Source: Candidatus Kerfeldbacteria bacterium CG08_land_8_20_14_0_20_40_16
GTDB lineage: Bacteria; Patescibacteriota; Patescibacteriia; UM-FILTER-42-10
DNA length: 46,784 bases
Assembly (NCBI GenBank): GCA_002774635.1
Contig: PEXU01000056.1
Coordinates: 1-46,784 of the forward strand
Reading direction: 5' to 3'
The notes beneath the pieces are model-generated. The model was not told the DNA's origin. It did no database searches and worked only from the letters and a program-made list of their open reading frames with translations. A program made the translations under genes and the position numbers. Positions 1 to 46,784 of the stretch are shown in pieces (within the stretch, counting starts at the first letter, position 1; every line of letters begins with the position of its first letter).

Positions 1-81
1 CTTGGCGAAGGCGGGAAGCGCGCCGTCAGTTCCGTTCAAAAAAGGTTCGGATTTCGTCAAACAAACGCACCAAAAAAACAC

Positions 82-230
82 GGGCGCCGTTAGTCCCGAT
101 GCCCCTAAGTAAATTCGGGGATCGGGATCCCGACTTCCCCGCAAGGAGAACGTCGGGACTCAGCCAGGTAGACCTGCCCCCGCCCGATTGCTTCGCATTC
201 GAAGCGGGCGGGCGTTTTGCCTTGCGGTTT
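82..230 (+). pseudogene. tRNA 5' fragment interrupted by two palindromic elements (copy A)
   Basis: Pieces that read as the 5' part of a tRNA close to the intact tRNA-Lys at 679 (acceptor-like strand and TAG at 82-93, D-loop at 159-172) are separated by GC-rich palindromic insertions. Removing 94-158 rejoins TAG to CTCAGCC, restoring the D-arm between nt 10 and 11. The second insert starts after TAGA (nt 23) near 173 and runs to about 213. The similarity fades after about 225 and there is no 3' half, so this cannot make a normal tRNA. Confidence 0.6.
94..158. repeat. Tandem double-hairpin element (family 1, copy 1)
   Basis: The element is two consecutive hairpins built from the same stem, TCCCGA...TCGGGA then TCCCGA...TCGGGA, so the centre is the palindrome TCGGGATCCCGA (122-133). 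It sits between nt 10 and 11 of a tRNA-like D-stem. A related element occupies the same site in another tRNA fragment at 6178-6238. Confidence 0.65.
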
Positions 231-256
231 TAAAAGTTAATTTAAATAAAATACTC

Positions 257-348
257 GGGCGCATAGCTCCCGTCCGCCATCGGCTCGCCGAAGGCGTGCC
301 GGGCGGGCAGCCAGGTAGATCCGCCAGCTGGCGGACTCTTAAGCAAAC
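257..348 (+). pseudogene. tRNA-Lys 5' half interrupted by two palindromes (copy B)
   Basis: The acceptor strand and GCATAGCT (257-268) match intact tRNA-Lys at 679. A hairpin insert follows at 269-307 between D-stem nt 12 and 13. The D-loop CAGCCAGGTAGA resumes at 308-319, then comes the 16-bp palindrome TCCGCCAGCTGGCGGA (320-335). CTCTTAAGCAAAC (336-348), the Lys anticodon loop and 3' stem strand, follows and the copy then stops. The ATG of the GIY-YIG gene is 3 nt further on. No T-arm or 3' acceptor strand follows, so it is a broken gene or a leader RNA, not a functional tRNA. Confidence 0.7.
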
Positions 349-351
349 ATA

Positions 352-606
352 ATGTTTAGTGTTTACGTAGTATACAATAGAATTTATAATAAAATTTACA
401 TTGGGTATACTTCGGATTTAGAAGCGAGATTAAAACGCCATAATGGCATATTAAAAAATAAAAAGAAGTCTTTTACTAGCAAAAATAAAGGTAAATGGGA
501 ACTGATTTATAGTGAACAATCATCCACAAGAAAAGACGCTATAAAAAGAGAAAAAGAATTAAAAAGTTATAGAGGAAGAGAGTTTATTAAAAGCAAGATA
601 AAGTAA
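352..606 (+). CDS. Small GIY-YIG nuclease-domain protein
   Basis: This 84-residue protein is essentially a lone GIY-YIG (URI-type) domain. The N-terminal VYVVY and YIGYT supply the two signature tyrosine segments about 10 residues apart, LEARLKRHN supplies the expected Arg helix, and the REKELK segment supplies the candidate metal-binding Glu. Family members of this length are common in CPR genomes, and the related UvrC and homing-endonuclease domains cut DNA. Its target here is unknown. It has no Shine-Dalgarno sequence; a truncated tRNA-Lys 5' half ends 3 nt upstream and the intact tRNA-Lys lies 72 nt downstream. The same arrangement recurs at 26595, suggesting a tRNA-linked selfish or DNA-processing role (inference). 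Confidence 0.85.
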   Translation: MFSVYVVYNRIYNKIYIGYTSDLEARLKRHNGILKNKKKSFTSKNKGKWELIYSEQSSTRKDAIKREKELKSYRGREFIKSKIK

Positions 607-615
607 CCGACATTA

Positions 616-642
616 GCCCCCATAGCTCAATTAGTAGATCCG
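616..642 (+). pseudogene. Short tRNA 5' fragment (copy C)
   Basis: GCCCCCATAGCTCAATTAG and the following TAGA read as an acceptor strand plus D-arm of a tRNA. The similarity stops after TAGA, where the sequence changes to TCCGCCCC, the same junction used by copies A and B. It lies between the GIY-YIG gene and the intact tRNA-Lys. Confidence 0.5.
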
Positions 643-678
643 CCCCTTTTACTCTTTACAAATTTACATATTTTTATC

Positions 679-755
679 GGGCGCATAGCTCAGCCAGGTA
701 GAGCAGTTGCCTCTTAAGCAAACGGTCGGGGGTTCGATTCCCTCTGCGCCCACCA
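679..755 (+). tRNA. tRNA-Lys (anticodon CUU)
   Basis: A complete cloverleaf can be drawn. Acceptor GGGCGCA pairs with TGCGCCC, the D-stem is GCTC/GAGC, the anticodon loop CTCTTAA gives CTT, the variable loop has 5 nt, the T-stem GGGGG/CCCTC encloses TTCGATT, and CCA is encoded. The anticodon stem has a mismatch at its outer pair. It is the only full copy among four partial copies within 900 bp. Confidence 0.93.
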
Positions 756-834
756 ATAAATTATGTTAAATTCCGAAATATCAAAGCAAGGCAGGCCCGT
801 CCATCCCGCATCTATGGGATGATCGGGCAGGCGG

Positions 835-909
835 GGCAGTTGCCTCTTAAGCGTACGGTCGGGGGTTCAAATCCCTGCCTGCCGGCAGGCAGGCCTCACG
901 GCGCACCAT
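835..909 (+). pseudogene. tRNA-Lys 3' fragment interrupted by a palindrome (copy D)
   Basis: Anticodon arm and T-arm (GCAGTTGCCTCTTAAGC onward, 835-875) closely match tRNA-Lys. The sequence then enters a perfect 20-bp palindrome (874-893) and resumes as a GCGCACCA 3' end near 901-908. The upstream flank 781-834 is also palindromic and has no 5' half. With copies A-C upstream, the order is 5' fragments, GIY-YIG, intact tRNA, 3' fragment. Confidence 0.65.
874..893. repeat. Perfect 20-bp GC-rich palindrome
   Basis: CCTGCCTGCC is followed directly by its reverse complement, in the T-arm/acceptor region of tRNA fragment D. A similar CCCGCCTGCC-type element lies within the RNA unit at 34691-34725. 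Confidence 0.7.
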
Positions 910-1143
910 AGTAAAGTATCCTGAAAAAAACAGGATATTTTTTGTTACCGACTTTTAGTATCAGGGGAAGGGATTCGAACGGGCAGAAGTAAAGAAGCAG
1001 TTATATTGATTTTAGCTTGCTTTTTCCTTCAGATTATTGTAAGTTACCTTAAGAAAATTGTTCCTAAAAAACCGATATAATAAAGCCAGTGCAAAATAGA
1101 AGCAAGAGATAGAATCATTATTTCTGAAAAAAGGAGAAAGCAC

Positions 1144-1992
1144 ATGAACAACCGAAATTTCCGAAAACTGTTGGAGAATCAATGGTCTCGCGGTAACTTC
1201 GTCTGCGTTGGACTCGACAGCAGGTTGGATAATATTCCAAAGTCCATGCTCCAAAGTGGCAGTGAAAGCAATGTCAGTATCGCTAACACCATCGTCGCGT
1301 TCAACCGAGCAATCGTGGAAGCAACCAAGAACCTTGTGTGTGCCTACAAGCCGAATAGCGCGTTCTATGAAGCGTATGGTGCTGAGGGGCTTGCTGCTTT
1401 ACACCGAACTATCGTTGATATCCACATTCTAGCGCCGGATGTTCCGGTGATCCTCGACGCCAAGCGGGCAGACATTGGCAACACCAATGCGGGCTATGTG
1501 GAAGCAGCATTTGACTTTCTACAAGCAGACGCAATCACAGTTAATCCCTATCTGGGAGCTGAAGCACTTCTGCCATTTCTGGCACGAGCAGAGAAAGGCA
1601 TCATTGTGCTCTGCCGTACTTCCAATCCAGGTGCGGGCGAGTTTCAGGATTTGTCAGTGAACGACGAGCCGCTCTATCTTTTCGTGGCGCGTCGCGTCGC
1701 CAGTGAGTGGAATAAGAACGGCAACTGCGCGCTCGTCGTCGGCGCCACCTATCCTGATGAACTTCGGGAGGTACGCGAAATTGTCGGCGACATGCCAATT
1801 CTCATTCCTGGAATCGGCGCCCAAGGCGGCGATGTAGAGAAGACTGTCTCCGTAGCTAAGAACAGCCGCGGACAGGGCATGATTATCAATAGTTCGCGCG
1901 CCATCATTTTTGCCTCGAAAGACGCAGACTTCGCCGAAGCGGCTCGCCGCGAAACAGAGAAGCTCCGCGACGCAATCAACCAGTACCGATAG
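1144..1992 (+). CDS. pyrF: Orotidine 5'-phosphate decarboxylase
   Basis: PyrF decarboxylates OMP to UMP, the last step of de novo pyrimidine synthesis, in the cytoplasm. The 282-residue protein carries the catalytic Lys-Asp signature DAKRADIGNT at 105-114, an N-terminal CVGLDSRLDNIP strand, and a C-terminal IPGIGAQGGDVEKTV phosphate-binding segment. Length and motif fit the longer (group 2) PyrF subfamily. AAGGAG lies about 8 nt before the ATG and a TATAAT lies at 1076-1081. pyrE follows 15 nt after the stop, so the pair is probably one transcript. No other de novo pyrimidine gene is in the window, so the pair may convert scavenged orotate (inference). Confidence 0.95.
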   Translation: MNNRNFRKLLENQWSRGNFVCVGLDSRLDNIPKSMLQSGSESNVSIANTIVAFNRAIVEATKNLVCAYKPNSAFYEAYGAEGLAALHRTIVDIHILAPDVPVILDAKRADIGNTNAGYVEAAFDFLQADAITVNPYLGAEALLPFLARAEKGIIVLCRTSNPGAGEFQDLSVNDEPLYLFVARRVASEWNKNGNCALVVGATYPDELREVREIVGDMPILIPGIGAQGGDVEKTVSVAKNSRGQGMIINSSRAIIFASKDADFAEAARRETEKLRDAINQYR

Positions 1993-2007
1993 GAAGTAGG
2001 TAAAATT

Positions 2008-2745
2008 ATGAACATACTAGAAATGACAGAACGAGAGCTTTTAACACTTGGAGTTGAAGATGTTAGCCGTTCTTTAACTCCTGAAGAGGTCGTACATATA
2101 GCCAAAACTCGCGGAGCATTCTGGGTCTACAACTACGAAGCGGCCAAACAAGGGAATGTTGGAATGCACGCCAGCTTGAAGTCTGGTCTTCACAGCGACG
2201 GCTTTTTCATCTCCCGAATCCTGCTGGCATCAGAAAACATCAGACGAATCATTTCCAGCCAAATGGTTATGAGGATTAAGGAAGCTCTCTGTGAGAATGA
2301 CATGCCCAGTGGCGTTGTGGGCGTCCCAGACGGGGCCACTAAGATTGGCGAGGATATTGGCAAAATGTTCGGGATAAATGTCCTTAAGATGGGAAAGATC
2401 GAGGGTCAAATTGTTTCCTCGTCGCCAGTGGATCCCCAGGAGCGGATTTTAGTGGTTGAGGATTTCTGTACACGGGGAACTGGTTTCACCGAAGCGGTAC
2501 GAGCAATCAAAGCAGCCCAACCTAAAGCACAATTCATACCTTACGACCCAGTAATTATCAATCGCGGAGGGCTGAAAATCATTTTTGTGGAAGGAACCGG
2601 TGAATTTAAAATCTGCCCTGTTGTTGAATGGAGAGTCCAAGATTGGGATCCAGAGAAATGTCCTCTCTGTAAAATGGGTTCTGTTGCCATCAAACCAAAG
2701 GCGACAGACGAAAACTGGAAAGCAATCACCACTTCTCAATTGTAA
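2008..2745 (+). CDS. pyrE: Orotate phosphoribosyltransferase-like protein
   Basis: This should join orotate to PRPP, giving OMP for the PyrF next door. The 245-residue protein has the PRPP-binding loop VVEDFCTRGTG at 149-159 and the OPRT-type HASLKSGLHSDGFF segment at 54-67. A C-terminal CPLCKMG pair of cysteines (218, 221) is not part of the core enzyme and may bind metal. It follows pyrF by 15 nt with a modest AGGAAG ribosome site. A terminator hairpin starts 27 nt after the stop. The PRTase fold is certain; orotate as substrate rests on the motif and the pyrF partner. Confidence 0.88.
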   Translation: MNILEMTERELLTLGVEDVSRSLTPEEVVHIAKTRGAFWVYNYEAAKQGNVGMHASLKSGLHSDGFFISRILLASENIRRIISSQMVMRIKEALCENDMPSGVVGVPDGATKIGEDIGKMFGINVLKMGKIEGQIVSSSPVDPQERILVVEDFCTRGTGFTEAVRAIKAAQPKAQFIPYDPVIINRGGLKIIFVEGTGEFKICPVVEWRVQDWDPEKCPLCKMGSVAIKPKATDENWKAITTSQL

Positions 2746-2771
2746 GCTAAATATCGAACAACCAAAGGGTA

Positions 2772-2807
2772 AAGCGGCACCCATCAACAAAACAAAGCCG
2801 CTTTTTT
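2772..2807 (+). terminator. Intrinsic terminator after pyrFE
   Basis: AAGCGGC (2772-2778) pairs with GCCGCTT (2797-2803), followed by a T run. It closes the pyrF-pyrE unit. Confidence 0.85.
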
Positions 2808-2917
2808 CTTTTCTAAAAAGAATCTATCGCTAAAGCAGTAAATTTTCAAAAAAAACAAAAAATCCATCAAAATCCAGTAAATAAAACACCGATCAAAACC
2901 GGTTTTTTGTTTATTTA

Positions 2918-2946
2918 TTGACAGCGGTTCCTAATTCCAGTAAGGT
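2918..2946 (+). promoter_or_regulatory. Promoter of the MTA/purine phosphorylase gene
   Basis: TTGACA (2918-2923), a 17-nt spacer and a poor -10 TAAGGT (2941-2946). It is the only recognisable promoter between the pyrE terminator and the next gene. Confidence 0.5.
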
Positions 2947-3027
2947 AGAGTAACGCTCTTTTACAAATAACTGAGTACAAAAACTTTAAATCATAAACTG
3001 CTGCACAATTTTTAGGAGGACCCGAGC

Positions 3028-3873
3028 ATGTCTTTTCCCATAGCTCTTATTACCGGTACAGGGATGGATGAACTATTTTCTCCCAAAACCGAGGAAAAAA
3101 CTGGGCTACCTGTCTTTAAAACTGAATTAAAACACGTTGCTAGAACTACTCATGGAGGTCCGGTACGCGCCCAAATTGTCCGAGGTGATGGTCTAGAATT
3201 TCTGTGGCTTGACCGGCACAATTCATCAAAACGGTACTGCTGTCCCCATGAAATCAATTCTGCTGCTTACATGAAGATGCTGTACGACAACGGCGTACAA
3301 TTCATCTTCGCTACCTCCGCAGTGGGCGGCATTAACAGGGCTGGATTTGACCGTTTAGAAGTCGGCTCTTTAGTTATTCCCGAAGACTTTATTGATCTTA
3401 CTAAAGGGTCATATACTTTTAACAATCCAGCTCATACTCATCCTTTAGCCTTCTATCGTCCCCCGGCAGGTCTCTTTTGCCCTGAAATGGCAAAGCTATT
3501 TCCAGAAGCTGATATCCAAAAGGGTGGAATTTACACCAGTGTGCCGGGACCCCGCTACGAAACACGGGCGGAAATTGCAATGATAAAAAACTTTCATCCG
3601 GAGGCACGGCTGTTAGGAATGACCATTCCTCCTGAAGCATCACTGGCTCGAGAGATAGCGGTTCATTATTGTCCGATTTGCATTGTGGCTGATCTGCCCC
3701 TCGAGGAAGGCTCTGTTAATGGGAGTTCCGTTGAAGATGTTGTCCGCCAGGCTAAGAAAGCGGTTCTTACTGCTATCCTCTCGGTAATGCATAAAGTGCC
3801 AGAAGTCAGCGCTGGCTGGCAATGCGACTGCGGCAAGATGGATCCGGTATTTAAAATTTTACAATCCGCCTAA
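3028..3873 (+). CDS. S-methyl-5'-thioadenosine / purine nucleoside phosphorylase family protein
   Basis: The family cleaves MTA or purine nucleosides with phosphate, for purine and methionine salvage. In this 281-residue protein GTG (10-12) forms the first phosphate loop, and RHN (63-65) with PHEIN (73-77) matches the RHG...PH.IN signature. ATSAVGGIN, GPRYETRAE (174-182) and GMTIPPEASLARE (197-209) are the purine and Met/Glu sugar-binding segments. AGGAGG precedes the ATG by 9 nt, and the gene has its own promoter and terminator. MTAP is favoured over PNP by overall pattern, but substrate cannot be fixed by eye. The Cys-rich C-terminus (CDCGK) is unusual. Confidence 0.88.
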   Translation: MSFPIALITGTGMDELFSPKTEEKTGLPVFKTELKHVARTTHGGPVRAQIVRGDGLEFLWLDRHNSSKRYCCPHEINSAAYMKMLYDNGVQFIFATSAVGGINRAGFDRLEVGSLVIPEDFIDLTKGSYTFNNPAHTHPLAFYRPPAGLFCPEMAKLFPEADIQKGGIYTSVPGPRYETRAEIAMIKNFHPEARLLGMTIPPEASLAREIAVHYCPICIVADLPLEEGSVNGSSVEDVVRQAKKAVLTAILSVMHKVPEVSAGWQCDCGKMDPVFKILQSA

Positions 3874-3897
3874 CCAAGCGGTTTAGGGGATTATTAT

Positions 3898-3928
3898 GGC
3901 TCGTTCCGAGATGGACGAGCCTTTTTTT
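3898..3928 (+). terminator. Intrinsic terminator after the phosphorylase gene
   Basis: GGCTCGT/ACGAGCC hairpin followed by seven T residues. Confidence 0.9.
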
Positions 3929-3951
3929 AATAAATGTTTTACAATACAAAT

Positions 3952-4878
3952 ATGAAAAAAGAAACGATAACCATAGAACCAAAAGATAAAGGAAAGCGTT
4001 TAGATAAGCTCTTAGCAAAAAAATTTCCCAATTATTCCCGTTCGCACTTCCAAAAATTAATCAAAGAAGCAAAAGTATCGGTTAACGCCCAGAAAATAGC
4101 CGCCCATACTCTCCTTAAAGAAAATGATAAAGTAACTATTGAACCAGTTGAACCAATAAAGATATCCCTAAATCCTGATTCCTCTATCAAATTGGATATT
4201 GTGTTTGAAGACCAAGACTTTCTAATAATTAATAAACCGGCGGGAATGGTGGTACACCCTTCCCAGAGCAATCCCGAGCATACTTTAGTAAATGGTATTC
4301 TTGTCCACAATCCTTCCATCGCCTTAGTTGGCGATAACGCTCTTAGGCCCGGAATTGTCCACCGGTTAGATAAAGAAGTCTCTGGATTGATTGCTGTAGC
4401 AAAAAACCAACTTTCATTTTTACATCTAAAAGAGCAGTTTTTAAAAAGAACAATCAATAAAAAATATCTGGCGCTGGTATATGGAAAACTAAACCAAGCG
4501 GAGGGTAAAATAGATTTGAGTATTGGGCGTTCCAAAAGAAAGCCGTTTCGCATGTCGGTGAAACAAAAAGGAGAAGGGAAGTCCGCTCTCACTTATTACC
4601 GTGTTCTCAAGGAATATAGATATTATTCTTTATTAGAGATTAAAACTAAAACCGGCCGGACTCATCAAATTCGAGTGCATCTTTTCTCCTTTGGTCATCC
4701 GATTGTCGGAGATAAAATATATCAGATAAAAAGTATAAAACCGGCTAAAGATCTTGATCGAATTTTTCTTCATGCTAGCTTTCTTCAATTTACGGGAATA
4801 CAGGGAGAAATAAAAAGGTTTCAGGTTGACTTGTCCAGTGAATTAAAAAATTATCTTATAAAATTAAAAGGCTGTTGA
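3952..4878 (+). CDS. rluD: RluA/RluD-family 23S rRNA pseudouridine synthase
   Basis: The enzyme isomerises specific uridines in large-subunit rRNA. An S4 RNA-binding domain (KGKRLDKLLAKKFP, about residues 13-55) is followed by the catalytic domain with HRLDKEVSG, whose Asp is the nucleophile, and the RTHQIRVHL motif near residue 225. The start at 3952 (MKKETITIEP, 308 aa) is chosen over an in-frame ATG at 3934 because the latter only adds a non-conserved MFYNTN. There is no Shine-Dalgarno sequence. The stop codon TGA lies inside the -35 box of the rplS promoter. RluD rather than RluA or RluC is a guess from the S4 domain. Confidence 0.92.
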   Translation: MKKETITIEPKDKGKRLDKLLAKKFPNYSRSHFQKLIKEAKVSVNAQKIAAHTLLKENDKVTIEPVEPIKISLNPDSSIKLDIVFEDQDFLIINKPAGMVVHPSQSNPEHTLVNGILVHNPSIALVGDNALRPGIVHRLDKEVSGLIAVAKNQLSFLHLKEQFLKRTINKKYLALVYGKLNQAEGKIDLSIGRSKRKPFRMSVKQKGEGKSALTYYRVLKEYRYYSLLEIKTKTGRTHQIRVHLFSFGHPIVGDKIYQIKSIKPAKDLDRIFLHASFLQFTGIQGEIKRFQVDLSSELKNYLIKLKGC

Positions 4879-4902
4879 CTTAATCAATATTTTTGGTATA
4901 CT
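4875..4902 (+). promoter_or_regulatory. rplS promoter overlapping the rluD stop
   Basis: TTGACT (4875-4880), 16-nt spacer, TATACT (4897-4902). The TGA stop of rluD (4876-4878) is part of the -35 hexamer. Confidence 0.8.
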
Positions 4903-4931
4903 GCTATACACTAAGCAATTAAAATATCTAA

Positions 4932-5279
4932 ATGACAGAAGAGAAATCAAAAAAAAAGAATAAAGATATAATAGAAAATATTCCTGACTTAAAACCAGGA
5001 AATGTTGTTCAGGTCTATCAAAAAATCGCTCAAGGTGACAAATTTAGAATTCAAATGTTCGAAGGAGTGGTAATCGCTAAAAAGGGAAAAACAGAGAACG
5101 ATCGAACAATTACCGTCAGAAAAGTATCAGAAGGCGGATACGGAGTAGAAAGAATATTCCCTTTGGCTTCTCCTTTGATTTCCAAAATAACGGTTTTGAA
5201 AAAACCTAAGGTCCGTCGGGCAAAACTTTACTATCTTCGTCATTCACCTCGAGAACTTAAAGAGCTAAAAGAAAAATAA
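4932..5279 (+). CDS. rplS: 50S ribosomal protein L19
   Basis: bL19 sits at the 30S-50S interface. The 115-residue sequence has the family's [11 protein letters not shown] strand, the EGVVIAKKG segment, the [18 protein letters not shown] core and the conserved C-terminus [11 protein letters not shown]. Length is normal. A 29-nt leader separates the TATACT box from the ATG, with no Shine-Dalgarno sequence. tRNA-Leu begins 16 nt downstream, so the tRNA may be co-transcribed. Confidence 0.97.
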
Positions 5280-5295
5280 GCTTGGGCGATAAAAT

Positions 5296-5383
5296 GCCGC
5301 GGTGGCGGAATTTGGTATACGCGCTACCTTGAGGTGGTAGTGGGGGTAACTCCTTGGAGGTTCAAGTCCTCTCCGCGGCACCA
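5296..5383 (+). tRNA. tRNA-Leu (anticodon GAG)
   Basis: Class II tRNA with a long variable arm. GCCGCGG pairs with CCGCGGC, the anticodon stem CTACC/GGTAG encloses TTGAGGT (GAG), the T-arm has TTCAAGT, and CCA is encoded. Its last 19 nt (5363-5381) are repeated exactly at 5536-5554. Confidence 0.93.
5363..5381 (+). repeat. tRNA-Leu 3'-end repeat, upstream copy
   Basis: CAAGTCCTCTCCGCGGCAC is the T-loop and 3' acceptor part of tRNA-Leu. It recurs exactly 173 bp downstream. Confidence 0.85.
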
Positions 5384-5535
5384 AAACTTTTTTAACCAGG
5401 CGAGTGATTATTAGTAAGCTCGGGCAAGTTAAAGCCAAAGACTTGAAGAGCAGAAGCGAGCAAGTCTCGCGAAGCGGGACTTAAGAGAGCGTCGACGAAT
5501 GCGAGCTGGCGCAGCATTCGGCGCTGCCCGGGACA
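5384..5535. other. Gene-free spacer between two tRNA-Leu 3' ends
   Basis: No convincing gene is visible. The segment holds GC-rich hairpins, for example AAGTCTCGC/GCGGGACTT at 5462-5482 and GAATGC/GCATTC near 5498-5520. It is bounded by the two identical 19-bp tRNA-Leu 3' ends, so it looks like the remnant of an insert. Confidence 0.5.
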
Positions 5536-5554
5536 CAAGTCCTCTCCGCGGCAC
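5536..5554 (+). repeat. tRNA-Leu 3'-end repeat, downstream copy
   Basis: Identical 19-bp copy of 5363-5381 with no tRNA body in front. It is followed within 10 nt by a tRNA-Val-like fragment. Confidence 0.85.
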
Positions 5555-5559
5555 TTAAG

Positions 5560-5674
5560 GGGTGCGTAGCTTCCGCCTTCGTCCCGCAGGCGCGGGACCT
5601 CGGCGGACAGGCAGTTGGTTAGACCCGCCCGACTGCCTTGACGGCAGTCAAAGCGGGCAGGGCGCATGGTTTAT
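5560..5674 (+). pseudogene. tRNA-Val-like 5' half interrupted by two hairpin elements
   Basis: GGGTGCGTAGCT (5560-5571) resembles the start of tRNA-Val at 5720. A nested hairpin (TCCGCC...GGCGGA enclosing GTCCCG/CGGGAC, 5572-5607) is inserted between D-stem nt 12 and 13. The D-loop continues with GTTGGTTAGA, then a second nested hairpin (CCCGC...GCGGG enclosing GACTGCC/GGCAGTC, from 5624) is inserted between nt 23 and 24. GCGCATGGTTTA (to about 5674) resumes up to the anticodon loop, where the copy ends. Confidence 0.68.
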
Positions 5675-5719
5675 ACCTGCCCGCCGCGGCCGTAAAAATC
5701 TTTTAAAAATATTTCAACT

Positions 5720-5796
5720 GGGTTTGTAGCTCAACTGGTTAGAGCGCATGGTTTACATCCATGAGGTTAGGGGTTCAAGTCCTCTCAAACCCACCA
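5720..5796 (+). tRNA. tRNA-Val (anticodon UAC)
   Basis: GGGTTTG pairs with CAAACCC, the D-stem is GCTC/GAGC, CATGG/CCATG encloses TTTACAT (TAC), the T-arm has TTCAAGT, and CCA is encoded. An interrupted 5' half of the same type lies just upstream. Confidence 0.94.
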
Positions 5797-5918
5797 GACA
5801 GTAAATTTACAGTTAAAAGATTGAGAGCTGCTTTGGCAGACGGATCTAAAAGGTCATCCCGCGCACCACTAGTTTAGCCCTCCCTTTCTGACGGGTTTAA
5901 GTCAACTAATAACAAAGC

Positions 5919-6164
5919 ATGGGAGTAATTATCTTAGGAATAATTGGAATTGTCATCGGCGCTGTTTTTGTCATAAAAACAGAGTGGTTTTTGGATTTCT
6001 TTGGTCGAATTGAATGGGCCGAGCGACATTTGGGTACCGAGGGGGGAAGCCGTCTTTTTTACAAAATAATCGGAATTGGGACAATTGTTTTAAGCTTTAT
6101 GTTGATGACCGGACTGTTCCAGTTGCTTTTAAGAAAAATATTCTCGTCAGGGAGGATTAATTAA
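5919..6164 (+). CDS. Small two-helix membrane protein
   Basis: The 81-residue protein starts with a hydrophobic helix (about 2-20), has a polar loop containing RIEWAERHLG, and a second helix (about 48-71) before a basic tail. Two-helix proteins of this kind are frequent in CPR genomes and usually unassigned. No Shine-Dalgarno sequence is visible. It lies between tRNA genes and may be transcribed with them. Function is unknown. Confidence 0.6.
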   Translation: MGVIILGIIGIVIGAVFVIKTEWFLDFFGRIEWAERHLGTEGGSRLFYKIIGIGTIVLSFMLMTGLFQLLLRKIFSSGRIN

Positions 6165-6167
6165 TAA

Positions 6168-6264
6168 GGGCCCTTAGTCCCGATGTCCCTCTGAGGCGGG
6201 AATCGGGATCCCGATTTCGCCTATGGCGAATATCGAGACTAAGTTGGTTAGAACACCACATTTG
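6168..6264 (+). pseudogene. tRNA 5' fragment interrupted by a double-hairpin element
   Basis: GGGCCCTTAG (6168-6177) reads as an acceptor strand with position 8-10 nucleotides. After the insert at 6178-6238, CTAAGTTGGTTAGAACACC resumes as a D-arm and continues to CACATTTG, where an anticodon loop would be. The remainder of the tRNA is absent. Its acceptor strand differs from the tRNA-Ala that follows, so it comes from another tRNA, perhaps Ile- or Thr-type (uncertain). Confidence 0.6.
6178..6238. repeat. Tandem double-hairpin element (family 1, copy 2)
   Basis: Two successive hairpins share the TCCCGAT/ATCGGGA stem, with TCGGGATCCCGA at the centre. The right end has decayed to ATATCGAGA. It is inserted between nt 10 and 11 of a tRNA D-arm, exactly as in copy 1 at 94-158. 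Confidence 0.65.
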
Positions 6265-6323
6265 TCCCGACTTACAATAATATATAGAATTAAAGAAGTG
6301 GAGGATTCTCGAAAATTTATAAA

Positions 6324-6399
6324 GGGCCGATAGCTCAGCTGGTAGAGCATCCGGTTTGCATCCGGAAGGTCTGGGGTTCGAATCCCCATCGGTCCACCA
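6324..6399 (+). tRNA. tRNA-Ala (anticodon UGC)
   Basis: GGGCCGA pairs with TCGGTCC, TCCGG/CCGGA encloses TTTGCAT (TGC), the T-arm has TTCGAAT, and CCA is encoded. A short hairpin with a T run follows. Confidence 0.95.
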
Positions 6400-6400
6400 A

Positions 6401-6426
6401 ATACCTTTTACCGAGGTATTTTTGTT
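6401..6426 (+). terminator. Terminator-like hairpin after tRNA-Ala
   Basis: AATACCT and AGGTATT flank a short loop and are followed by TTTGTTTT. Confidence 0.65.
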
Positions 6427-6601
6427 TTATACTATTGAATTATTTTTTATATTATCTATAATTAGATTGCAATTTTATTTTGTTTCTGGTAAAATAAAAT
6501 TATTAAAGTGAATAAAATATCTTGATTTATTTTCAAAAGTGATTTATTATTATAATATCTTTTCAATAAAAAAACATTTTTGCCGAGAGGAGGTGAATTA
6601 A

Positions 6602-6700
6602 ATGGCAAAAAAGAGAAAGAAAGTAGTAAAAAAAAGAAAAGTAGCAAAAAAAAGAAGAGTTGCTAAGAAGAAAAAAGGTGGTCGCAAAAGAAAGAGATAA
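6602..6700 (+). CDS. 32-residue Lys/Arg-rich basic peptide
   Basis: The peptide consists almost only of Lys, Arg, Val, Ala and Gly (first residues MAKKRKKVVKKRKVAKKRR) with no acidic residue. A near-consensus AGGAGGTGA lies 6 nt before the ATG, a TATAAT box is at 6551-6556, and a strong hairpin terminator follows 18 nt after the stop. These signals make it a real, probably abundant, nucleic-acid-binding peptide. Composition resembles histone H1-like tails or tiny basic ribosomal proteins such as Thx, but no specific family is recognised. Confidence 0.7.
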   Translation: MAKKRKKVVKKRKVAKKRRVAKKKKGGRKRKR

Positions 6701-6718
6701 TCTATTCTATTTGCGATA

Positions 6719-6766
6719 GAAAAAGCCTTCTGCTTCCCATTTCTACGGGATAATAGAGGGCTTTTT
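6719..6766. terminator. Bidirectional terminator between the basic peptide and the amidase
   Basis: AAAAAGCC pairs with GGCTTTTT around an inner TCCC/GGGA stem. T runs exist on both strands, so it can serve both convergent genes. Confidence 0.8.
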
Positions 6767-6780
6767 CGTTTTGATTAATT

Positions 6781-8994
6781 TTAACTATCTACTCTAGTAA
6801 TTAGAGATGCTTCGCCGTTTTGGACTACTAGGTCACTGCCTTTTATTTTTAGTTCCAGGATGTGAAGATAAACGCCTTTTCCTTCGGGAGCTTTGAGAAT
6901 AAGCTGAAATGTGCCAATGTCTCCTGATTTCACTGCTTTTTCTTTTAGAGAAAACTGCCCTTGGGTATTTTCCCAAGAGCTATCTTTAAATCGGCTTGTT
7001 TTTTTACCCAAATCATAAACATTAAGTATCAGGTTTTGATCCCAGGTACCAATTCCGGTGTTTTCAAATTTAACAGTTACCGGTATTTTCCAATAATTAA
7101 GAACGGCTAAAGGGATATTCTGCGAGACTAGCTTCGCCTGATAGGGTGAATCGATTCGCGTAACGGAATGATTTTCTTCTTGGATAATTTCATTCTTACC
7201 AATCAAACGATAAATATTTTTGAAAATCCCTAGCTCGCGCGGTGCTTTAAGTTTGAGAGTGAAAGTTGCTATCTTATTTGTTTTAACCTCTGTTTCTTCA
7301 AAATCTAATTGACCATACTGATCATTCCAACTTTTATCATAAAACCGACTGATTTGATCATCTAGGTCATAAATATTTAATCTTACTTCCCCTTTTTTCC
7401 AAGAATTGATTCCTTCATTTCTAAATTCAAATGTTACTAATTGCGTATCATTAAGAAACATCGCCAGGTTAATACTACGGTTTTTCAATTTAGCAGCGAA
7501 AGGCAAGTTAGTAATCTTCACCGTTACTTGAAATTCAGATTTTTTCTGAATTTTATTATCAAAGGCAAGTGAGAAACTTTCCGATGTTTCTAATAGATCA
7601 ATAGGAGCTTTTAAGTTAAATGTGAATCTTCCTATTTCGCCTGGTGCTACATTAGGAGAATCCAAATAAGCTACTATTGATTCTGCTTCCCAATCAGATC
7701 CTTTCAAAACCGATGGAGGATTTTTAGCAATAACGTAAGGTTGATTAATTCCGTAATTGTGCCAAGTGACATTTCCCTCATTTTTAAATTCCACCCAAAA
7801 CTGCTTCTCTTTACCAGTATCTATTGCGAGAGACTGCTTGCTTTGCTGAACATAAGTCGCTTTGATAATAGGATCCGCAATTCCGTTAAGAACATCATAC
7901 TTTTTTTGGGCCAAATCGCGTATTGTTCCCAGTTTCTGGTACAAGTTTGTTCCTGGGCAGGCGGTACAGTCTAGATCCTTATGACCAACAATATGAGGAT
8001 AAGTGTTATCAATCATGTATCCTTCTCCCTTGGGTTCAATTCCAAACTCTTTTCCTTTTACGGCGATTAAATCGGCTAAAGCGTTCTTCACTTTGCTGTT
8101 TAGGGTTAAGCCATCTTCATAGTTGCCCAAGACAGCAATACCAATCGTTCCCTTGTTAAAATCAGCTTCATATTGCTCGCCGCCGAATCGGAATCGGGCA
8201 CAGATTTTAGTGCGATACACATGCGCTCCGATCACTCCGTCGCCACCATAACGACCTTCGTAAATATTACCATTTTGATCAATTAAGTAATTATAACCAA
8301 TATCCCCCCATCCTAAGACCGTGGAATGCCAGTAGTAAACCCCCCTCACTGCTGCTGCGGGATTGTCGCCGCCAGTACTGCCCGCGGTGTGGTGAATCAC
8401 AAATTTTTCCGGTCTTTGATAAGAAGCAGGCCAAATTTCCTTATCCGAACCGCTAAAACGCCAGTCTTCGTCCGCCCCCCATTCAGAGCGAGGAATAATC
8501 TCTAGACTATCCGCCGCCTGAGCCTTGGAAAAAAGGAAGTCAAAAATATTTCTTTTCTTAAAATTGCTTCCCGAAGATTCTCCTAGATAAATCAACTTGA
8601 TGTTTTTTAAATTAGCTGACGAGTCAACTTTGTACTGAAGCTCGGTCCCTTTATTTGCCACAATCGGATCGGTGGAATAATACCAGCCATCCCTTTCAAG
8701 GTAATCTTCAATTTGCTGCCACTTGCTCCATCCGCTGGAATCATGATAACGGAGACTAATTCCGACTGTTTCTCTTCCTTGCCAGGCAACACCAAAGACG
8801 TTAAATTTAAAATCAGTTTTTAAAACAGAAGATAAATATTCGCCGTTGCTCACTACCATTGCGCTATCTCGAATTTCTCTCCGCTCTATTTTCGCTTTTC
8901 CCGAGGCAGTCCCTTGTGAACACAAAAAAACAGTTGACAACAAAGCAACTGCTCCGATAGTAAAAAATTTGGTTAGTTTAAGACCTTTTTTCAT
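6781..8994 (-). CDS. Secreted N-acetylmuramoyl-L-alanine amidase (PGRP domain) with three Ig-like repeats
   Basis: The 737-residue protein starts with a signal peptide (MKKGLKLTKF then a hydrophobic stretch, to about 31). A PGRP/amidase_2 domain spans about 162-355: IPRSEWGAD, the zinc-ligand segments VIHHTAGS and GHKDLDCTACPG, and GIAVLGNYED. Three C-terminal repeats (about 370-480, 490-605, 615-735) have the Trp-centred pattern of NBR1-type Ig-like domains (VTWHNYG, INSWKKG, IGTWDQN). It should cut the bond between muramic acid and the stem peptide, with the repeats binding the envelope. The SpoIID protein at 14961 has the same type of repeat. It has its own TGGACA/TATAAT promoter. Confidence 0.9.
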   Translation of the reverse strand: MKKGLKLTKFFTIGAVALLSTVFLCSQGTASGKAKIERREIRDSAMVVSNGEYLSSVLKTDFKFNVFGVAWQGRETVGISLRYHDSSGWSKWQQIEDYLERDGWYYSTDPIVANKGTELQYKVDSSANLKNIKLIYLGESSGSNFKKRNIFDFLFSKAQAADSLEIIPRSEWGADEDWRFSGSDKEIWPASYQRPEKFVIHHTAGSTGGDNPAAAVRGVYYWHSTVLGWGDIGYNYLIDQNGNIYEGRYGGDGVIGAHVYRTKICARFRFGGEQYEADFNKGTIGIAVLGNYEDGLTLNSKVKNALADLIAVKGKEFGIEPKGEGYMIDNTYPHIVGHKDLDCTACPGTNLYQKLGTIRDLAQKKYDVLNGIADPIIKATYVQQSKQSLAIDTGKEKQFWVEFKNEGNVTWHNYGINQPYVIAKNPPSVLKGSDWEAESIVAYLDSPNVAPGEIGRFTFNLKAPIDLLETSESFSLAFDNKIQKKSEFQVTVKITNLPFAAKLKNRSINLAMFLNDTQLVTFEFRNEGINSWKKGEVRLNIYDLDDQISRFYDKSWNDQYGQLDFEETEVKTNKIATFTLKLKAPRELGIFKNIYRLIGKNEIIQEENHSVTRIDSPYQAKLVSQNIPLAVLNYWKIPVTVKFENTGIGTWDQNLILNVYDLGKKTSRFKDSSWENTQGQFSLKEKAVKSGDIGTFQLILKAPEGKGVYLHILELKIKGSDLVVQNGEASLITRVDS

Positions 8995-9023
8995 TTGCTT
9001 TTTATTTTTGTTTTTGTGCTTTA

Positions 9024-9052
9024 ATTATAGCGCATTTTGCTGGTTTTGTCCA
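9024..9052 (-). promoter_or_regulatory. Amidase promoter
   Basis: Reading on the minus strand: TGGACA (9047-9052), 17-nt spacer, TATAAT (9024-9029), 29 nt before the start codon. Confidence 0.85.
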
Positions 9053-9060
9053 CCTAAAAT

Positions 9061-9293
9061 AAAAAATCCCCAAAGGAATCTTCTCAACCTGGCGAGGGAA
9101 ACCAAGGAAAATATCCTTTGGGGTAAGGGAAGTCTTTTAGACAACCCCTAAAAAAATCCAAGACTACCTCTTTACTACACTACCCGTACTTTGGGCATAA
9201 ACCCAAAGTATGCGATTAGGGATAAGTGTTGGTATCCCCCACTGGTATCCCCAGGTAGTCTTGGATAAATCAATTATCAAAAAATCAGCGAAT
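9061..9293 (-). ncRNA. Candidate structured RNA between the polysaccharide operon and the amidase
   Basis: A promoter (TTGACA at 9323-9328, TATTCT at 9301-9306) would start a transcript near 9293. It folds into a large element closed by a perfect 14-bp stem (9156-9169 with 9253-9266), containing a 9-bp hairpin (9187-9195/9202-9210) and a GGGATA/TATCCC hairpin. Seven T residues follow at 9150-9156 on the minus strand. A second hairpin (9068-9077/9114-9123) with a T run gives a further stop at 9061. The amidase has a separate promoter downstream, so this need not be a leader. No known RNA family is recognised. Confidence 0.5.
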
Positions 9294-9300
9294 AATATTA

Positions 9301-9328
9301 AGAATAGCAGATACTTTTTATTTGTCAA
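9301..9328 (-). promoter_or_regulatory. Promoter of the candidate RNA
   Basis: TTGACA (9323-9328), 16-nt spacer, TATTCT (9301-9306). The -35 lies in the last codons of the preceding gene. Confidence 0.5.
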
Positions 9329-10667
9329 CTTTTTTCTCTGTTTCTTTTTCTTCCTTGGCAAGCTCAATGGTCAGCACTTCTGATTTTCTTATTCTTTCTA
9401 CCACCACTAATAAGCCAATTAAAAGCCAAAAGAAAACGGACAAATCATTTTTAAAATAAGGAACGTCAACTAAACCATAAACCAGTACGGCAATCATCGT
9501 TCCTAACAATACTAAGGGAAGACTGAAGGAAAAAGAGGAATTAAGTGTCAAACGCACTTTTTTGAATTTTATTCCTTGAGAAAAAAATTTTACAATTAAC
9601 CAAATAAAAATAATTAAACCAGCCAATCCTAGCTCGGTCCAGAAGTTGAATATGATATTGTGTGGGTAAAGCAATAGTTCCGTATGTTTAATTAGACGGT
9701 ATTGATCATATATTGTGGGAAAACCGGCCAAGCCAGCACCTTGCAGCGGCCGATCTTTCAATAAATTCCAAGTTCCTTGCCACAAGACAGTCCGAACATC
9801 AGAGGAAACATCCTGAAAAGTCACAATTTCGTAAATAAGCGTCCGGCTTTGGGGAATGATTAGCGCTAAAGCGATTCCTAAAGCCAGGATGGCCCAAATC
9901 CACTTTTTATAGCGGCTAAAAAAGCTAAAGAAAATAACGCCGGCCAAAATGCCCAAGATTGCCCCTCGAGAAAAAGAAAAGATAATGGCCAGTAACGAAA
10001 AGATGATCACTCCCAAAATAAAATGCCTGGTTTTGCTTTTCAGCTTCTTATTCTTAAAATTATCAACTGGATGAGCTAGCAGTAAAATACCCAAAAACAG
10101 CACTGCAATAGGAGCCAGAAATAAACCTACCGCATTAGGATATTCAAAAATTGAACTAACCCTTTTAGGAAATTCCGAGATCCACGGTTCATAACTAGGA
10201 AGCAGGTTAAGATATTGCCACAAAGCTATTATGGAAACAAACAGAGCTGAAATTCCTATCGCCCCAAGAATCAGTTTTGTCTGTTGAGAAGACCGAATGG
10301 TATTGATCAAAACCAAAAAGAAGAGAAGGGGTTCTAAAAAATAAGCTTTAAATATTCCTAAGGCCGCCCTTAGATCGGGAGAAATAAAAATTGCCAAAAC
10401 TGCCGATAGCAAGAATAACAGCGTAAGCCACCAAAATTGCGAAAAAACTGTTTTTTCTGCTTTAAGAAAAAACTGTTTTTTAGTCAGCCAAGCGAGGAAC
10501 AGTAATAGAATCATTAGCTCTAAGAGAGTCGCCGGGATGCCTAATATTTCAAATCTAACTAGATAGCTGGGCAACAAGATTATAATCACTGCTATTCCTA
10601 AATCTGTTCTTTTCCAGACTAGCCAGAAGAAGAAAATACTAAAAATAATAAGTAAAATCGTTTCCAT
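9318..10667 (-). CDS. O-antigen ligase/polymerase-like membrane protein
   Basis: The 449-residue protein has about ten hydrophobic helices and a long periplasmic-type loop (about 260-340) containing RTVLWQGTWNLLKDRPLQGAG and a YPHNIIFNF segment, the Wzy_C/WaaL-type signature. A charged tail (EEKETEKKVDK) ends it. It is the last gene of a four-gene polysaccharide operon. Its ATG overlaps the stop of the gene before by one base (TAATG), indicating translational coupling. Ligase versus polymerase cannot be decided; two adjacent homologues suggest one of each. Confidence 0.82.
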   Translation of the reverse strand: METILLIIFSIFFFWLVWKRTDLGIAVIIILLPSYLVRFEILGIPATLLELMILLLFLAWLTKKQFFLKAEKTVFSQFWWLTLLFLLSAVLAIFISPDLRAALGIFKAYFLEPLLFFLVLINTIRSSQQTKLILGAIGISALFVSIIALWQYLNLLPSYEPWISEFPKRVSSIFEYPNAVGLFLAPIAVLFLGILLLAHPVDNFKNKKLKSKTRHFILGVIIFSLLAIIFSFSRGAILGILAGVIFFSFFSRYKKWIWAILALGIALALIIPQSRTLIYEIVTFQDVSSDVRTVLWQGTWNLLKDRPLQGAGLAGFPTIYDQYRLIKHTELLLYPHNIIFNFWTELGLAGLIIFIWLIVKFFSQGIKFKKVRLTLNSSFSFSLPLVLLGTMIAVLVYGLVDVPYFKNDLSVFFWLLIGLLVVVERIRKSEVLTIELAKEEKETEKKVDK

Positions 10668-12091
10668 TATTCTTGCTTAAGAATGATATTTTGCACCGAA
10701 ATCATAAAACCAATCAAAAACCAAATATGCATAATATAGAGTATAGAGAAGGTCTGATATTGAACCAGCACTCCGACAAAAGCGGCCAAAAGTCCAATCA
10801 TCACTGCTCTAAGATTTCTGTCTTTAACTACCTGAACTGCTTTAAGCGAACGAAACAGAATGATTAAGACTACCACCAAAAAACTCAAAAAACCTAAGAT
10901 TCCTATTTCTGACAATAACTCGATAAATTCGTTATTAACAATTTGCCATCCTTCGGGAGGAGGAACATAAGGATGAATAGCGGCAAAAGGACCAAACCCT
11001 CCCACGCCAATTCCAATCCAAGGATGAAGATGGAATCCGGTAAGAGCTGTTTGAAGCATTTCTACCCTTTCACTGTATGCCGCTCCGTAAAAAACATTGA
11101 CCACATGTTCTTTGAATGTTTCCAGATTTAAAGAGTCACCCAGCCCCAAAAAATGAGTGGCGATAATGAAAATTAAAACAACCGCTATTACTCCAATGAT
11201 TATTTTTTTAGGAGTAAATAGGTTACGGAAATAGAAAATACCGATTACCCCTAATAAAGCGATAAAAGCCAGATATCCTCCTCGCGACACGGTCAAAACT
11301 AAGTTAGTCCCCAACAGAACCAGCAGAAAGGCGAGTTGATAGTATTTGAATCTGGGATCTTTGCTTAAGAATAAAGCGCAAAGCAGACCTAAGGGAATGA
11401 GCAGATAATTAGCGAAATAGAGCGGTTCTAGGGCTGTTGATTGAATGCGCGGAAATCCCAACACTTCTTTGGTATAAAGATCTCGTAACCCGGTAAGAGA
11501 CTGAGGAAGGCCAATGGCATCGCCCAAATATTGAAAAATTCCAAATACTCCTACAATAAAAGCGCTGATAATAATTATTTTTACTATTTTATCAACTTGT
11601 TCCTTTTTGACCACTAATTGAGGAATGATCAGGCTAAAGATTATAGTAAATGCCGTATAAATCAAAACCGATACCGAACGGTCCAAATTTTCCGCATTAA
11701 CCAAAGAGGCGAAATTAACCAAGAGAAAAACAGTCAATGGGAGAATCAAAGGATTCTTTTTAAGAGCAAAGGAATTGATAAACAATTGATAGAAAAACCA
11801 CCCCAAAATAGTAATGATGGCTAAAACTTGGCTGATGCGAATTGTTAGTTCTCCAAATTCATAAGCTCCGATTCTTTCTAAGGGCAAAAAAAAAGCAATC
11901 AGAAAAATACCGATGACCGGTTTTTTAAATATGAATACGGCCATAACTCCCAGCAATAGACCGCCTATGACTAAAAGCGGCGCCGTTATGGAACTAAGAT
12001 ATCCCAACCAGACGCCCAAAATAAGGGCAATTGAAACCAACAAATAAAAATATCGATTAGAATAATGCTCAGGATTATTACCGGCAATCAT
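10667..12091 (-). CDS. O-antigen ligase/polymerase-like membrane protein
   Basis: This 474-residue polytopic protein has the same architecture as its neighbour: N-terminal helices, then LQTALTGFHLHPWIGIGVGGFG in a large outside loop followed by NEFIELLSEIGILGF. These are the Wzy/WaaL-family positions for substrate contacts. It sits 10 bp after the glycosyltransferase. It probably joins or transfers lipid-linked glycan on the outer face of the membrane. Confidence 0.82.
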   Translation of the reverse strand: MIAGNNPEHYSNRYFYLLVSIALILGVWLGYLSSITAPLLVIGGLLLGVMAVFIFKKPVIGIFLIAFFLPLERIGAYEFGELTIRISQVLAIITILGWFFYQLFINSFALKKNPLILPLTVFLLVNFASLVNAENLDRSVSVLIYTAFTIIFSLIIPQLVVKKEQVDKIVKIIIISAFIVGVFGIFQYLGDAIGLPQSLTGLRDLYTKEVLGFPRIQSTALEPLYFANYLLIPLGLLCALFLSKDPRFKYYQLAFLLVLLGTNLVLTVSRGGYLAFIALLGVIGIFYFRNLFTPKKIIIGVIAVVLIFIIATHFLGLGDSLNLETFKEHVVNVFYGAAYSERVEMLQTALTGFHLHPWIGIGVGGFGPFAAIHPYVPPPEGWQIVNNEFIELLSEIGILGFLSFLVVVLIILFRSLKAVQVVKDRNLRAVMIGLLAAFVGVLVQYQTFSILYIMHIWFLIGFMISVQNIILKQE

Positions 12092-12101
12092 AAAATTGGA
12101 A

Positions 12102-13244
12102 TTATCTCAGTAAGGTGATAAATAATTTTTCAAAAGCGTTAATCATCTGTTCCTTAGTGAAAGATGATTCCACTTTGACGCGGGCTTGTTTAATTATTTG
12201 CAGTACTTCCTGGGGATGATTATAAAGATAGATGATTGCTTGAGCCAGCTCTTCGGAATTGGCCGGTTCAACCAGCAATCCGGTTTTTTTATCTTCAATA
12301 ATTTCTGTTATCCCTCCGATTCGGCTGGCAATCACCGGCCTTAAATTAGCCATCGTCTCAATTAGAACAATACCAAATGATTCTCTTTTTGCCGAGGGCA
12401 ACACTAAAGCATCAAAATTACGAATCCAGCCTTTAATATTTTCTTGGAATCCCACAAACTGAACTAGATTATTGATGTTAATACTACGAGCCAGCCACTG
12501 GAGATTTTTCTTTTGGCTTCCCTCTCCGACAACGATCAGCTTAATCTGGGGAATAATTTCCTTCACTATTTCGATGGCCCGCAGTAAATATTCAATTCCT
12601 TTTTCTCTTTCTAAACGAGCGATTACTCCAACGATAAATCCTTTTTTGTTTACCCTGGACTTAAAATCATGAAAATTAGCGGGAGGAAGATTAACGCCAT
12701 TATAAATTACCAGTATTCTTTTGGGATTGATTTTTATCTCTTCAATCAACTGCTTCCTAATTGCCTCGGAAATAGCCACAATTTTAGCAAAGTGGGAATA
12801 AAAGCGATAGAAAATTTTAAAAGGATTAAGGGTCAGCCAGCGTTCTACGGTAACATGTTCAATCCAAACTACTTTTATTCCTAAAATTCTAGCGGGTAAA
12901 GTAATCAATATCTTTTCTGTTAAAGAAAAGCAGTAAAGAATTTTTATCCGGTAATTGGCGATATAAATAATTAATAATAAAAAAAGTCTAACTAAGAAAT
13001 AAGGAGCAAGAAAGGGAAATAAAATCACACTTCCTTTGGCTACTGGCTCTTTGGGAGCCCAAATTTTTTTGCAGGGCCAATTACGATTTTGAAATTCCCT
13101 TAATAAAACGGAACAGGACGAAATAAGAAAAAAACTAAATCCCCGTTTTCTTAATCCTTCCACTAAATTAAGGGTGTGTTGCTCACCGCCTCCAAAAAGC
13201 GAGGAGTAAGGAAATTTTAAAATAAGAACATTACGATTGGTCAT
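12102..13244 (-). CDS. Family 4 glycosyltransferase
   Basis: This 380-residue GT-B enzyme has an N-terminal LFGGGEQHTLNLVEGL acceptor-side loop and a C-terminal nucleotide-sugar site: VIARLEREKGIEYLLRA near 205, the ESFGIVLIE Glu motif near 288, and GGITEIIEDKKTG near 310. It should add a sugar to a lipid-linked glycan at the cytoplasmic face. The start directly abuts the flippase stop. Donor and linkage cannot be inferred. Confidence 0.88.
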   Translation of the reverse strand: MTNRNVLILKFPYSSLFGGGEQHTLNLVEGLRKRGFSFFLISSCSVLLREFQNRNWPCKKIWAPKEPVAKGSVILFPFLAPYFLVRLFLLLIIYIANYRIKILYCFSLTEKILITLPARILGIKVVWIEHVTVERWLTLNPFKIFYRFYSHFAKIVAISEAIRKQLIEEIKINPKRILVIYNGVNLPPANFHDFKSRVNKKGFIVGVIARLEREKGIEYLLRAIEIVKEIIPQIKLIVVGEGSQKKNLQWLARSININNLVQFVGFQENIKGWIRNFDALVLPSAKRESFGIVLIETMANLRPVIASRIGGITEIIEDKKTGLLVEPANSEELAQAIIYLYNHPQEVLQIIKQARVKVESSFTKEQMINAFEKLFITLLR

Positions 13245-14675
13245 TTAAACGTCTTTAGATTTTAGAGAGATAATCTCTTTAATCATTTCTTTAGAAAAAC
13301 CCTTCAGTAGGAGGAGTATTAGCAAATAAATTAAACCGCCCCCAATCATCATTACCAATAGCGATTGGCCGGTTAAAAAGAATAATCCTGTCCCCATTCC
13401 GATGCTGGCCAAAAATGCTTTTGAAAATAGGCCTAGAGAAGGAGAAATTTTAGTGTTTTTCCAGACTACGTAAATTGAAGCAAGGGTAATAAGCAGTTCA
13501 GAAACTACGGTTATCCAGGCCGCACCAAAATAAGAATATTTGGGAATAAAAATTAAATAGCCGACCACTGATATTACGGCAATGGCGGCATAAGCCCATA
13601 GAATCTGTTTTTGTTTGTTAATCACCACTACGGTGTGCCCAAATAAATTACCAACAAAAATGATTCCGGTCGCCACAATCAGAATTTGTAAAACTTTAGC
13701 CGAAGCAGCGAATTCGACCCCAGCAATAAAATTAATTACTGGTTCTGCAATAAAATAGGTTCCTACTACCATGGGCAGAGAAATCAGCACTAAGAAGTCA
13801 AAGGCCTTTCTTAGCACTCGTTTAAATCTTTCTGCATCCTGTTTGGTATAAGTGTAAGTAAGCACTGGGATGGTAAGACCGGCAAACATAGCCGGGAAAG
13901 TGGTAAGCACTTCTAATATTTTGTAAGGAGCACCATAAATACCGACATCGGCCTGGGATTTAAATAAAGAAAGGATGATGGTATCCGCTTTAAAATAAAC
14001 TAAATTGAATAAAATTGCTAAGGCAATGGGATAGGCCTCCCAAATCACTTTTTTCCAAACATAAAAATTAAAACTCAAACGAATCCGGACAAATTTTCTG
14101 GAAAAAAGAAAGGTAAATATAAAATTGGTGAAAGATCCCAAAACCACCATAAAAAGGACGGTCAAGAGATCTTTTTTAGCATAGATGGCTAAATAGGTTC
14201 CGATTAATAATACCAGCCGTCCCAGTATTTCGGAAATAGTCACCCATCCCATCTTGAGATTCTTTTGGAATACTCCCTGCAATATTTGATTTAAGGTAAT
14301 AAACAAAAAGGAAAAACTGGTAAAAGCTACCCCCACCTTAATAATATGAGGGTAGGGAAAAAATAAAACAATGATCGGTGCTAGTCCTAAGAAGAGAACG
14401 GCCGAAATTAGTCTAATGGTAAAAATATTCCCGACTAAGGAATCAATGTCCGCTCCGGCTTCAGAAATTTTTTTAGTCAGGATAATATATAAGCCCATAT
14501 CCACTAAAATGCCAAAAAACTGCAAGAAGACAATTACGGTGGTGTAGTTACCATACCCTTCTTTGCCAAGATAGCGGAAAAGCATCGATGCCACTACTAA
14601 ACCAATGGCTGTGGAAATTACCTTTCCTACAATCTGAATTATCGTATTTCGGGCTATTCTCTGGGTTAAAGACAT
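13245..14675 (-). CDS. Polysaccharide flippase (Wzx/MOP superfamily)
   Basis: The 476-residue protein has 12-14 hydrophobic helices and the family N-terminus (RIARNTIIQIVGKVISTAIGL then MLFRYLGKEGYGNY). Such proteins move lipid-linked oligosaccharide across the membrane. It is the first gene of the minus-strand operon with a GT4 and two Wzy/WaaL-like proteins, together a minimal Wzx/Wzy-type surface glycan module. No sharp promoter was found upstream in the AT-rich intergenic region. Confidence 0.86.
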   Translation of the reverse strand: MSLTQRIARNTIIQIVGKVISTAIGLVVASMLFRYLGKEGYGNYTTVIVFLQFFGILVDMGLYIILTKKISEAGADIDSLVGNIFTIRLISAVLFLGLAPIIVLFFPYPHIIKVGVAFTSFSFLFITLNQILQGVFQKNLKMGWVTISEILGRLVLLIGTYLAIYAKKDLLTVLFMVVLGSFTNFIFTFLFSRKFVRIRLSFNFYVWKKVIWEAYPIALAILFNLVYFKADTIILSLFKSQADVGIYGAPYKILEVLTTFPAMFAGLTIPVLTYTYTKQDAERFKRVLRKAFDFLVLISLPMVVGTYFIAEPVINFIAGVEFAASAKVLQILIVATGIIFVGNLFGHTVVVINKQKQILWAYAAIAVISVVGYLIFIPKYSYFGAAWITVVSELLITLASIYVVWKNTKISPSLGLFSKAFLASIGMGTGLFFLTGQSLLVMMIGGGLIYLLILLLLKGFSKEMIKEIISLKSKDV

Positions 14676-14858
14676 AAAAGAGTATTCAATTTCTAATTAC
14701 TATCCCGCGGCCTCGGGACTAATGTCTAAGGAATGACCAATGTAAAAATGTCTAATGCCTAAATCTAATTCATAATTAATCATTAAGCATTCATTATTAA
14801 TTAGCAATTAGACATTTAGAGCTTTCTCTTATCAGAATAATATCATCACCATTCCGTG
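14676..14858. other. AT-rich intergenic region with degenerate inverted repeats
   Basis: No gene is visible. ATGTCTAA-type words and their complement TTAGACAT recur at 14721-14728, 14748-14755 and 14807-14814, and CATTAAGCATTCATTATTAATTAG forms AT-rich self-complementary stretches. It separates divergent transcription units. Confidence 0.4.
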
Positions 14859-14887
14859 TTGACAAATGACTGGATTTATGATAATAT
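14859..14887 (+). promoter_or_regulatory. Promoter of the SpoIID-like gene
   Basis: TTGACA (14859-14864), 17-nt spacer, TAATAT (14882-14887). Confidence 0.75.
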
Positions 14888-14918
14888 AAATTCATAAGGA
14901 AAAACCTTCTTAAGATAA

Positions 14919-14957
14919 AAGTGCTTTTGAACTCCAATTTAAGCGCTTTTTTGTTTT
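14919..14957 (+). terminator. Terminator-like hairpin in the SpoIID leader (possible attenuator)
   Basis: AAGTGCTT (14919-14926) pairs with AAGCGCTT (14941-14948), followed by TTTTGTTTT. It lies between the promoter and the ATG at 14961 and leaves no room for a Shine-Dalgarno sequence. Confidence 0.6.
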
Positions 14958-14960
14958 ACC

Positions 14961-16946
14961 ATGAAAAAACAAAAACAAAAAATATTAATGCAGGAAATAA
15001 GCTGGATAATTTTAGTATTAGTACTTGTAGTTGGGGCCTCGCTGATCCTTAATAAAGTCAATCACTATTACGAAACTAGATCCCCAATAAATTCAGTACT
15101 GGCCAGCACGGCCGAAGATTCAATAATCGATACCAGTCAATCGAATTTCCAAACCACCACTCAAATAAGTTCTCTGCTAAAAAGAGGCTATGTGGGCGAT
15201 TATTTTATTTCCGTTCCTTTTAACCCTAACGTCGAGCCAGCTGTAGTTAAAATTAAGGAAGCGCCAAAAGTACTGGGTGTGAAGGTAGAAAAAAAGCCTT
15301 ACCAGGCAGAGCTAGTTTGGAAAACTACTAATGTTATAAATATCGCTCCGGGAAAGAGAATTACTTTTGAAGCAAAGTTTAAAAATACCGGAACTGAAAC
15401 TTGGTACAATTCAGGAGATCATTTTATCGCTCTGAATGTTACCAATCCGCCGGGAAGAGCAAGTACCTTTAGGGATATTTTCTGGCCACAATATTACCGG
15501 CCGGCAATTATGAAAACAGAGGTGGTAAAACCAGGAGAGACGGGTTTATTCCGATTTGCCTTAACGGCACCGGATAAAGCGGACGAGTACGTAGAAAGAT
15601 TCGGATTAGTGGCTGAAAATCTAATCTGGATTGAAGACGGTGATTTAGAAATTGCTATGCGCGTTGGCAATCCGAAACCGTATTTTCAGGCCCGAAAAGT
15701 AAAACAAGCCTACCAGGATATTACCATCGAGCCGGGAAAATCAATTACTTTTCGGGTCGATTTTGAAAACACCGGTTCTCAAACTTGGTATCGGGATAGC
15801 GCCCATTTTATCGCTTTAAATGTTACTGATCCGCCAGGAAGAGAGAGTATTTTCCGTCATATCTTTTGGCCCCAGGATTATCGACCAGCAATTATGAAAA
15901 CAGAGGTGGTGAAGCCAGGGGAAATAGGCCGTTTTGAGTTTGCTTTGCAAGCTCCTGAAGCACCGGGTGTTTATACTGAAAAATTCAACTTGGTAGCTGA
16001 GAATCTTACTTGGATTAATGGAGGATATTTAGAAATTCCGATTATCGTCGCTGTCAAACCAGAGCCGGTAGCAGAAGTACAAGGAGAGCCGGATATTAGA
16101 GTAGGACTTTACCCTACTTCCAGTGCAGTCAAAATTACCGGCAATGGCCAATATGAGGTACGGGATACTAATAATAAGCTGATTGGCACTTACAATAAAA
16201 ATGTAATCAGTACCATTAATTATAACGCCAATAATAATAGTTATCGTCTGAGCGTAAGCGGAGTAAAAAAAACGTCCAGTCTGCCATTAAGATTTATTCC
16301 TAAAAAAAATACCATCTTACAACTTACTAATTTTGAAAATCGGCCAGCCTGGAATGCAGAACTGAATGACAATCGCTTCCGAGGAATTTTAGAAATACGT
16401 TATGCCGAAAGCACCGACCGATTATGGGTAATTAATGAACTCCCTTTAGAATCTTATTTAAGAGGGGTTGCCGAAGCAGGGAATGAGAATGATGAAGATT
16501 ATCTTAAAGCTTTGATGATTGCGGCTCGCACCTATGCAATGTACCATATTCAAACAGGCACTAAACATGACGATGAAAATTTCACCGTTGATGCTACCTA
16601 TGATCAGGTTTATCGGGGATACGGCTTTGAATTGCGAGCACCTAATATTACTCAGGCAATTTTAGATACGGAAGGAGAAATGGTCACTTATGAAAATGAA
16701 ATTGTGGTTACCCCATACTTTTCTCAAACCGATGGCCGAACCAGATCTTGGGAAGAAGTTTGGGCCGGCGGGCCATATCCTTGGTTGGTTTCGGTTCCGG
16801 ATCCCGCTTGCCAAGGAATGGAACTTTTGGGGCACGGAGTAGGAATGAGCGCCTATGGTGCCCGAGCAATGGCTGAAGATGGAGAAGGTTATAAAGATAT
16901 TTTACAGTATTATTATACTGGTATAGCAATTGAAAAAATTTACTAA
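14961..16946 (+). CDS. Membrane-anchored SpoIID/LytB-domain wall hydrolase with two Ig-like repeats
   Basis: The 661-residue protein has a signal anchor (about 11-29). Two NBR1-type Ig-like repeats (about 115-235 and 248-355) share long near-identical stretches (HFIALNVT.PPGR..., RPAIMKTEVVKPGE). The SpoIID domain follows (about 400-655), with LRGVAEAGNENDEDYLKAL carrying the catalytic-region Glu, AARTYAMYH, and the hallmark GHGVGMSAYGARAMAEDG. SpoIID enzymes cut glycan strands of stripped peptidoglycan. It pairs functionally with the PGRP amidase at 6781, which has the same repeats. A terminator-like hairpin precedes the start. Confidence 0.9.
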   Translation: MKKQKQKILMQEISWIILVLVLVVGASLILNKVNHYYETRSPINSVLASTAEDSIIDTSQSNFQTTTQISSLLKRGYVGDYFISVPFNPNVEPAVVKIKEAPKVLGVKVEKKPYQAELVWKTTNVINIAPGKRITFEAKFKNTGTETWYNSGDHFIALNVTNPPGRASTFRDIFWPQYYRPAIMKTEVVKPGETGLFRFALTAPDKADEYVERFGLVAENLIWIEDGDLEIAMRVGNPKPYFQARKVKQAYQDITIEPGKSITFRVDFENTGSQTWYRDSAHFIALNVTDPPGRESIFRHIFWPQDYRPAIMKTEVVKPGEIGRFEFALQAPEAPGVYTEKFNLVAENLTWINGGYLEIPIIVAVKPEPVAEVQGEPDIRVGLYPTSSAVKITGNGQYEVRDTNNKLIGTYNKNVISTINYNANNNSYRLSVSGVKKTSSLPLRFIPKKNTILQLTNFENRPAWNAELNDNRFRGILEIRYAESTDRLWVINELPLESYLRGVAEAGNENDEDYLKALMIAARTYAMYHIQTGTKHDDENFTVDATYDQVYRGYGFELRAPNITQAILDTEGEMVTYENEIVVTPYFSQTDGRTRSWEEVWAGGPYPWLVSVPDPACQGMELLGHGVGMSAYGARAMAEDGEGYKDILQYYYTGIAIEKIY

Positions 16947-17014
16947 TTAGGAATTAGTTGGTTAGCTCTTTTAGGTTAGGGATTATTAACTTTGGGTCTT
17001 AAATCATGTTTATG

Positions 17015-17043
17015 TTGACATAAAAGACTGTATTTAGTAAGCT
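17015..17043 (+). promoter_or_regulatory. Promoter of the lipoprotein gene
   Basis: TTGACA (17015-17020), 17-nt spacer, weak TAAGCT (17038-17043). Confidence 0.5.
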
Positions 17044-17089
17044 ATCTTGAAGTCAACACCTTGAAACTGTCAAAACTGCGGGAGGTAAA

Positions 17090-17497
17090 ATGAGATTAGG
17101 AACTATTTTCCTATTCAGTCTGTTGATTGCCTCCTGTAGTTCTGTTCATTTTATTAAAAATGACAGATTGACTCAGGAGGAATTAGACGGTGTCAACTAC
17201 GCCCTAGAGAAATATTACGATACGGTAATTATTGTCACTCAAGAATACTATCATTTAAATCAAAAGCGTATTCTTCTTAAAAAAAATAATTACCAGTTAT
17301 TTCAAGTTAGAGCGGAAGTTGATGAGCAGGGGCTGAAACAGGTTTATTCTGGCTGGGATTCATCTTACAAACAAGCATCCGAGATGAGAAAAATAGATAA
17401 TTACTATTTTTCTCATGGTATCGACCCTCTAAAGATAATTATCTTCATTATCCTGCAAAGAAAAGGTGGTTGGTACCAAATCGTTTTAGTACTTTAA
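17090..17497 (+). CDS. Small predicted lipoprotein, function unknown
   Basis: The 135-residue protein has a lipoprotein signal: MRLG, a hydrophobic run, then the lipobox LIASC with Cys at 16. The rest has several Tyr-rich stretches and no recognised domain. GGGAGG lies 6 nt before the ATG. Promoter and terminator make it a stand-alone unit. It would be exported and lipid-anchored. Confidence 0.72.
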   Translation: MRLGTIFLFSLLIASCSSVHFIKNDRLTQEELDGVNYALEKYYDTVIIVTQEYYHLNQKRILLKKNNYQLFQVRAEVDEQGLKQVYSGWDSSYKQASEMRKIDNYYFSHGIDPLKIIIFIILQRKGGWYQIVLVL

Positions 17498-17526
17498 AAC
17501 AGTCGCAACACTAGCGACTGTTTTTT
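17497..17526 (+). terminator. Intrinsic terminator of the lipoprotein gene
   Basis: AAACAGTCGC pairs with GCGACTGTTT, followed by T residues. It starts at the stop codon. Confidence 0.9.
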
Positions 17527-17699
17527 AAAATTATGAATTATAAATTATCTCTTCCTTATTTTTTAATACCGTAACTAAAATAAATATTAGTAAGGGATTA
17601 ATTCTACTAATGATTTCTATTTCTTAAAAAAGAGTTTTTAAATAATTAACATCATATCACTAAAAGAATAAATATTTTATCAAAAAATTATTTTGAACA

Positions 17700-17752
17700 A
17701 AAAAAACGACCCTCCTGAACCAAGTGAATAAATTCACCAATCCAAAAGGGTC
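17700..17752 (-). terminator. Intrinsic terminator of the 17784 gene
   Basis: On the minus strand GACCC...GGGTC encloses a GTGAAT/ATTCAC stem and is followed by a run of T residues. Confidence 0.8.
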
Positions 17753-17783
17753 AAAGTGATCTAGAATCAAAGGAATAAAAGCC

Positions 17784-18440
17784 CTAGGATTCTAAGAAAT
17801 TGGTAGAGAACACCTGGTAGCCAGCGCGCCACCTGTACGGATCCTCGACCAAAAAGGCGCTCACGCACCAGCCGCCGCCATACCAGATGACGCGGACAGC
17901 GCGAAGGACGTTTTTTACATTGCGGACATAGAAGATATTTGCCTGGTCACAGTTAGTCAATAAGACACCCCTCTCGCCGTTACGCTGTTTTTTCATCAAA
18001 GCGAAGATCGCATAAAGGGTAGTTTCTACTTTCTGCTCACCACCGAGTTTGGTGATGATCTGCCTGTCCTCTGATTTTTCGAGTAGTTCATGACAACAAA
18101 TATTGACTTCAGTGGGCGGCTGTTCTTCAACCAGATCAAGCATCCACTCACAGAAATTGTCTCCAAGTTTGGAGATTTTCACCTTAGCTTCGTCACTGGT
18201 ATCCACTACGAAGTGTTCGCGGACAATGAACGGACCAGGTTCAAGTTTGATGAAAAAGCTAGAGATGTACTTGAGCAGTTCCAAACAAGGTTCTTTGCGG
18301 AGAAACTTATTAAGATTTGAAAGCCACATCCGTCTGTTAGGACCAGTGAGTTTTTCCAGAAGGTCATACAGCGACCCTAATGTTCCTTCAGGGAGCCGAA
18401 CGAGCTTCTTTCTTATTTGACCGAGCATGTCTTTCTTCAT
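17784..18440 (-). CDS. Conserved-looking hypothetical protein
   Basis: No family is recognised in this 218-residue soluble protein. Its N-terminal third (RLPEGTLGSLYDLLEKL, then NRRMWLSNLNKFLRKEPC) is helical with a Trp-Leu-Asn-Lys-Phe segment. The C-terminal half has several hydrophobic strands ending in WYGGGWCVSAFLVEDPYRW. The start at 18440 (MKKDMLGQ) is preferred over an upstream in-frame ATG at 18476 because AAGGA lies 8 nt before it. It has its own promoter, embedded in the queA stop, and its own terminator. Confidence 0.7.
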   Translation of the reverse strand: MKKDMLGQIRKKLVRLPEGTLGSLYDLLEKLTGPNRRMWLSNLNKFLRKEPCLELLKYISSFFIKLEPGPFIVREHFVVDTSDEAKVKISKLGDNFCEWMLDLVEEQPPTEVNICCHELLEKSEDRQIITKLGGEQKVETTLYAIFALMKKQRNGERGVLLTNCDQANIFYVRNVKNVLRAVRVIWYGGGWCVSAFLVEDPYRWRAGYQVFSTNFLES

Positions 18441-18527
18441 GGTCAGTCCTTTCTTTCTTTGTATGTCTGCCGCCACTTTTAGGGGGCGGGTTCCCTATGT
18501 AAAAGAACAAAAATTACTTAACGTATT

Positions 18528-18556
18528 ATATTAGCATATCTTCAAAATTTTGTCAA
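18528..18556 (-). promoter_or_regulatory. Promoter of the 17784 gene overlapping the queA stop
   Basis: Minus strand: TTGACA (18551-18556), 17-nt spacer, TAATAT (18528-18533). The queA TGA stop (18553-18555) is inside the -35 hexamer. Confidence 0.8.
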
Positions 18557-19584
18557 AGGATCAACATCGCATCTCCAAAGGAATAAAAACGATATTTATT
18601 TCTTTTTGCTGTTTCGTATGCTTTAAGGATTTTGGTTCTGCCGGCAAAAGCGGATACCAGCATTAACAAAGTAGATTTCGGCAGATGAAAATTGGTGATT
18701 AGCGCATCGACGGATTTAAATTTATATCCTGGATAAATAAAAAGATTAATCCATTTCCGCACGTTACGCAGGGGTAGCCGCGAATTAATTCGCGGCCTAC
18801 CCAGAACTGTCTCTAAAACCCTCACGCTAGTTGTCCCGACGGCCACTATTCTTCGGCCCTCTTTTTTTGCTTGCTGGATTCTTTGGATCACTTCCTTCTT
18901 TACTTCGACAAATTCAGGATGCATTTTATGTTCTTGAATATTCTCTTCTTTGACCGGCTGAAAAGTACCATAGCCAACGTGCAGGGTAATATATTCAATC
19001 TGAATTCCTTCTTTCTCTAATTTGTTCATTAAACTTTTGGCAAAATGAAATCCGGCGGTAGGAGCTGCCACCGATCCCTCTTTTTGAGCATAAACAGTCT
19101 GATATTTTTTTAAATCAGATTTTTGTCTGATATATGGCGGAGTGGGCGCTTCACCGATTTGATTTACTATGTTTTTAAATCTTAATCCGCCAGCATTAAA
19201 TTTCATTTGCCAGATCCCATCAGGCAATTTTTTTATTACTTTTCCTTTTAAATTTTTGGGAAACAGCACTTTTAAACCTTTCTTTCTTCCTTTGCCTCCG
19301 ATCAACACTTTCCAAACTTGATTAGAGATTTTGTTCAGGAGCAGCACTTCCATTTTTCCGCCGGTTTCTTTTCTACCCCAAAGCCGGGCGGGGATTACTC
19401 TAGAATTATTCATTACTAGAATATCACCGGGATTCAAAAATTTTTCAATTTCGTAAAATCGCCAATGTGTTATTTTTCCACTTTTTCGATCTAACACCAA
19501 AAGCCTCGAGTGGTCTCGAGGGGTTACTGGCTTTTGAGCAATATACTTTTTAGGAAGCTGGTAATCAAAAAGTTTTAGTTTCAT
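18553..19584 (-). CDS. queA: S-adenosylmethionine:tRNA ribosyltransferase-isomerase
   Basis: QueA moves the ribosyl group of SAM onto 7-aminomethyl-7-deazaguanine at the tRNA wobble position, in queuosine synthesis. The 343-residue protein has the N-terminal FDYQLPKKYIAQKP, ILVMNNSRVIPARL, the TPPYI segment, AAPTAGFHF, HVGYGTFQPV and the C-terminal TNFHLPKSTLLMLVSAFAG. Length is normal. Its start overlaps the end of the preceding membrane-protein gene by 20 bp. The ruvB-queA grouping is common in bacteria. Confidence 0.96.
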   Translation of the reverse strand: MKLKLFDYQLPKKYIAQKPVTPRDHSRLLVLDRKSGKITHWRFYEIEKFLNPGDILVMNNSRVIPARLWGRKETGGKMEVLLLNKISNQVWKVLIGGKGRKKGLKVLFPKNLKGKVIKKLPDGIWQMKFNAGGLRFKNIVNQIGEAPTPPYIRQKSDLKKYQTVYAQKEGSVAAPTAGFHFAKSLMNKLEKEGIQIEYITLHVGYGTFQPVKEENIQEHKMHPEFVEVKKEVIQRIQQAKKEGRRIVAVGTTSVRVLETVLGRPRINSRLPLRNVRKWINLFIYPGYKFKSVDALITNFHLPKSTLLMLVSAFAGRTKILKAYETAKRNKYRFYSFGDAMLIL

Positions 19585-20191
19585 TTTTCTGGGGGGACGA
19601 AATGGTGTCTTTTTCTCCTAGGGATTTCGATGTGGCTTCTTTCATTTCCTCTACGGCCGCCCTTTTTACGGCACTTTGATGTAATTCAATAATTTTGGAC
19701 GCTACTTGCCGGGGAGCTGGTATTTCTTCAAAGACAAAACGTTTTTCCTCGCCGGCAGTCTGGACATAAACATTACCAAAATTAAGCACGGTAGCCACCT
19801 TGCCTTTTACTTCGCTGGTTGCGTCCTGCACCATTTCTAAATTAAGTTCAGAAATAGTCCTGGAAAATAATCCCTCCTGTTCAATATTCAGAATTCTTTG
19901 ATTAGTGACTATCCAAACATCCAAATAGTAGTCAATCCAGTGATTAAAGAAAAAGAGCCAAATAAAGAGGAAATAAGCACTGCTCGCTAAAATGATCACG
20001 ATGCCTACTGGGCTTTCCTTTTCAAAAACAAAGTCGGTAAAATAAAAGAAAGCAAAAAGGGCAGCGAGAGGCAGGAAAAACTCCACCACAAACAATAAAA
20101 AATGACGCAACATAGAATGCCAATGTCGTCTTAACAACATAACTATTTCTTCATTTGGTCTGCGGTCTGGAAAATATTTGTAGGGGTCCAT
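19565..20191 (-). CDS. Membrane protein with bacterial PH domain
   Basis: The 208-residue protein has two transmembrane helices (about 27-50 and 55-80), followed by a YdbS/bPH2-like module: VTNQRILNIEQEGLFSRTISELNLEMVQDATSEV, then LNFGNVYVQTAG. Related proteins are envelope-associated with unknown ligand. It lies between a small membrane protein and queA in the ruvB operon. Confidence 0.8.
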   Translation of the reverse strand: MDPYKYFPDRRPNEEIVMLLRRHWHSMLRHFLLFVVEFFLPLAALFAFFYFTDFVFEKESPVGIVIILASSAYFLFIWLFFFNHWIDYYLDVWIVTNQRILNIEQEGLFSRTISELNLEMVQDATSEVKGKVATVLNFGNVYVQTAGEEKRFVFEEIPAPRQVASKIIELHQSAVKRAAVEEMKEATSKSLGEKDTISSPQKNETKTF

Positions 20192-20238
20192 CCCGGGAAG
20201 TTTAAAGTTAAAAGAGTAAAGTTTCAGCCGGAGGCTGA

Positions 20239-20253
20239 TCCGCCTTTGGCGGA
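20239..20253. repeat. TCCGCC-type palindrome
   Basis: TCCGCCTTTGGCGGA, a 6-bp stem with a 3-nt loop, in the gap between two operon genes. Other members are at 320, 26547, 28654 and 39754. Confidence 0.6.
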
Positions 20254-20264
20254 AAAAATCGGAA

Positions 20265-20537
20265 TTAGAAAAAATTAATATTAAATTCCGTATTATTCAA
20301 GATTGATACGTTTTCACTCCAATCAATTCCTGCAATATAAATACCGGCGGAAACTAAAATAATTAACGATCCGGCAAAATACAGAAAAATCATCAATTTT
20401 GTCGAGGAATCCCAATATCCGAACCGGAAAATGTGATACAGCAACACCACGCTCAAAATCAGATAAAATATTATCGCTAATAAATAGAGAATCAAAATAA
20501 GATATAAAGGGAAAGTCATGTTTGTTTGTAGTAGCAA
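20265..20537 (-). CDS. Small membrane protein
   Basis: The 90-residue protein has two or three hydrophobic helices (about 8-33, 42-66) and a polar C-terminus. No family is recognised. It lies 28 bp after ruvB and 73 bp before the PH-domain gene on the same strand, so it is probably in the ruvB-queA transcript. Confidence 0.65.
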   Translation of the reverse strand: MLLQTNMTFPLYLILILYLLAIIFYLILSVVLLYHIFRFGYWDSSTKLMIFLYFAGSLIILVSAGIYIAGIDWSENVSILNNTEFNINFF

Positions 20538-20565
20538 TTCATGAATTACCGCTACTTTGTATCAG

Positions 20566-21588
20566 CTAAATTAGTTTACTTTGAAGATCGGCTGGCGGTT
20601 TTACTCCTAAATGTCGATAAGCCGATTCAGTTACCACACGACCACGGGGCGTTCTGGCTAAAAAGCCCACCTGCAATAAGAACGGTTCGTAGATTTCTTC
20701 AATCGTATCTCTTTCTTCACTGGTAGCGGCGGCAATGGTGCCGACTCCTACTGGCCCGCCATTGAATTTTTCAATAACGGTTTCCAAAATGCGGCGATCA
20801 ATTAAATCCAGCCCCAGATTATCAATTTCTAAACGTTTTAGTGATTCATTAGCAACATCCAAATTTATTTTACTTAGGGATTCCACTTGGGCAAAGTCCC
20901 GCACTCGCTTCAAAAGCCTGTTGGCTACCCGAGGAGTGCGCCTGGCTCTTTTAGCAATCTCTTTTACCGCATCATCCGTTATTACAATACCAAGTATTCT
21001 GGCGGAACGGCTAATAATTTTACCAACATCCCCATCCGCATAAAAATCCAAGCGATAAGTAATACCAAAACGATCTCTTAAAGGAGCCGAAAGAAGGCTT
21101 GCTCGCGTGGTGGCGCCAATAATAGAAAAGCGTGGCAGCTCCAGCCGGAGTGTTCTAGCCGCTGGACCCTTACCCACTACGATATCCAGTAAAAATTCCT
21201 CCATCGAAGGATACAACACTTCCTCAACCGTTCTTGGCAAGCGGTGAATTTCATCAATAAAAAGAATGTCGCCATCTTCCAGATTAGTAAGAATGGACCC
21301 TAGGTCTCCGGCGCGCTCTATCGCTGGTCCAGAAGTTACTCTGATATTTGCTCCCATTTCATTGGCAATAATGTGAGCTAAAGTAGTTTTCCCAATTCCA
21401 GGCGGGCCATATAATAAAGCATGTTCAATTGGTTCTTTGCGCTGTTTAGCAGCACGCATAAAAACGGAAAGGTTTTCTTTTATCTTTTCCTGTCCGACAA
21501 ATTCTTTTAAATTCCTTGGCCTTAAGGTAAGGTCAAGAGTTTTGTCTTCCGTTTTCTCTTTAGCTGTCACTATGCGATCTTGGGCCAT
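20566..21588 (-). CDS. ruvB: Holliday junction branch-migration helicase RuvB
   Basis: The RuvB hexamer pumps DNA through RuvA-bound Holliday junctions. The 340-residue protein has [19 protein letters not shown] at the start, Walker [13 protein letters not shown] near 65, Walker [10 protein letters not shown] near 108, sensor ATTRASLLS near 158, and the C-terminal winged helix ending [15 protein letters not shown] 46-nt leader without Shine-Dalgarno follows its promoter. That promoter's -35 overlaps the -35 of a divergent RNA unit. Confidence 0.98.
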
Positions 21589-21633
21589 TTAGATTGATGA
21601 TTTTTTCTAATTTTTTCGCTAATTTGTACCAGA

Positions 21634-21662
21634 ATTCTAGCAAATAATCGGACTCTTGACAA
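21634..21662 (-). promoter_or_regulatory. ruvB promoter
   Basis: Minus strand: TTGTCA (21657-21662), 17-nt spacer, TAGAAT (21634-21639). The -35 is the complement of most of the plus-strand TTGACA at 21656-21661. Confidence 0.8.
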
Positions 21663-21684
21663 GATTTTACTAATATGATAAGAT
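21656..21684 (+). promoter_or_regulatory. Promoter of the 21691 RNA unit, divergent from ruvB
   Basis: TTGACA (21656-21661), 17-nt spacer, TAAGAT (21679-21684). The 9-bp palindrome CTTGACAAG serves both directions. Confidence 0.75.
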
Positions 21685-21690
21685 TGCCTG

Positions 21691-21879
21691 TTTTAGAAAA
21701 ACAAACAAAAAACCAGACGCTTTCTCGGTAAATTGACATTAGTATCTGCCGATCTGCGCTCACGACAAGCATGGGAATTCATCTTCAGGTTTTTTCTGGG
21801 TTTTCCTAGGATTTTCCTCAGATGAATTCTCTTGAGCGCAGCTCAGCGGATATTATCAGCCCCCACTGTTTGGGGGATT
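21691..21879 (+). ncRNA. Candidate rod-shaped small RNA (6S-like architecture)
   Basis: A transcript from the promoter at 21656-21684 would run about 190 nt to a CCCCCA/TGGGGG-type terminator (about 21861-21878). Most of it folds into one rod. A 20-bp stem with two mismatches joins 21743-21762 to 21833-21852. An asymmetric internal loop of 12 nt against 3 nt follows, then a perfect 10-bp stem GAATTCATCT/AGATGAATTC (21775-21784/21820-21829) and a 35-nt apical loop. No protein is encoded. A long rod with a central bubble resembles 6S RNA, but the length and sequence are not diagnostic. Confidence 0.5.
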
Positions 21880-23748
21880 TTAATTTGCTGATTTTTCCTC
21901 ATCGGAAGTTGGCAGACTTTCCATTGGTTTCTTCTCTACTCCCACCAGACATACTTCTTGCCAGGGTTTGTATTTGCTTTGAAAAGTTTGTTCCTTAATT
22001 TCACCGTCAGCATAGGTCACTTTATAATCGAATTCCGCGGAAACCCCTTTATGCGCCTTTTCGGTACATTTAACTTGGCCCGGTGTCAGATCTTCGGTTT
22101 CAATTGTTTTTCTGGGCGGAGGACTTTGCCAGCCGGAAAGGCGAGGATCTGTTTTTTCTACAATCCGACCGTCCTTAGTGCCCCACGTTTCAAAAATAAG
22201 TTCATTACCTTCCACTCTGGTTTGAAGAAGAATATGATTCCCCGTATCATTCACAAATTTCATGTCCGGAGCAGGATCATAAATGGTGGCGTCTGTTCCG
22301 ATAGGATGATAATAAGAAACGGTGTAAGAATGATTTTGTCGAGCAGTAATGGGCAGACCCGTATCCAAAGCCGCCCTAAACATGGTGGTTCCAAACTGAC
22401 AAGCTCCCCCTCCTAATTCCGGAATAGTACGATTGCCTTTAATCACTAATTCAGGCAACCAGCCTTCTGATGCTTCAAAATTACCCAAAGCTTTCAGTAA
22501 AGAAAATTCTTCTTCTGGTTTAATTAAAATACCGTTCAGTTTTTCAGCACCCAATTGAATATTGGCTCGCCTGTTTCTGGGGCTGCCCGTAAAATCCGAG
22601 CGGCCTACTCCAATTAATTCTTTAATACCTAAATTATTCACATTCTCGGTGGTAATCTCTGGCTGTTCTTCTTGTACAATCAATTCCGCTTCCTCTTTAC
22701 CACCTTTAATAAAAGCGTCCTCTAAAGCCTGAACGCTCGGTAAAACCACCAGACTGATTCCTGGCTGACCAACTTGAAATTGAGTCACTTTTCCATCTTC
22801 TATTTTAAATTTTCCTTCTTTTACCGGAACATCAATGTCATCTCTGAGTGATTCTAGATATTCCGCTGCTCTTTCGGGATTTAAGCCAATCCAGATTCCC
22901 CCTTGGCTTAAAAAATCTGAACTTGAAGAACGAAAATCAAGCCAAGTACTGAATGTCTCTTTATCAATTTCCCAGCTTTTATCACCATATTGAATGGTAA
23001 GCGGAGCGAGATCAGCAATTTTATCGGCTTGATTCAAAAGATTAACAGCCTGGGTTTCTATTATTTGGGGCGGATCGGACTTAAGTTCCAGATAAACCGG
23101 TTCGAATTCTAAATTCCTGACGTTATCAGCCATCTCGTCTACAATTGCTTGGTAATCAAATATTCGACCCTGCTCCTCCGGAGTGATAAAAAATGCGTTT
23201 TGATTAAAACTCAACGAAGCGTCTTTATGGGGAGATTCGAACTGGCTGAAATTTTGTTTCAGGGAATTTTCTACCTCTCTATTATTAAAATAATAGTTTA
23301 AAATAACAGGCTGACCATAAATCAGAGCGGCCAGTTGTTCTTTTAAATTAGACCAGTAATTACCTCTTCTCCCCAAAGCATAAGCTTCTTGAACAGTGAC
23401 GTTACCATCAAAGGTCAATATATCATAAGAAGAATCCATATCGGTTCCCACCATTGTCGGCTGAAGAGCTACCTTTTCGTCTTGGTAAATAAAAATTAAT
23501 CCCTCTCTACTGAATGAGTTAATAGGGATATCCATCAAATCAAGGGCTTCTAGATAAGTCTTGCCGCCTAAATTGATACTACCCACTTTTATTCCCGGAA
23601 AAACTTTGTTTCGGTAATAAGAAGGGTAAATCAAAACAGCAATTCCAATAATTGATACGATAGTAACGCTTATAATTAGAATTGCGGCTATGCGATGCTT
23701 GTTTTTTTTTCTAGAGGACTGCTTTGATTTTTTTTTAGGTTTTGACAT
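21880..23748 (-). CDS. VanW-family cell-wall protein with peptidoglycan-binding-like domains
   Basis: The 622-residue protein has a basic cytoplasmic start, one membrane anchor (about 22-45), two PG_binding_4-like regions (about 50-340), and a C-terminal VanW domain: ELIGVGRSDFTGSP, then GGGACQFGTTMFRAALDTGL, HPIGTDATIYDPAPDMKF and NHILLQTRVEGN. A beta-strand G5-like tail ends it. The family is linked to cell-wall modification, but its reaction is not established. The start at 23748 is chosen (AAGGTGA 11 nt upstream) over an ATG at 23757. Confidence 0.88.
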   Translation of the reverse strand: MSKPKKKSKQSSRKKNKHRIAAILIISVTIVSIIGIAVLIYPSYYRNKVFPGIKVGSINLGGKTYLEALDLMDIPINSFSREGLIFIYQDEKVALQPTMVGTDMDSSYDILTFDGNVTVQEAYALGRRGNYWSNLKEQLAALIYGQPVILNYYFNNREVENSLKQNFSQFESPHKDASLSFNQNAFFITPEEQGRIFDYQAIVDEMADNVRNLEFEPVYLELKSDPPQIIETQAVNLLNQADKIADLAPLTIQYGDKSWEIDKETFSTWLDFRSSSSDFLSQGGIWIGLNPERAAEYLESLRDDIDVPVKEGKFKIEDGKVTQFQVGQPGISLVVLPSVQALEDAFIKGGKEEAELIVQEEQPEITTENVNNLGIKELIGVGRSDFTGSPRNRRANIQLGAEKLNGILIKPEEEFSLLKALGNFEASEGWLPELVIKGNRTIPELGGGACQFGTTMFRAALDTGLPITARQNHSYTVSYYHPIGTDATIYDPAPDMKFVNDTGNHILLQTRVEGNELIFETWGTKDGRIVEKTDPRLSGWQSPPPRKTIETEDLTPGQVKCTEKAHKGVSAEFDYKVTYADGEIKEQTFQSKYKPWQEVCLVGVEKKPMESLPTSDEEKSAN

Positions 23749-23777
23749 AGGAATCAATCACCTTGCCTAGATGGGAC

Positions 23778-23996
23778 TTATGATATCTTACTATCCTCTT
23801 TTAAAATCTCGTTCAAAAAATCTTTGGAAAATTTACTTTCCGTCTTTGGTGAAGGATGAATTTCTAGCTCAAGCCAAAGAGACATTCCTTCTTTTGCTGT
23901 GGGCGGCAGTTTTTCTCGCGGCCATTTTAATTCCTCTTGGTTTGATAACTTGAGAATAGCATAATCTTCCGCAATGCGGATAATACGTGCCTCCAT
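23778..23996 (-). CDS. Small DUF3006-like protein
   Basis: The 72-residue protein follows the DUF3006 pattern: a short beta domain with RIAEDYAILKLSNQEELKWPREKLPPTAKEGMSLWLEL. The WP.E.LP...KEG motif is diagnostic of that small family, whose function is unknown. It lies 30 bp upstream of the VanW gene on the same strand and is likely co-transcribed. Confidence 0.72.
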   Translation of the reverse strand: MEARIIRIAEDYAILKLSNQEELKWPREKLPPTAKEGMSLWLELEIHPSPKTESKFSKDFLNEILKEDSKIS

Positions 23997-24098
23997 TCTT
24001 TTAAGATAATTTTGATTAAAATGAAATATTGATATCCGATTCCGAGATATTCAATTCTACTTCTAAAGTTCCCGCATTAAATTTTATAGTCATCAAAA

Positions 24099-24572
24099 CT
24101 ATTTTTTTTCTTTTACCCTAATCGTGGTTGACTTAGCCCTAATGGCCTTAGGTAAAGTAATAATCAAAATTCCATTTTCTAACACTGCTTCCGCTTTATC
24201 ACTTTTAACCTCAACCGGCAGAATGATTGAACGCGAAAAACCGCCCCAATAACATTCTTGGTAGAAATAATCCTCTTTATTTATTTCTTCTTGCTGTTCC
24301 CGAACGCCCCTGATAGTAATCATATCGTTGTTAAACGAAATATCAATATCTTCTGGTTTCACTCCAGCAATTGTTGATTTAATAATCACGTCTCTTTCGG
24401 TTTGGTAAACATCTACCGAAAGTTGGCCGTCATAATTTTCATCTAACCATTCCGACTCTTCGCCAGAGGTATTTTCAACAGTAAGGGAGTTCTTCTCCTC
24501 TTTTTCCTTAATTTGATCGGACCAGAATTCTTCTTCCGCAATATCACCAGTTATTATTTTTTCTTTTGCCAT
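24099..24572 (-). CDS. HSP20 small heat-shock protein
   Basis: The 157-residue protein has an acidic N-terminal arm and an alpha-crystallin domain (about 52-145) with DVYQTERDVIIKSTIAGVKPEDI, NDMITIRGVR, the ECYWGGFSRSIILP strand and ENGILIITLPKA. It should hold unfolding proteins as oligomers. AAGGAG lies 10 nt upstream. No known heat-shock operator was recognised. Confidence 0.95.
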   Translation of the reverse strand: MAKEKIITGDIAEEEFWSDQIKEKEEKNSLTVENTSGEESEWLDENYDGQLSVDVYQTERDVIIKSTIAGVKPEDIDISFNNDMITIRGVREQQEEINKEDYFYQECYWGGFSRSIILPVEVKSDKAEAVLENGILIITLPKAIRAKSTTIRVKEKK

Positions 24573-24608
24573 AAATCGAATCTCCTTATTAGCTCAATAA
24601 GCTTTTTT

Positions 24609-24637
24609 ATTATAGAATAAATCCTTTGGAATGTAAA
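24609..24637 (-). promoter_or_regulatory. Promoter of the HSP20 gene
   Basis: Minus strand: TTTACA (24632-24637), 17-nt spacer, TATAAT (24609-24614). This is a sigma-70-type site. Confidence 0.8.
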
Positions 24638-24653
24638 TTAAGGGGGTATGGGC

Positions 24654-24682
24654 TTGACAAAATACTAATTTAGCGTTAATCT
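24654..24682 (+). promoter_or_regulatory. Promoter of the 24840 gene
   Basis: TTGACA (24654-24659), 17-nt spacer, TAATCT (24677-24682). It leaves an unusually long leader of about 150 nt before the ATG. Confidence 0.7.
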
Positions 24683-24839
24683 TTAATGTTCGCTTTTTGA
24701 AAATAGTAGGCAAATAAATAAACAACTCCGGATTAGGTATGCCCGGGTTGTAACAATCCAGCACCTGAAAATGAAGATTAATATCCTCATTGTTGAAAAA
24801 GTTAATGTTAACCGATAGAACTGAAAGGTGGTGATACTC

Positions 24840-25292
24840 ATGTCACGTGAAAAATCGAAAGGACTATGGAAGAGATGGATAAAATGGCTTTATTCCTATC
24901 GCGGCTGGTGGGTAGATGCTCCCACTCTCTCGTTATTAGGATTGTACTACTGGGATTTTTTCTCTAAGCACGCTCATCCCATACCCACAGAGATGCCTGA
25001 AACATGCTGGATCATCCTTGGAATGTACATCCTGATCAAGGAGGGCGTGCGGTGGAAACTGCACGACATCCAGAGCCGAAAAGGAAGCTTGCTCGTCGCT
25101 CTCTGGTTGCTGTCAATGCTGATTTTCTTCTTTGTTCGTGCTTGGCAGCCAAATAATGGTTACGAGATGCCATCTCAGATGGTGGAGACTACTATCGTCG
25201 TCTTGGGCGGCTTCTTGGGTGTTCTGCCCATTAAATGGGCTTTCTTTAGAAAATTCAAGAAAGCTGCAGGATACCTCGAAGAACCGAAATGA
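24840..25292 (+). CDS. Small membrane protein, function unknown
   Basis: The 150-residue protein has three or four hydrophobic helices (about 25-45, 55-75, 85-105, 115-130), a basic N-terminus with a Trp-rich stretch (WKRWIKWLYSYRGWW) and a basic tail. No family is recognised. AAGGTGGTGA lies 7 nt before the ATG. An in-frame GTG start at 24828 falls inside that site and is rejected. It has its own promoter and terminators. Confidence 0.7.
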   Translation: MSREKSKGLWKRWIKWLYSYRGWWVDAPTLSLLGLYYWDFFSKHAHPIPTEMPETCWIILGMYILIKEGVRWKLHDIQSRKGSLLVALWLLSMLIFFFVRAWQPNNGYEMPSQMVETTIVVLGGFLGVLPIKWAFFRKFKKAAGYLEEPK

Positions 25293-25306
25293 AGTTAGTC
25301 CTTCAC

Positions 25307-25346
25307 AGGCGGAAATGACCTTGTATTGTTTCCGCCTCTTTTTTTA
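25307..25346 (+). terminator. Intrinsic terminator of the 24840 gene
   Basis: AGGCGGAAA pairs with TTTCCGCCT, followed by a T run. A second hairpin with a T run (AAAGGAA/TTCCTTT, 25389-25421) lies behind it. Confidence 0.9.
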
Positions 25347-25430
25347 CTATCAGGAACCTTGACAAAATTAAACAGATTAAAAGAATTAAAGGAATATGTA
25401 TCTACATAGTTCCTTTTTTATTTTGGCATA

Positions 25431-25464
25431 AAAAGGTCCGTGTACCTTAAAAGGTACCCGGACC
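25431..25464 (-). terminator. Intrinsic terminator of the 25497 gene
   Basis: On the minus strand GGTCCGGGTACCTT pairs with AAGGTACACGGACC, followed by TTTTT. Confidence 0.85.
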
Positions 25465-25496
25465 AGAGTGTTCTTAAGAATATTCATTTTTAAACA

Positions 25497-25754
25497 CTAT
25501 TCGGTCACTAAGTAAACCAGATCTCCTTCCCGTACCTGTTCATTAACTTTAATCCCAATTGAATCACCGGCCTTGGCTTCTGGAACATCTTCGTGTTCTA
25601 TTTGCACTGAATTAACGTCTTGTTCAAAATCGGTAGCATTACCTTTAATGTGAATCTTATCTCCTACTTTAAGAGTACCGGCTAACTCGATGATGCCAAC
25701 GCTTATTTTGCCGAAATAATGAGTAATTTTTCCGATCTCTTTTTCTTCTGCCAT
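25497..25754 (-). CDS. Stand-alone EF-Tu domain 2-like protein
   Basis: The 85-residue protein is one beta-barrel of the translation-factor domain-2 type (GKITHYFGKISVGIIELAGTLKVGDKIHIKG, then VNSVQIEHEDVPEAKAGDSIGIKV), with no GTPase domain. Such orphan domains are widespread in CPR and archaea, some related to the C-terminal barrel of U32 peptidases. The role is unknown. GGGGGTGA lies 5 nt upstream of the ATG. Confidence 0.85.
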   Translation of the reverse strand: MAEEKEIGKITHYFGKISVGIIELAGTLKVGDKIHIKGNATDFEQDVNSVQIEHEDVPEAKAGDSIGIKVNEQVREGDLVYLVTE

Positions 25755-25784
25755 TTTTTCACCCCCTTTCTTTCTGGCTCATAA

Positions 25785-25840
25785 CACGTAGTATGGCTCA
25801 TGGTTGTTTTTAAGTAAAGCCACGAGCCACTTGCTACGTG
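25785..25840. repeat. Imperfect inverted repeat
   Basis: CACGTAG (25785-25791) pairs with CTACGTG (25834-25840), and GGCTCATGG pairs with CCACGAGCC inside. It lies between two minus-strand genes and lacks a T run. Confidence 0.55.
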
Positions 25841-25844
25841 CTAA

Positions 25845-26408
25845 TTATATCTTATTATAAACAAAAATATAACTTAACTTCTTTCCATCTTTAATCGATA
25901 CTTTTTCTTCCTTAAATTCTTCTTTTTTTTCTAGCGGAAAGAGATAAGAAATTATTCGCGCTCCCGAGTAAAGCTCTCGCTCTAATTTGCTTTGGATTCC
26001 TGTTAAACCTTCAGGAGTAAGGAAACAAAATACCACGTTGATACCGCTCAGCGGATAATCATAGAAATCTCCTCGGACAATCTTTATCCTGCCTCTTTTT
26101 ATTTTAATGACTGATTTTATTTTAGAAACAGAATAAAGTAAGCGGGAGTGTTCAACCCCAATTACCTCTACCGGATACTCCTTGGCAACGGCAAATATTA
26201 TCCTACCAGTTCCGCTCCCCAAGTCAATTACTTTATCCTCTTTATGAATATGGGCCACTTCAACCATCTTTCGAATAACTTTGCTAGTAGTGGGCACATA
26301 AGGAACCGGGTTTTTAAAGCTAATCATGATTAATCCTATATACATAACGATACCAATAGCAACCAGTAACAGGATGAATTGGAGAAAAATAAGAAAATAA
26401 ACTAGCAT
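25845..26408 (-). CDS. Membrane-anchored SAM-dependent methyltransferase
   Basis: The 187-residue protein has an N-terminal helix (about 3-28) followed by a class I methyltransferase fold: the SAM loop VIDLGSGTGRIIF near 62, an acidic second-strand EVIGVEHSRLL, and IVRGDFYDY. The substrate is unknown. The C-terminal strand order is short, so this is a minimal version of the fold. Confidence 0.82.
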   Translation of the reverse strand: MLVYFLIFLQFILLLVAIGIVMYIGLIMISFKNPVPYVPTTSKVIRKMVEVAHIHKEDKVIDLGSGTGRIIFAVAKEYPVEVIGVEHSRLLYSVSKIKSVIKIKRGRIKIVRGDFYDYPLSGINVVFCFLTPEGLTGIQSKLERELYSGARIISYLFPLEKKEEFKEEKVSIKDGKKLSYIFVYNKI

Positions 26409-26512
26409 AATATTATTCTATCATTTGTTGCTAGAATTGACGAAGGCTAGAATTTCAGCTAGGATAATTTTACATACCACAAATGGAAATTGAAAATTGA
26501 AAATTATTGCTT

Positions 26513-26583
26513 GGCCCTATCGTCTAGTGGTTAGGACATCAGGTTTTTCCGCCTACGGCGGACCCACCGCAGGCGGGCATCCT
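26513..26583 (+). pseudogene. tRNA-Glu 5' half with a palindrome in the anticodon loop
   Basis: GGCCCTATCGTCTAGTGG and the following bases to CATCAGG (26513-26543) read as acceptor strand, D-arm and 5' anticodon stem of a tRNA-Glu. The acceptor strand differs from the intact tRNA-Glu at 26852, so it was a different copy. After TTTT a palindromic element (TCCGCCTACGGCGGA plus CCCACCGCAGGCGGG, about 26547-26577) is inserted, then CATCCT resumes (3' part of loop and stem) and the copy stops. A GIY-YIG ATG follows 11 nt later. Confidence 0.68.
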
Positions 26584-26594
26584 TTCATACACAT

Positions 26595-26873
26595 ATGTAT
26601 TTCGTATATGTCTCAAAAAGCAAAAGAGATAATTCATTGTATATTGGGCAAACTTCGGATTTGCAGAAAAGAGTCAAGGAACACAACCAAGGCAAAACAA
26701 AATCCCTAAAACACAAGACTCCTTTATATCTGATATACTACGAAGTATATAAAAACAAAAAAGATGCAACGAGAAGGGAATGGAATTTTAAACATAAAGG
26801 TCAAGAGCGAGAAATACTAAAAAAACAAATACATAATTCAATCAACAACCCGCCGCCTTCGTCTAGTGGTTAG
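26595..26873 (+). CDS. Small GIY-YIG nuclease-domain protein overlapping tRNA-Glu
   Basis: The 92-residue single-domain protein has MYFVYV and LYIGQT as the two signature segments, DLQKRVKEHN carrying the Arg helix, LYLIYYEVY, and RREWNFKHK with the candidate catalytic Glu. It resembles the protein at 352 in order and length. No Shine-Dalgarno sequence is visible. The C-terminal NNPPPSSSG is encoded by the first 20 nt of tRNA-Glu, and the stop TAG lies in the tRNA D-arm, so CDS and tRNA overlap by 22 bp. It is preceded by a broken tRNA-Glu 5' half. Confidence 0.84.
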   Translation: MYFVYVSKSKRDNSLYIGQTSDLQKRVKEHNQGKTKSLKHKTPLYLIYYEVYKNKKDATRREWNFKHKGQEREILKKQIHNSINNPPPSSSG

Positions 26874-26926
26874 GACATCAGGTTTTCATCCTGGCAACAG
26901 GGGTTCGATTCCCCTAGGCGGTGCCA
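26852..26926 (+). tRNA. tRNA-Glu (anticodon UUC)
   Basis: GCCGCCT pairs with AGGCGGT (one terminal G-U), the D-arm contains TAGTGGTTAGGAC, the anticodon loop TTTTCAT gives TTC, the T-stem GGGG/CCCC encloses TTCGATT, discriminator G, and CCA is encoded. Its last 15 nt recur at 28177-28191. Confidence 0.94.
26912..26926 (+). repeat. tRNA-Glu 3'-end repeat, left copy
   Basis: CCCTAGGCGGTGCCA, the 3' acceptor end with CCA of tRNA-Glu. It matches 28177-28191 exactly, at a distance of 1265 bp. Confidence 0.85.
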
Positions 26927-27169
26927 CAATCAATATATGAAGATATATATTAGAGAGTGTAAGGGCTCGTTTACGACTTATACATGCTCGTAAACAGGAT
27001 GGATTAGGTAAGGTCGAGGCAACTAAACGCTCAAGGAAATCATAGTCATATATTTCTAAATTGAAGTTGGTTAGAGAAAAATCGATGTAATTGAATTGAA
27101 AAATATTGCTAAGGTTTACAAACAATCACTCGTAAGCTTTCTAGCGTAAGAAAAATAACTTCATAGTCT
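26927..27169. other. Non-coding left part of the tRNA-Glu insert
   Basis: No gene is visible. It holds a hairpin CTCGTTTACGA/TCGTAAACAG near 26968-26998 directly inside the left repeat, where integration elements often have recombinase-binding arms (inference). Confidence 0.4.
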
Positions 27170-27868
27170 ATGCAACAATTTCATTTCTATAAGGAAGAAA
27201 ATCCTAGTAAAGGTATAGAGATAAAACTAAGTATGTATCAGGATATCAAAGATATCTTTTTTGAGCGTAAGGCCAAAAAACAAAAAACGGATCATGTTTT
27301 TAAAGTTGACCCATTTGAGCGAGCGCCTAAAAAGATTATAAATCGAATAGCAGAATCAGGTAAAGGTATGGGTAGGGATTTTGGTTCTATATTTAAGAAA
27401 AACAATATTGGAAACGAGGAGTTAAATTCACTCGTAAATGAAGAGAAAAACAGGTCAGGCAATATTTTATTTCTTTCCCCTTTTCAATATAATGGACGTG
27501 ACGATCAAACTGGAATATTTTCGGTGACAACGAAAGGTATCGCTTATATCCTTTGCGATCAAACAAGCGTACCTAATCTTGAGATAGCTGGTTTGTTCGG
27601 GGCAGCCATAAAAGGTCTTATTCAACAAAAAAACCTTAATAAGCAGCAAATTTTAATTATTAATAATATTGAAAAGTATTCATTGTCATTAACTGCAAGA
27701 AGCTATCACGAGGGGGCATTTATTCCATTTATGAATATTAATAAGGTTATTTGTAGTTTAAATAAAAAACTGCTTTATATTCAATTTGGCGACAAATATC
27801 AAAAATATTTTATGTTTAATCAAGATGACATAGCAAAGATCCACAATGTATTACGGAAATATAAATAA
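27170..27868 (+). CDS. Hypothetical protein in the tRNA-Glu insert
   Basis: The 232-residue soluble protein has a charged N-terminal half (Lys-rich ERKAKKQKTDH) and a C-terminal half whose strands (GIFSVTTKGIAYILCD, ILIINNIEKYSLSLTARSY, KVICSLNKKLLYIQFGDK, then a terminal helix) resemble a bacterial PH/GRAM-like fold. That resemblance is weak. No Shine-Dalgarno sequence is clear. It is one of two genes between repeated tRNA-Glu 3' ends. Confidence 0.65.
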   Translation: MQQFHFYKEENPSKGIEIKLSMYQDIKDIFFERKAKKQKTDHVFKVDPFERAPKKIINRIAESGKGMGRDFGSIFKKNNIGNEELNSLVNEEKNRSGNILFLSPFQYNGRDDQTGIFSVTTKGIAYILCDQTSVPNLEIAGLFGAAIKGLIQQKNLNKQQILIINNIEKYSLSLTARSYHEGAFIPFMNINKVICSLNKKLLYIQFGDKYQKYFMFNQDDIAKIHNVLRKYK

Positions 27869-27927
27869 ATTGGTATATTTTTTAACTTTTGCTACTTAAG
27901 GTAAGATTAATTATTAATGGATTACAC

Positions 27928-28182
27928 ATGACTAAAGTTTGCGGCCGCGTATATCAATTAGCTAAAGGTGGGTGGAGATTTGGTGGGGAAATACTAACAT
28001 CAGGAACTGAAAATACTAAATATAATGAGTTTGCGTCTCCCGAAAAATACGACACCAAAGAAAGTGCAGAGACTGCGATGATCTCCTATTGTGCAATAAA
28101 TGGATATCAACTGATCGAGCATAAGCAAGAATCTAGTTTGCCGACAGAGAAAAACTTGAAATCGTCAAAAGGTGCGCCCTAG
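27928..28182 (+). CDS. Small hypothetical protein whose stop lies in the tRNA-Glu repeat
   Basis: The 84-residue protein (MTKVCGRVYQLAKGGWRFGG...) has a compact N-terminus, a KESAETAMISYCAINGY helix and a charged tail. The last codons GGT GCG CCC TAG run into the tRNA-Glu 3'-end repeat, which supplies the TAG stop. No family is recognised. The ATG at 27928 is chosen over upstream non-ATG starts. Confidence 0.5.
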   Translation: MTKVCGRVYQLAKGGWRFGGEILTSGTENTKYNEFASPEKYDTKESAETAMISYCAINGYQLIEHKQESSLPTEKNLKSSKGAP

Positions 28183-28191
28183 GCGGTGCCA
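28177..28191 (+). repeat. tRNA-Glu 3'-end repeat, right copy
   Basis: Exact 15-bp copy of 26912-26926 with no tRNA body in front. It is the right border of the 1265-bp insert. Confidence 0.85.
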
Positions 28192-28228
28192 TCCTACGCT
28201 AAAGCTTCGGATGGCAAGCCAAAAGAAT

Positions 28229-28255
28229 TCGCCCGAAAGGGCGGTTTTCTTTTTT
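28229..28255 (+). terminator. Intrinsic terminator after the tRNA-Glu insert
   Basis: CGCCC-GAAA-GGGCG hairpin followed by GTTTTCTTTTTT. It probably was the tRNA-Glu terminator before the insertion. Confidence 0.85.
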
Positions 28256-28281
28256 CTAAACCTTTCTGCTAGAATACAACC

Positions 28282-29316
28282 ATGATTATTCTCGGAATCG
28301 AAACATCCTGTGATGAAACCGCCGCCGCGATTGTTCAGAATAAAAGCGAGCGCTTTGAGATACTTTCCAGCGTTGTTTCTTCGCAAGTGGATATCCATGC
28401 CAAAACCGGCGGCATTGTTCCAGAAGTAGCCGCCCGGGAGCATATTAAGAATATACTGCCGATTATTGACCAAGCGCTTAAAAAAGCAAGTATGGATTAT
28501 CACAAAATTGACGCGATTGCAGTTACTGCCGGACCCGGTCTAATTACTTCTCTGCTAGTAGGAGCAGAAACCGCTAAAGTTCTTTCCTATACCTGGAATA
28601 AACCGTTAACTGCCATAAATCACTTAGCGGCTCATATTTATGCTAACTTTATTTCCGCCAGCTGGCGGACCAAAATTCAATTCCCCCTACTAGCTTTAGT
28701 GGTATCAGGAGGACACACTGAGCTGGTTTTAATGAAGAAGCATCTGGATTACCAAGTGATCGGTCAAACCAGAGATGATGCGGCTGGAGAAGCTTTTGAT
28801 AAAGTGGCCAAGCTTTTGAATCTTGGTTACCCGGGCGGCCCGATTATTTCTAAATTAGCAAAGGATGGGGATCGTAAGGCGGTTGATCTGCCTCGGCCGA
28901 TGATTAAAGAAAATAATTTTGACTTTAGTTTTGCCGGTTTAAAAACCGCTGCTCTATATAAAATTCAATCTGGCAAATACAACTTAAAAGATAAAAAAAC
29001 AATTGCTGATTTTTGCGCTTCTTTTGAGCAAGCAGCGATTGATGTTTTAGTAGAAAAAACAATCAAAGCGGCCAAAAAATATAATGTAAAATCAGTCTTA
29101 CTTTCTGGAGGAGTGGCCGCTAACGAACTGCTTAGGGAATCTTTAAAGACAAAGATTAAAAAAGAACTTCCTTTCTCCCACCTCTCACTCCCCACTCCTA
29201 AACTTTGTACTGACAATGCCACCATGATTGCGGCAATAGGATATTATTATGCTGTAAAAAAGGGTTTCACTCCATGGCAAAAAATAGAAGTAGATCCTAT
29301 CTGGCAGCTTGGTTAA
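28282..29316 (+). CDS. tsaD: tRNA threonylcarbamoyladenosine synthesis protein TsaD
   Basis: TsaD transfers threonylcarbamoyl from TC-AMP to A37 of ANN-decoding tRNAs. The 344-residue protein has the N-terminal ILGIETSCDETAAAIV, the metal-binding HLAAHIYA (H.xx.H) near 114, LVVSGGHTEL, DDAAGEAFDKVAKLL, and the ATP-binding LLSGGVAANELLR near 275. A TAGAAT box ends 6 nt before the ATG, so the mRNA is probably leaderless. A palindrome identical to one in a broken tRNA-Lys encodes residues at about 125-130. TsaE is at 39180. Confidence 0.97.
   Translation: MIILGIETSCDETAAAIVQNKSERFEILSSVVSSQVDIHAKTGGIVPEVAAREHIKNILPIIDQALKKASMDYHKIDAIAVTAGPGLITSLLVGAETAKVLSYTWNKPLTAINHLAAHIYANFISASWRTKIQFPLLALVVSGGHTELVLMKKHLDYQVIGQTRDDAAGEAFDKVAKLLNLGYPGGPIISKLAKDGDRKAVDLPRPMIKENNFDFSFAGLKTAALYKIQSGKYNLKDKKTIADFCASFEQAAIDVLVEKTIKAAKKYNVKSVLLSGGVAANELLRESLKTKIKKELPFSHLSLPTPKLCTDNATMIAAIGYYYAVKKGFTPWQKIEVDPIWQLG
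28654..28669. repeat. 16-bp palindrome inside tsaD
   Basis: TCCGCCAGCTGGCGGA is identical to 320-335 in the tRNA-Lys fragment. Here it is in frame within the coding sequence, between HIYANF and QFPLLAL. Confidence 0.75.
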
Positions 29317-29390
29317 TCCCTCTCCTTTCTAAGGAGAGGTTAGGCCAGCCCTGAGCGTAGCCGAAGGGTGAGGTTTTTAATAAATAAAAT

Positions 29391-29424
29391 AAGGCTATCC
29401 GTATTGAAACAGATAGCCCGTTTT
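29391..29424. terminator. Bidirectional terminator between tsaD and the dehydrogenase
   Basis: GGCTATC pairs with GATAGCC, with T-rich sequence on both strands. A CCTCTCC/GGAGAGG inverted repeat precedes it at about 29320-29339. Confidence 0.75.
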
Positions 29425-29453
29425 AATAAATGAACAAATTGGAGAACCGGTTG

Positions 29454-30422
29454 CTACGCGAAGAGCTGGGTGTCAGACTGTTTGATTTGCCAGTTAGTAA
29501 AGTCTACTGGTGTAGTCTGCTTCCCATCTTGCCAGTTCCAGAATCCGGAACCAGTTGCCACGCCGTGCTTCTTACTCTTGAACATCCGCGCCAGAATGGA
29601 GGGTGGGTACAGTCGCGGATCTTGCGTAGCAATATACATTGCCATTGCCACCCGATACATGGTCGGTATGCTAATCTGATCGCACAGCTGGAAAATTCCT
29701 TGCGGATGTCCCAGACTGACTTTCAGTCCTTTATCCCCATTCGGCACGTCAATTTCTCCCCGTTCCAAAGCCCGCATTGCCTCGAGCGCCATTGGCACGA
29801 AGATTTTGTTGACCCAGAATCCGGAAACGTTGGTTACTTCAAAGGGAAATTTGCCCAGCTTTTCTTCGATGACCCTTGCGCTCAACTTGAATACTTCAGG
29901 ATCAACTTCGGTGGTCCAGACCATTTCCACACCCTTCATGATGTGAACCGGGTTCATGAAATGGGTGCCAACCAAGTGCTCTTCGATGCCGGCGGGACGA
30001 CCCATTTCCAGCACATTCAGGCTGGAGGTGTTGGTCCAGAAAATGCAGCTCGTCGGAACCTCGCCTACAATAGAGTCAAAAAGCTCCTGTTTGGCTTTCA
30101 TGTCTTCGAAGATTGCTTCAAAGACAATCTGGAAATCGGGCTCCACGAGGTTCTTCTCAAGCGAATCAAGAACCGTCAGTCTTTTGATTGCCTCATCTGC
30201 GAATCCACAGGGGTGAACCCGTTGCTTATCGGCATCTTTCCGTTTCTGCTCAATCCACTGGAGCGTTTTTAGAGTCCGTCCCTTCAGACTTTCTCTGACC
30301 GCAGAGACTTGATCGTAGGCGAATACATTCAATCCGCCTTCCAAAAATTGGGCAATGGCATCTCCGCCCATTTTGCCTGCACCGACCACCAATATGCCGG
30401 TAACTTGTTCCAACGTAAACAT
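29454..30422 (-). CDS. 3-hydroxyacyl-CoA dehydrogenase-like protein
   Basis: The family oxidises 3-hydroxyacyl-CoA with NAD. The 322-residue protein has the Rossmann motif VVGAGKMGGDAIAQFLEGG at the N-terminus, FEAIFEDMKAKQELF, NTSSL, the active-site GTHFMNPVHIMKGVEMV with His, and a C-terminal domain with NVSGFWVNKIFVPMALEAMR. The start at 30422 follows GGAAGGAG by 6 nt. No other acyl-CoA gene is nearby, so the true substrate may be a small 3-hydroxyacid or 3-hydroxyacyl compound. It has its own promoter and terminator. Confidence 0.86.
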   Translation of the reverse strand: MFTLEQVTGILVVGAGKMGGDAIAQFLEGGLNVFAYDQVSAVRESLKGRTLKTLQWIEQKRKDADKQRVHPCGFADEAIKRLTVLDSLEKNLVEPDFQIVFEAIFEDMKAKQELFDSIVGEVPTSCIFWTNTSSLNVLEMGRPAGIEEHLVGTHFMNPVHIMKGVEMVWTTEVDPEVFKLSARVIEEKLGKFPFEVTNVSGFWVNKIFVPMALEAMRALERGEIDVPNGDKGLKVSLGHPQGIFQLCDQISIPTMYRVAMAMYIATQDPRLYPPSILARMFKSKKHGVATGSGFWNWQDGKQTTPVDFTNWQIKQSDTQLFA

Positions 30423-30541
30423 TGGCAACTCCTTCCTTTGAGGGTTTAAGATTTCTACAATTACTTGTGAAATGGAACATTAGCTTCTCTAAAAAACCGA
30501 AAGTGTTTTTTTAACGTACGAGTATTAGGTACAAGTTAATT

Positions 30542-30570
30542 ACTTTACCAAAACCCATATTAATCGTCAA
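30542..30570 (-). promoter_or_regulatory. Promoter of the dehydrogenase gene
   Basis: Minus strand: TTGACG (30565-30570), 17-nt spacer, TAAAGT (30542-30547). Confidence 0.55.
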
Positions 30571-30589
30571 CCTTATTATCTTAATAAAG

Positions 30590-30618
30590 ATGACGTTATA
30601 CCATTTTTAAGCTAAAAT
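30590..30618 (+). promoter_or_regulatory. valS promoter
   Basis: ATGACG (30590-30595), 17-nt spacer, TAAAAT (30613-30618). The -10 ends 7 nt before the ATG at 30626, so the transcript is probably leaderless. Confidence 0.6.
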
Positions 30619-30625
30619 GACCTAT

Positions 30626-33586
30626 ATGAAAGAGTTGCCAAAAACTTACAATCCAAAACTGGTGGAGGATAAAATTTACCAGCTCTGGGAGAATTCGGAC
30701 TACTTTAATCCTGACGACCTGCCCGCCGTAGCTCGGAGAGCAAAGGCGGGGCTTCCAGAAAAAAGAATTAAAACTTTTTCGATTAGCCTTCCTCCTCCCA
30801 ATGTCACCGGCAAGCTGCATATCGGGCATTCCGCCATGCTGGCTTATCAGGATATTATGATTCGCTTTCACCGCATGCAGGGCGATAAAACACTTTGGCT
30901 TCCGGGCATGGACCATGCCGCTATTGCCACCCAGAATGCTGTGGAAAGAGAGCTAAAAAAAGAAGGTAAGACTCGCCATGATTTAGGGAGGGAAAAATTT
31001 TTGGCAAAGGTTAATGACTTTGTGGCAAAATCAAAGGACACTATCAGAAAACAGCTGAAAGCTATGGGTGCTTCTTTAGACTGGTCTCGAGAAAAATTCA
31101 CCTTAGGCGAAGATCTTTCTAGATCGGTTCGAGTAGCATTTAAAAGAATGTACGATGACAGGCTTATTTACCGTGGCGACCGAGTAGTAAACTGGTGTCC
31201 GCACTGCCAATCTACCCTGGCGGATGACGAAGTGGAGTACCAAGAAGAAAAAGGAAAGTTGTACTATATCAAATATGGTCCTGTTACTATCGCCACCACC
31301 CGGCCAGAAACAAAACTGGGCGATACAGGTTTGGCAGTACATCCTGATGATAAGCGTTATCAGAAATTAATCGGAAAAAAACTGGATGTTGACTTGGCTG
31401 GACACAAAATCAAAGTAAAAGTTTTTGGGGATAGGGCCGTAAATATGGAATTCGGAACCGGTGCTATTGGCGTAACCCCAGCCCATAGTCTGCAAGATTA
31501 TCAATGGGCCCAAAAGCATGACTTAGAAATTATTAAAGTAATTGACGAGCAAGGAAAAATGACCAAAGCCGCCGGCAAATATGCTGGCCTGGATGTTTTA
31601 ACCGCTCGCAAAAGATTTAGTGATGATTTAGAAAAAGCGGGACAAATAGAAAAGATTGAAGATTATACCAACAATCTTTCCCTCTGCTACCGTTGTAATA
31701 CACCAATTGAACCCCTGCCTTCTAAGCAATGGTTTGTGGATGTTAATAAAAAAACTTCTCACGGTAAATCATTGAAACAGTTAGCCAGCGAGGCAGTAAG
31801 AAGCGACCAGATTAAGATAATTCCCGAAAGATTTACTAAAACCTATTTTCAGTGGATGGATAATCTAAGAGATTGGTGCATTTCTCGCCAAATTTGGTAT
31901 GGGCACCAGATTCCGGTTTGGTATTGTGGAAACGAACAGAAAAAAATGGGCTTTCATGAAAAAGTGGTTCCTCAATTATATCAAGGTAAAACAAAAACAT
32001 ACCGCTTACGGGATCATGGTTTTAGTGTTGGCGATCGGGTTGCTTTTGAAAATAGTCAATCAGAAAAAATATTTGGATATGGCGTTATTAAAAATATCGA
32101 GGAAACCACCGTTGGCCAAATCGATTTACAAGACAAAGCTCACAGGTCAACCTATGATACGGTTGAGGAATTGATTGCAGCATTTAAAAAACATCACCCT
32201 GATCGAAAAATAACTCCTAAAACCAAGGCAATTATTTATACCTATAAATTTTCCCTTGATAAACCCAACAAAAACGGCTGTGGGGAAATTATTGTTTCTG
32301 TTAATAAACCCAACAAATGTCCTAACTGCAAAAACTCAACTCTTTCCCAAGATCCGGATACTTTGGATACTTGGTTTTCTTCCAGCCTTTGGACTTTTAG
32401 CACCTTGGGGTGGCCAAAAAAGACCGATGATTTAAAAAATTACCACCCCACTTCCGTTATGGAAACCGGCTACGACATCCTATTCTTCTGGATAGCCAGA
32501 ATGATTATCATGTCCACTTACCTATTAGGAGAAAAACCGTTTGACTATGTTTATTTGCACGGCCTGGTAAGAACAAAAGAAGGTAAAAAAATGAGTAAAT
32601 CGGATCCGGAAACTTCGGTTGATCCTTTGGATATGATTGAACGGTTCGGAGCAGATGCCTTAAGGCTTTCTATGATTATTGGAACCAGCGCCGGAAATGA
32701 CGTGAGAATCTATAAAGAAAAAATTGAAGGCTACCGCAATTTTGTAAACAAACTTTGGAACATTAGCCGCTTTATTCTTTCTGCTGTAAAAAATCCTGCT
32801 TATCCTAAAACAGCGCCTAGGGTTAAAACCTTAAGTGATCAATGGATTTTGGAGGAATTGGAAAAAACTATTGAGATTGTCACAAAAAAAATAGCTGGTT
32901 TTGAATTTTCCCAGGCTGGAGAACAGTTAAGATATTTTACTTGGGATCAGCTGGCCGATTGGTATTTAGAAATCGCCAAAATTGAAAAAAATAAAGATGA
33001 TATCCTTCTGTGGGTTTTAAAAAGAATTCTAATCTTATGGCATCCGTTTGTTCCTTTTGTTACCGAGGAAATCTGGCAGACCGCTTTTGCTGAAGAGAAT
33101 AAGTTGTTAATGGTTGAGCCCTGGCCAGAAGTTCAAAAAGACCAAACCAAAGCTGGTCAGGATTTTAAAAAGATCCAAAACGTAATCATAGCTTTAAGAA
33201 ATTTCCGAGCAGAATACAATATTCCGCCTGCTACCATAATTTCAATTTCAGCTAAAAAGAATCCTCTAATCGAGAAAGAGAAGAAAATCATCGCTAAACT
33301 GGCTCGAGTAAAATTTTCTGCTGTTAAAAAAGGAATTCGTCTGACAATTGGCCAGCTCGATTTTACTATTCCACTGGGAAATTTAATTGATATTGAAAAG
33401 GAAAGAAAGAGAACTGGATTGGAATTACAGACAAAAAAGAGGTATTATGAATCACTAAACAAAAAACTCACCAATAGATACTTTCTCCAAAAAGCTCCTC
33501 GAGAAATAGTTGATCGCGAAAAAACAAAAAAGAAGGAATTGGAAGAAATAATCAAGAAACTTACAAAAAAGCTCAAGTATTTATAA
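30626..33586 (+). CDS. valS: Valyl-tRNA synthetase
   Basis: This class I synthetase charges tRNA-Val. The 986-residue protein has HIGH (GKLHIGHSAM near 65), a CP1 editing domain with TTRPETKLGD and FGTGAIGVTPAH, a zinc-ribbon-like CPHCQ, the KMSKS loop (KKMSKSDPETS near 655), an anticodon domain with FVPFVTEEIWQ, and a C-terminal coiled coil (890-986). About 90 residues between RQIWYGHQIPVWYC and CGEIIVSVNKPNKCPNC carry an extra domain. A palindromic element encodes residues about 33-42. Start at 30626 rather than 30617, because 30617 lies in the -10 box. Confidence 0.96.
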   Translation: MKELPKTYNPKLVEDKIYQLWENSDYFNPDDLPAVARRAKAGLPEKRIKTFSISLPPPNVTGKLHIGHSAMLAYQDIMIRFHRMQGDKTLWLPGMDHAAIATQNAVERELKKEGKTRHDLGREKFLAKVNDFVAKSKDTIRKQLKAMGASLDWSREKFTLGEDLSRSVRVAFKRMYDDRLIYRGDRVVNWCPHCQSTLADDEVEYQEEKGKLYYIKYGPVTIATTRPETKLGDTGLAVHPDDKRYQKLIGKKLDVDLAGHKIKVKVFGDRAVNMEFGTGAIGVTPAHSLQDYQWAQKHDLEIIKVIDEQGKMTKAAGKYAGLDVLTARKRFSDDLEKAGQIEKIEDYTNNLSLCYRCNTPIEPLPSKQWFVDVNKKTSHGKSLKQLASEAVRSDQIKIIPERFTKTYFQWMDNLRDWCISRQIWYGHQIPVWYCGNEQKKMGFHEKVVPQLYQGKTKTYRLRDHGFSVGDRVAFENSQSEKIFGYGVIKNIEETTVGQIDLQDKAHRSTYDTVEELIAAFKKHHPDRKITPKTKAIIYTYKFSLDKPNKNGCGEIIVSVNKPNKCPNCKNSTLSQDPDTLDTWFSSSLWTFSTLGWPKKTDDLKNYHPTSVMETGYDILFFWIARMIIMSTYLLGEKPFDYVYLHGLVRTKEGKKMSKSDPETSVDPLDMIERFGADALRLSMIIGTSAGNDVRIYKEKIEGYRNFVNKLWNISRFILSAVKNPAYPKTAPRVKTLSDQWILEELEKTIEIVTKKIAGFEFSQAGEQLRYFTWDQLADWYLEIAKIEKNKDDILLWVLKRILILWHPFVPFVTEEIWQTAFAEENKLLMVEPWPEVQKDQTKAGQDFKKIQNVIIALRNFRAEYNIPPATIISISAKKNPLIEKEKKIIAKLARVKFSAVKKGIRLTIGQLDFTIPLGNLIDIEKERKRTGLELQTKKRYYESLNKKLTNRYFLQKAPREIVDREKTKKKELEEIIKKLTKKLKYL
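30722..30750. repeat. In-frame nested palindrome inside valS
   Basis: CCCGCC-GTA-GCTC-GGA-GAGC-AAA-GGCGGG is a perfect nested hairpin. It encodes PAVARRAKAG in the variable N-terminal segment before the catalytic domain. Confidence 0.75.
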
Positions 33587-33611
33587 CTACCTAATTACCT
33601 AAAGATAATTT

Positions 33612-34130
33612 ATGGTAAGAGAATTTTTAAGTCGAGGCGCAAACTACACCGGAGCCTTAGTGGAACGCGAGATGCTAGGAGAATTAAGAAAAGGAATAGA
33701 AAAGGAACAGTATCAGCCCTATAATGAGGCCCTGGATTTTGTTCGAGAAAATCAGCCTTTTGACCCCAGTGATCCGGATCCCCGTTTTGCTAATGATCTT
33801 CACGCCACTATTGCTGACGCCCTAAGATTAAAAGATTATAAACATCTAGAATTTTATACAGCGGTTGGTTCTAATCTTGACCAGTTTCACGGAGTAGACG
33901 CTTTTATTGAATGGCATACCGATCCAGAGAATAATCCAAAGGCAGTGCAGCGGGTTACTTTAGATATCACAATTAACCCTCAAAAAGGCGAAAGCTATAA
34001 GGCGGATGTACTGATCTATGTACCAAGTGAAGGACTAGATCCTAAGGAAGATAGAGAAGAATTTGCGGAATTAGTCAATAATACAGCTGAAGAAATTTTG
34101 GAAAAATTGAGTCATCAGTCCAAGACTTGA
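33612..34130 (+). CDS. Hypothetical acidic protein
   Basis: The 172-residue protein has an N-terminal helix, HATIADALRLKDYKHLEFYTAVGSNLDQFHGVDAFIEWH in the centre, and beta strands VTLDITIN and KADVLIYVP. The LD.FHGVDAFIEW core with following strands hints at a PD-(D/E)XK-like fold, but this is weak. It follows valS by 25 bp and may be its last operon gene. Its TGA stop is part of the next gene's -35 box. Confidence 0.68.
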   Translation: MVREFLSRGANYTGALVEREMLGELRKGIEKEQYQPYNEALDFVRENQPFDPSDPDPRFANDLHATIADALRLKDYKHLEFYTAVGSNLDQFHGVDAFIEWHTDPENNPKAVQRVTLDITINPQKGESYKADVLIYVPSEGLDPKEDREEFAELVNNTAEEILEKLSHQSKT

Positions 34131-34155
34131 CACATTTTTTTTTAAACTGTAATAT
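34127..34155 (+). promoter_or_regulatory. Promoter of the 34206 gene overlapping the upstream stop
   Basis: TTGACA (34127-34132), 17-nt spacer, TAATAT (34150-34155). The stop TGA of the previous gene (34128-34130) is within the -35. Confidence 0.85.
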
Positions 34156-34205
34156 GCTAAGTCACTAAGTCATTATAATAAACGGCATACACGTTAGGAG
34201 GTTCT

Positions 34206-34517
34206 ATGACCAACGATGACAACTCTCAGGAAATCAAGAAATCGTTCTTTGGCCAAGTCAAAAAAATAGAAGCAACGGGTGGCCACACACCTGATTTAGG
34301 AAGGTTACAAAAACCGTTAGAAGGCCCTGATTCTGTTGTTCGATTATTCTGTACCGGCTGCGGTACTTACGTCGAGCTTACTCAACGTGGCGCAGAAATT
34401 ATGGTTCGTCCAACCAATGTTTCTCTCCCGGCATCTTTGGAAGGAAACTATCTGAAAACAGCCAGCTGCAGCGCTTGCGATGGGGATGATCCTACGGTTA
34501 CCATAGAAATCATTTGA
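34206..34517 (+). CDS. Small zinc-ribbon-like protein
   Basis: The 103-residue protein has two Cys pairs, FCTGCG near 50 and CSACDG near 90, in the arrangement of a four-cysteine zinc ribbon, plus an acidic disordered N-terminus. AGGAGG lies 5 nt before the ATG. It is monocistronic with a strong promoter and a terminator. Function is unknown. Confidence 0.75.
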   Translation: MTNDDNSQEIKKSFFGQVKKIEATGGHTPDLGRLQKPLEGPDSVVRLFCTGCGTYVELTQRGAEIMVRPTNVSLPASLEGNYLKTASCSACDGDDPTVTIEII

Positions 34518-34539
34518 TCTTCTTTCGCTTCTATCCTCG

Positions 34540-34570
34540 CGGGTTCCTATCGATCAGGGCCCGTTTTTTT
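34540..34570 (+). terminator. Intrinsic terminator of the 34206 gene
   Basis: CGGGTTC pairs with GGGCCCG (two G-U pairs), followed by seven T residues. Confidence 0.75.
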
Positions 34571-34607
34571 ATTTTAATAATAGAACGAAATAGACACCTT
34601 AGCTAAT

Positions 34608-34637
34608 AAAAAATGGCGTTGTTGTGGTGAACGCCAT
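34608..34637 (-). terminator. Terminator of the ~450-nt RNA
   Basis: Minus strand: ATGGCGTT-CACCACAAC-AACGCCAT followed by six T residues. An outer CACCTTAGC/GCTAAGGTG stem (34595-34603/34641-34649) surrounds it. Confidence 0.88.
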
Positions 34638-34690
34638 GTCGCTAAGGTGCATATTCATTAATAACACTCAACCTTATGTCTCGGTCGAAT

Positions 34691-34725
34691 CCCGCCTGCC
34701 TTGCCGGTAGGCAGGCGTAGGCGGG
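34691..34725. repeat. Palindromic element inside the RNA unit
   Basis: CCCGCC...GGCGGG ends enclose GCCTGCC...GGCAGGC. This is the same type as the palindrome in tRNA fragment D. Confidence 0.6.
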
Positions 34726-35062
34726 ACTTATTTTTGTACTGGGAACCCAATAGTTTCCCAACATTTCTGTCAGTTCCCCCATTAGGTACAAAAATAAATG
34801 TTGTCCGTTTGTCACTCCGCGCGGGCCCAAGGTCAAGGACTTACACCCGTACCCGCTTTGCGCTAGACCTTTATCCCTCTGTCTCTATCACACATTCAAG
34901 AGGTGCTCAACCCAAATGGTCTAGATCAGCCCGGCAACTAATACGCCAGGCCTCAGTTTCCGGTCCCATACCTTCACCGAAGGTATGGGAATGAGTCCCG
35001 GCGTTTAGTCTTTAGACTAAACGATTATCTTTGTGTTTCTTAATTCTTAAGGATCTTCCTTA

Positions 35063-35090
35063 ATTATATAAATAACGGAAAGGAAGTCAA
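35063..35090 (-). promoter_or_regulatory. Promoter of the ~450-nt RNA
   Basis: Minus strand: TTGACT (35085-35090), 16-nt spacer, TATAAT (35063-35068). One of the best promoters in the window. Confidence 0.88.
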
Positions 35091-35155
35091 GTTTTTGCTC
35101 ATAATTAAAATTCCAGAATTACTCTGGGATCGCTATTTTATTTCAACGAGTTCGT

Positions 35156-36937
35156 TTACTCAGTCACCCTAAATACTTCTTCTATTGTAGTTATTCCATC
35201 TTTTGCCTTCAATAATCCATCCTGAACCATAGTGATCATTCCGTGCTTTACCGTCACTTCTTTCATCTGATATTCCGACACTTTACCCGAAAGAATAATT
35301 TCTTCGATCTCCTTATTCATAGTAAATATTTCATAGATTCCAATTCGGCCTTTGTAGCCAATGCCATTACACTGGTCACATCCTTTTCCCCTAAAAAATT
35401 GAAGATTGTCCAAGTCTACCTTTTCGCCGGAATTTTCCGGTGTTTGAGAAAGAATTTCTTTAACTCTCGTAAGGATTGTTTCATCTAAGCTGATTTCTTC
35501 CTGGCATTCTTTGCAAATCCTCCTCACTAGCCTTTGACCAATTACTGCATTAAGAGCAGGAGCGAGTAGAAACGGTTTTGCTCCCATTGATAGAAAACGA
35601 GGAATGGCGCCCGCGGCATCATTAGTGTGAATAGTGGAAATCACCAAATGGCCGGTTAAAGCCGCTTGAATAGCAATTTCGGCCGTTTCTAAATCTCTGA
35701 TTTCTCCTACCATAATAATATCAGGATCTTGTCTCAAAATTGCCCTTAGCCCTTGGGCAAAAGAATACCCCTTTTTGCCTCCTCCCCCTCCACTTAAGCC
35801 CTCTCTTAAAATGGTCTTCAAATCTTCATCGTCGCCTTCTCCTTTGCCACTAACTTGGCTTTGGACAATTCCCTTAAGCTTATATTCGATGGGGTCTTCT
35901 AAGGTGATAATCTTAGTTTCTGGGCGGTTAAGGGTATTAAGAATGGCGTAGAGCGTGGTCGTTTTTCCCGATCCAGTCGGCCCGGTAGTAACTATCATCC
36001 CGTTGGGCCTTTTTGATTCCCGCTTTAAATCTTCGTAAGACTTCCCTCTGATTCCTAAATCTTCGAATTTTAATCCTACCGATTGGGACATTAAAAGACG
36101 CATTACCACGCTTTCGCCAAAAGCCGAAGGAAGAGTAGAAACCCGAACATCAATCTTATCGTCTTCCAGATAAATGGTGATTCTTCCGTCTTGGGGACGA
36201 TTAACAATATTTATCTTTAGCCCAGAAATAATTTTTATCCGACTAATTATCTTCGGCCACCATTCTTGGGGCAGTACCGCCACATCCTGCAGTACCCCGT
36301 CAACCCGGTAACGGACTTTAATATCTTTTTCCTCCGCTTCAATATGAATATCGGAACTGCGAGCCTGGATGGCGCCAGCTAAAATTATGGTTACCATCTC
36401 AGTCAGTGAGACTTTTTTCAACTTGTTGTTAAGTTCCCGAAAAGATTTGATTTCCGCTCGATACTTATTCAGTTCCTCTCCACTTATCTCTACTCCTGCT
36501 ATCACTTTTTTTATTTTAGGAATGGCGGCATAAAGCTTAAGGGCCTGCTGCAAGCTGTATTCCGAAATTAAATAAAGTTCAGTGTTTAAACGTGGAAATT
36601 TTTCTTTAAATTCACCGATAATTTTCGAAATCTCCGGATTAGCTGGGTCAACCACACCGATTCTTAACTCCTCTTCGGTCCTAAGGAAACAAACTGCTTT
36701 GATGGCTTTTGCCTTCTCTTCGGGAATTAAGGAAAGCGCTTCCGGTTCAATAGGAAATCCTTTTAGACTAATACAGCTCAAACCTAGCGGGGAAGCTTTT
36801 TCTGCCACCAGCTTTTCTTTTTCTTTAATTTCTATCTCTTCTATCTTGTGTTTCAACTTCTCTTCCGTTTCCTCCGATGATACCTGGAGCTTGCCGTTTT
36901 CTGACCCATTTAATAAATCGTTGATTGTTTGATCCAT
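35156..36937 (-). CDS. pilB: Type IV pilus assembly ATPase
   Basis: PilB/GspE ATPases drive pilus polymerisation. The 593-residue protein has an N-terminal MshEN-like region (about 40-140), a bridging helical region, Walker A GPTGSGKTTTLYA near 320, Asp box and LRQDPDIIMVGEIRD Walker B, the His box HTNDA, and the tetracysteine zinc motif CKEC...CDQC with GRIGIYE. An extra segment (GKGEGDDEDLKTILREG then SGGGGGKKGY, about 367-395) sits before the Walker B region. TTTACA-17-TATACT at 36945-36973 ends 7 nt before the ATG, so it is probably leaderless. No other pilus gene is nearby. Confidence 0.93.
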   Translation of the reverse strand: MDQTINDLLNGSENGKLQVSSEETEEKLKHKIEEIEIKEKEKLVAEKASPLGLSCISLKGFPIEPEALSLIPEEKAKAIKAVCFLRTEEELRIGVVDPANPEISKIIGEFKEKFPRLNTELYLISEYSLQQALKLYAAIPKIKKVIAGVEISGEELNKYRAEIKSFRELNNKLKKVSLTEMVTIILAGAIQARSSDIHIEAEEKDIKVRYRVDGVLQDVAVLPQEWWPKIISRIKIISGLKINIVNRPQDGRITIYLEDDKIDVRVSTLPSAFGESVVMRLLMSQSVGLKFEDLGIRGKSYEDLKRESKRPNGMIVTTGPTGSGKTTTLYAILNTLNRPETKIITLEDPIEYKLKGIVQSQVSGKGEGDDEDLKTILREGLSGGGGGKKGYSFAQGLRAILRQDPDIIMVGEIRDLETAEIAIQAALTGHLVISTIHTNDAAGAIPRFLSMGAKPFLLAPALNAVIGQRLVRRICKECQEEISLDETILTRVKEILSQTPENSGEKVDLDNLQFFRGKGCDQCNGIGYKGRIGIYEIFTMNKEIEEIILSGKVSEYQMKEVTVKHGMITMVQDGLLKAKDGITTIEEVFRVTE

Positions 36938-36944
36938 GTTCCTA

Positions 36945-36973
36945 AGTATAACCAATCTTAGATTTCTTGTAAA
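36945..36973 (-). promoter_or_regulatory. pilB promoter
   Basis: Minus strand: TTTACA (36968-36973), 17-nt spacer, TATACT (36945-36950), 7 nt from the start codon. Confidence 0.8.
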
Positions 36974-36994
36974 AAACTGCCAATGGGAAAATAA

Positions 36995-37023
36995 TTGACT
37001 TATTAATTAGCAACTGCTATTCT
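36995..37023 (+). promoter_or_regulatory. Promoter of the 37072 gene
   Basis: TTGACT (36995-37000), 17-nt spacer, TATTCT (37018-37023). Confidence 0.7.
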
Positions 37024-37071
37024 GAAACAAATCGAACCTTCAACAATTTGAATAATTATAAGGAGAATGCC

Positions 37072-37818
37072 ATGAACGGCAACTGTCGGACTATTTCGCC
37101 TTTGCAAGAAATTGCTTCTTGCTTGCTGAATGGCGAGTGCGGCAGCCGTCATTCTAATGGATGCACTGCCGCCAGCATGCTCATAACCAGGATGCAAAAG
37201 GAGCTTACGGATTGTCAGCAGCCATACTTTTGTACCATGAAAAACCATGAAATCAGCTGCGATGTCTGTTTACGGAGCATTATTACTGGTTCTTGTCAGA
37301 AGCCTGCTAGTTGTCAGAGCCCTTTCTGGAAAGCCCTAAAGGAGGTTGCGGAACGAGGGGAAGTGGTCTTTGAAAAAAGGGAGGTAATTTCTCCCATTCC
37401 CTTTATTATTCATTCTCATGGAAAAACTACAGTATGCGAGCAAAAAATCCTCGTGCCAGTGGAAGACCGATCCCGGAAGAAAGAAACGCCACCATCCCCG
37501 TTAAAACCAGCTAAGGTTCTGCCGGCCCCAACTTCTTCTCCAGACATTATTGCTCAACCAGCGGCTCTACCCAAGAGAGAAATTGTCTCTTCAACCTCTC
37601 CTGTGGTCTTGCTTAAACCCAAAGCAGATGATCCCTCACTCAAAACACTATTTGGCTCTAGCGTAGTCAAAAAGTTGGCCAGCCATAACATTTTCACTCT
37701 TAGTGATATTTGCAGGTGCAGAGTACCTGAATTAGAAACCCGGCTGGGGAAACCTTCAGCTCAAAGAATTTACAATCGCATCCGACAACGTAGTATTGAT
37801 TTCAACACCGCCTTATGA
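37072..37818 (+). CDS. Cys-rich protein with C-terminal helix-hairpin-helix-like region
   Basis: The 248-residue protein has 12 or more cysteines in its first 95 residues (CLLNGEC, CGSRHSNGC, CDVCLRSIITGSC), suggesting zinc or Fe-S binding. A Pro-rich linker (130-180) follows, then a C-terminal domain (LKTLFGSSVVKKLASHNIFTLSDICRCRVPELETRLG) shaped like tandem helix-hairpin-helix units, which usually bind DNA. AAGGAG precedes the ATG at 37072 by 6 nt. Function is unknown; nucleic-acid binding is an inference. Confidence 0.7.
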   Translation: MNGNCRTISPLQEIASCLLNGECGSRHSNGCTAASMLITRMQKELTDCQQPYFCTMKNHEISCDVCLRSIITGSCQKPASCQSPFWKALKEVAERGEVVFEKREVISPIPFIIHSHGKTTVCEQKILVPVEDRSRKKETPPSPLKPAKVLPAPTSSPDIIAQPAALPKREIVSSTSPVVLLKPKADDPSLKTLFGSSVVKKLASHNIFTLSDICRCRVPELETRLGKPSAQRIYNRIRQRSIDFNTAL

Positions 37819-37877
37819 CTCTTAGTTGTAAGGCGCTTTATTTTGCGCAACTTAGTCTAATTTTTCACTCTGCCGTT

Positions 37878-39023
37878 TTATCTACTAGCCTTTAAGAAGT
37901 TTTTTATCGTTTCTAGCACTTTTTTTTCGGCCAAAAAAATATCTTCGCCTGCTATTACGATTTTGGTAAAGTCTTTGCTGCCTACCGGTTTAAATTCTTT
38001 CAGCATTTCGATAGCGTCAATATTGGGTGGTGTATTGATTACTGCTCGAATTATATTTTTTTCTATCTGATAAACAATCATGATAATATCCGCTTCGGGG
38101 GCATTAACAATCAGTTCGTCAATAACGCTAAAGATATCCTCCTCATCTAAAGTTCCGACTTTTTCAAAGTCTTCTTTATTAAGCAAGGACCAGACAATTC
38201 GATTTTCTTTGTCCAGTTTCAGTCTGGCCAACGCCCGGCCCCATAATTTTAACGTTTCTACTGATTTGGTTTGATAAAGATGCTGAACTATCTCTTCTCG
38301 TCTTGCCCCCGAAGAAATTAAGTGGCTAGCAATTGCCAATGATTTTGGGGTAACGGACGTGGTTTGAAAACTTTTGGTTTTAGAAATTATACCAGTTAAA
38401 AGACTGGTAGCGATATACTCATCCAAAATATCCTCCTTCCAATCTTTAATCAGTTCAAAAACAATTTCAGAAGAGGAGGTAGCGGTTAAATCCAATAGAT
38501 TAATCTGACCGAAATGTTCATTACCAGGATTATGATCGATATTAACAATGGGGGTGTGGTAGAAAAATTCAGTATTATCGTCATAGAGCCTACCTAGACT
38601 TGTCAGATCGGGAGAATCAATAACAAAAATTAAATCATACTCATAATTAGTAGAAGAGAAACTTACATCTCTTTCTCTAAAAACTCCGTTTTTGGGAGTA
38701 ATAAAAATATCAAGCTTTTCATCTTTAATATCATAGCTTAATTCCTCCACCTTGGTTTGAGTAACATCCAATGAGATAATAAACTTTCTCAAAGAAGTAA
38801 GATCTTTTAAGATTTCACCGCTTTTTGGTAGAAATTGATGCTGAGGCGGCAAAGAAAACTCATTACACACCACCTTGATTTTTTTTTCTAACTTTTCCAG
38901 GACGGAAAACAAAGCCAAACCAGCGGCAATCGCGTCAATTGTCGGGTCTTTAGGAAGACAAATGAGAATGCTATTGCTTCTTTTTACATTTTCATAAATC
39001 TGTTGTTTAGAAGAATAGACCAT
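37878..39023 (-). CDS. DHH-family phosphoesterase homologue with degenerate active site
   Basis: The 381-residue protein aligns by eye with the NrnA-like protein at 43734 (shared SLLTGII, LKLWGRALARL, TATSSSEI). The metal-ligand motifs are altered: DPTIDAIAAG for NPDGDAIGS, IDHNPGN for IDHHPTN, GIISKTKSF for GIITDTGSF, and GSKDFTK for GGGHKKAAG. It therefore probably cannot hydrolyse phosphodiesters and may bind nucleotide or RNA, or regulate. It has its own promoter (39076-39104). Confidence 0.85.
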   Translation of the reverse strand: MVYSSKQQIYENVKRSNSILICLPKDPTIDAIAAGLALFSVLEKLEKKIKVVCNEFSLPPQHQFLPKSGEILKDLTSLRKFIISLDVTQTKVEELSYDIKDEKLDIFITPKNGVFRERDVSFSSTNYEYDLIFVIDSPDLTSLGRLYDDNTEFFYHTPIVNIDHNPGNEHFGQINLLDLTATSSSEIVFELIKDWKEDILDEYIATSLLTGIISKTKSFQTTSVTPKSLAIASHLISSGARREEIVQHLYQTKSVETLKLWGRALARLKLDKENRIVWSLLNKEDFEKVGTLDEEDIFSVIDELIVNAPEADIIMIVYQIEKNIIRAVINTPPNIDAIEMLKEFKPVGSKDFTKIVIAGEDIFLAEKKVLETIKNFLKASR

Positions 39024-39075
39024 AAATCGCAGAAATTAAGCTATTTTAGAACTATTTATTAATTACAAGTAAATA

Positions 39076-39104
39076 AATATATATAATTCCTTAACGGCTG
39101 TCAA
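39076..39104 (-). promoter_or_regulatory. Promoter of the 37878 DHH-like gene
   Basis: Minus strand: TTGACA (39099-39104), 17-nt spacer, TATATT (39076-39081). Confidence 0.85.
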
Positions 39105-39179
39105 GGGTTTGGTTAAATGGGCCTAAACTGGGCATTAGAATAAGGAATGCTTATTTGCTATATTAGTAATACAAATGCC

Positions 39180-39617
39180 ATGGAATATATCACCAAAAAT
39201 ACCTGGGAAACAGAAAAACTAGGGGAAAACCTAGCCGTAAAGTTAAGGGGAGGCGAGATTATCGCTTTAATCGGCAATCTGGGGAGTGGGAAAACTGTTT
39301 TTACCAAAGGAATCGCCAAAGCGCTGGGGATTAATAAAAGAATAACCAGCCCTACTTTTGTTTTCTGGAGATCGTATAAAGTATCCCATCGGTCAAGAAT
39401 AAAATATCTCTGTCACATTGATCTCTACCGACTGCCAAAACCACGCGGGATACTTGCTTTAGGAATCGATGAATACTGGCAAAGAGCAGATACTATTTGT
39501 GTAATTGAATGGGCGGAAAAAATTAAAAACTATCTCTCAAAGAAAAATCTCTTTCTAGTAAAATTCGATTTGATCAATTCGAATGTTCGAAAAATAATAA
39601 TCAATAAAAGGTATTAA
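39180..39617 (+). CDS. tsaE: tRNA threonylcarbamoyladenosine synthesis ATPase TsaE
   Basis: TsaE is the P-loop ATPase that resets the TsaD complex. The 145-residue protein has GNLGSGKTVFTKGIAKALGI as Walker A, SPTFVFWRSYK, the HIDLYR motif and VIEWAEK, in family order. The start at 39180 (MEYITKNTW) is chosen over 39147, which adds an unconserved MLICYISNTNA. The partner tsaD is at 28282; no tsaB or tsaC is in the window. Confidence 0.92.
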   Translation: MEYITKNTWETEKLGENLAVKLRGGEIIALIGNLGSGKTVFTKGIAKALGINKRITSPTFVFWRSYKVSHRSRIKYLCHIDLYRLPKPRGILALGIDEYWQRADTICVIEWAEKIKNYLSKKNLFLVKFDLINSNVRKIIINKRY

Positions 39618-39938
39618 ACCCTGGGGCAAGCGTTCGACCGAGGCCTCACGCCGTCCCACAAAAGCGGGATTGAATGGAAGCGAGACAAGTCTTAAAGGTA
39701 TTATACCTTGTATTTCTCCGCCACATTATTTATAAGATTTAAAGGAAGGCGGATCCGCCTCGGGCGGAGACTGCGTCCTGCTTTCGCCGAAGCGAAGCTC
39801 CGGCTTCGCGCAGGCAGGTCGGTCGATATGAAAACTGTTGTTTTTATTCGCTCCTCACTTGTCGAAATAAAGTAACTAAGCAAAAGGCAACTGAAATTCA
39901 GAGCTGATCGGAATAACAATTTACCAATTACCAATCCT
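39618..39938. other. Gene-free region with GC-rich palindromes
   Basis: No convincing gene is seen. TCCGCCTCGGGCGGA (39754-39768) and a GAAGCGAAGCTCCGGCTTCG-type hairpin (about 39792-39812) interrupt otherwise AT-rich sequence. A 15-codon frame at 39828 (MKTVVFIRSS...) is too short to support. It resembles the broken-tRNA regions but no tRNA piece is clear. Confidence 0.45.
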
Positions 39939-39968
39939 TTGACATTAAGCCCTGATTTATACTAAAAT
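39939..39968 (+). promoter_or_regulatory. Bactofilin gene promoter
   Basis: TTGACA (39939-39944), 18-nt spacer, TAAAAT (39963-39968). Confidence 0.7.
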
Positions 39969-39999
39969 GAAACTGTTATTCTAATTAATAATTTATTTT

Positions 40000-40434
40000 A
40001 TGAATATGTTTAAAAAAGAAGAAGGAGAAATTAAAGAAGGAGAAACAGAAACTATTATTGGTCCTTCGGTAAAAGTAGAAGGAGATTTTCATGGGGAAGG
40101 TAGTGTTGTGGTAGAAGGACAGGTCAGCGGCACCCTCCGGACTAATCAGAACCTAAGAATTGGGGCTAATGCCAAAATTAAAGCTGACATTCAAGCCGCT
40201 AATGTATTAATTGCTGGGGAAGTAAGAGGCAATCTCCAAATTAAAGAGAAAGCGGAATTAAAAAGCACCGCCAAAGTCACCGGAGATATTACAACCAAAG
40301 TCATTTCTATTGAAACAGGTGCTGTTTTAAACGGCAAATGTACCAGTGGCAATGGGATCGGGGAAGTAAAAGAAAGTCCAAAACCAAAAATTAGAAATAA
40401 TCGGAACAATAACTTAAAAAAGGAAGAGTTCTAG
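40000..40434 (+). CDS. Bactofilin (polymer-forming cytoskeletal protein)
   Basis: Bactofilins form beta-helical filaments at the membrane, often scaffolding wall enzymes. The 144-residue protein has an acidic N-terminus, a central repeating right-handed beta-helix (GPSVKVEGDFHGEGSVVVEGQVSG, KIKADIQAANVLIAGEVRGNLQ, AKVTGDITTKVISIETGAVLNG; about 24-118), and a basic disordered tail. An alternative ATG two codons in would make no difference. It could organise the amidase and SpoIID enzymes (inference). Confidence 0.93.
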   Translation: MNMFKKEEGEIKEGETETIIGPSVKVEGDFHGEGSVVVEGQVSGTLRTNQNLRIGANAKIKADIQAANVLIAGEVRGNLQIKEKAELKSTAKVTGDITTKVISIETGAVLNGKCTSGNGIGEVKESPKPKIRNNRNNNLKKEEF

Positions 40435-40464
40435 AAAGGACAATCCCTTATCGCCGGCAAACAT

Positions 40465-41235
40465 ATGTATTTTTATCTTTACGATTCTTTTTTAAATAAT
40501 AAGAAATATACGTCTATCCTCGCTAAGATAGAAAATCGTCTTATCGACCTAGGAATAAATGGCAAGATTGAAAAATTGAGTGTCTTAAAAAGCGCCCAAG
40601 AAGTTGTAGAAGACAACATCAAGAGTGGAGCGGATACGATTGTCGCCGTAGGAAACGAAGCAACTTTTGCCAAAATAGTCCCCCTGGTTGCGAAACAGAA
40701 CGGTATTACCTTGGGTTTTATCCCAGTTGTGGAAAACGCCATAGCTAAATTTTTAGGGATCCCTCTCGGAGAAAAAGCTTGTGATATTCTGTCTTCCCGT
40801 TTGATTGAAAGAATAGATCTAGGCAAAGCGAATGATTTTTATTTTTTTTCGGAGTTGAATATTCCAGAATCAAAAGATTTAACTCTCGAATGCAACGGCG
40901 GGCATTTCAGGATTAATTCTACAAATCACAGCAATATTATTCAGATTTGCAATTTAACTTATACTCCTTTAAAGAGGGAGGTCGGATCAAGAAAATTTTG
41001 TGATCCAAGAGATGGGTTGCTGGAAGCAATCTTCACTCCTACTACTAGCTTTTTGGGTAGAAGTCGTCTCGATCTCAATAAGCGAAGCGTATTCCCAATT
41101 AGAAAAATTAAAATAAAAAGTAGTAATTCCCTCTCCCTTATCGCTGATGGAGAAACCGTAATAAAAACCCCGGTGCTAGTACAGGTGGCGCCTAAAAAAC
41201 TTAAATTAATCGTGGGAAAGGAAAGAAAATTTTGA
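40465..41235 (+). CDS. Diacylglycerol kinase catalytic-domain-like protein
   Basis: The 256-residue protein has the DAGK/YegS layout: an N-terminal segment with ADTIVAVGNEATFAKIVPLV (variant of the GGDGT loop), LGFIPVVENAIAKFLGIPLGEKACDIL (the GT.ND.A..lgi region), and a C-terminal beta domain with LIADGETVIKTP. The glycine-rich nucleotide loop is altered (VGNEAT), so kinase activity is doubtful. It follows bactofilin by 30 bp and is probably co-transcribed. Confidence 0.75.
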   Translation: MYFYLYDSFLNNKKYTSILAKIENRLIDLGINGKIEKLSVLKSAQEVVEDNIKSGADTIVAVGNEATFAKIVPLVAKQNGITLGFIPVVENAIAKFLGIPLGEKACDILSSRLIERIDLGKANDFYFFSELNIPESKDLTLECNGGHFRINSTNHSNIIQICNLTYTPLKREVGSRKFCDPRDGLLEAIFTPTTSFLGRSRLDLNKRSVFPIRKIKIKSSNSLSLIADGETVIKTPVLVQVAPKKLKLIVGKERKF

Positions 41236-41280
41236 TTCATCGCTTAAGTTAGTAATGAAAAACCAAGACTAAAAACAAGA

Positions 41281-41307
41281 ATCTATCCTTAGGTGATAGA
41301 TTTTTTT
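41281..41307 (+). terminator. Intrinsic terminator before infB
   Basis: ATCTATC pairs with GATAGAT, followed by T residues. Confidence 0.85.
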
Positions 41308-41334
41308 GCTGCTTAACAATACTAATTTTAAAGG

Positions 41335-41363
41335 TTGACCAATAATCAATATTAGACTATGCT
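41335..41363 (+). promoter_or_regulatory. infB promoter
   Basis: TTGACC (41335-41340), 17-nt spacer, TATGCT (41358-41363). Confidence 0.7.
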
Positions 41364-41390
41364 GAATAAATAATCAAAAACATCCTTTCA

Positions 41391-43193
41391 ATGAACCAGC
41401 AAGAATCTCAAACTAAAGATAGTGATAAAAAAACTATTGCCATTCCGGAAACAATCGTAATTAAAGAACTGGCTGAGAAAATGAATTTGCCAGTTACTGA
41501 GGTTATTGCGGAACTAATGAAAAACGGGATTATGTCTTCTATGAATGAATCCATTGACTTTGAAACCGCCGGAATTATCGCCGAGGATCTTGGCTTTGCG
41601 ATTAAGAAAAGCGAGGAAGATAAAGTTCAGGAAGATAAAGTCAAGATTTTAGAGAAAGTCTTAGAAAAAGATCAGCAAAAATCCGAAACCAGGCCTCCGG
41701 TAGTGGTGGTAATGGGGCACGTTGATCACGGAAAAACCAAGCTTTTAGACGCTATTAGAGAAACAAATATAGTAGAAAAGGAAGCGGGGGGAATAACCCA
41801 ATCGATTGGAGCGTATCAAATAGAGAATAAGGGGGGGTTGATCACCCTGATTGACACGCCAGGACACGAAGCCTTTTCTGCCATGCGTTCTCGAGGGGCG
41901 CGGGTAGCTGATATCGCTATTTTAGTAGTGGCAGCAGACGACGGGGTACAACCCCAAACCAAAGAGGCTTACGAAATTATCAAGAAAGCCAGGCTTCCCT
42001 TTTTGGTTGCTATTAATAAAATAGACAAGCCCGAGGCGAACGTGGAAAAAGCGAAAAAGGAACTATCTGAAATTGGAATCGTACCGGAAGAATGGGGTGG
42101 AAAAACCATCTTCAGCGAAATATCAGCCAAACAAAAAACTGGTATCTCAGAATTAATTGATATGGTCTTGTTGATAGCGGAAATGGAAAAGAAAAATATA
42201 GTAGCGAATTACCAACGTGAGGCAATGGGAACAATTATTGAATCGCATATTGACAAAGGAGCCGGCCCTCAAGCGACCGCCTTGATTCAAACGGGCACCC
42301 TGCATTTATCTGACTATATCATTGTCGGAGACATCCACGGCAAGGTAAAAGCGATGAAAGACTGGAAAGGGGAACTAGTAACCAGCGCCGAGCCGTCCAA
42401 ACCAGTTCAAATCTGGGGTTTAAAAGATGCCCCCAAAGTAGGCGATATTTTGTATGTAACCAAAGATCGGACCGAAATTAAATCCTTAGTAAAGAAACAT
42501 CGTCTTCATTCTCTTCAAAAGAAAATGGATCAGCAAACTGCCCAGAAGAAAACGGACGATGAGCAAGAGAAAAAAAAGGAATTTAACATTGTCTTAAAGA
42601 CCGATACCTTCGGCTCGCAAGAAGCAATTTGTGAATCGTTAGATAAACTACAACATCCTGAAGTGAAAGTGGTGATTACCTCTAAGGGGTTAGGAAACAT
42701 TACGGAAAAAGATATTATTCAGTCCGACTCCAACGATTCCAGCTTAGTCGGATTCAATGTGGTATTGACCCCCCAAGCTCAGGAAATTCAGAAAGATCGC
42801 CAAGTAGAAATAAAAATATTTACGATTATTTATGAATTGATTGATTATATCAAGGAAGAACTGGAAAAAATATTATCCCCGGAAATCATCTTTGTTGATT
42901 TAGGGAAAATAGAAATTCTAGCTTTATTCAAAGAGGAAAAGGAATACCAGATCATTGGAGGAAAAGTATCCAAAGGAAAAGTAGAAAATGACGTTTTGGT
43001 AAGAATTATGAGGAAGGGGGAAGAAATAGGAAAAGGTAAAATAGTCCAACTTCAATCAGAAAAGAAAAATGTGAGGGAAGTACTGAAAGATTCAGAATGC
43101 GGTCTTAAAATAAAATCGGATATAGCTATTCAAGCAGGCGACGTTTTAGAATTATACAAAGAAGAACAAAAAAATCGTAAACTAGAATTTTAA
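41391..43193 (+). CDS. infB: Translation initiation factor IF-2
   Basis: IF-2 positions fMet-tRNA and joins the subunits using GTP. The 600-residue protein has an IF2_N domain (about 18-70, [24 protein letters not shown]), a GTPase domain with GHVDHGKT (109-116), the switch [20 protein letters not shown] and NKIDKPEAN, and C-terminal domains ending VGDVLELY-like. It lacks the long charged N-terminal extension of E. coli IF-2, as usual in small genomes. There is a 27-nt leader without Shine-Dalgarno. rbfA follows, the common infB-rbfA order. Confidence 0.98.
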
Positions 43194-43323
43194 CTTTTCC
43201 TTTCCAGCTGTGGTGAGACTGGATGGATAAAAAAAATAAGATTAAAATCCAGAGAAAGCCCGCTGGAATATCTAATTGACAGTTCACTCTAGAATTTAAC
43301 TCCTTTTACCTTGAAAAGGGGCA

Positions 43324-43662
43324 ATGCCTTCCAAACGCATTAAACAAATTAACGAACTGATCAAAGAAGAGGTTAGCTCTATTATCGCCAAAGAGATAGA
43401 ACTTCCTCCTAGTTGCTTAGTGACAATAACTAAGGTAGAAACAAGCGCTGATTTAAAGCATGCCAATATTTGGTTATCCATTCTCCCAACCGATTATCAA
43501 CAAAAGGGGCTCCAATTTATATCAGCTCAGGCGGGGAATATCCAAAGAATCTTCAACCCACGCTTAAAGACCCGGAATACCCCCAAAATCAGCTTTAGAG
43601 TTGACGATTCGGCGGAAAAAGCAGAGCATATTAATCAACTACTTGACACACTTAAGAAGTAG
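43324..43662 (+). CDS. rbfA: 30S ribosome-binding factor RbfA
   Basis: RbfA assists 16S rRNA 5' processing and 30S maturation. The 112-residue protein has the KH-like fold: RIKQINELIKEEVSSIIAKEIE, VTITKVETSADLKHANIWLSIL, and ISFRVDDSAEKAEHINQLLDTL. Length is typical. It lies 130 bp after infB. The promoter for the following gene starts inside its last codons. Confidence 0.94.
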   Translation: MPSKRIKQINELIKEEVSSIIAKEIELPPSCLVTITKVETSADLKHANIWLSILPTDYQQKGLQFISAQAGNIQRIFNPRLKTRNTPKISFRVDDSAEKAEHINQLLDTLKK

Positions 43663-43671
43663 CGATAAAAT
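43643..43671 (+). promoter_or_regulatory. Promoter of the NrnA-like gene, inside the rbfA 3' end
   Basis: TTGACA (43643-43648), 17-nt spacer, TAAAAT (43666-43671). Confidence 0.78.
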
Positions 43672-43733
43672 GGCCTGTTTTACCTATGAATACCAACCTA
43701 GGATAAAACGTATTTTAAAGCAAAAGTGTTTTT

Positions 43734-44705
43734 ATGTATCCCAATGCCTCCCTTTATGAAGATATTTTTCAAAGACTCTCTGAATCTCAGAGGACTCTTT
43801 TAGTTGCTCATCAAAACCCGGACGGTGACGCGATCGGCTCGGTATTAGCGCTCTCCCAATTTTTGGATAAAACCATTGGTGAAAACCATATCTTTTGCTT
43901 AACAATCCCCGCTCCTTCTTTCAGTTTTTTGCCAACGATAGAAAGAATCAAAACCAATCCTTTAATTCTAAAAAAAATCGAATTTGATACTATTGTGGTT
44001 TTGGATTCAGGGGACCTGGAATACAGCGGGATTAAGCCGCATCTCCAAGAGCTTAAGTATTCACCTCAAATTTTGAACATTGATCATCATCCTACTAACG
44101 ATTATTTTGGTCATATTAATCTAGTAGAAACCGATGCCGCTTCCACTACCGATATCCTGTTTCGGATTTTCAACCACAACCGTTTTAGAATCAGTAAAGA
44201 TATTGCTACCTGCCTGCTTACCGGAATTATTACCGACACCGGCAGTTTCTCTAATCTAGCCACTACCCCCCAGGCTATTTCTAACGCTTCCGAACTGCTA
44301 ATTAATGGCGCTCGGGCTAAGGATATAATAAATAATGCCCTGACCAAGCAGTCTATTGGAGTGTTAAAATTATGGGGCCGCGCTTTTTCCCGTTTAATAA
44401 AAAACAACCATACTAATATTGCGATTACCGTCGTTACTCAAAAGGATTTTAAGGAGTGTAAGGTGGAAAACGAAAGCGCCGAGGGAATTGCCAATTTTTT
44501 GAATAATTTGAACGGGGCTAAAGCGGTCCTGGTGCTCAAAGAACAATCAGATGGGACAATAAAAGGGAGCCTTAGAACAACCCGAGATAACATAGACGTA
44601 TCAAAATTAGCTCGAGTTTTAGGAGGAGGCGGTCATAAAAAAGCCGCCGGCTTCACTATTAAAGGGAAGATAGAAGAAACTAAGAGCGGCTGGAAAATCG
44701 TTTAG
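43734..44705 (+). CDS. nrnA: DHH/DHHA1 phosphoesterase (NrnA-like oligoribonuclease)
   Basis: NrnA-type enzymes degrade nanoRNA, pAp or cyclic dinucleotides. The 323-residue protein has all motifs: HQNPDGDAIGS near 28, VLDSGD near 85, NIDHHPTNDYF near 110, GIITDTGSFSN near 162, and the DHHA1 glycine motif GGGGHKKAAG near 300. It follows rbfA, as nrnA often does. The paralogue at 37878 has lost these residues, so this copy is the probable active one. The exact substrate is not fixed. Confidence 0.92.
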   Translation: MYPNASLYEDIFQRLSESQRTLLVAHQNPDGDAIGSVLALSQFLDKTIGENHIFCLTIPAPSFSFLPTIERIKTNPLILKKIEFDTIVVLDSGDLEYSGIKPHLQELKYSPQILNIDHHPTNDYFGHINLVETDAASTTDILFRIFNHNRFRISKDIATCLLTGIITDTGSFSNLATTPQAISNASELLINGARAKDIINNALTKQSIGVLKLWGRAFSRLIKNNHTNIAITVVTQKDFKECKVENESAEGIANFLNNLNGAKAVLVLKEQSDGTIKGSLRTTRDNIDVSKLARVLGGGGHKKAAGFTIKGKIEETKSGWKIV

Positions 44706-44709
44706 AAGA

Positions 44710-44737
44710 TTGACAAATTCCTAAATTGTCTTATACT
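44710..44737 (+). promoter_or_regulatory. clpP promoter
   Basis: TTGACA (44710-44715), 16-nt spacer, TATACT (44732-44737), starting 5 nt after the upstream stop. Confidence 0.82.
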
Positions 44738-44762
44738 GACAATTACCATTAATTCTAATAAG

Positions 44763-44801
44763 TTCCGACGTAAAGTCGGAATTCCGACCGAAGTGTCGGA
44801 A
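44763..44801. repeat. Tandem double-hairpin element in the clpP leader (family 2)
   Basis: TTCCGAC-gtaaa-GTCGGAA is followed directly by TTCCGAC-cgaagt-GTCGGAA. The architecture equals the TCCCGA elements at 94 and 6178 with a different stem. It would be in the 5' untranslated RNA of clpP. Confidence 0.75.
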
Positions 44802-44824
44802 CTAATAAAGCTAACAACCTAAAC

Positions 44825-45400
44825 ATGTACCTAATCCCAACTGTCATTGAAAAGTCCAACTATGGCGAGCGGGCTTATGATATTTATTCCCGGCTGCTGA
44901 AAGAAAGGATAATCTTTCTGGGTGATATGATTGACGATAATATCGCCAACACTGTAATTGCCCAGCTTCTTTTTTTGGATTCCGAAGACAAGAAAAGAGA
45001 CATTAAGCTCTACGTAAATACCCCGGGCGGATCAGTCACCGCCGGAATGGCCATTTACGATACCATACAATACGTTGCTCCCGATGTCTCGACTATTTGT
45101 GTCGGGCTAGCCGGATCAATGGGCGCCACTTTGTTAGCGGCCGGGAAAAAAGGCAAAAGATTCGCCCTTCCGAATTCCGAAATTTTGATCCATCAAGTAA
45201 TGGGCGGTGCAGAAGGTCAGGCCATTGACGTTAAGATTAGGGCAGAACACATCCTTAAAATAAAGGACCGGCTTAACAGTATTCTTGCCAAACATACCGG
45301 CCAACCTTTAAAAAAGATAGAAAAAGACACCGATCGAGACTACTTTATGTCCGCTGAAGAAGCGAAAAAATACGGCATAGTGGATAAAATTATTCAATAA
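44825..45400 (+). CDS. clpP: ATP-dependent Clp protease proteolytic subunit
   Basis: ClpP tetradecamers degrade proteins fed by Clp ATPases. The 191-residue protein has the catalytic triad Ser98 (GSMGATLL), His123 (LIHQVMGG) and Asp172 ([12 protein letters not shown]), the [15 protein letters not shown] region and LP.TEILIHQ-type loop. Length is standard. A double-hairpin repeat occupies its leader. The last 31 bp and stop are repeated at 46602-46634. Confidence 0.98.
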
Positions 45401-45402
45401 AC
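45370..45402 (+). repeat. clpP 3'-end repeat, left copy
   Basis: 33 bp covering the last codons and stop of clpP (start ATACGGCATAGTGGATAAAA). It matches 46602-46634 at 32 of 33 positions, at a distance of 1232 bp. Confidence 0.88.
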
Positions 45403-45420
45403 ACTCTTTATAGACCGACT

Positions 45421-45448
45421 AAAAGCTGAGGTAAAACCTCGGCTTTTT
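45421..45448 (+). terminator. Intrinsic terminator after clpP
   Basis: AAAAGCTGAGGT pairs with ACCTCGGCTTTT (one G-U pair), followed by T residues. Confidence 0.88.
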
Positions 45449-45539
45449 GACGTCAAAACCGATATGTGTTTAAATTATGTAACGTCCATTCTAGTATAGA
45501 ATTGATCTTTCACAACAAAAAGAAATAAAACGGAGGCAA

Positions 45540-46556
45540 ATGATGAGTTACAGACAACGAGAAAGAGAGAGACATAAATTAAAAATAAAGTACTTTGACT
45601 ACTTGCATTATACAGCAACAAGGGTTGATCCGTATGTCAAAGAATTTCTGCGAAGCCACTTTAAATTATACCCCTTGGCAGCAGAAATGTTTCTCTCTAA
45701 GTACCGGTTTGGCAATCCTCAACTAAGACCCGCCCTAGTAAGACTTGCTTACGAATTAGTAGGAGGTAACGATTGGGAAAAAATCATTCCCGTCTGCGCT
45801 GCAATTGAAGTCGAGGAAACGGCTTACTACTGCTTGGATGACTTCTTTGACCAAGAACCAACTAGCAAAAAAGACAGAGATCGGCTAATACTACAGGCTG
45901 TTGGTTTCTACTCAATTGCTCATGACATGACCCGTGCCATAAGACATTGTCTTTCGGATGAATATTTCTGGCGCATCCTTGAAGAAATGTCTAATCTCGA
46001 TGCCAATACCCTTCAAGCGGGAATCATTGACTCGGTAATGCATGGGACTGATGAACAGTTCTACATGGGCAAGGTCGAGGGATACAATTTTTGGGAACAG
46101 GCTTTGAAAATCGGCGGCCTTCTTAGAGAAAGTGCTAACCCAAATATTGAATTACTCGGTAAAATTGGCAAAAAAATCGGCATGGCTCACATTCTTTCCA
46201 ATGATTGCTGGGATTTTGGAAAAGATTTGGAAGATTTCCGTCAAGGAAAATCCACTCTACCCATCATTTTTGCCCTTAACAACGCATCGGGTCAAGACCG
46301 GGAAGCTCTAACAGCTCTACTAGGCCGTAAAGATTTGTCGGCACAAGAAATAGATGTTGTAAGAAGCATTATGGTCCGATGTGGGGCAATCGAACAAGGA
46401 AGAAAAAAAGCTCTTGAGCTGTGCGCTGACGCCATTGAGCTTCTGCATCAATTCCCCGACTCTGAAGCAAGACAGTTGATAGAATTCTCTACAACTTATA
46501 CGCAACGAAACAAGTATTATAAGTTGCTGAATCGATACAAACAACAGAGTCCCTAG
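45540..46556 (+). CDS. Polyprenyl (isoprenyl) diphosphate synthase-like protein
   Basis: The family condenses isopentenyl diphosphate with allylic diphosphates to make isoprenoid chains. The 338-residue all-helical protein has RPALVRLAYELVGG, the first aspartate-rich motif LDDFFDQ near 97, the second motif as NDCWDFGKD near 222 with Asn in place of the first Asp, and FRQGKSTLPIIFAL. CGGAGG lies 6 nt upstream; a second in-frame ATG follows at once. The gene lies between two copies of the clpP 3' end, pointing to acquisition by insertion. Confidence 0.85.
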   Translation: MMSYRQRERERHKLKIKYFDYLHYTATRVDPYVKEFLRSHFKLYPLAAEMFLSKYRFGNPQLRPALVRLAYELVGGNDWEKIIPVCAAIEVEETAYYCLDDFFDQEPTSKKDRDRLILQAVGFYSIAHDMTRAIRHCLSDEYFWRILEEMSNLDANTLQAGIIDSVMHGTDEQFYMGKVEGYNFWEQALKIGGLLRESANPNIELLGKIGKKIGMAHILSNDCWDFGKDLEDFRQGKSTLPIIFALNNASGQDREALTALLGRKDLSAQEIDVVRSIMVRCGAIEQGRKKALELCADAIELLHQFPDSEARQLIEFSTTYTQRNKYYKLLNRYKQQSP

Positions 46557-46557
46557 C

Positions 46558-46593
46558 ATCCCCTATGACAATCGTCACTAGGGGATATTTTTT
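46558..46593 (+). terminator. Intrinsic terminator of the prenyl synthase gene
   Basis: ATCCCCTA pairs with TAGGGGAT, followed by ATTTTTT. Confidence 0.9.
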
Positions 46594-46601
46594 ACAGCTA
46601 G

Positions 46602-46634
46602 ATACGGCATAGTGGATAAAATCATTCAATAAAC
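46602..46634 (+). repeat. clpP 3'-end repeat, right copy
   Basis: 33-bp copy of 45370-45402 with one mismatch (T to C). There is no other clpP sequence around it, and it marks the right border of the 1232-bp insert. Confidence 0.88.
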
Positions 46635-46650
46635 TGGAGATTTGAAACAA

Positions 46651-46676
46651 AATCGGGATCCTTTCCCGGTTTTTTT
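46651..46676 (+). terminator. Terminator after the right clpP repeat
   Basis: AATCGGGA pairs with TCCCGGTT-type sequence, followed by a T run. It may be the original clpP terminator displaced by the insert. Downstream to the window end only a CTTGGA/TCCAAG hairpin (46717-46738) is seen. Confidence 0.75.
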
Positions 46677-46784
46677 ACCCTAGATTATGAATGGTACTAT
46701 ACAAGGCCACATACATCTTGGACTCTTTTAGATCCAAGAAGCTATGCAGATAATTAGATTAAGCTATCAAGTAAGAGGTTTTGT

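Follow-up and report, generated by a model that had tools for sequence, protein, structure and literature searches.

Displaced remains of tRNA genes with hairpin inserts beside intact tRNA genes and small GIY-YIG nuclease genes in a Patescibacteria genome

Why does a short region of a bacterial chromosome hold several tRNA 5' fragments, each broken by hairpins at definite positions? The window analysed here is the whole 46,784-nucleotide stretch of contig PEXU01000056.1 from Candidatus Kerfeldbacteria bacterium CG08_land_8_20_14_0_20_40_16. A preliminary description had pointed to three or four tRNA 5' fragments with GC-rich self-complementary inserts; all four are found, and the inserts fold well as single-stranded DNA (z -3.1 to -4.3). 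They are not, as taken there, independent partial tRNAs. The fragments are displaced remains of duplicated tRNA genes, below called relics, which have an intact tRNA of like kind as neighbour and often lie by GIY-YIG genes (Table 1). The 3' halves, the Glu relic and both GIY-YIG genes are additions to that description.

Table 1. Features of the window at the tRNA-Lys, -Leu, -Val, -Ala and -Glu loci.
Feature	Position	Strand	Details
Relic 1 (tRNA-Lys-CTT), nt 1-10, GCGCCGTTAG	84-93	+	Acceptor GCGCCGT pairs with ACGGCGC at 898-904
F1 two-hairpin element, 65 bp	94-158		At nt 10/11 of relic 1
Relic 1, D-arm, CTCAGCCAGGTAGA	159-172	+	
663-bp insert	173-835		After TAGA of relic 1; GC-rich ends CCTGCC..GGCAGGCGGG
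Relic 2, tRNA-Lys 5' part	257-348	+	Inserts 269-307 and 320-335
GIY-YIG nuclease ORF, 84 aa	352-606	+	Pfam PF01541, E 6e-15; catalytic residues conserved
tRNA-Phe-like 5' fragment	616-638	+	Ends at TAGA, then TCCGCCCC
Intact tRNA-Lys(CTT)	679-755	+	
Relic 1, 3' part	836-908	+	Interrupted by perfect 20-bp palindrome, 874-893
Intact tRNA-Leu(GAG)	5296-5383	+	
3' relic of tRNA-Leu(GAG), nt 68-86	5536-5554	+	
tRNA-Val 5' relic	5560-5673	+	Inserts 5572-5611 (nt 12/13) and 5624-5661 (after TAGA)
Intact tRNA-Val(TAC)	5720-5796	+	
Conserved 81-aa ORF, synteny anchor	5919-6164	+	Homologs in 49/57 genomes
tRNA-Ala 5'-half relic, nt 1-35	6168-6264	+	F1 insert 6178-6238 at nt 10/11
Spacer between Ala relic and intact tRNA-Ala	6265-6323	+	Frame reads RIKEVEDSRKFIK
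Intact tRNA-Ala(TGC)	6324-6399	+	
tRNA-Glu relic, nt 1-35	26513-26547	+	
Palindromic insert, nt 35/36 of Glu relic	26548-26577		tRNA continues as CATCCT, 26578-26583
GIY-YIG nuclease ORF	26595-26873	+	3' end overlaps intact tRNA-Glu
Intact tRNA-Glu(TTC)	26852-26926	+	

The tRNA-Lys locus is nested. Relic 1 (84-908) comprises all of a tRNA-Lys, interrupted by three inserts, of which the second holds the functional tRNA-Lys. When its pieces are joined in silico, ARAGORN calls tRNA-Lys(ctt). The gene starts at 84 and not at 82, and excision of 94-158 fuses GCGCCGTTAG and CTCAGCCAGGTAGA exactly. The 663-bp insert contains relic 2, the GIY-YIG gene and the intact tRNA-Lys, after which relic 1 picks up again at 836. 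Exact rejoining upon removal of the first insert, reported earlier for all four fragments, holds for 94-158, for the 39-bp insert 269-307 of relic 2 (nt 12/13, strict test) and for the F1 insert 6178-6238 of the Ala relic, where a second insert is absent. For the Val relic it fails with the bounds 5572-5607; the GTAGCT-CAGTTGG rejoining requires removal of 40 bp, 5572-5611. The second insert after TAGA is precise in the Val relic only (5624-5661, between TAGA and GCGCATGG): in relic 2 the sequence TCCGCCAGCTGGCGGA (320-335) is imprecise and stands in place of GCAGTTGC, and the fragment at 82-230 carries the 663-bp composite rather than a simple hairpin. A group I intron in a tRNA was considered and rejected, as the Rfam gathering scan of the window returned tRNAs only and, in place of an intron, the locus holds a second, complete tRNA.

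Relics accompany 17 of the 34 intact tRNAs of this genome, with scores above the maximum of 204 dinucleotide shuffles (0/204 as high), and 18 of 75 tRNAs in relatives picked without regard to F1; the arrangement is found across the class as well as in other phyla. After in silico removal of the inserts, relics can be called as tRNA-Lys, Leu, Ile and Phe. The Ala locus provides the empty site. In G001, from the same genus, a functional tRNA-Ala lies exactly at the place of the window's Ala relic and no relic is present there; at least five further relatives likewise have no relic at this place. The relic itself is conserved across families, and its inserts differ among G000, G035, G025, G002 and G042, with none in G028, so that orthologous loci with and without the insert, which the preliminary description proposed to compare, do exist. 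G035 retains a GIY-YIG gene at the position matching the window spacer 6265-6323, and this spacer may be what is left of the 3' end of an inactivated GIY-YIG gene. The GIY-YIG cassette of G035 is flanked by a 56-bp perfect direct repeat (leader plus tRNA nt 1-36), which points to a recent event.

The nuclease genes are linked to the tRNAs in a regular manner. A GIY-YIG ORF of about 80 aa often lies 3' of the relic, with its end abutting or overlapping the intact tRNA, and the relic is usually directly upstream of its start codon. Five of the six small GIY-YIG genes of this genome are near tRNAs; in relatives, an intact tRNA lies no more than 130 bp from the GIY-YIG gene at 11 of 25 loci, against roughly 2-3% by a rough density estimate. 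All 33 tRNA-near ORFs are on the strand of the tRNA (15 overlap it), and tRNA-linked and unlinked genes separate on the tree (0/500 shuffles). Residues Y5, Y16, G18, R26, H30, E67 and K71 of the PF01541 domain are invariant across 18 proteins, and in one gene pair dN is low (0.07) with dS saturated. GIY-YIG clades do not fully match tRNA identity: the fit is partial (25 changes versus 31.2 in shuffles), with few columns and many open forks. The window units 173-835 and 26548-26851 contain a single ORF of at least 80 aa each, the GIY-YIG gene. As for a free-standing homing endonuclease, the gene adjoins its putative target, and gene-free target alleles exist (relic-free tRNA-Ala in G001 and others). 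Val units occur in the reverse order, intact tRNA - GIY-YIG - relic, and many relics lie away from any GIY-YIG gene. Integrase-like ORFs were also noted near the loci L044, L046 and L061.

Could the nuclease gene be only a passenger? A composite element with CCCGCC..GGCGGG inverted repeats might carry a whole tRNA, in a transposon-like manner, into the D-arm or anticodon of a resident tRNA of the same kind. Such arms enclose intact tRNAs within split relics (Leu-CAG, Arg-CCG and Ile; Ile-TAT and Phe in G002), and similar arms surround tRNA-Arg in G000 and G028, which belong to different families. However, the arms vary in sequence and length, no linked transposase was found, and the GIY-YIG proximity and strand bias are left without explanation. 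Targeting of the same kind of tRNA also fits homology-based repair more naturally, and we consider such capture unlikely.

The hairpin inserts have 16 exact junctions, versus none in five query shuffles. Junctions cluster at tRNA nt 9-13, 17-24 and 35/36; the concentration at nt 10-13 and 23/24 suspected earlier is recovered in the first two clusters, with 35/36 to be added. As had been described, different hairpins sit precisely at the same tRNA positions; this is repeated in unrelated families. The D-arm hairpin as sole or structural target is not borne out: similar inserts lie in the T-loop, on the 3' side of the Arg anticodon and, in three families, at nt 35/36 of the Glu anticodon. The main family, F1, is a two-hairpin, REPIN-like element found at TAG^CT (nt 10/11), AAG^CT and TTC^GA, and therefore a short motif accounts for the sites no less well than structure. 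F1 is an inverted hairpin doublet of 40-75 bp with TAG at its foot; this TAG is present on one side only and comes from the tRNA itself, the opposite side being TGAG or TGAA. Its stems covary, with 98.5% of cells paired and 45 double changes versus 12.6 (0/500 shuffles).

Every F1 copy found in this genome sits in a tRNA relic. A restriction of F1 to tRNAs everywhere was rejected, since the family is dispersed in Omnitrophota, Nomurabacteria and others; inserts of the TCCGCC..GGCGGA type occupy 21 places of this genome, mostly outside relics, versus 3 in the reversed control. Both kinds of dispersal would suit neutral decay, in which ordinary recombination duplicates tRNAs in tandem, the spares decay to pseudogenes and are hit at random by dispersed palindromes. 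We find this account quite unlikely, given that junctions cluster at three sites, that F1 was found here in tRNA relics only, and that neither nested whole tRNAs nor GIY-YIG linkage is expected from it. As to the mobility of F1, no copy was found beside the Y1 transposase genes of this genome, and its RAYT is unsupported as the mobiliser: the C14 Y1 gene is flanked by GTAG-type repeats of other sequence. Y1 genes are present in 9 of 10 F1 genomes versus 37 of 67 others (P 0.035), and the association of Y1 and F1 copy numbers across genomes may reflect overall mobile-element load.

Relics free of hairpins exist in G028 and G035, and among the tRNAs studied no hairpin-bearing one that is clearly functional was seen; hence, the hairpins are probably secondary. 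The fragments could, conversely, be functional RNAs, either split or intron-bearing tRNAs or leaders that regulate the nuclease gene or the downstream tRNA. The placement of relics immediately 5' of the GIY-YIG start codon and the retention of the Ala relic agree with such a role, as does the 35-nt T-loop hairpin in the only tRNA-Phe found in this genome, a candidate essential intron-bearing tRNA, although a second tRNA-Phe may be missing from this assembly of 62 contigs and 96% completeness. Since the other relics studied have intact copies of the same tRNA, the anticodon stems of relics contain mismatches and the inserts are different in every lineage, we regard a functional RNA as very improbable.

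Hence, we suggest, as the probable explanation of these sequences, that a GIY-YIG homing cassette splits and replaces tRNA genes and that hairpin elements strike the relics afterwards. The cutting and homing that we infer would proceed as follows. Small free-standing GIY-YIG genes would act as cassettes that home to tRNA genes. Their product would cut the tRNA gene, most probably in the anticodon arm (nt 35-37), with a second breakpoint after nt 20-24, which is needed in view of the reverse order of the Val units. Through repair, the cut would receive the GIY-YIG gene and, with it, either a replacement 5' part or an entire tRNA. The working tRNA would be kept by the host, and the old 5' piece (plus the 3' piece, if the whole tRNA was replaced) would be left flanking as relics; repeated rounds would produce the nesting of relics seen at the tRNA-Lys of the window. 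The nuclease gene would often end up between the relic, which lies in its 5' leader, and the new tRNA, and might be co-transcribed from the tRNA promoter. Functionless relics would later be struck by short palindromic elements, chiefly F1, which would enter at short motifs of the tRNA arms and leave the target unduplicated. Relic and new tRNA form a direct repeat; by disrupting it, the inserts may be favoured for blocking recombinational deletion of the cassette.

One nuclease mechanism for all relics is an extrapolation, because many of them have no GIY-YIG gene nearby. A regenerated intact tRNA should restore the cut site, therefore self-protection is unaccounted for, which speaks against homing. 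The persistence of the Ala relic across families might also count against it, as exceeding the expected life of a neutral fragment.

A literature search, which covered subscription journals in part, returned no description of the relic, GIY-YIG and hairpin arrangement. Integrative elements that attach at tRNA genes employ tyrosine integrases and usually restore the tRNA 3' part. The units described here would likewise insert in a tRNA gene, restore a functional tRNA and leave a displaced fragment; unlike in those elements, the only ORF of at least 80 aa in each of the two window units is the GIY-YIG gene, and what the units usually bring is either a whole tRNA or its 5' part. F1 resembles the Rickettsia palindromic elements, which are palindromes in genes, in that its Nomurabacteria relatives appear within coding sequence, but it has another sequence and other host phyla and is focused here on tRNA relics. 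For the fungal mitochondrial elements of Allomyces, we know of no nuclease or tRNA-replacement layer. These double-hairpin elements, cited in PMC2800124, are tandem hairpins without target-site duplication and are thought mobile; F1 shares the tandem hairpins and the lack of target-site duplication. With REPINs and GTAG-tagged REPs moved by RAYTs, F1 has in common the inverted hairpin doublet, compensatory changes and Y1 transposases in the genome; REPINs, however, have an inverted GTAG tag at both outer ends, whereas the TAG of F1 is one-sided and tRNA-derived (PMC3116915, PMC3733652). Also unlike REPINs, the F1 copies found in this genome do not flank its Y1 genes and are confined to tRNA relics.

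The GIY-YIG enzyme SegB of T-even phages, whose gene likewise lies beside tRNA genes, cuts in tRNA genes and amplifies tRNA and segB, duplicating both via recombination at the tRNA 5' region (PMC13096335). In contrast to this tandem amplification in a phage, the present units are in bacterial chromosomes, have a minimal domain of about 80 aa whose cutting we infer from sequence, and contain a resident tRNA that was apparently split and replaced, with hairpin-bearing relics. The insertion sequences of CPR rRNA genes concern the same bacterial group, invaded structural RNA genes and GIY-YIG proteins; most of them are introns that are cut out of the transcript and carry LAGLIDADG enzymes, and some encode GIY-YIG proteins, with no sign of GIY-YIG homing and no mention of tRNA in that study (PMC11270868).

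More tentatively, and with rather less confidence than an even chance, the units may belong to an undescribed selfish class in several bacterial phyla: a minimal GIY-YIG cassette that would split essential tRNA genes at fixed sites and supply the replacement tRNA, making its loss costly, together with a dependent hairpin family at fixed points of the discarded pieces. The system provides an insertion series with empty sites and palindromic elements of unusually narrow target choice. It also calls for caution, as tRNA annotation in Patescibacteria and related uncultured phyla includes relics; the proposed homing would account for many of the small GIY-YIG proteins and tRNA pseudogenes of these groups. 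It may show how a selfish gene invades an essential gene without killing the host, by breaking a tRNA and bringing a spare, a testable route by which a selfish gene could live in the genes that reduced genomes conserve most.

We find that the tRNA 5' fragments with hairpin inserts reported in the preliminary description are real and form part of something larger. All four are present in the window, which is one contig (C7) of a 1.13-Mb genome that is 96% complete; some of their coordinates required correction. Each is followed downstream on its own strand by an intact tRNA gene, either of the same kind or of a closely similar one. The 34 intact tRNAs of the genome were each aligned to their own 1.3-kb flanks, with long insertions allowed and intact tRNAs masked, and for 17 of them the flank relic score exceeds the maximum of 204 dinucleotide-shuffled flanks. 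The fragments are tRNA relics. With the inserts removed in silico, ARAGORN calls complete tRNAs from relic 1 (Lys-CTT) and from the Leu-CAG, Ile-GAT and Phe-GAA relics; the joined Arg-CCG relic, too decayed or interrupted, gives no call.

Relic 1 is the clearest of the set, with a perfect 7-bp acceptor stem. Its 663-bp insert holds a second relic, a gene for a small GIY-YIG nuclease and the functional tRNA-Lys. Such nesting, with an intact tRNA inside a split one that has the same specificity, is also read from the sequence at Leu-CAG, Arg-CCG and Ile-GAT, and from alignment for Ile-TAT and Phe in the related genome G002. Orotidine-phosphate decarboxylase and phosphorylase-family genes, with a 245-aa ORF between them, stand beside the tRNA-Lys relic array and are possibly acquired.

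Features of the window discussed in the text
Feature	Position	Remark
Relic 1, tRNA piece	84-93	
F1 element in relic 1	94-158	
Relic 1, tRNA piece	159-172	
Insert in relic 1	173-835	663 bp
Intact tRNA-Lys	679-755	same strand as its fragment(s)
Relic 1, tRNA piece	836-873	
Palindrome in relic 1	874-893	20 bp, perfect
Relic 1, tRNA piece	894-908	
Genes beside the Lys array	1144-3870	
Intact tRNA-Val	5720-5796	same strand as its fragment
ORF	5919-6164	81 aa
Intact tRNA-Ala	6324-6399	same strand as its fragment
GC-rich two-hairpin element	20224-20253	outside tRNA relics
GC-rich two-hairpin element	39717-39768	outside tRNA relics
GC-rich two-hairpin element	44763-44801	outside tRNA relics; sits at AAG^CTA, which resembles the target motif in tRNAs

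Empty sites occur at orthologous tRNA-Ala loci. The 81-aa ORF anchors the conserved order L19 - tRNA-Leu - tRNA-Val - ORF - tRNA-Ala, and in G001, of the same genus, the functional tRNA-Ala begins directly 3' of it (..ATTAATTAACAA|GGGCTGTTAGC..). At that place the window (..ATTAATTAATAA|GGGCCCTTAG..) has a relic with an F1 insert, and the intact tRNA-Ala follows 60 bp further; hence, the relic holds the ancestral position. The locus also reads as relic-free in G004, G017, G022, G027, G036, G045 and G055. The relic of G028 is without any hairpin, and those of G025, G002 and G042 carry other hairpins, at nt 11-13. G035 has two successive Ala relics, with a GIY-YIG gene after the second within a cassette that lies between perfect 56-bp direct repeats, each comprising the leader and tRNA nt 1-36.

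The main hairpin family, F1, follows the plan TCCCGA-hairpin-TCGGGATCCCGA-hairpin-TCGGGA. Its ends are nearly invariant and the second hairpin mirrors the first, unpaired base included; across 17 copies 98.5% of cells are paired, with 45 double changes versus 12.6 in shuffles (0/500). Every copy found in this genome lies within a tRNA piece, preceded by TAG and followed by CT or TT. In a wider GTDB scan F1 is dispersed in several phyla among the matches listed, and the tRNA-borne copies among these are at TAG^CT, AAG^CT or TTC^GA. F1-like elements are seen in the tRNA T-loop at TTC^GA or TTC^AA in WOR-1/Margulisbacteria (L118, L143, L152, L181), and they seem to lie inside protein-coding genes in Nomurabacteria (L107, L110, L130, L146, L153), some with lengths divisible by three, which recalls the Rickettsia palindromic elements. 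Other inserts keep the two-hairpin plan with different sequence, e.g. at Glu nt 35/36 in G010 and G006. Scanning 349 kb of this genome for the plan gives 28 doublets versus 1-10 in shuffles; outside tRNA pieces most of them are AT-rich and due to chance, and three are GC-rich exceptions. Exact insert junctions, strictly counted, number 16, at nt 9-13 (4), 17-24 (6), 35/36 (5) and 43-45 (1), versus 0 for shuffled queries, and these counts are approximate because a few pair pieces from different relics.

Small full-domain GIY-YIG genes lie near tRNA genes in five of six cases in this genome, including one on contig C12, about 300 bp from its tRNA, that belongs to an unlinked subfamily. In relatives, an intact tRNA is within 130 bp of the GIY-YIG gene in 11 of 25 fetched loci, versus 2-3% expected from a rough tRNA-density estimate. 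All 33 ORFs within 250 bp of a tRNA are on its strand and 15 overlap it, a count over all fetched loci that takes in those first fetched via F1 and is therefore no random sample. The units usually run relic - ATG..stop - intact tRNA. The Val units are reversed: the ORF's stop codon TAG is tRNA nt 8-10, and F1 and the remainder of the tRNA come after it. The catalytic residues are invariant, and one close pair has dN 0.07 with dS saturated. The tree, with few forks resolved, splits tRNA-linked from unlinked proteins (8 changes versus 16.2 expected, 0/500). Linked genes are found in Omnitrophota and WOR-1 as well, with single cases in Bacteroidales and Planctomycetota. Inverted repeats extending the acceptor stem (e.g. 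TTCTCACATCTGGTC..GACCAGATGTGAGAA) enclose intact tRNA-Pro genes at L012 230-430 and L013 5840-6140.

From this anatomy and the phage enzyme SegB we infer a cut-and-replace route. SegB is reported to cleave inside tRNA genes and to promote the amplification of tRNA plus segB via recombination at the tRNA 5' region (PMC13096335). The GIY-YIG enzyme would cut the tRNA gene, repair would put the nuclease gene and a replacement tRNA part at the cut, and the cell would survive with a working tRNA while the old piece stays as a relic, afterwards free to accept palindromic elements. Insert points might be chosen by a short target motif, or by arms exposed as single strands, or selection might favour inserts that interrupt the direct repeat and thereby keep the cassette. 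The relic probably comes first and the hairpin second, since hairpin-free relics exist and no clearly functional hairpin-bearing tRNA was seen. A possible exception, in an incomplete assembly, is a lone tRNA-Phe (L004 17111-17221; contig C6, 50110-50220), the only one found in this genome, with a 35-nt GC-rich T-loop hairpin whose removal gives a callable tRNA-Phe. Either it is a relic and its partner falls in a gap of the assembly, or it is a functional tRNA that carries an unusual insert.

The nuclease layer would behave as free-standing homing endonucleases do: two of their defining features are found here, and the decisive one, cutting and copying, is predicted. The hairpin layer resembles REPINs (PMC3116915) and GTAG REPs (PMC3733652); however, F1 lacks their double tag. 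No F1 was found beside the local Y1 transposase genes of this genome. Genomes with F1 have Y1 genes more often than others (P 0.035; rank test, P 0.0004), an association that may be incidental. On contig C14 (L028, around 4173-4598) GTAG-type repeats (GTAGGTGGCGAGTTTACTCGCC) lie on both sides of a Y1 gene; this looks like an ordinary RAYT/REP pair, here in a patescibacterial genome. The fungal mitochondrial double-hairpin elements, as cited in PMC2800124, look like F1-type elements. The nearest report from the same bacteria, CPR rRNA insertion sequences (PMC11270868), differs in concerning rRNA and mostly introns. There is a fair chance that the tRNA-replacing nuclease cassette and its dependent hairpins together deserve a class of their own.
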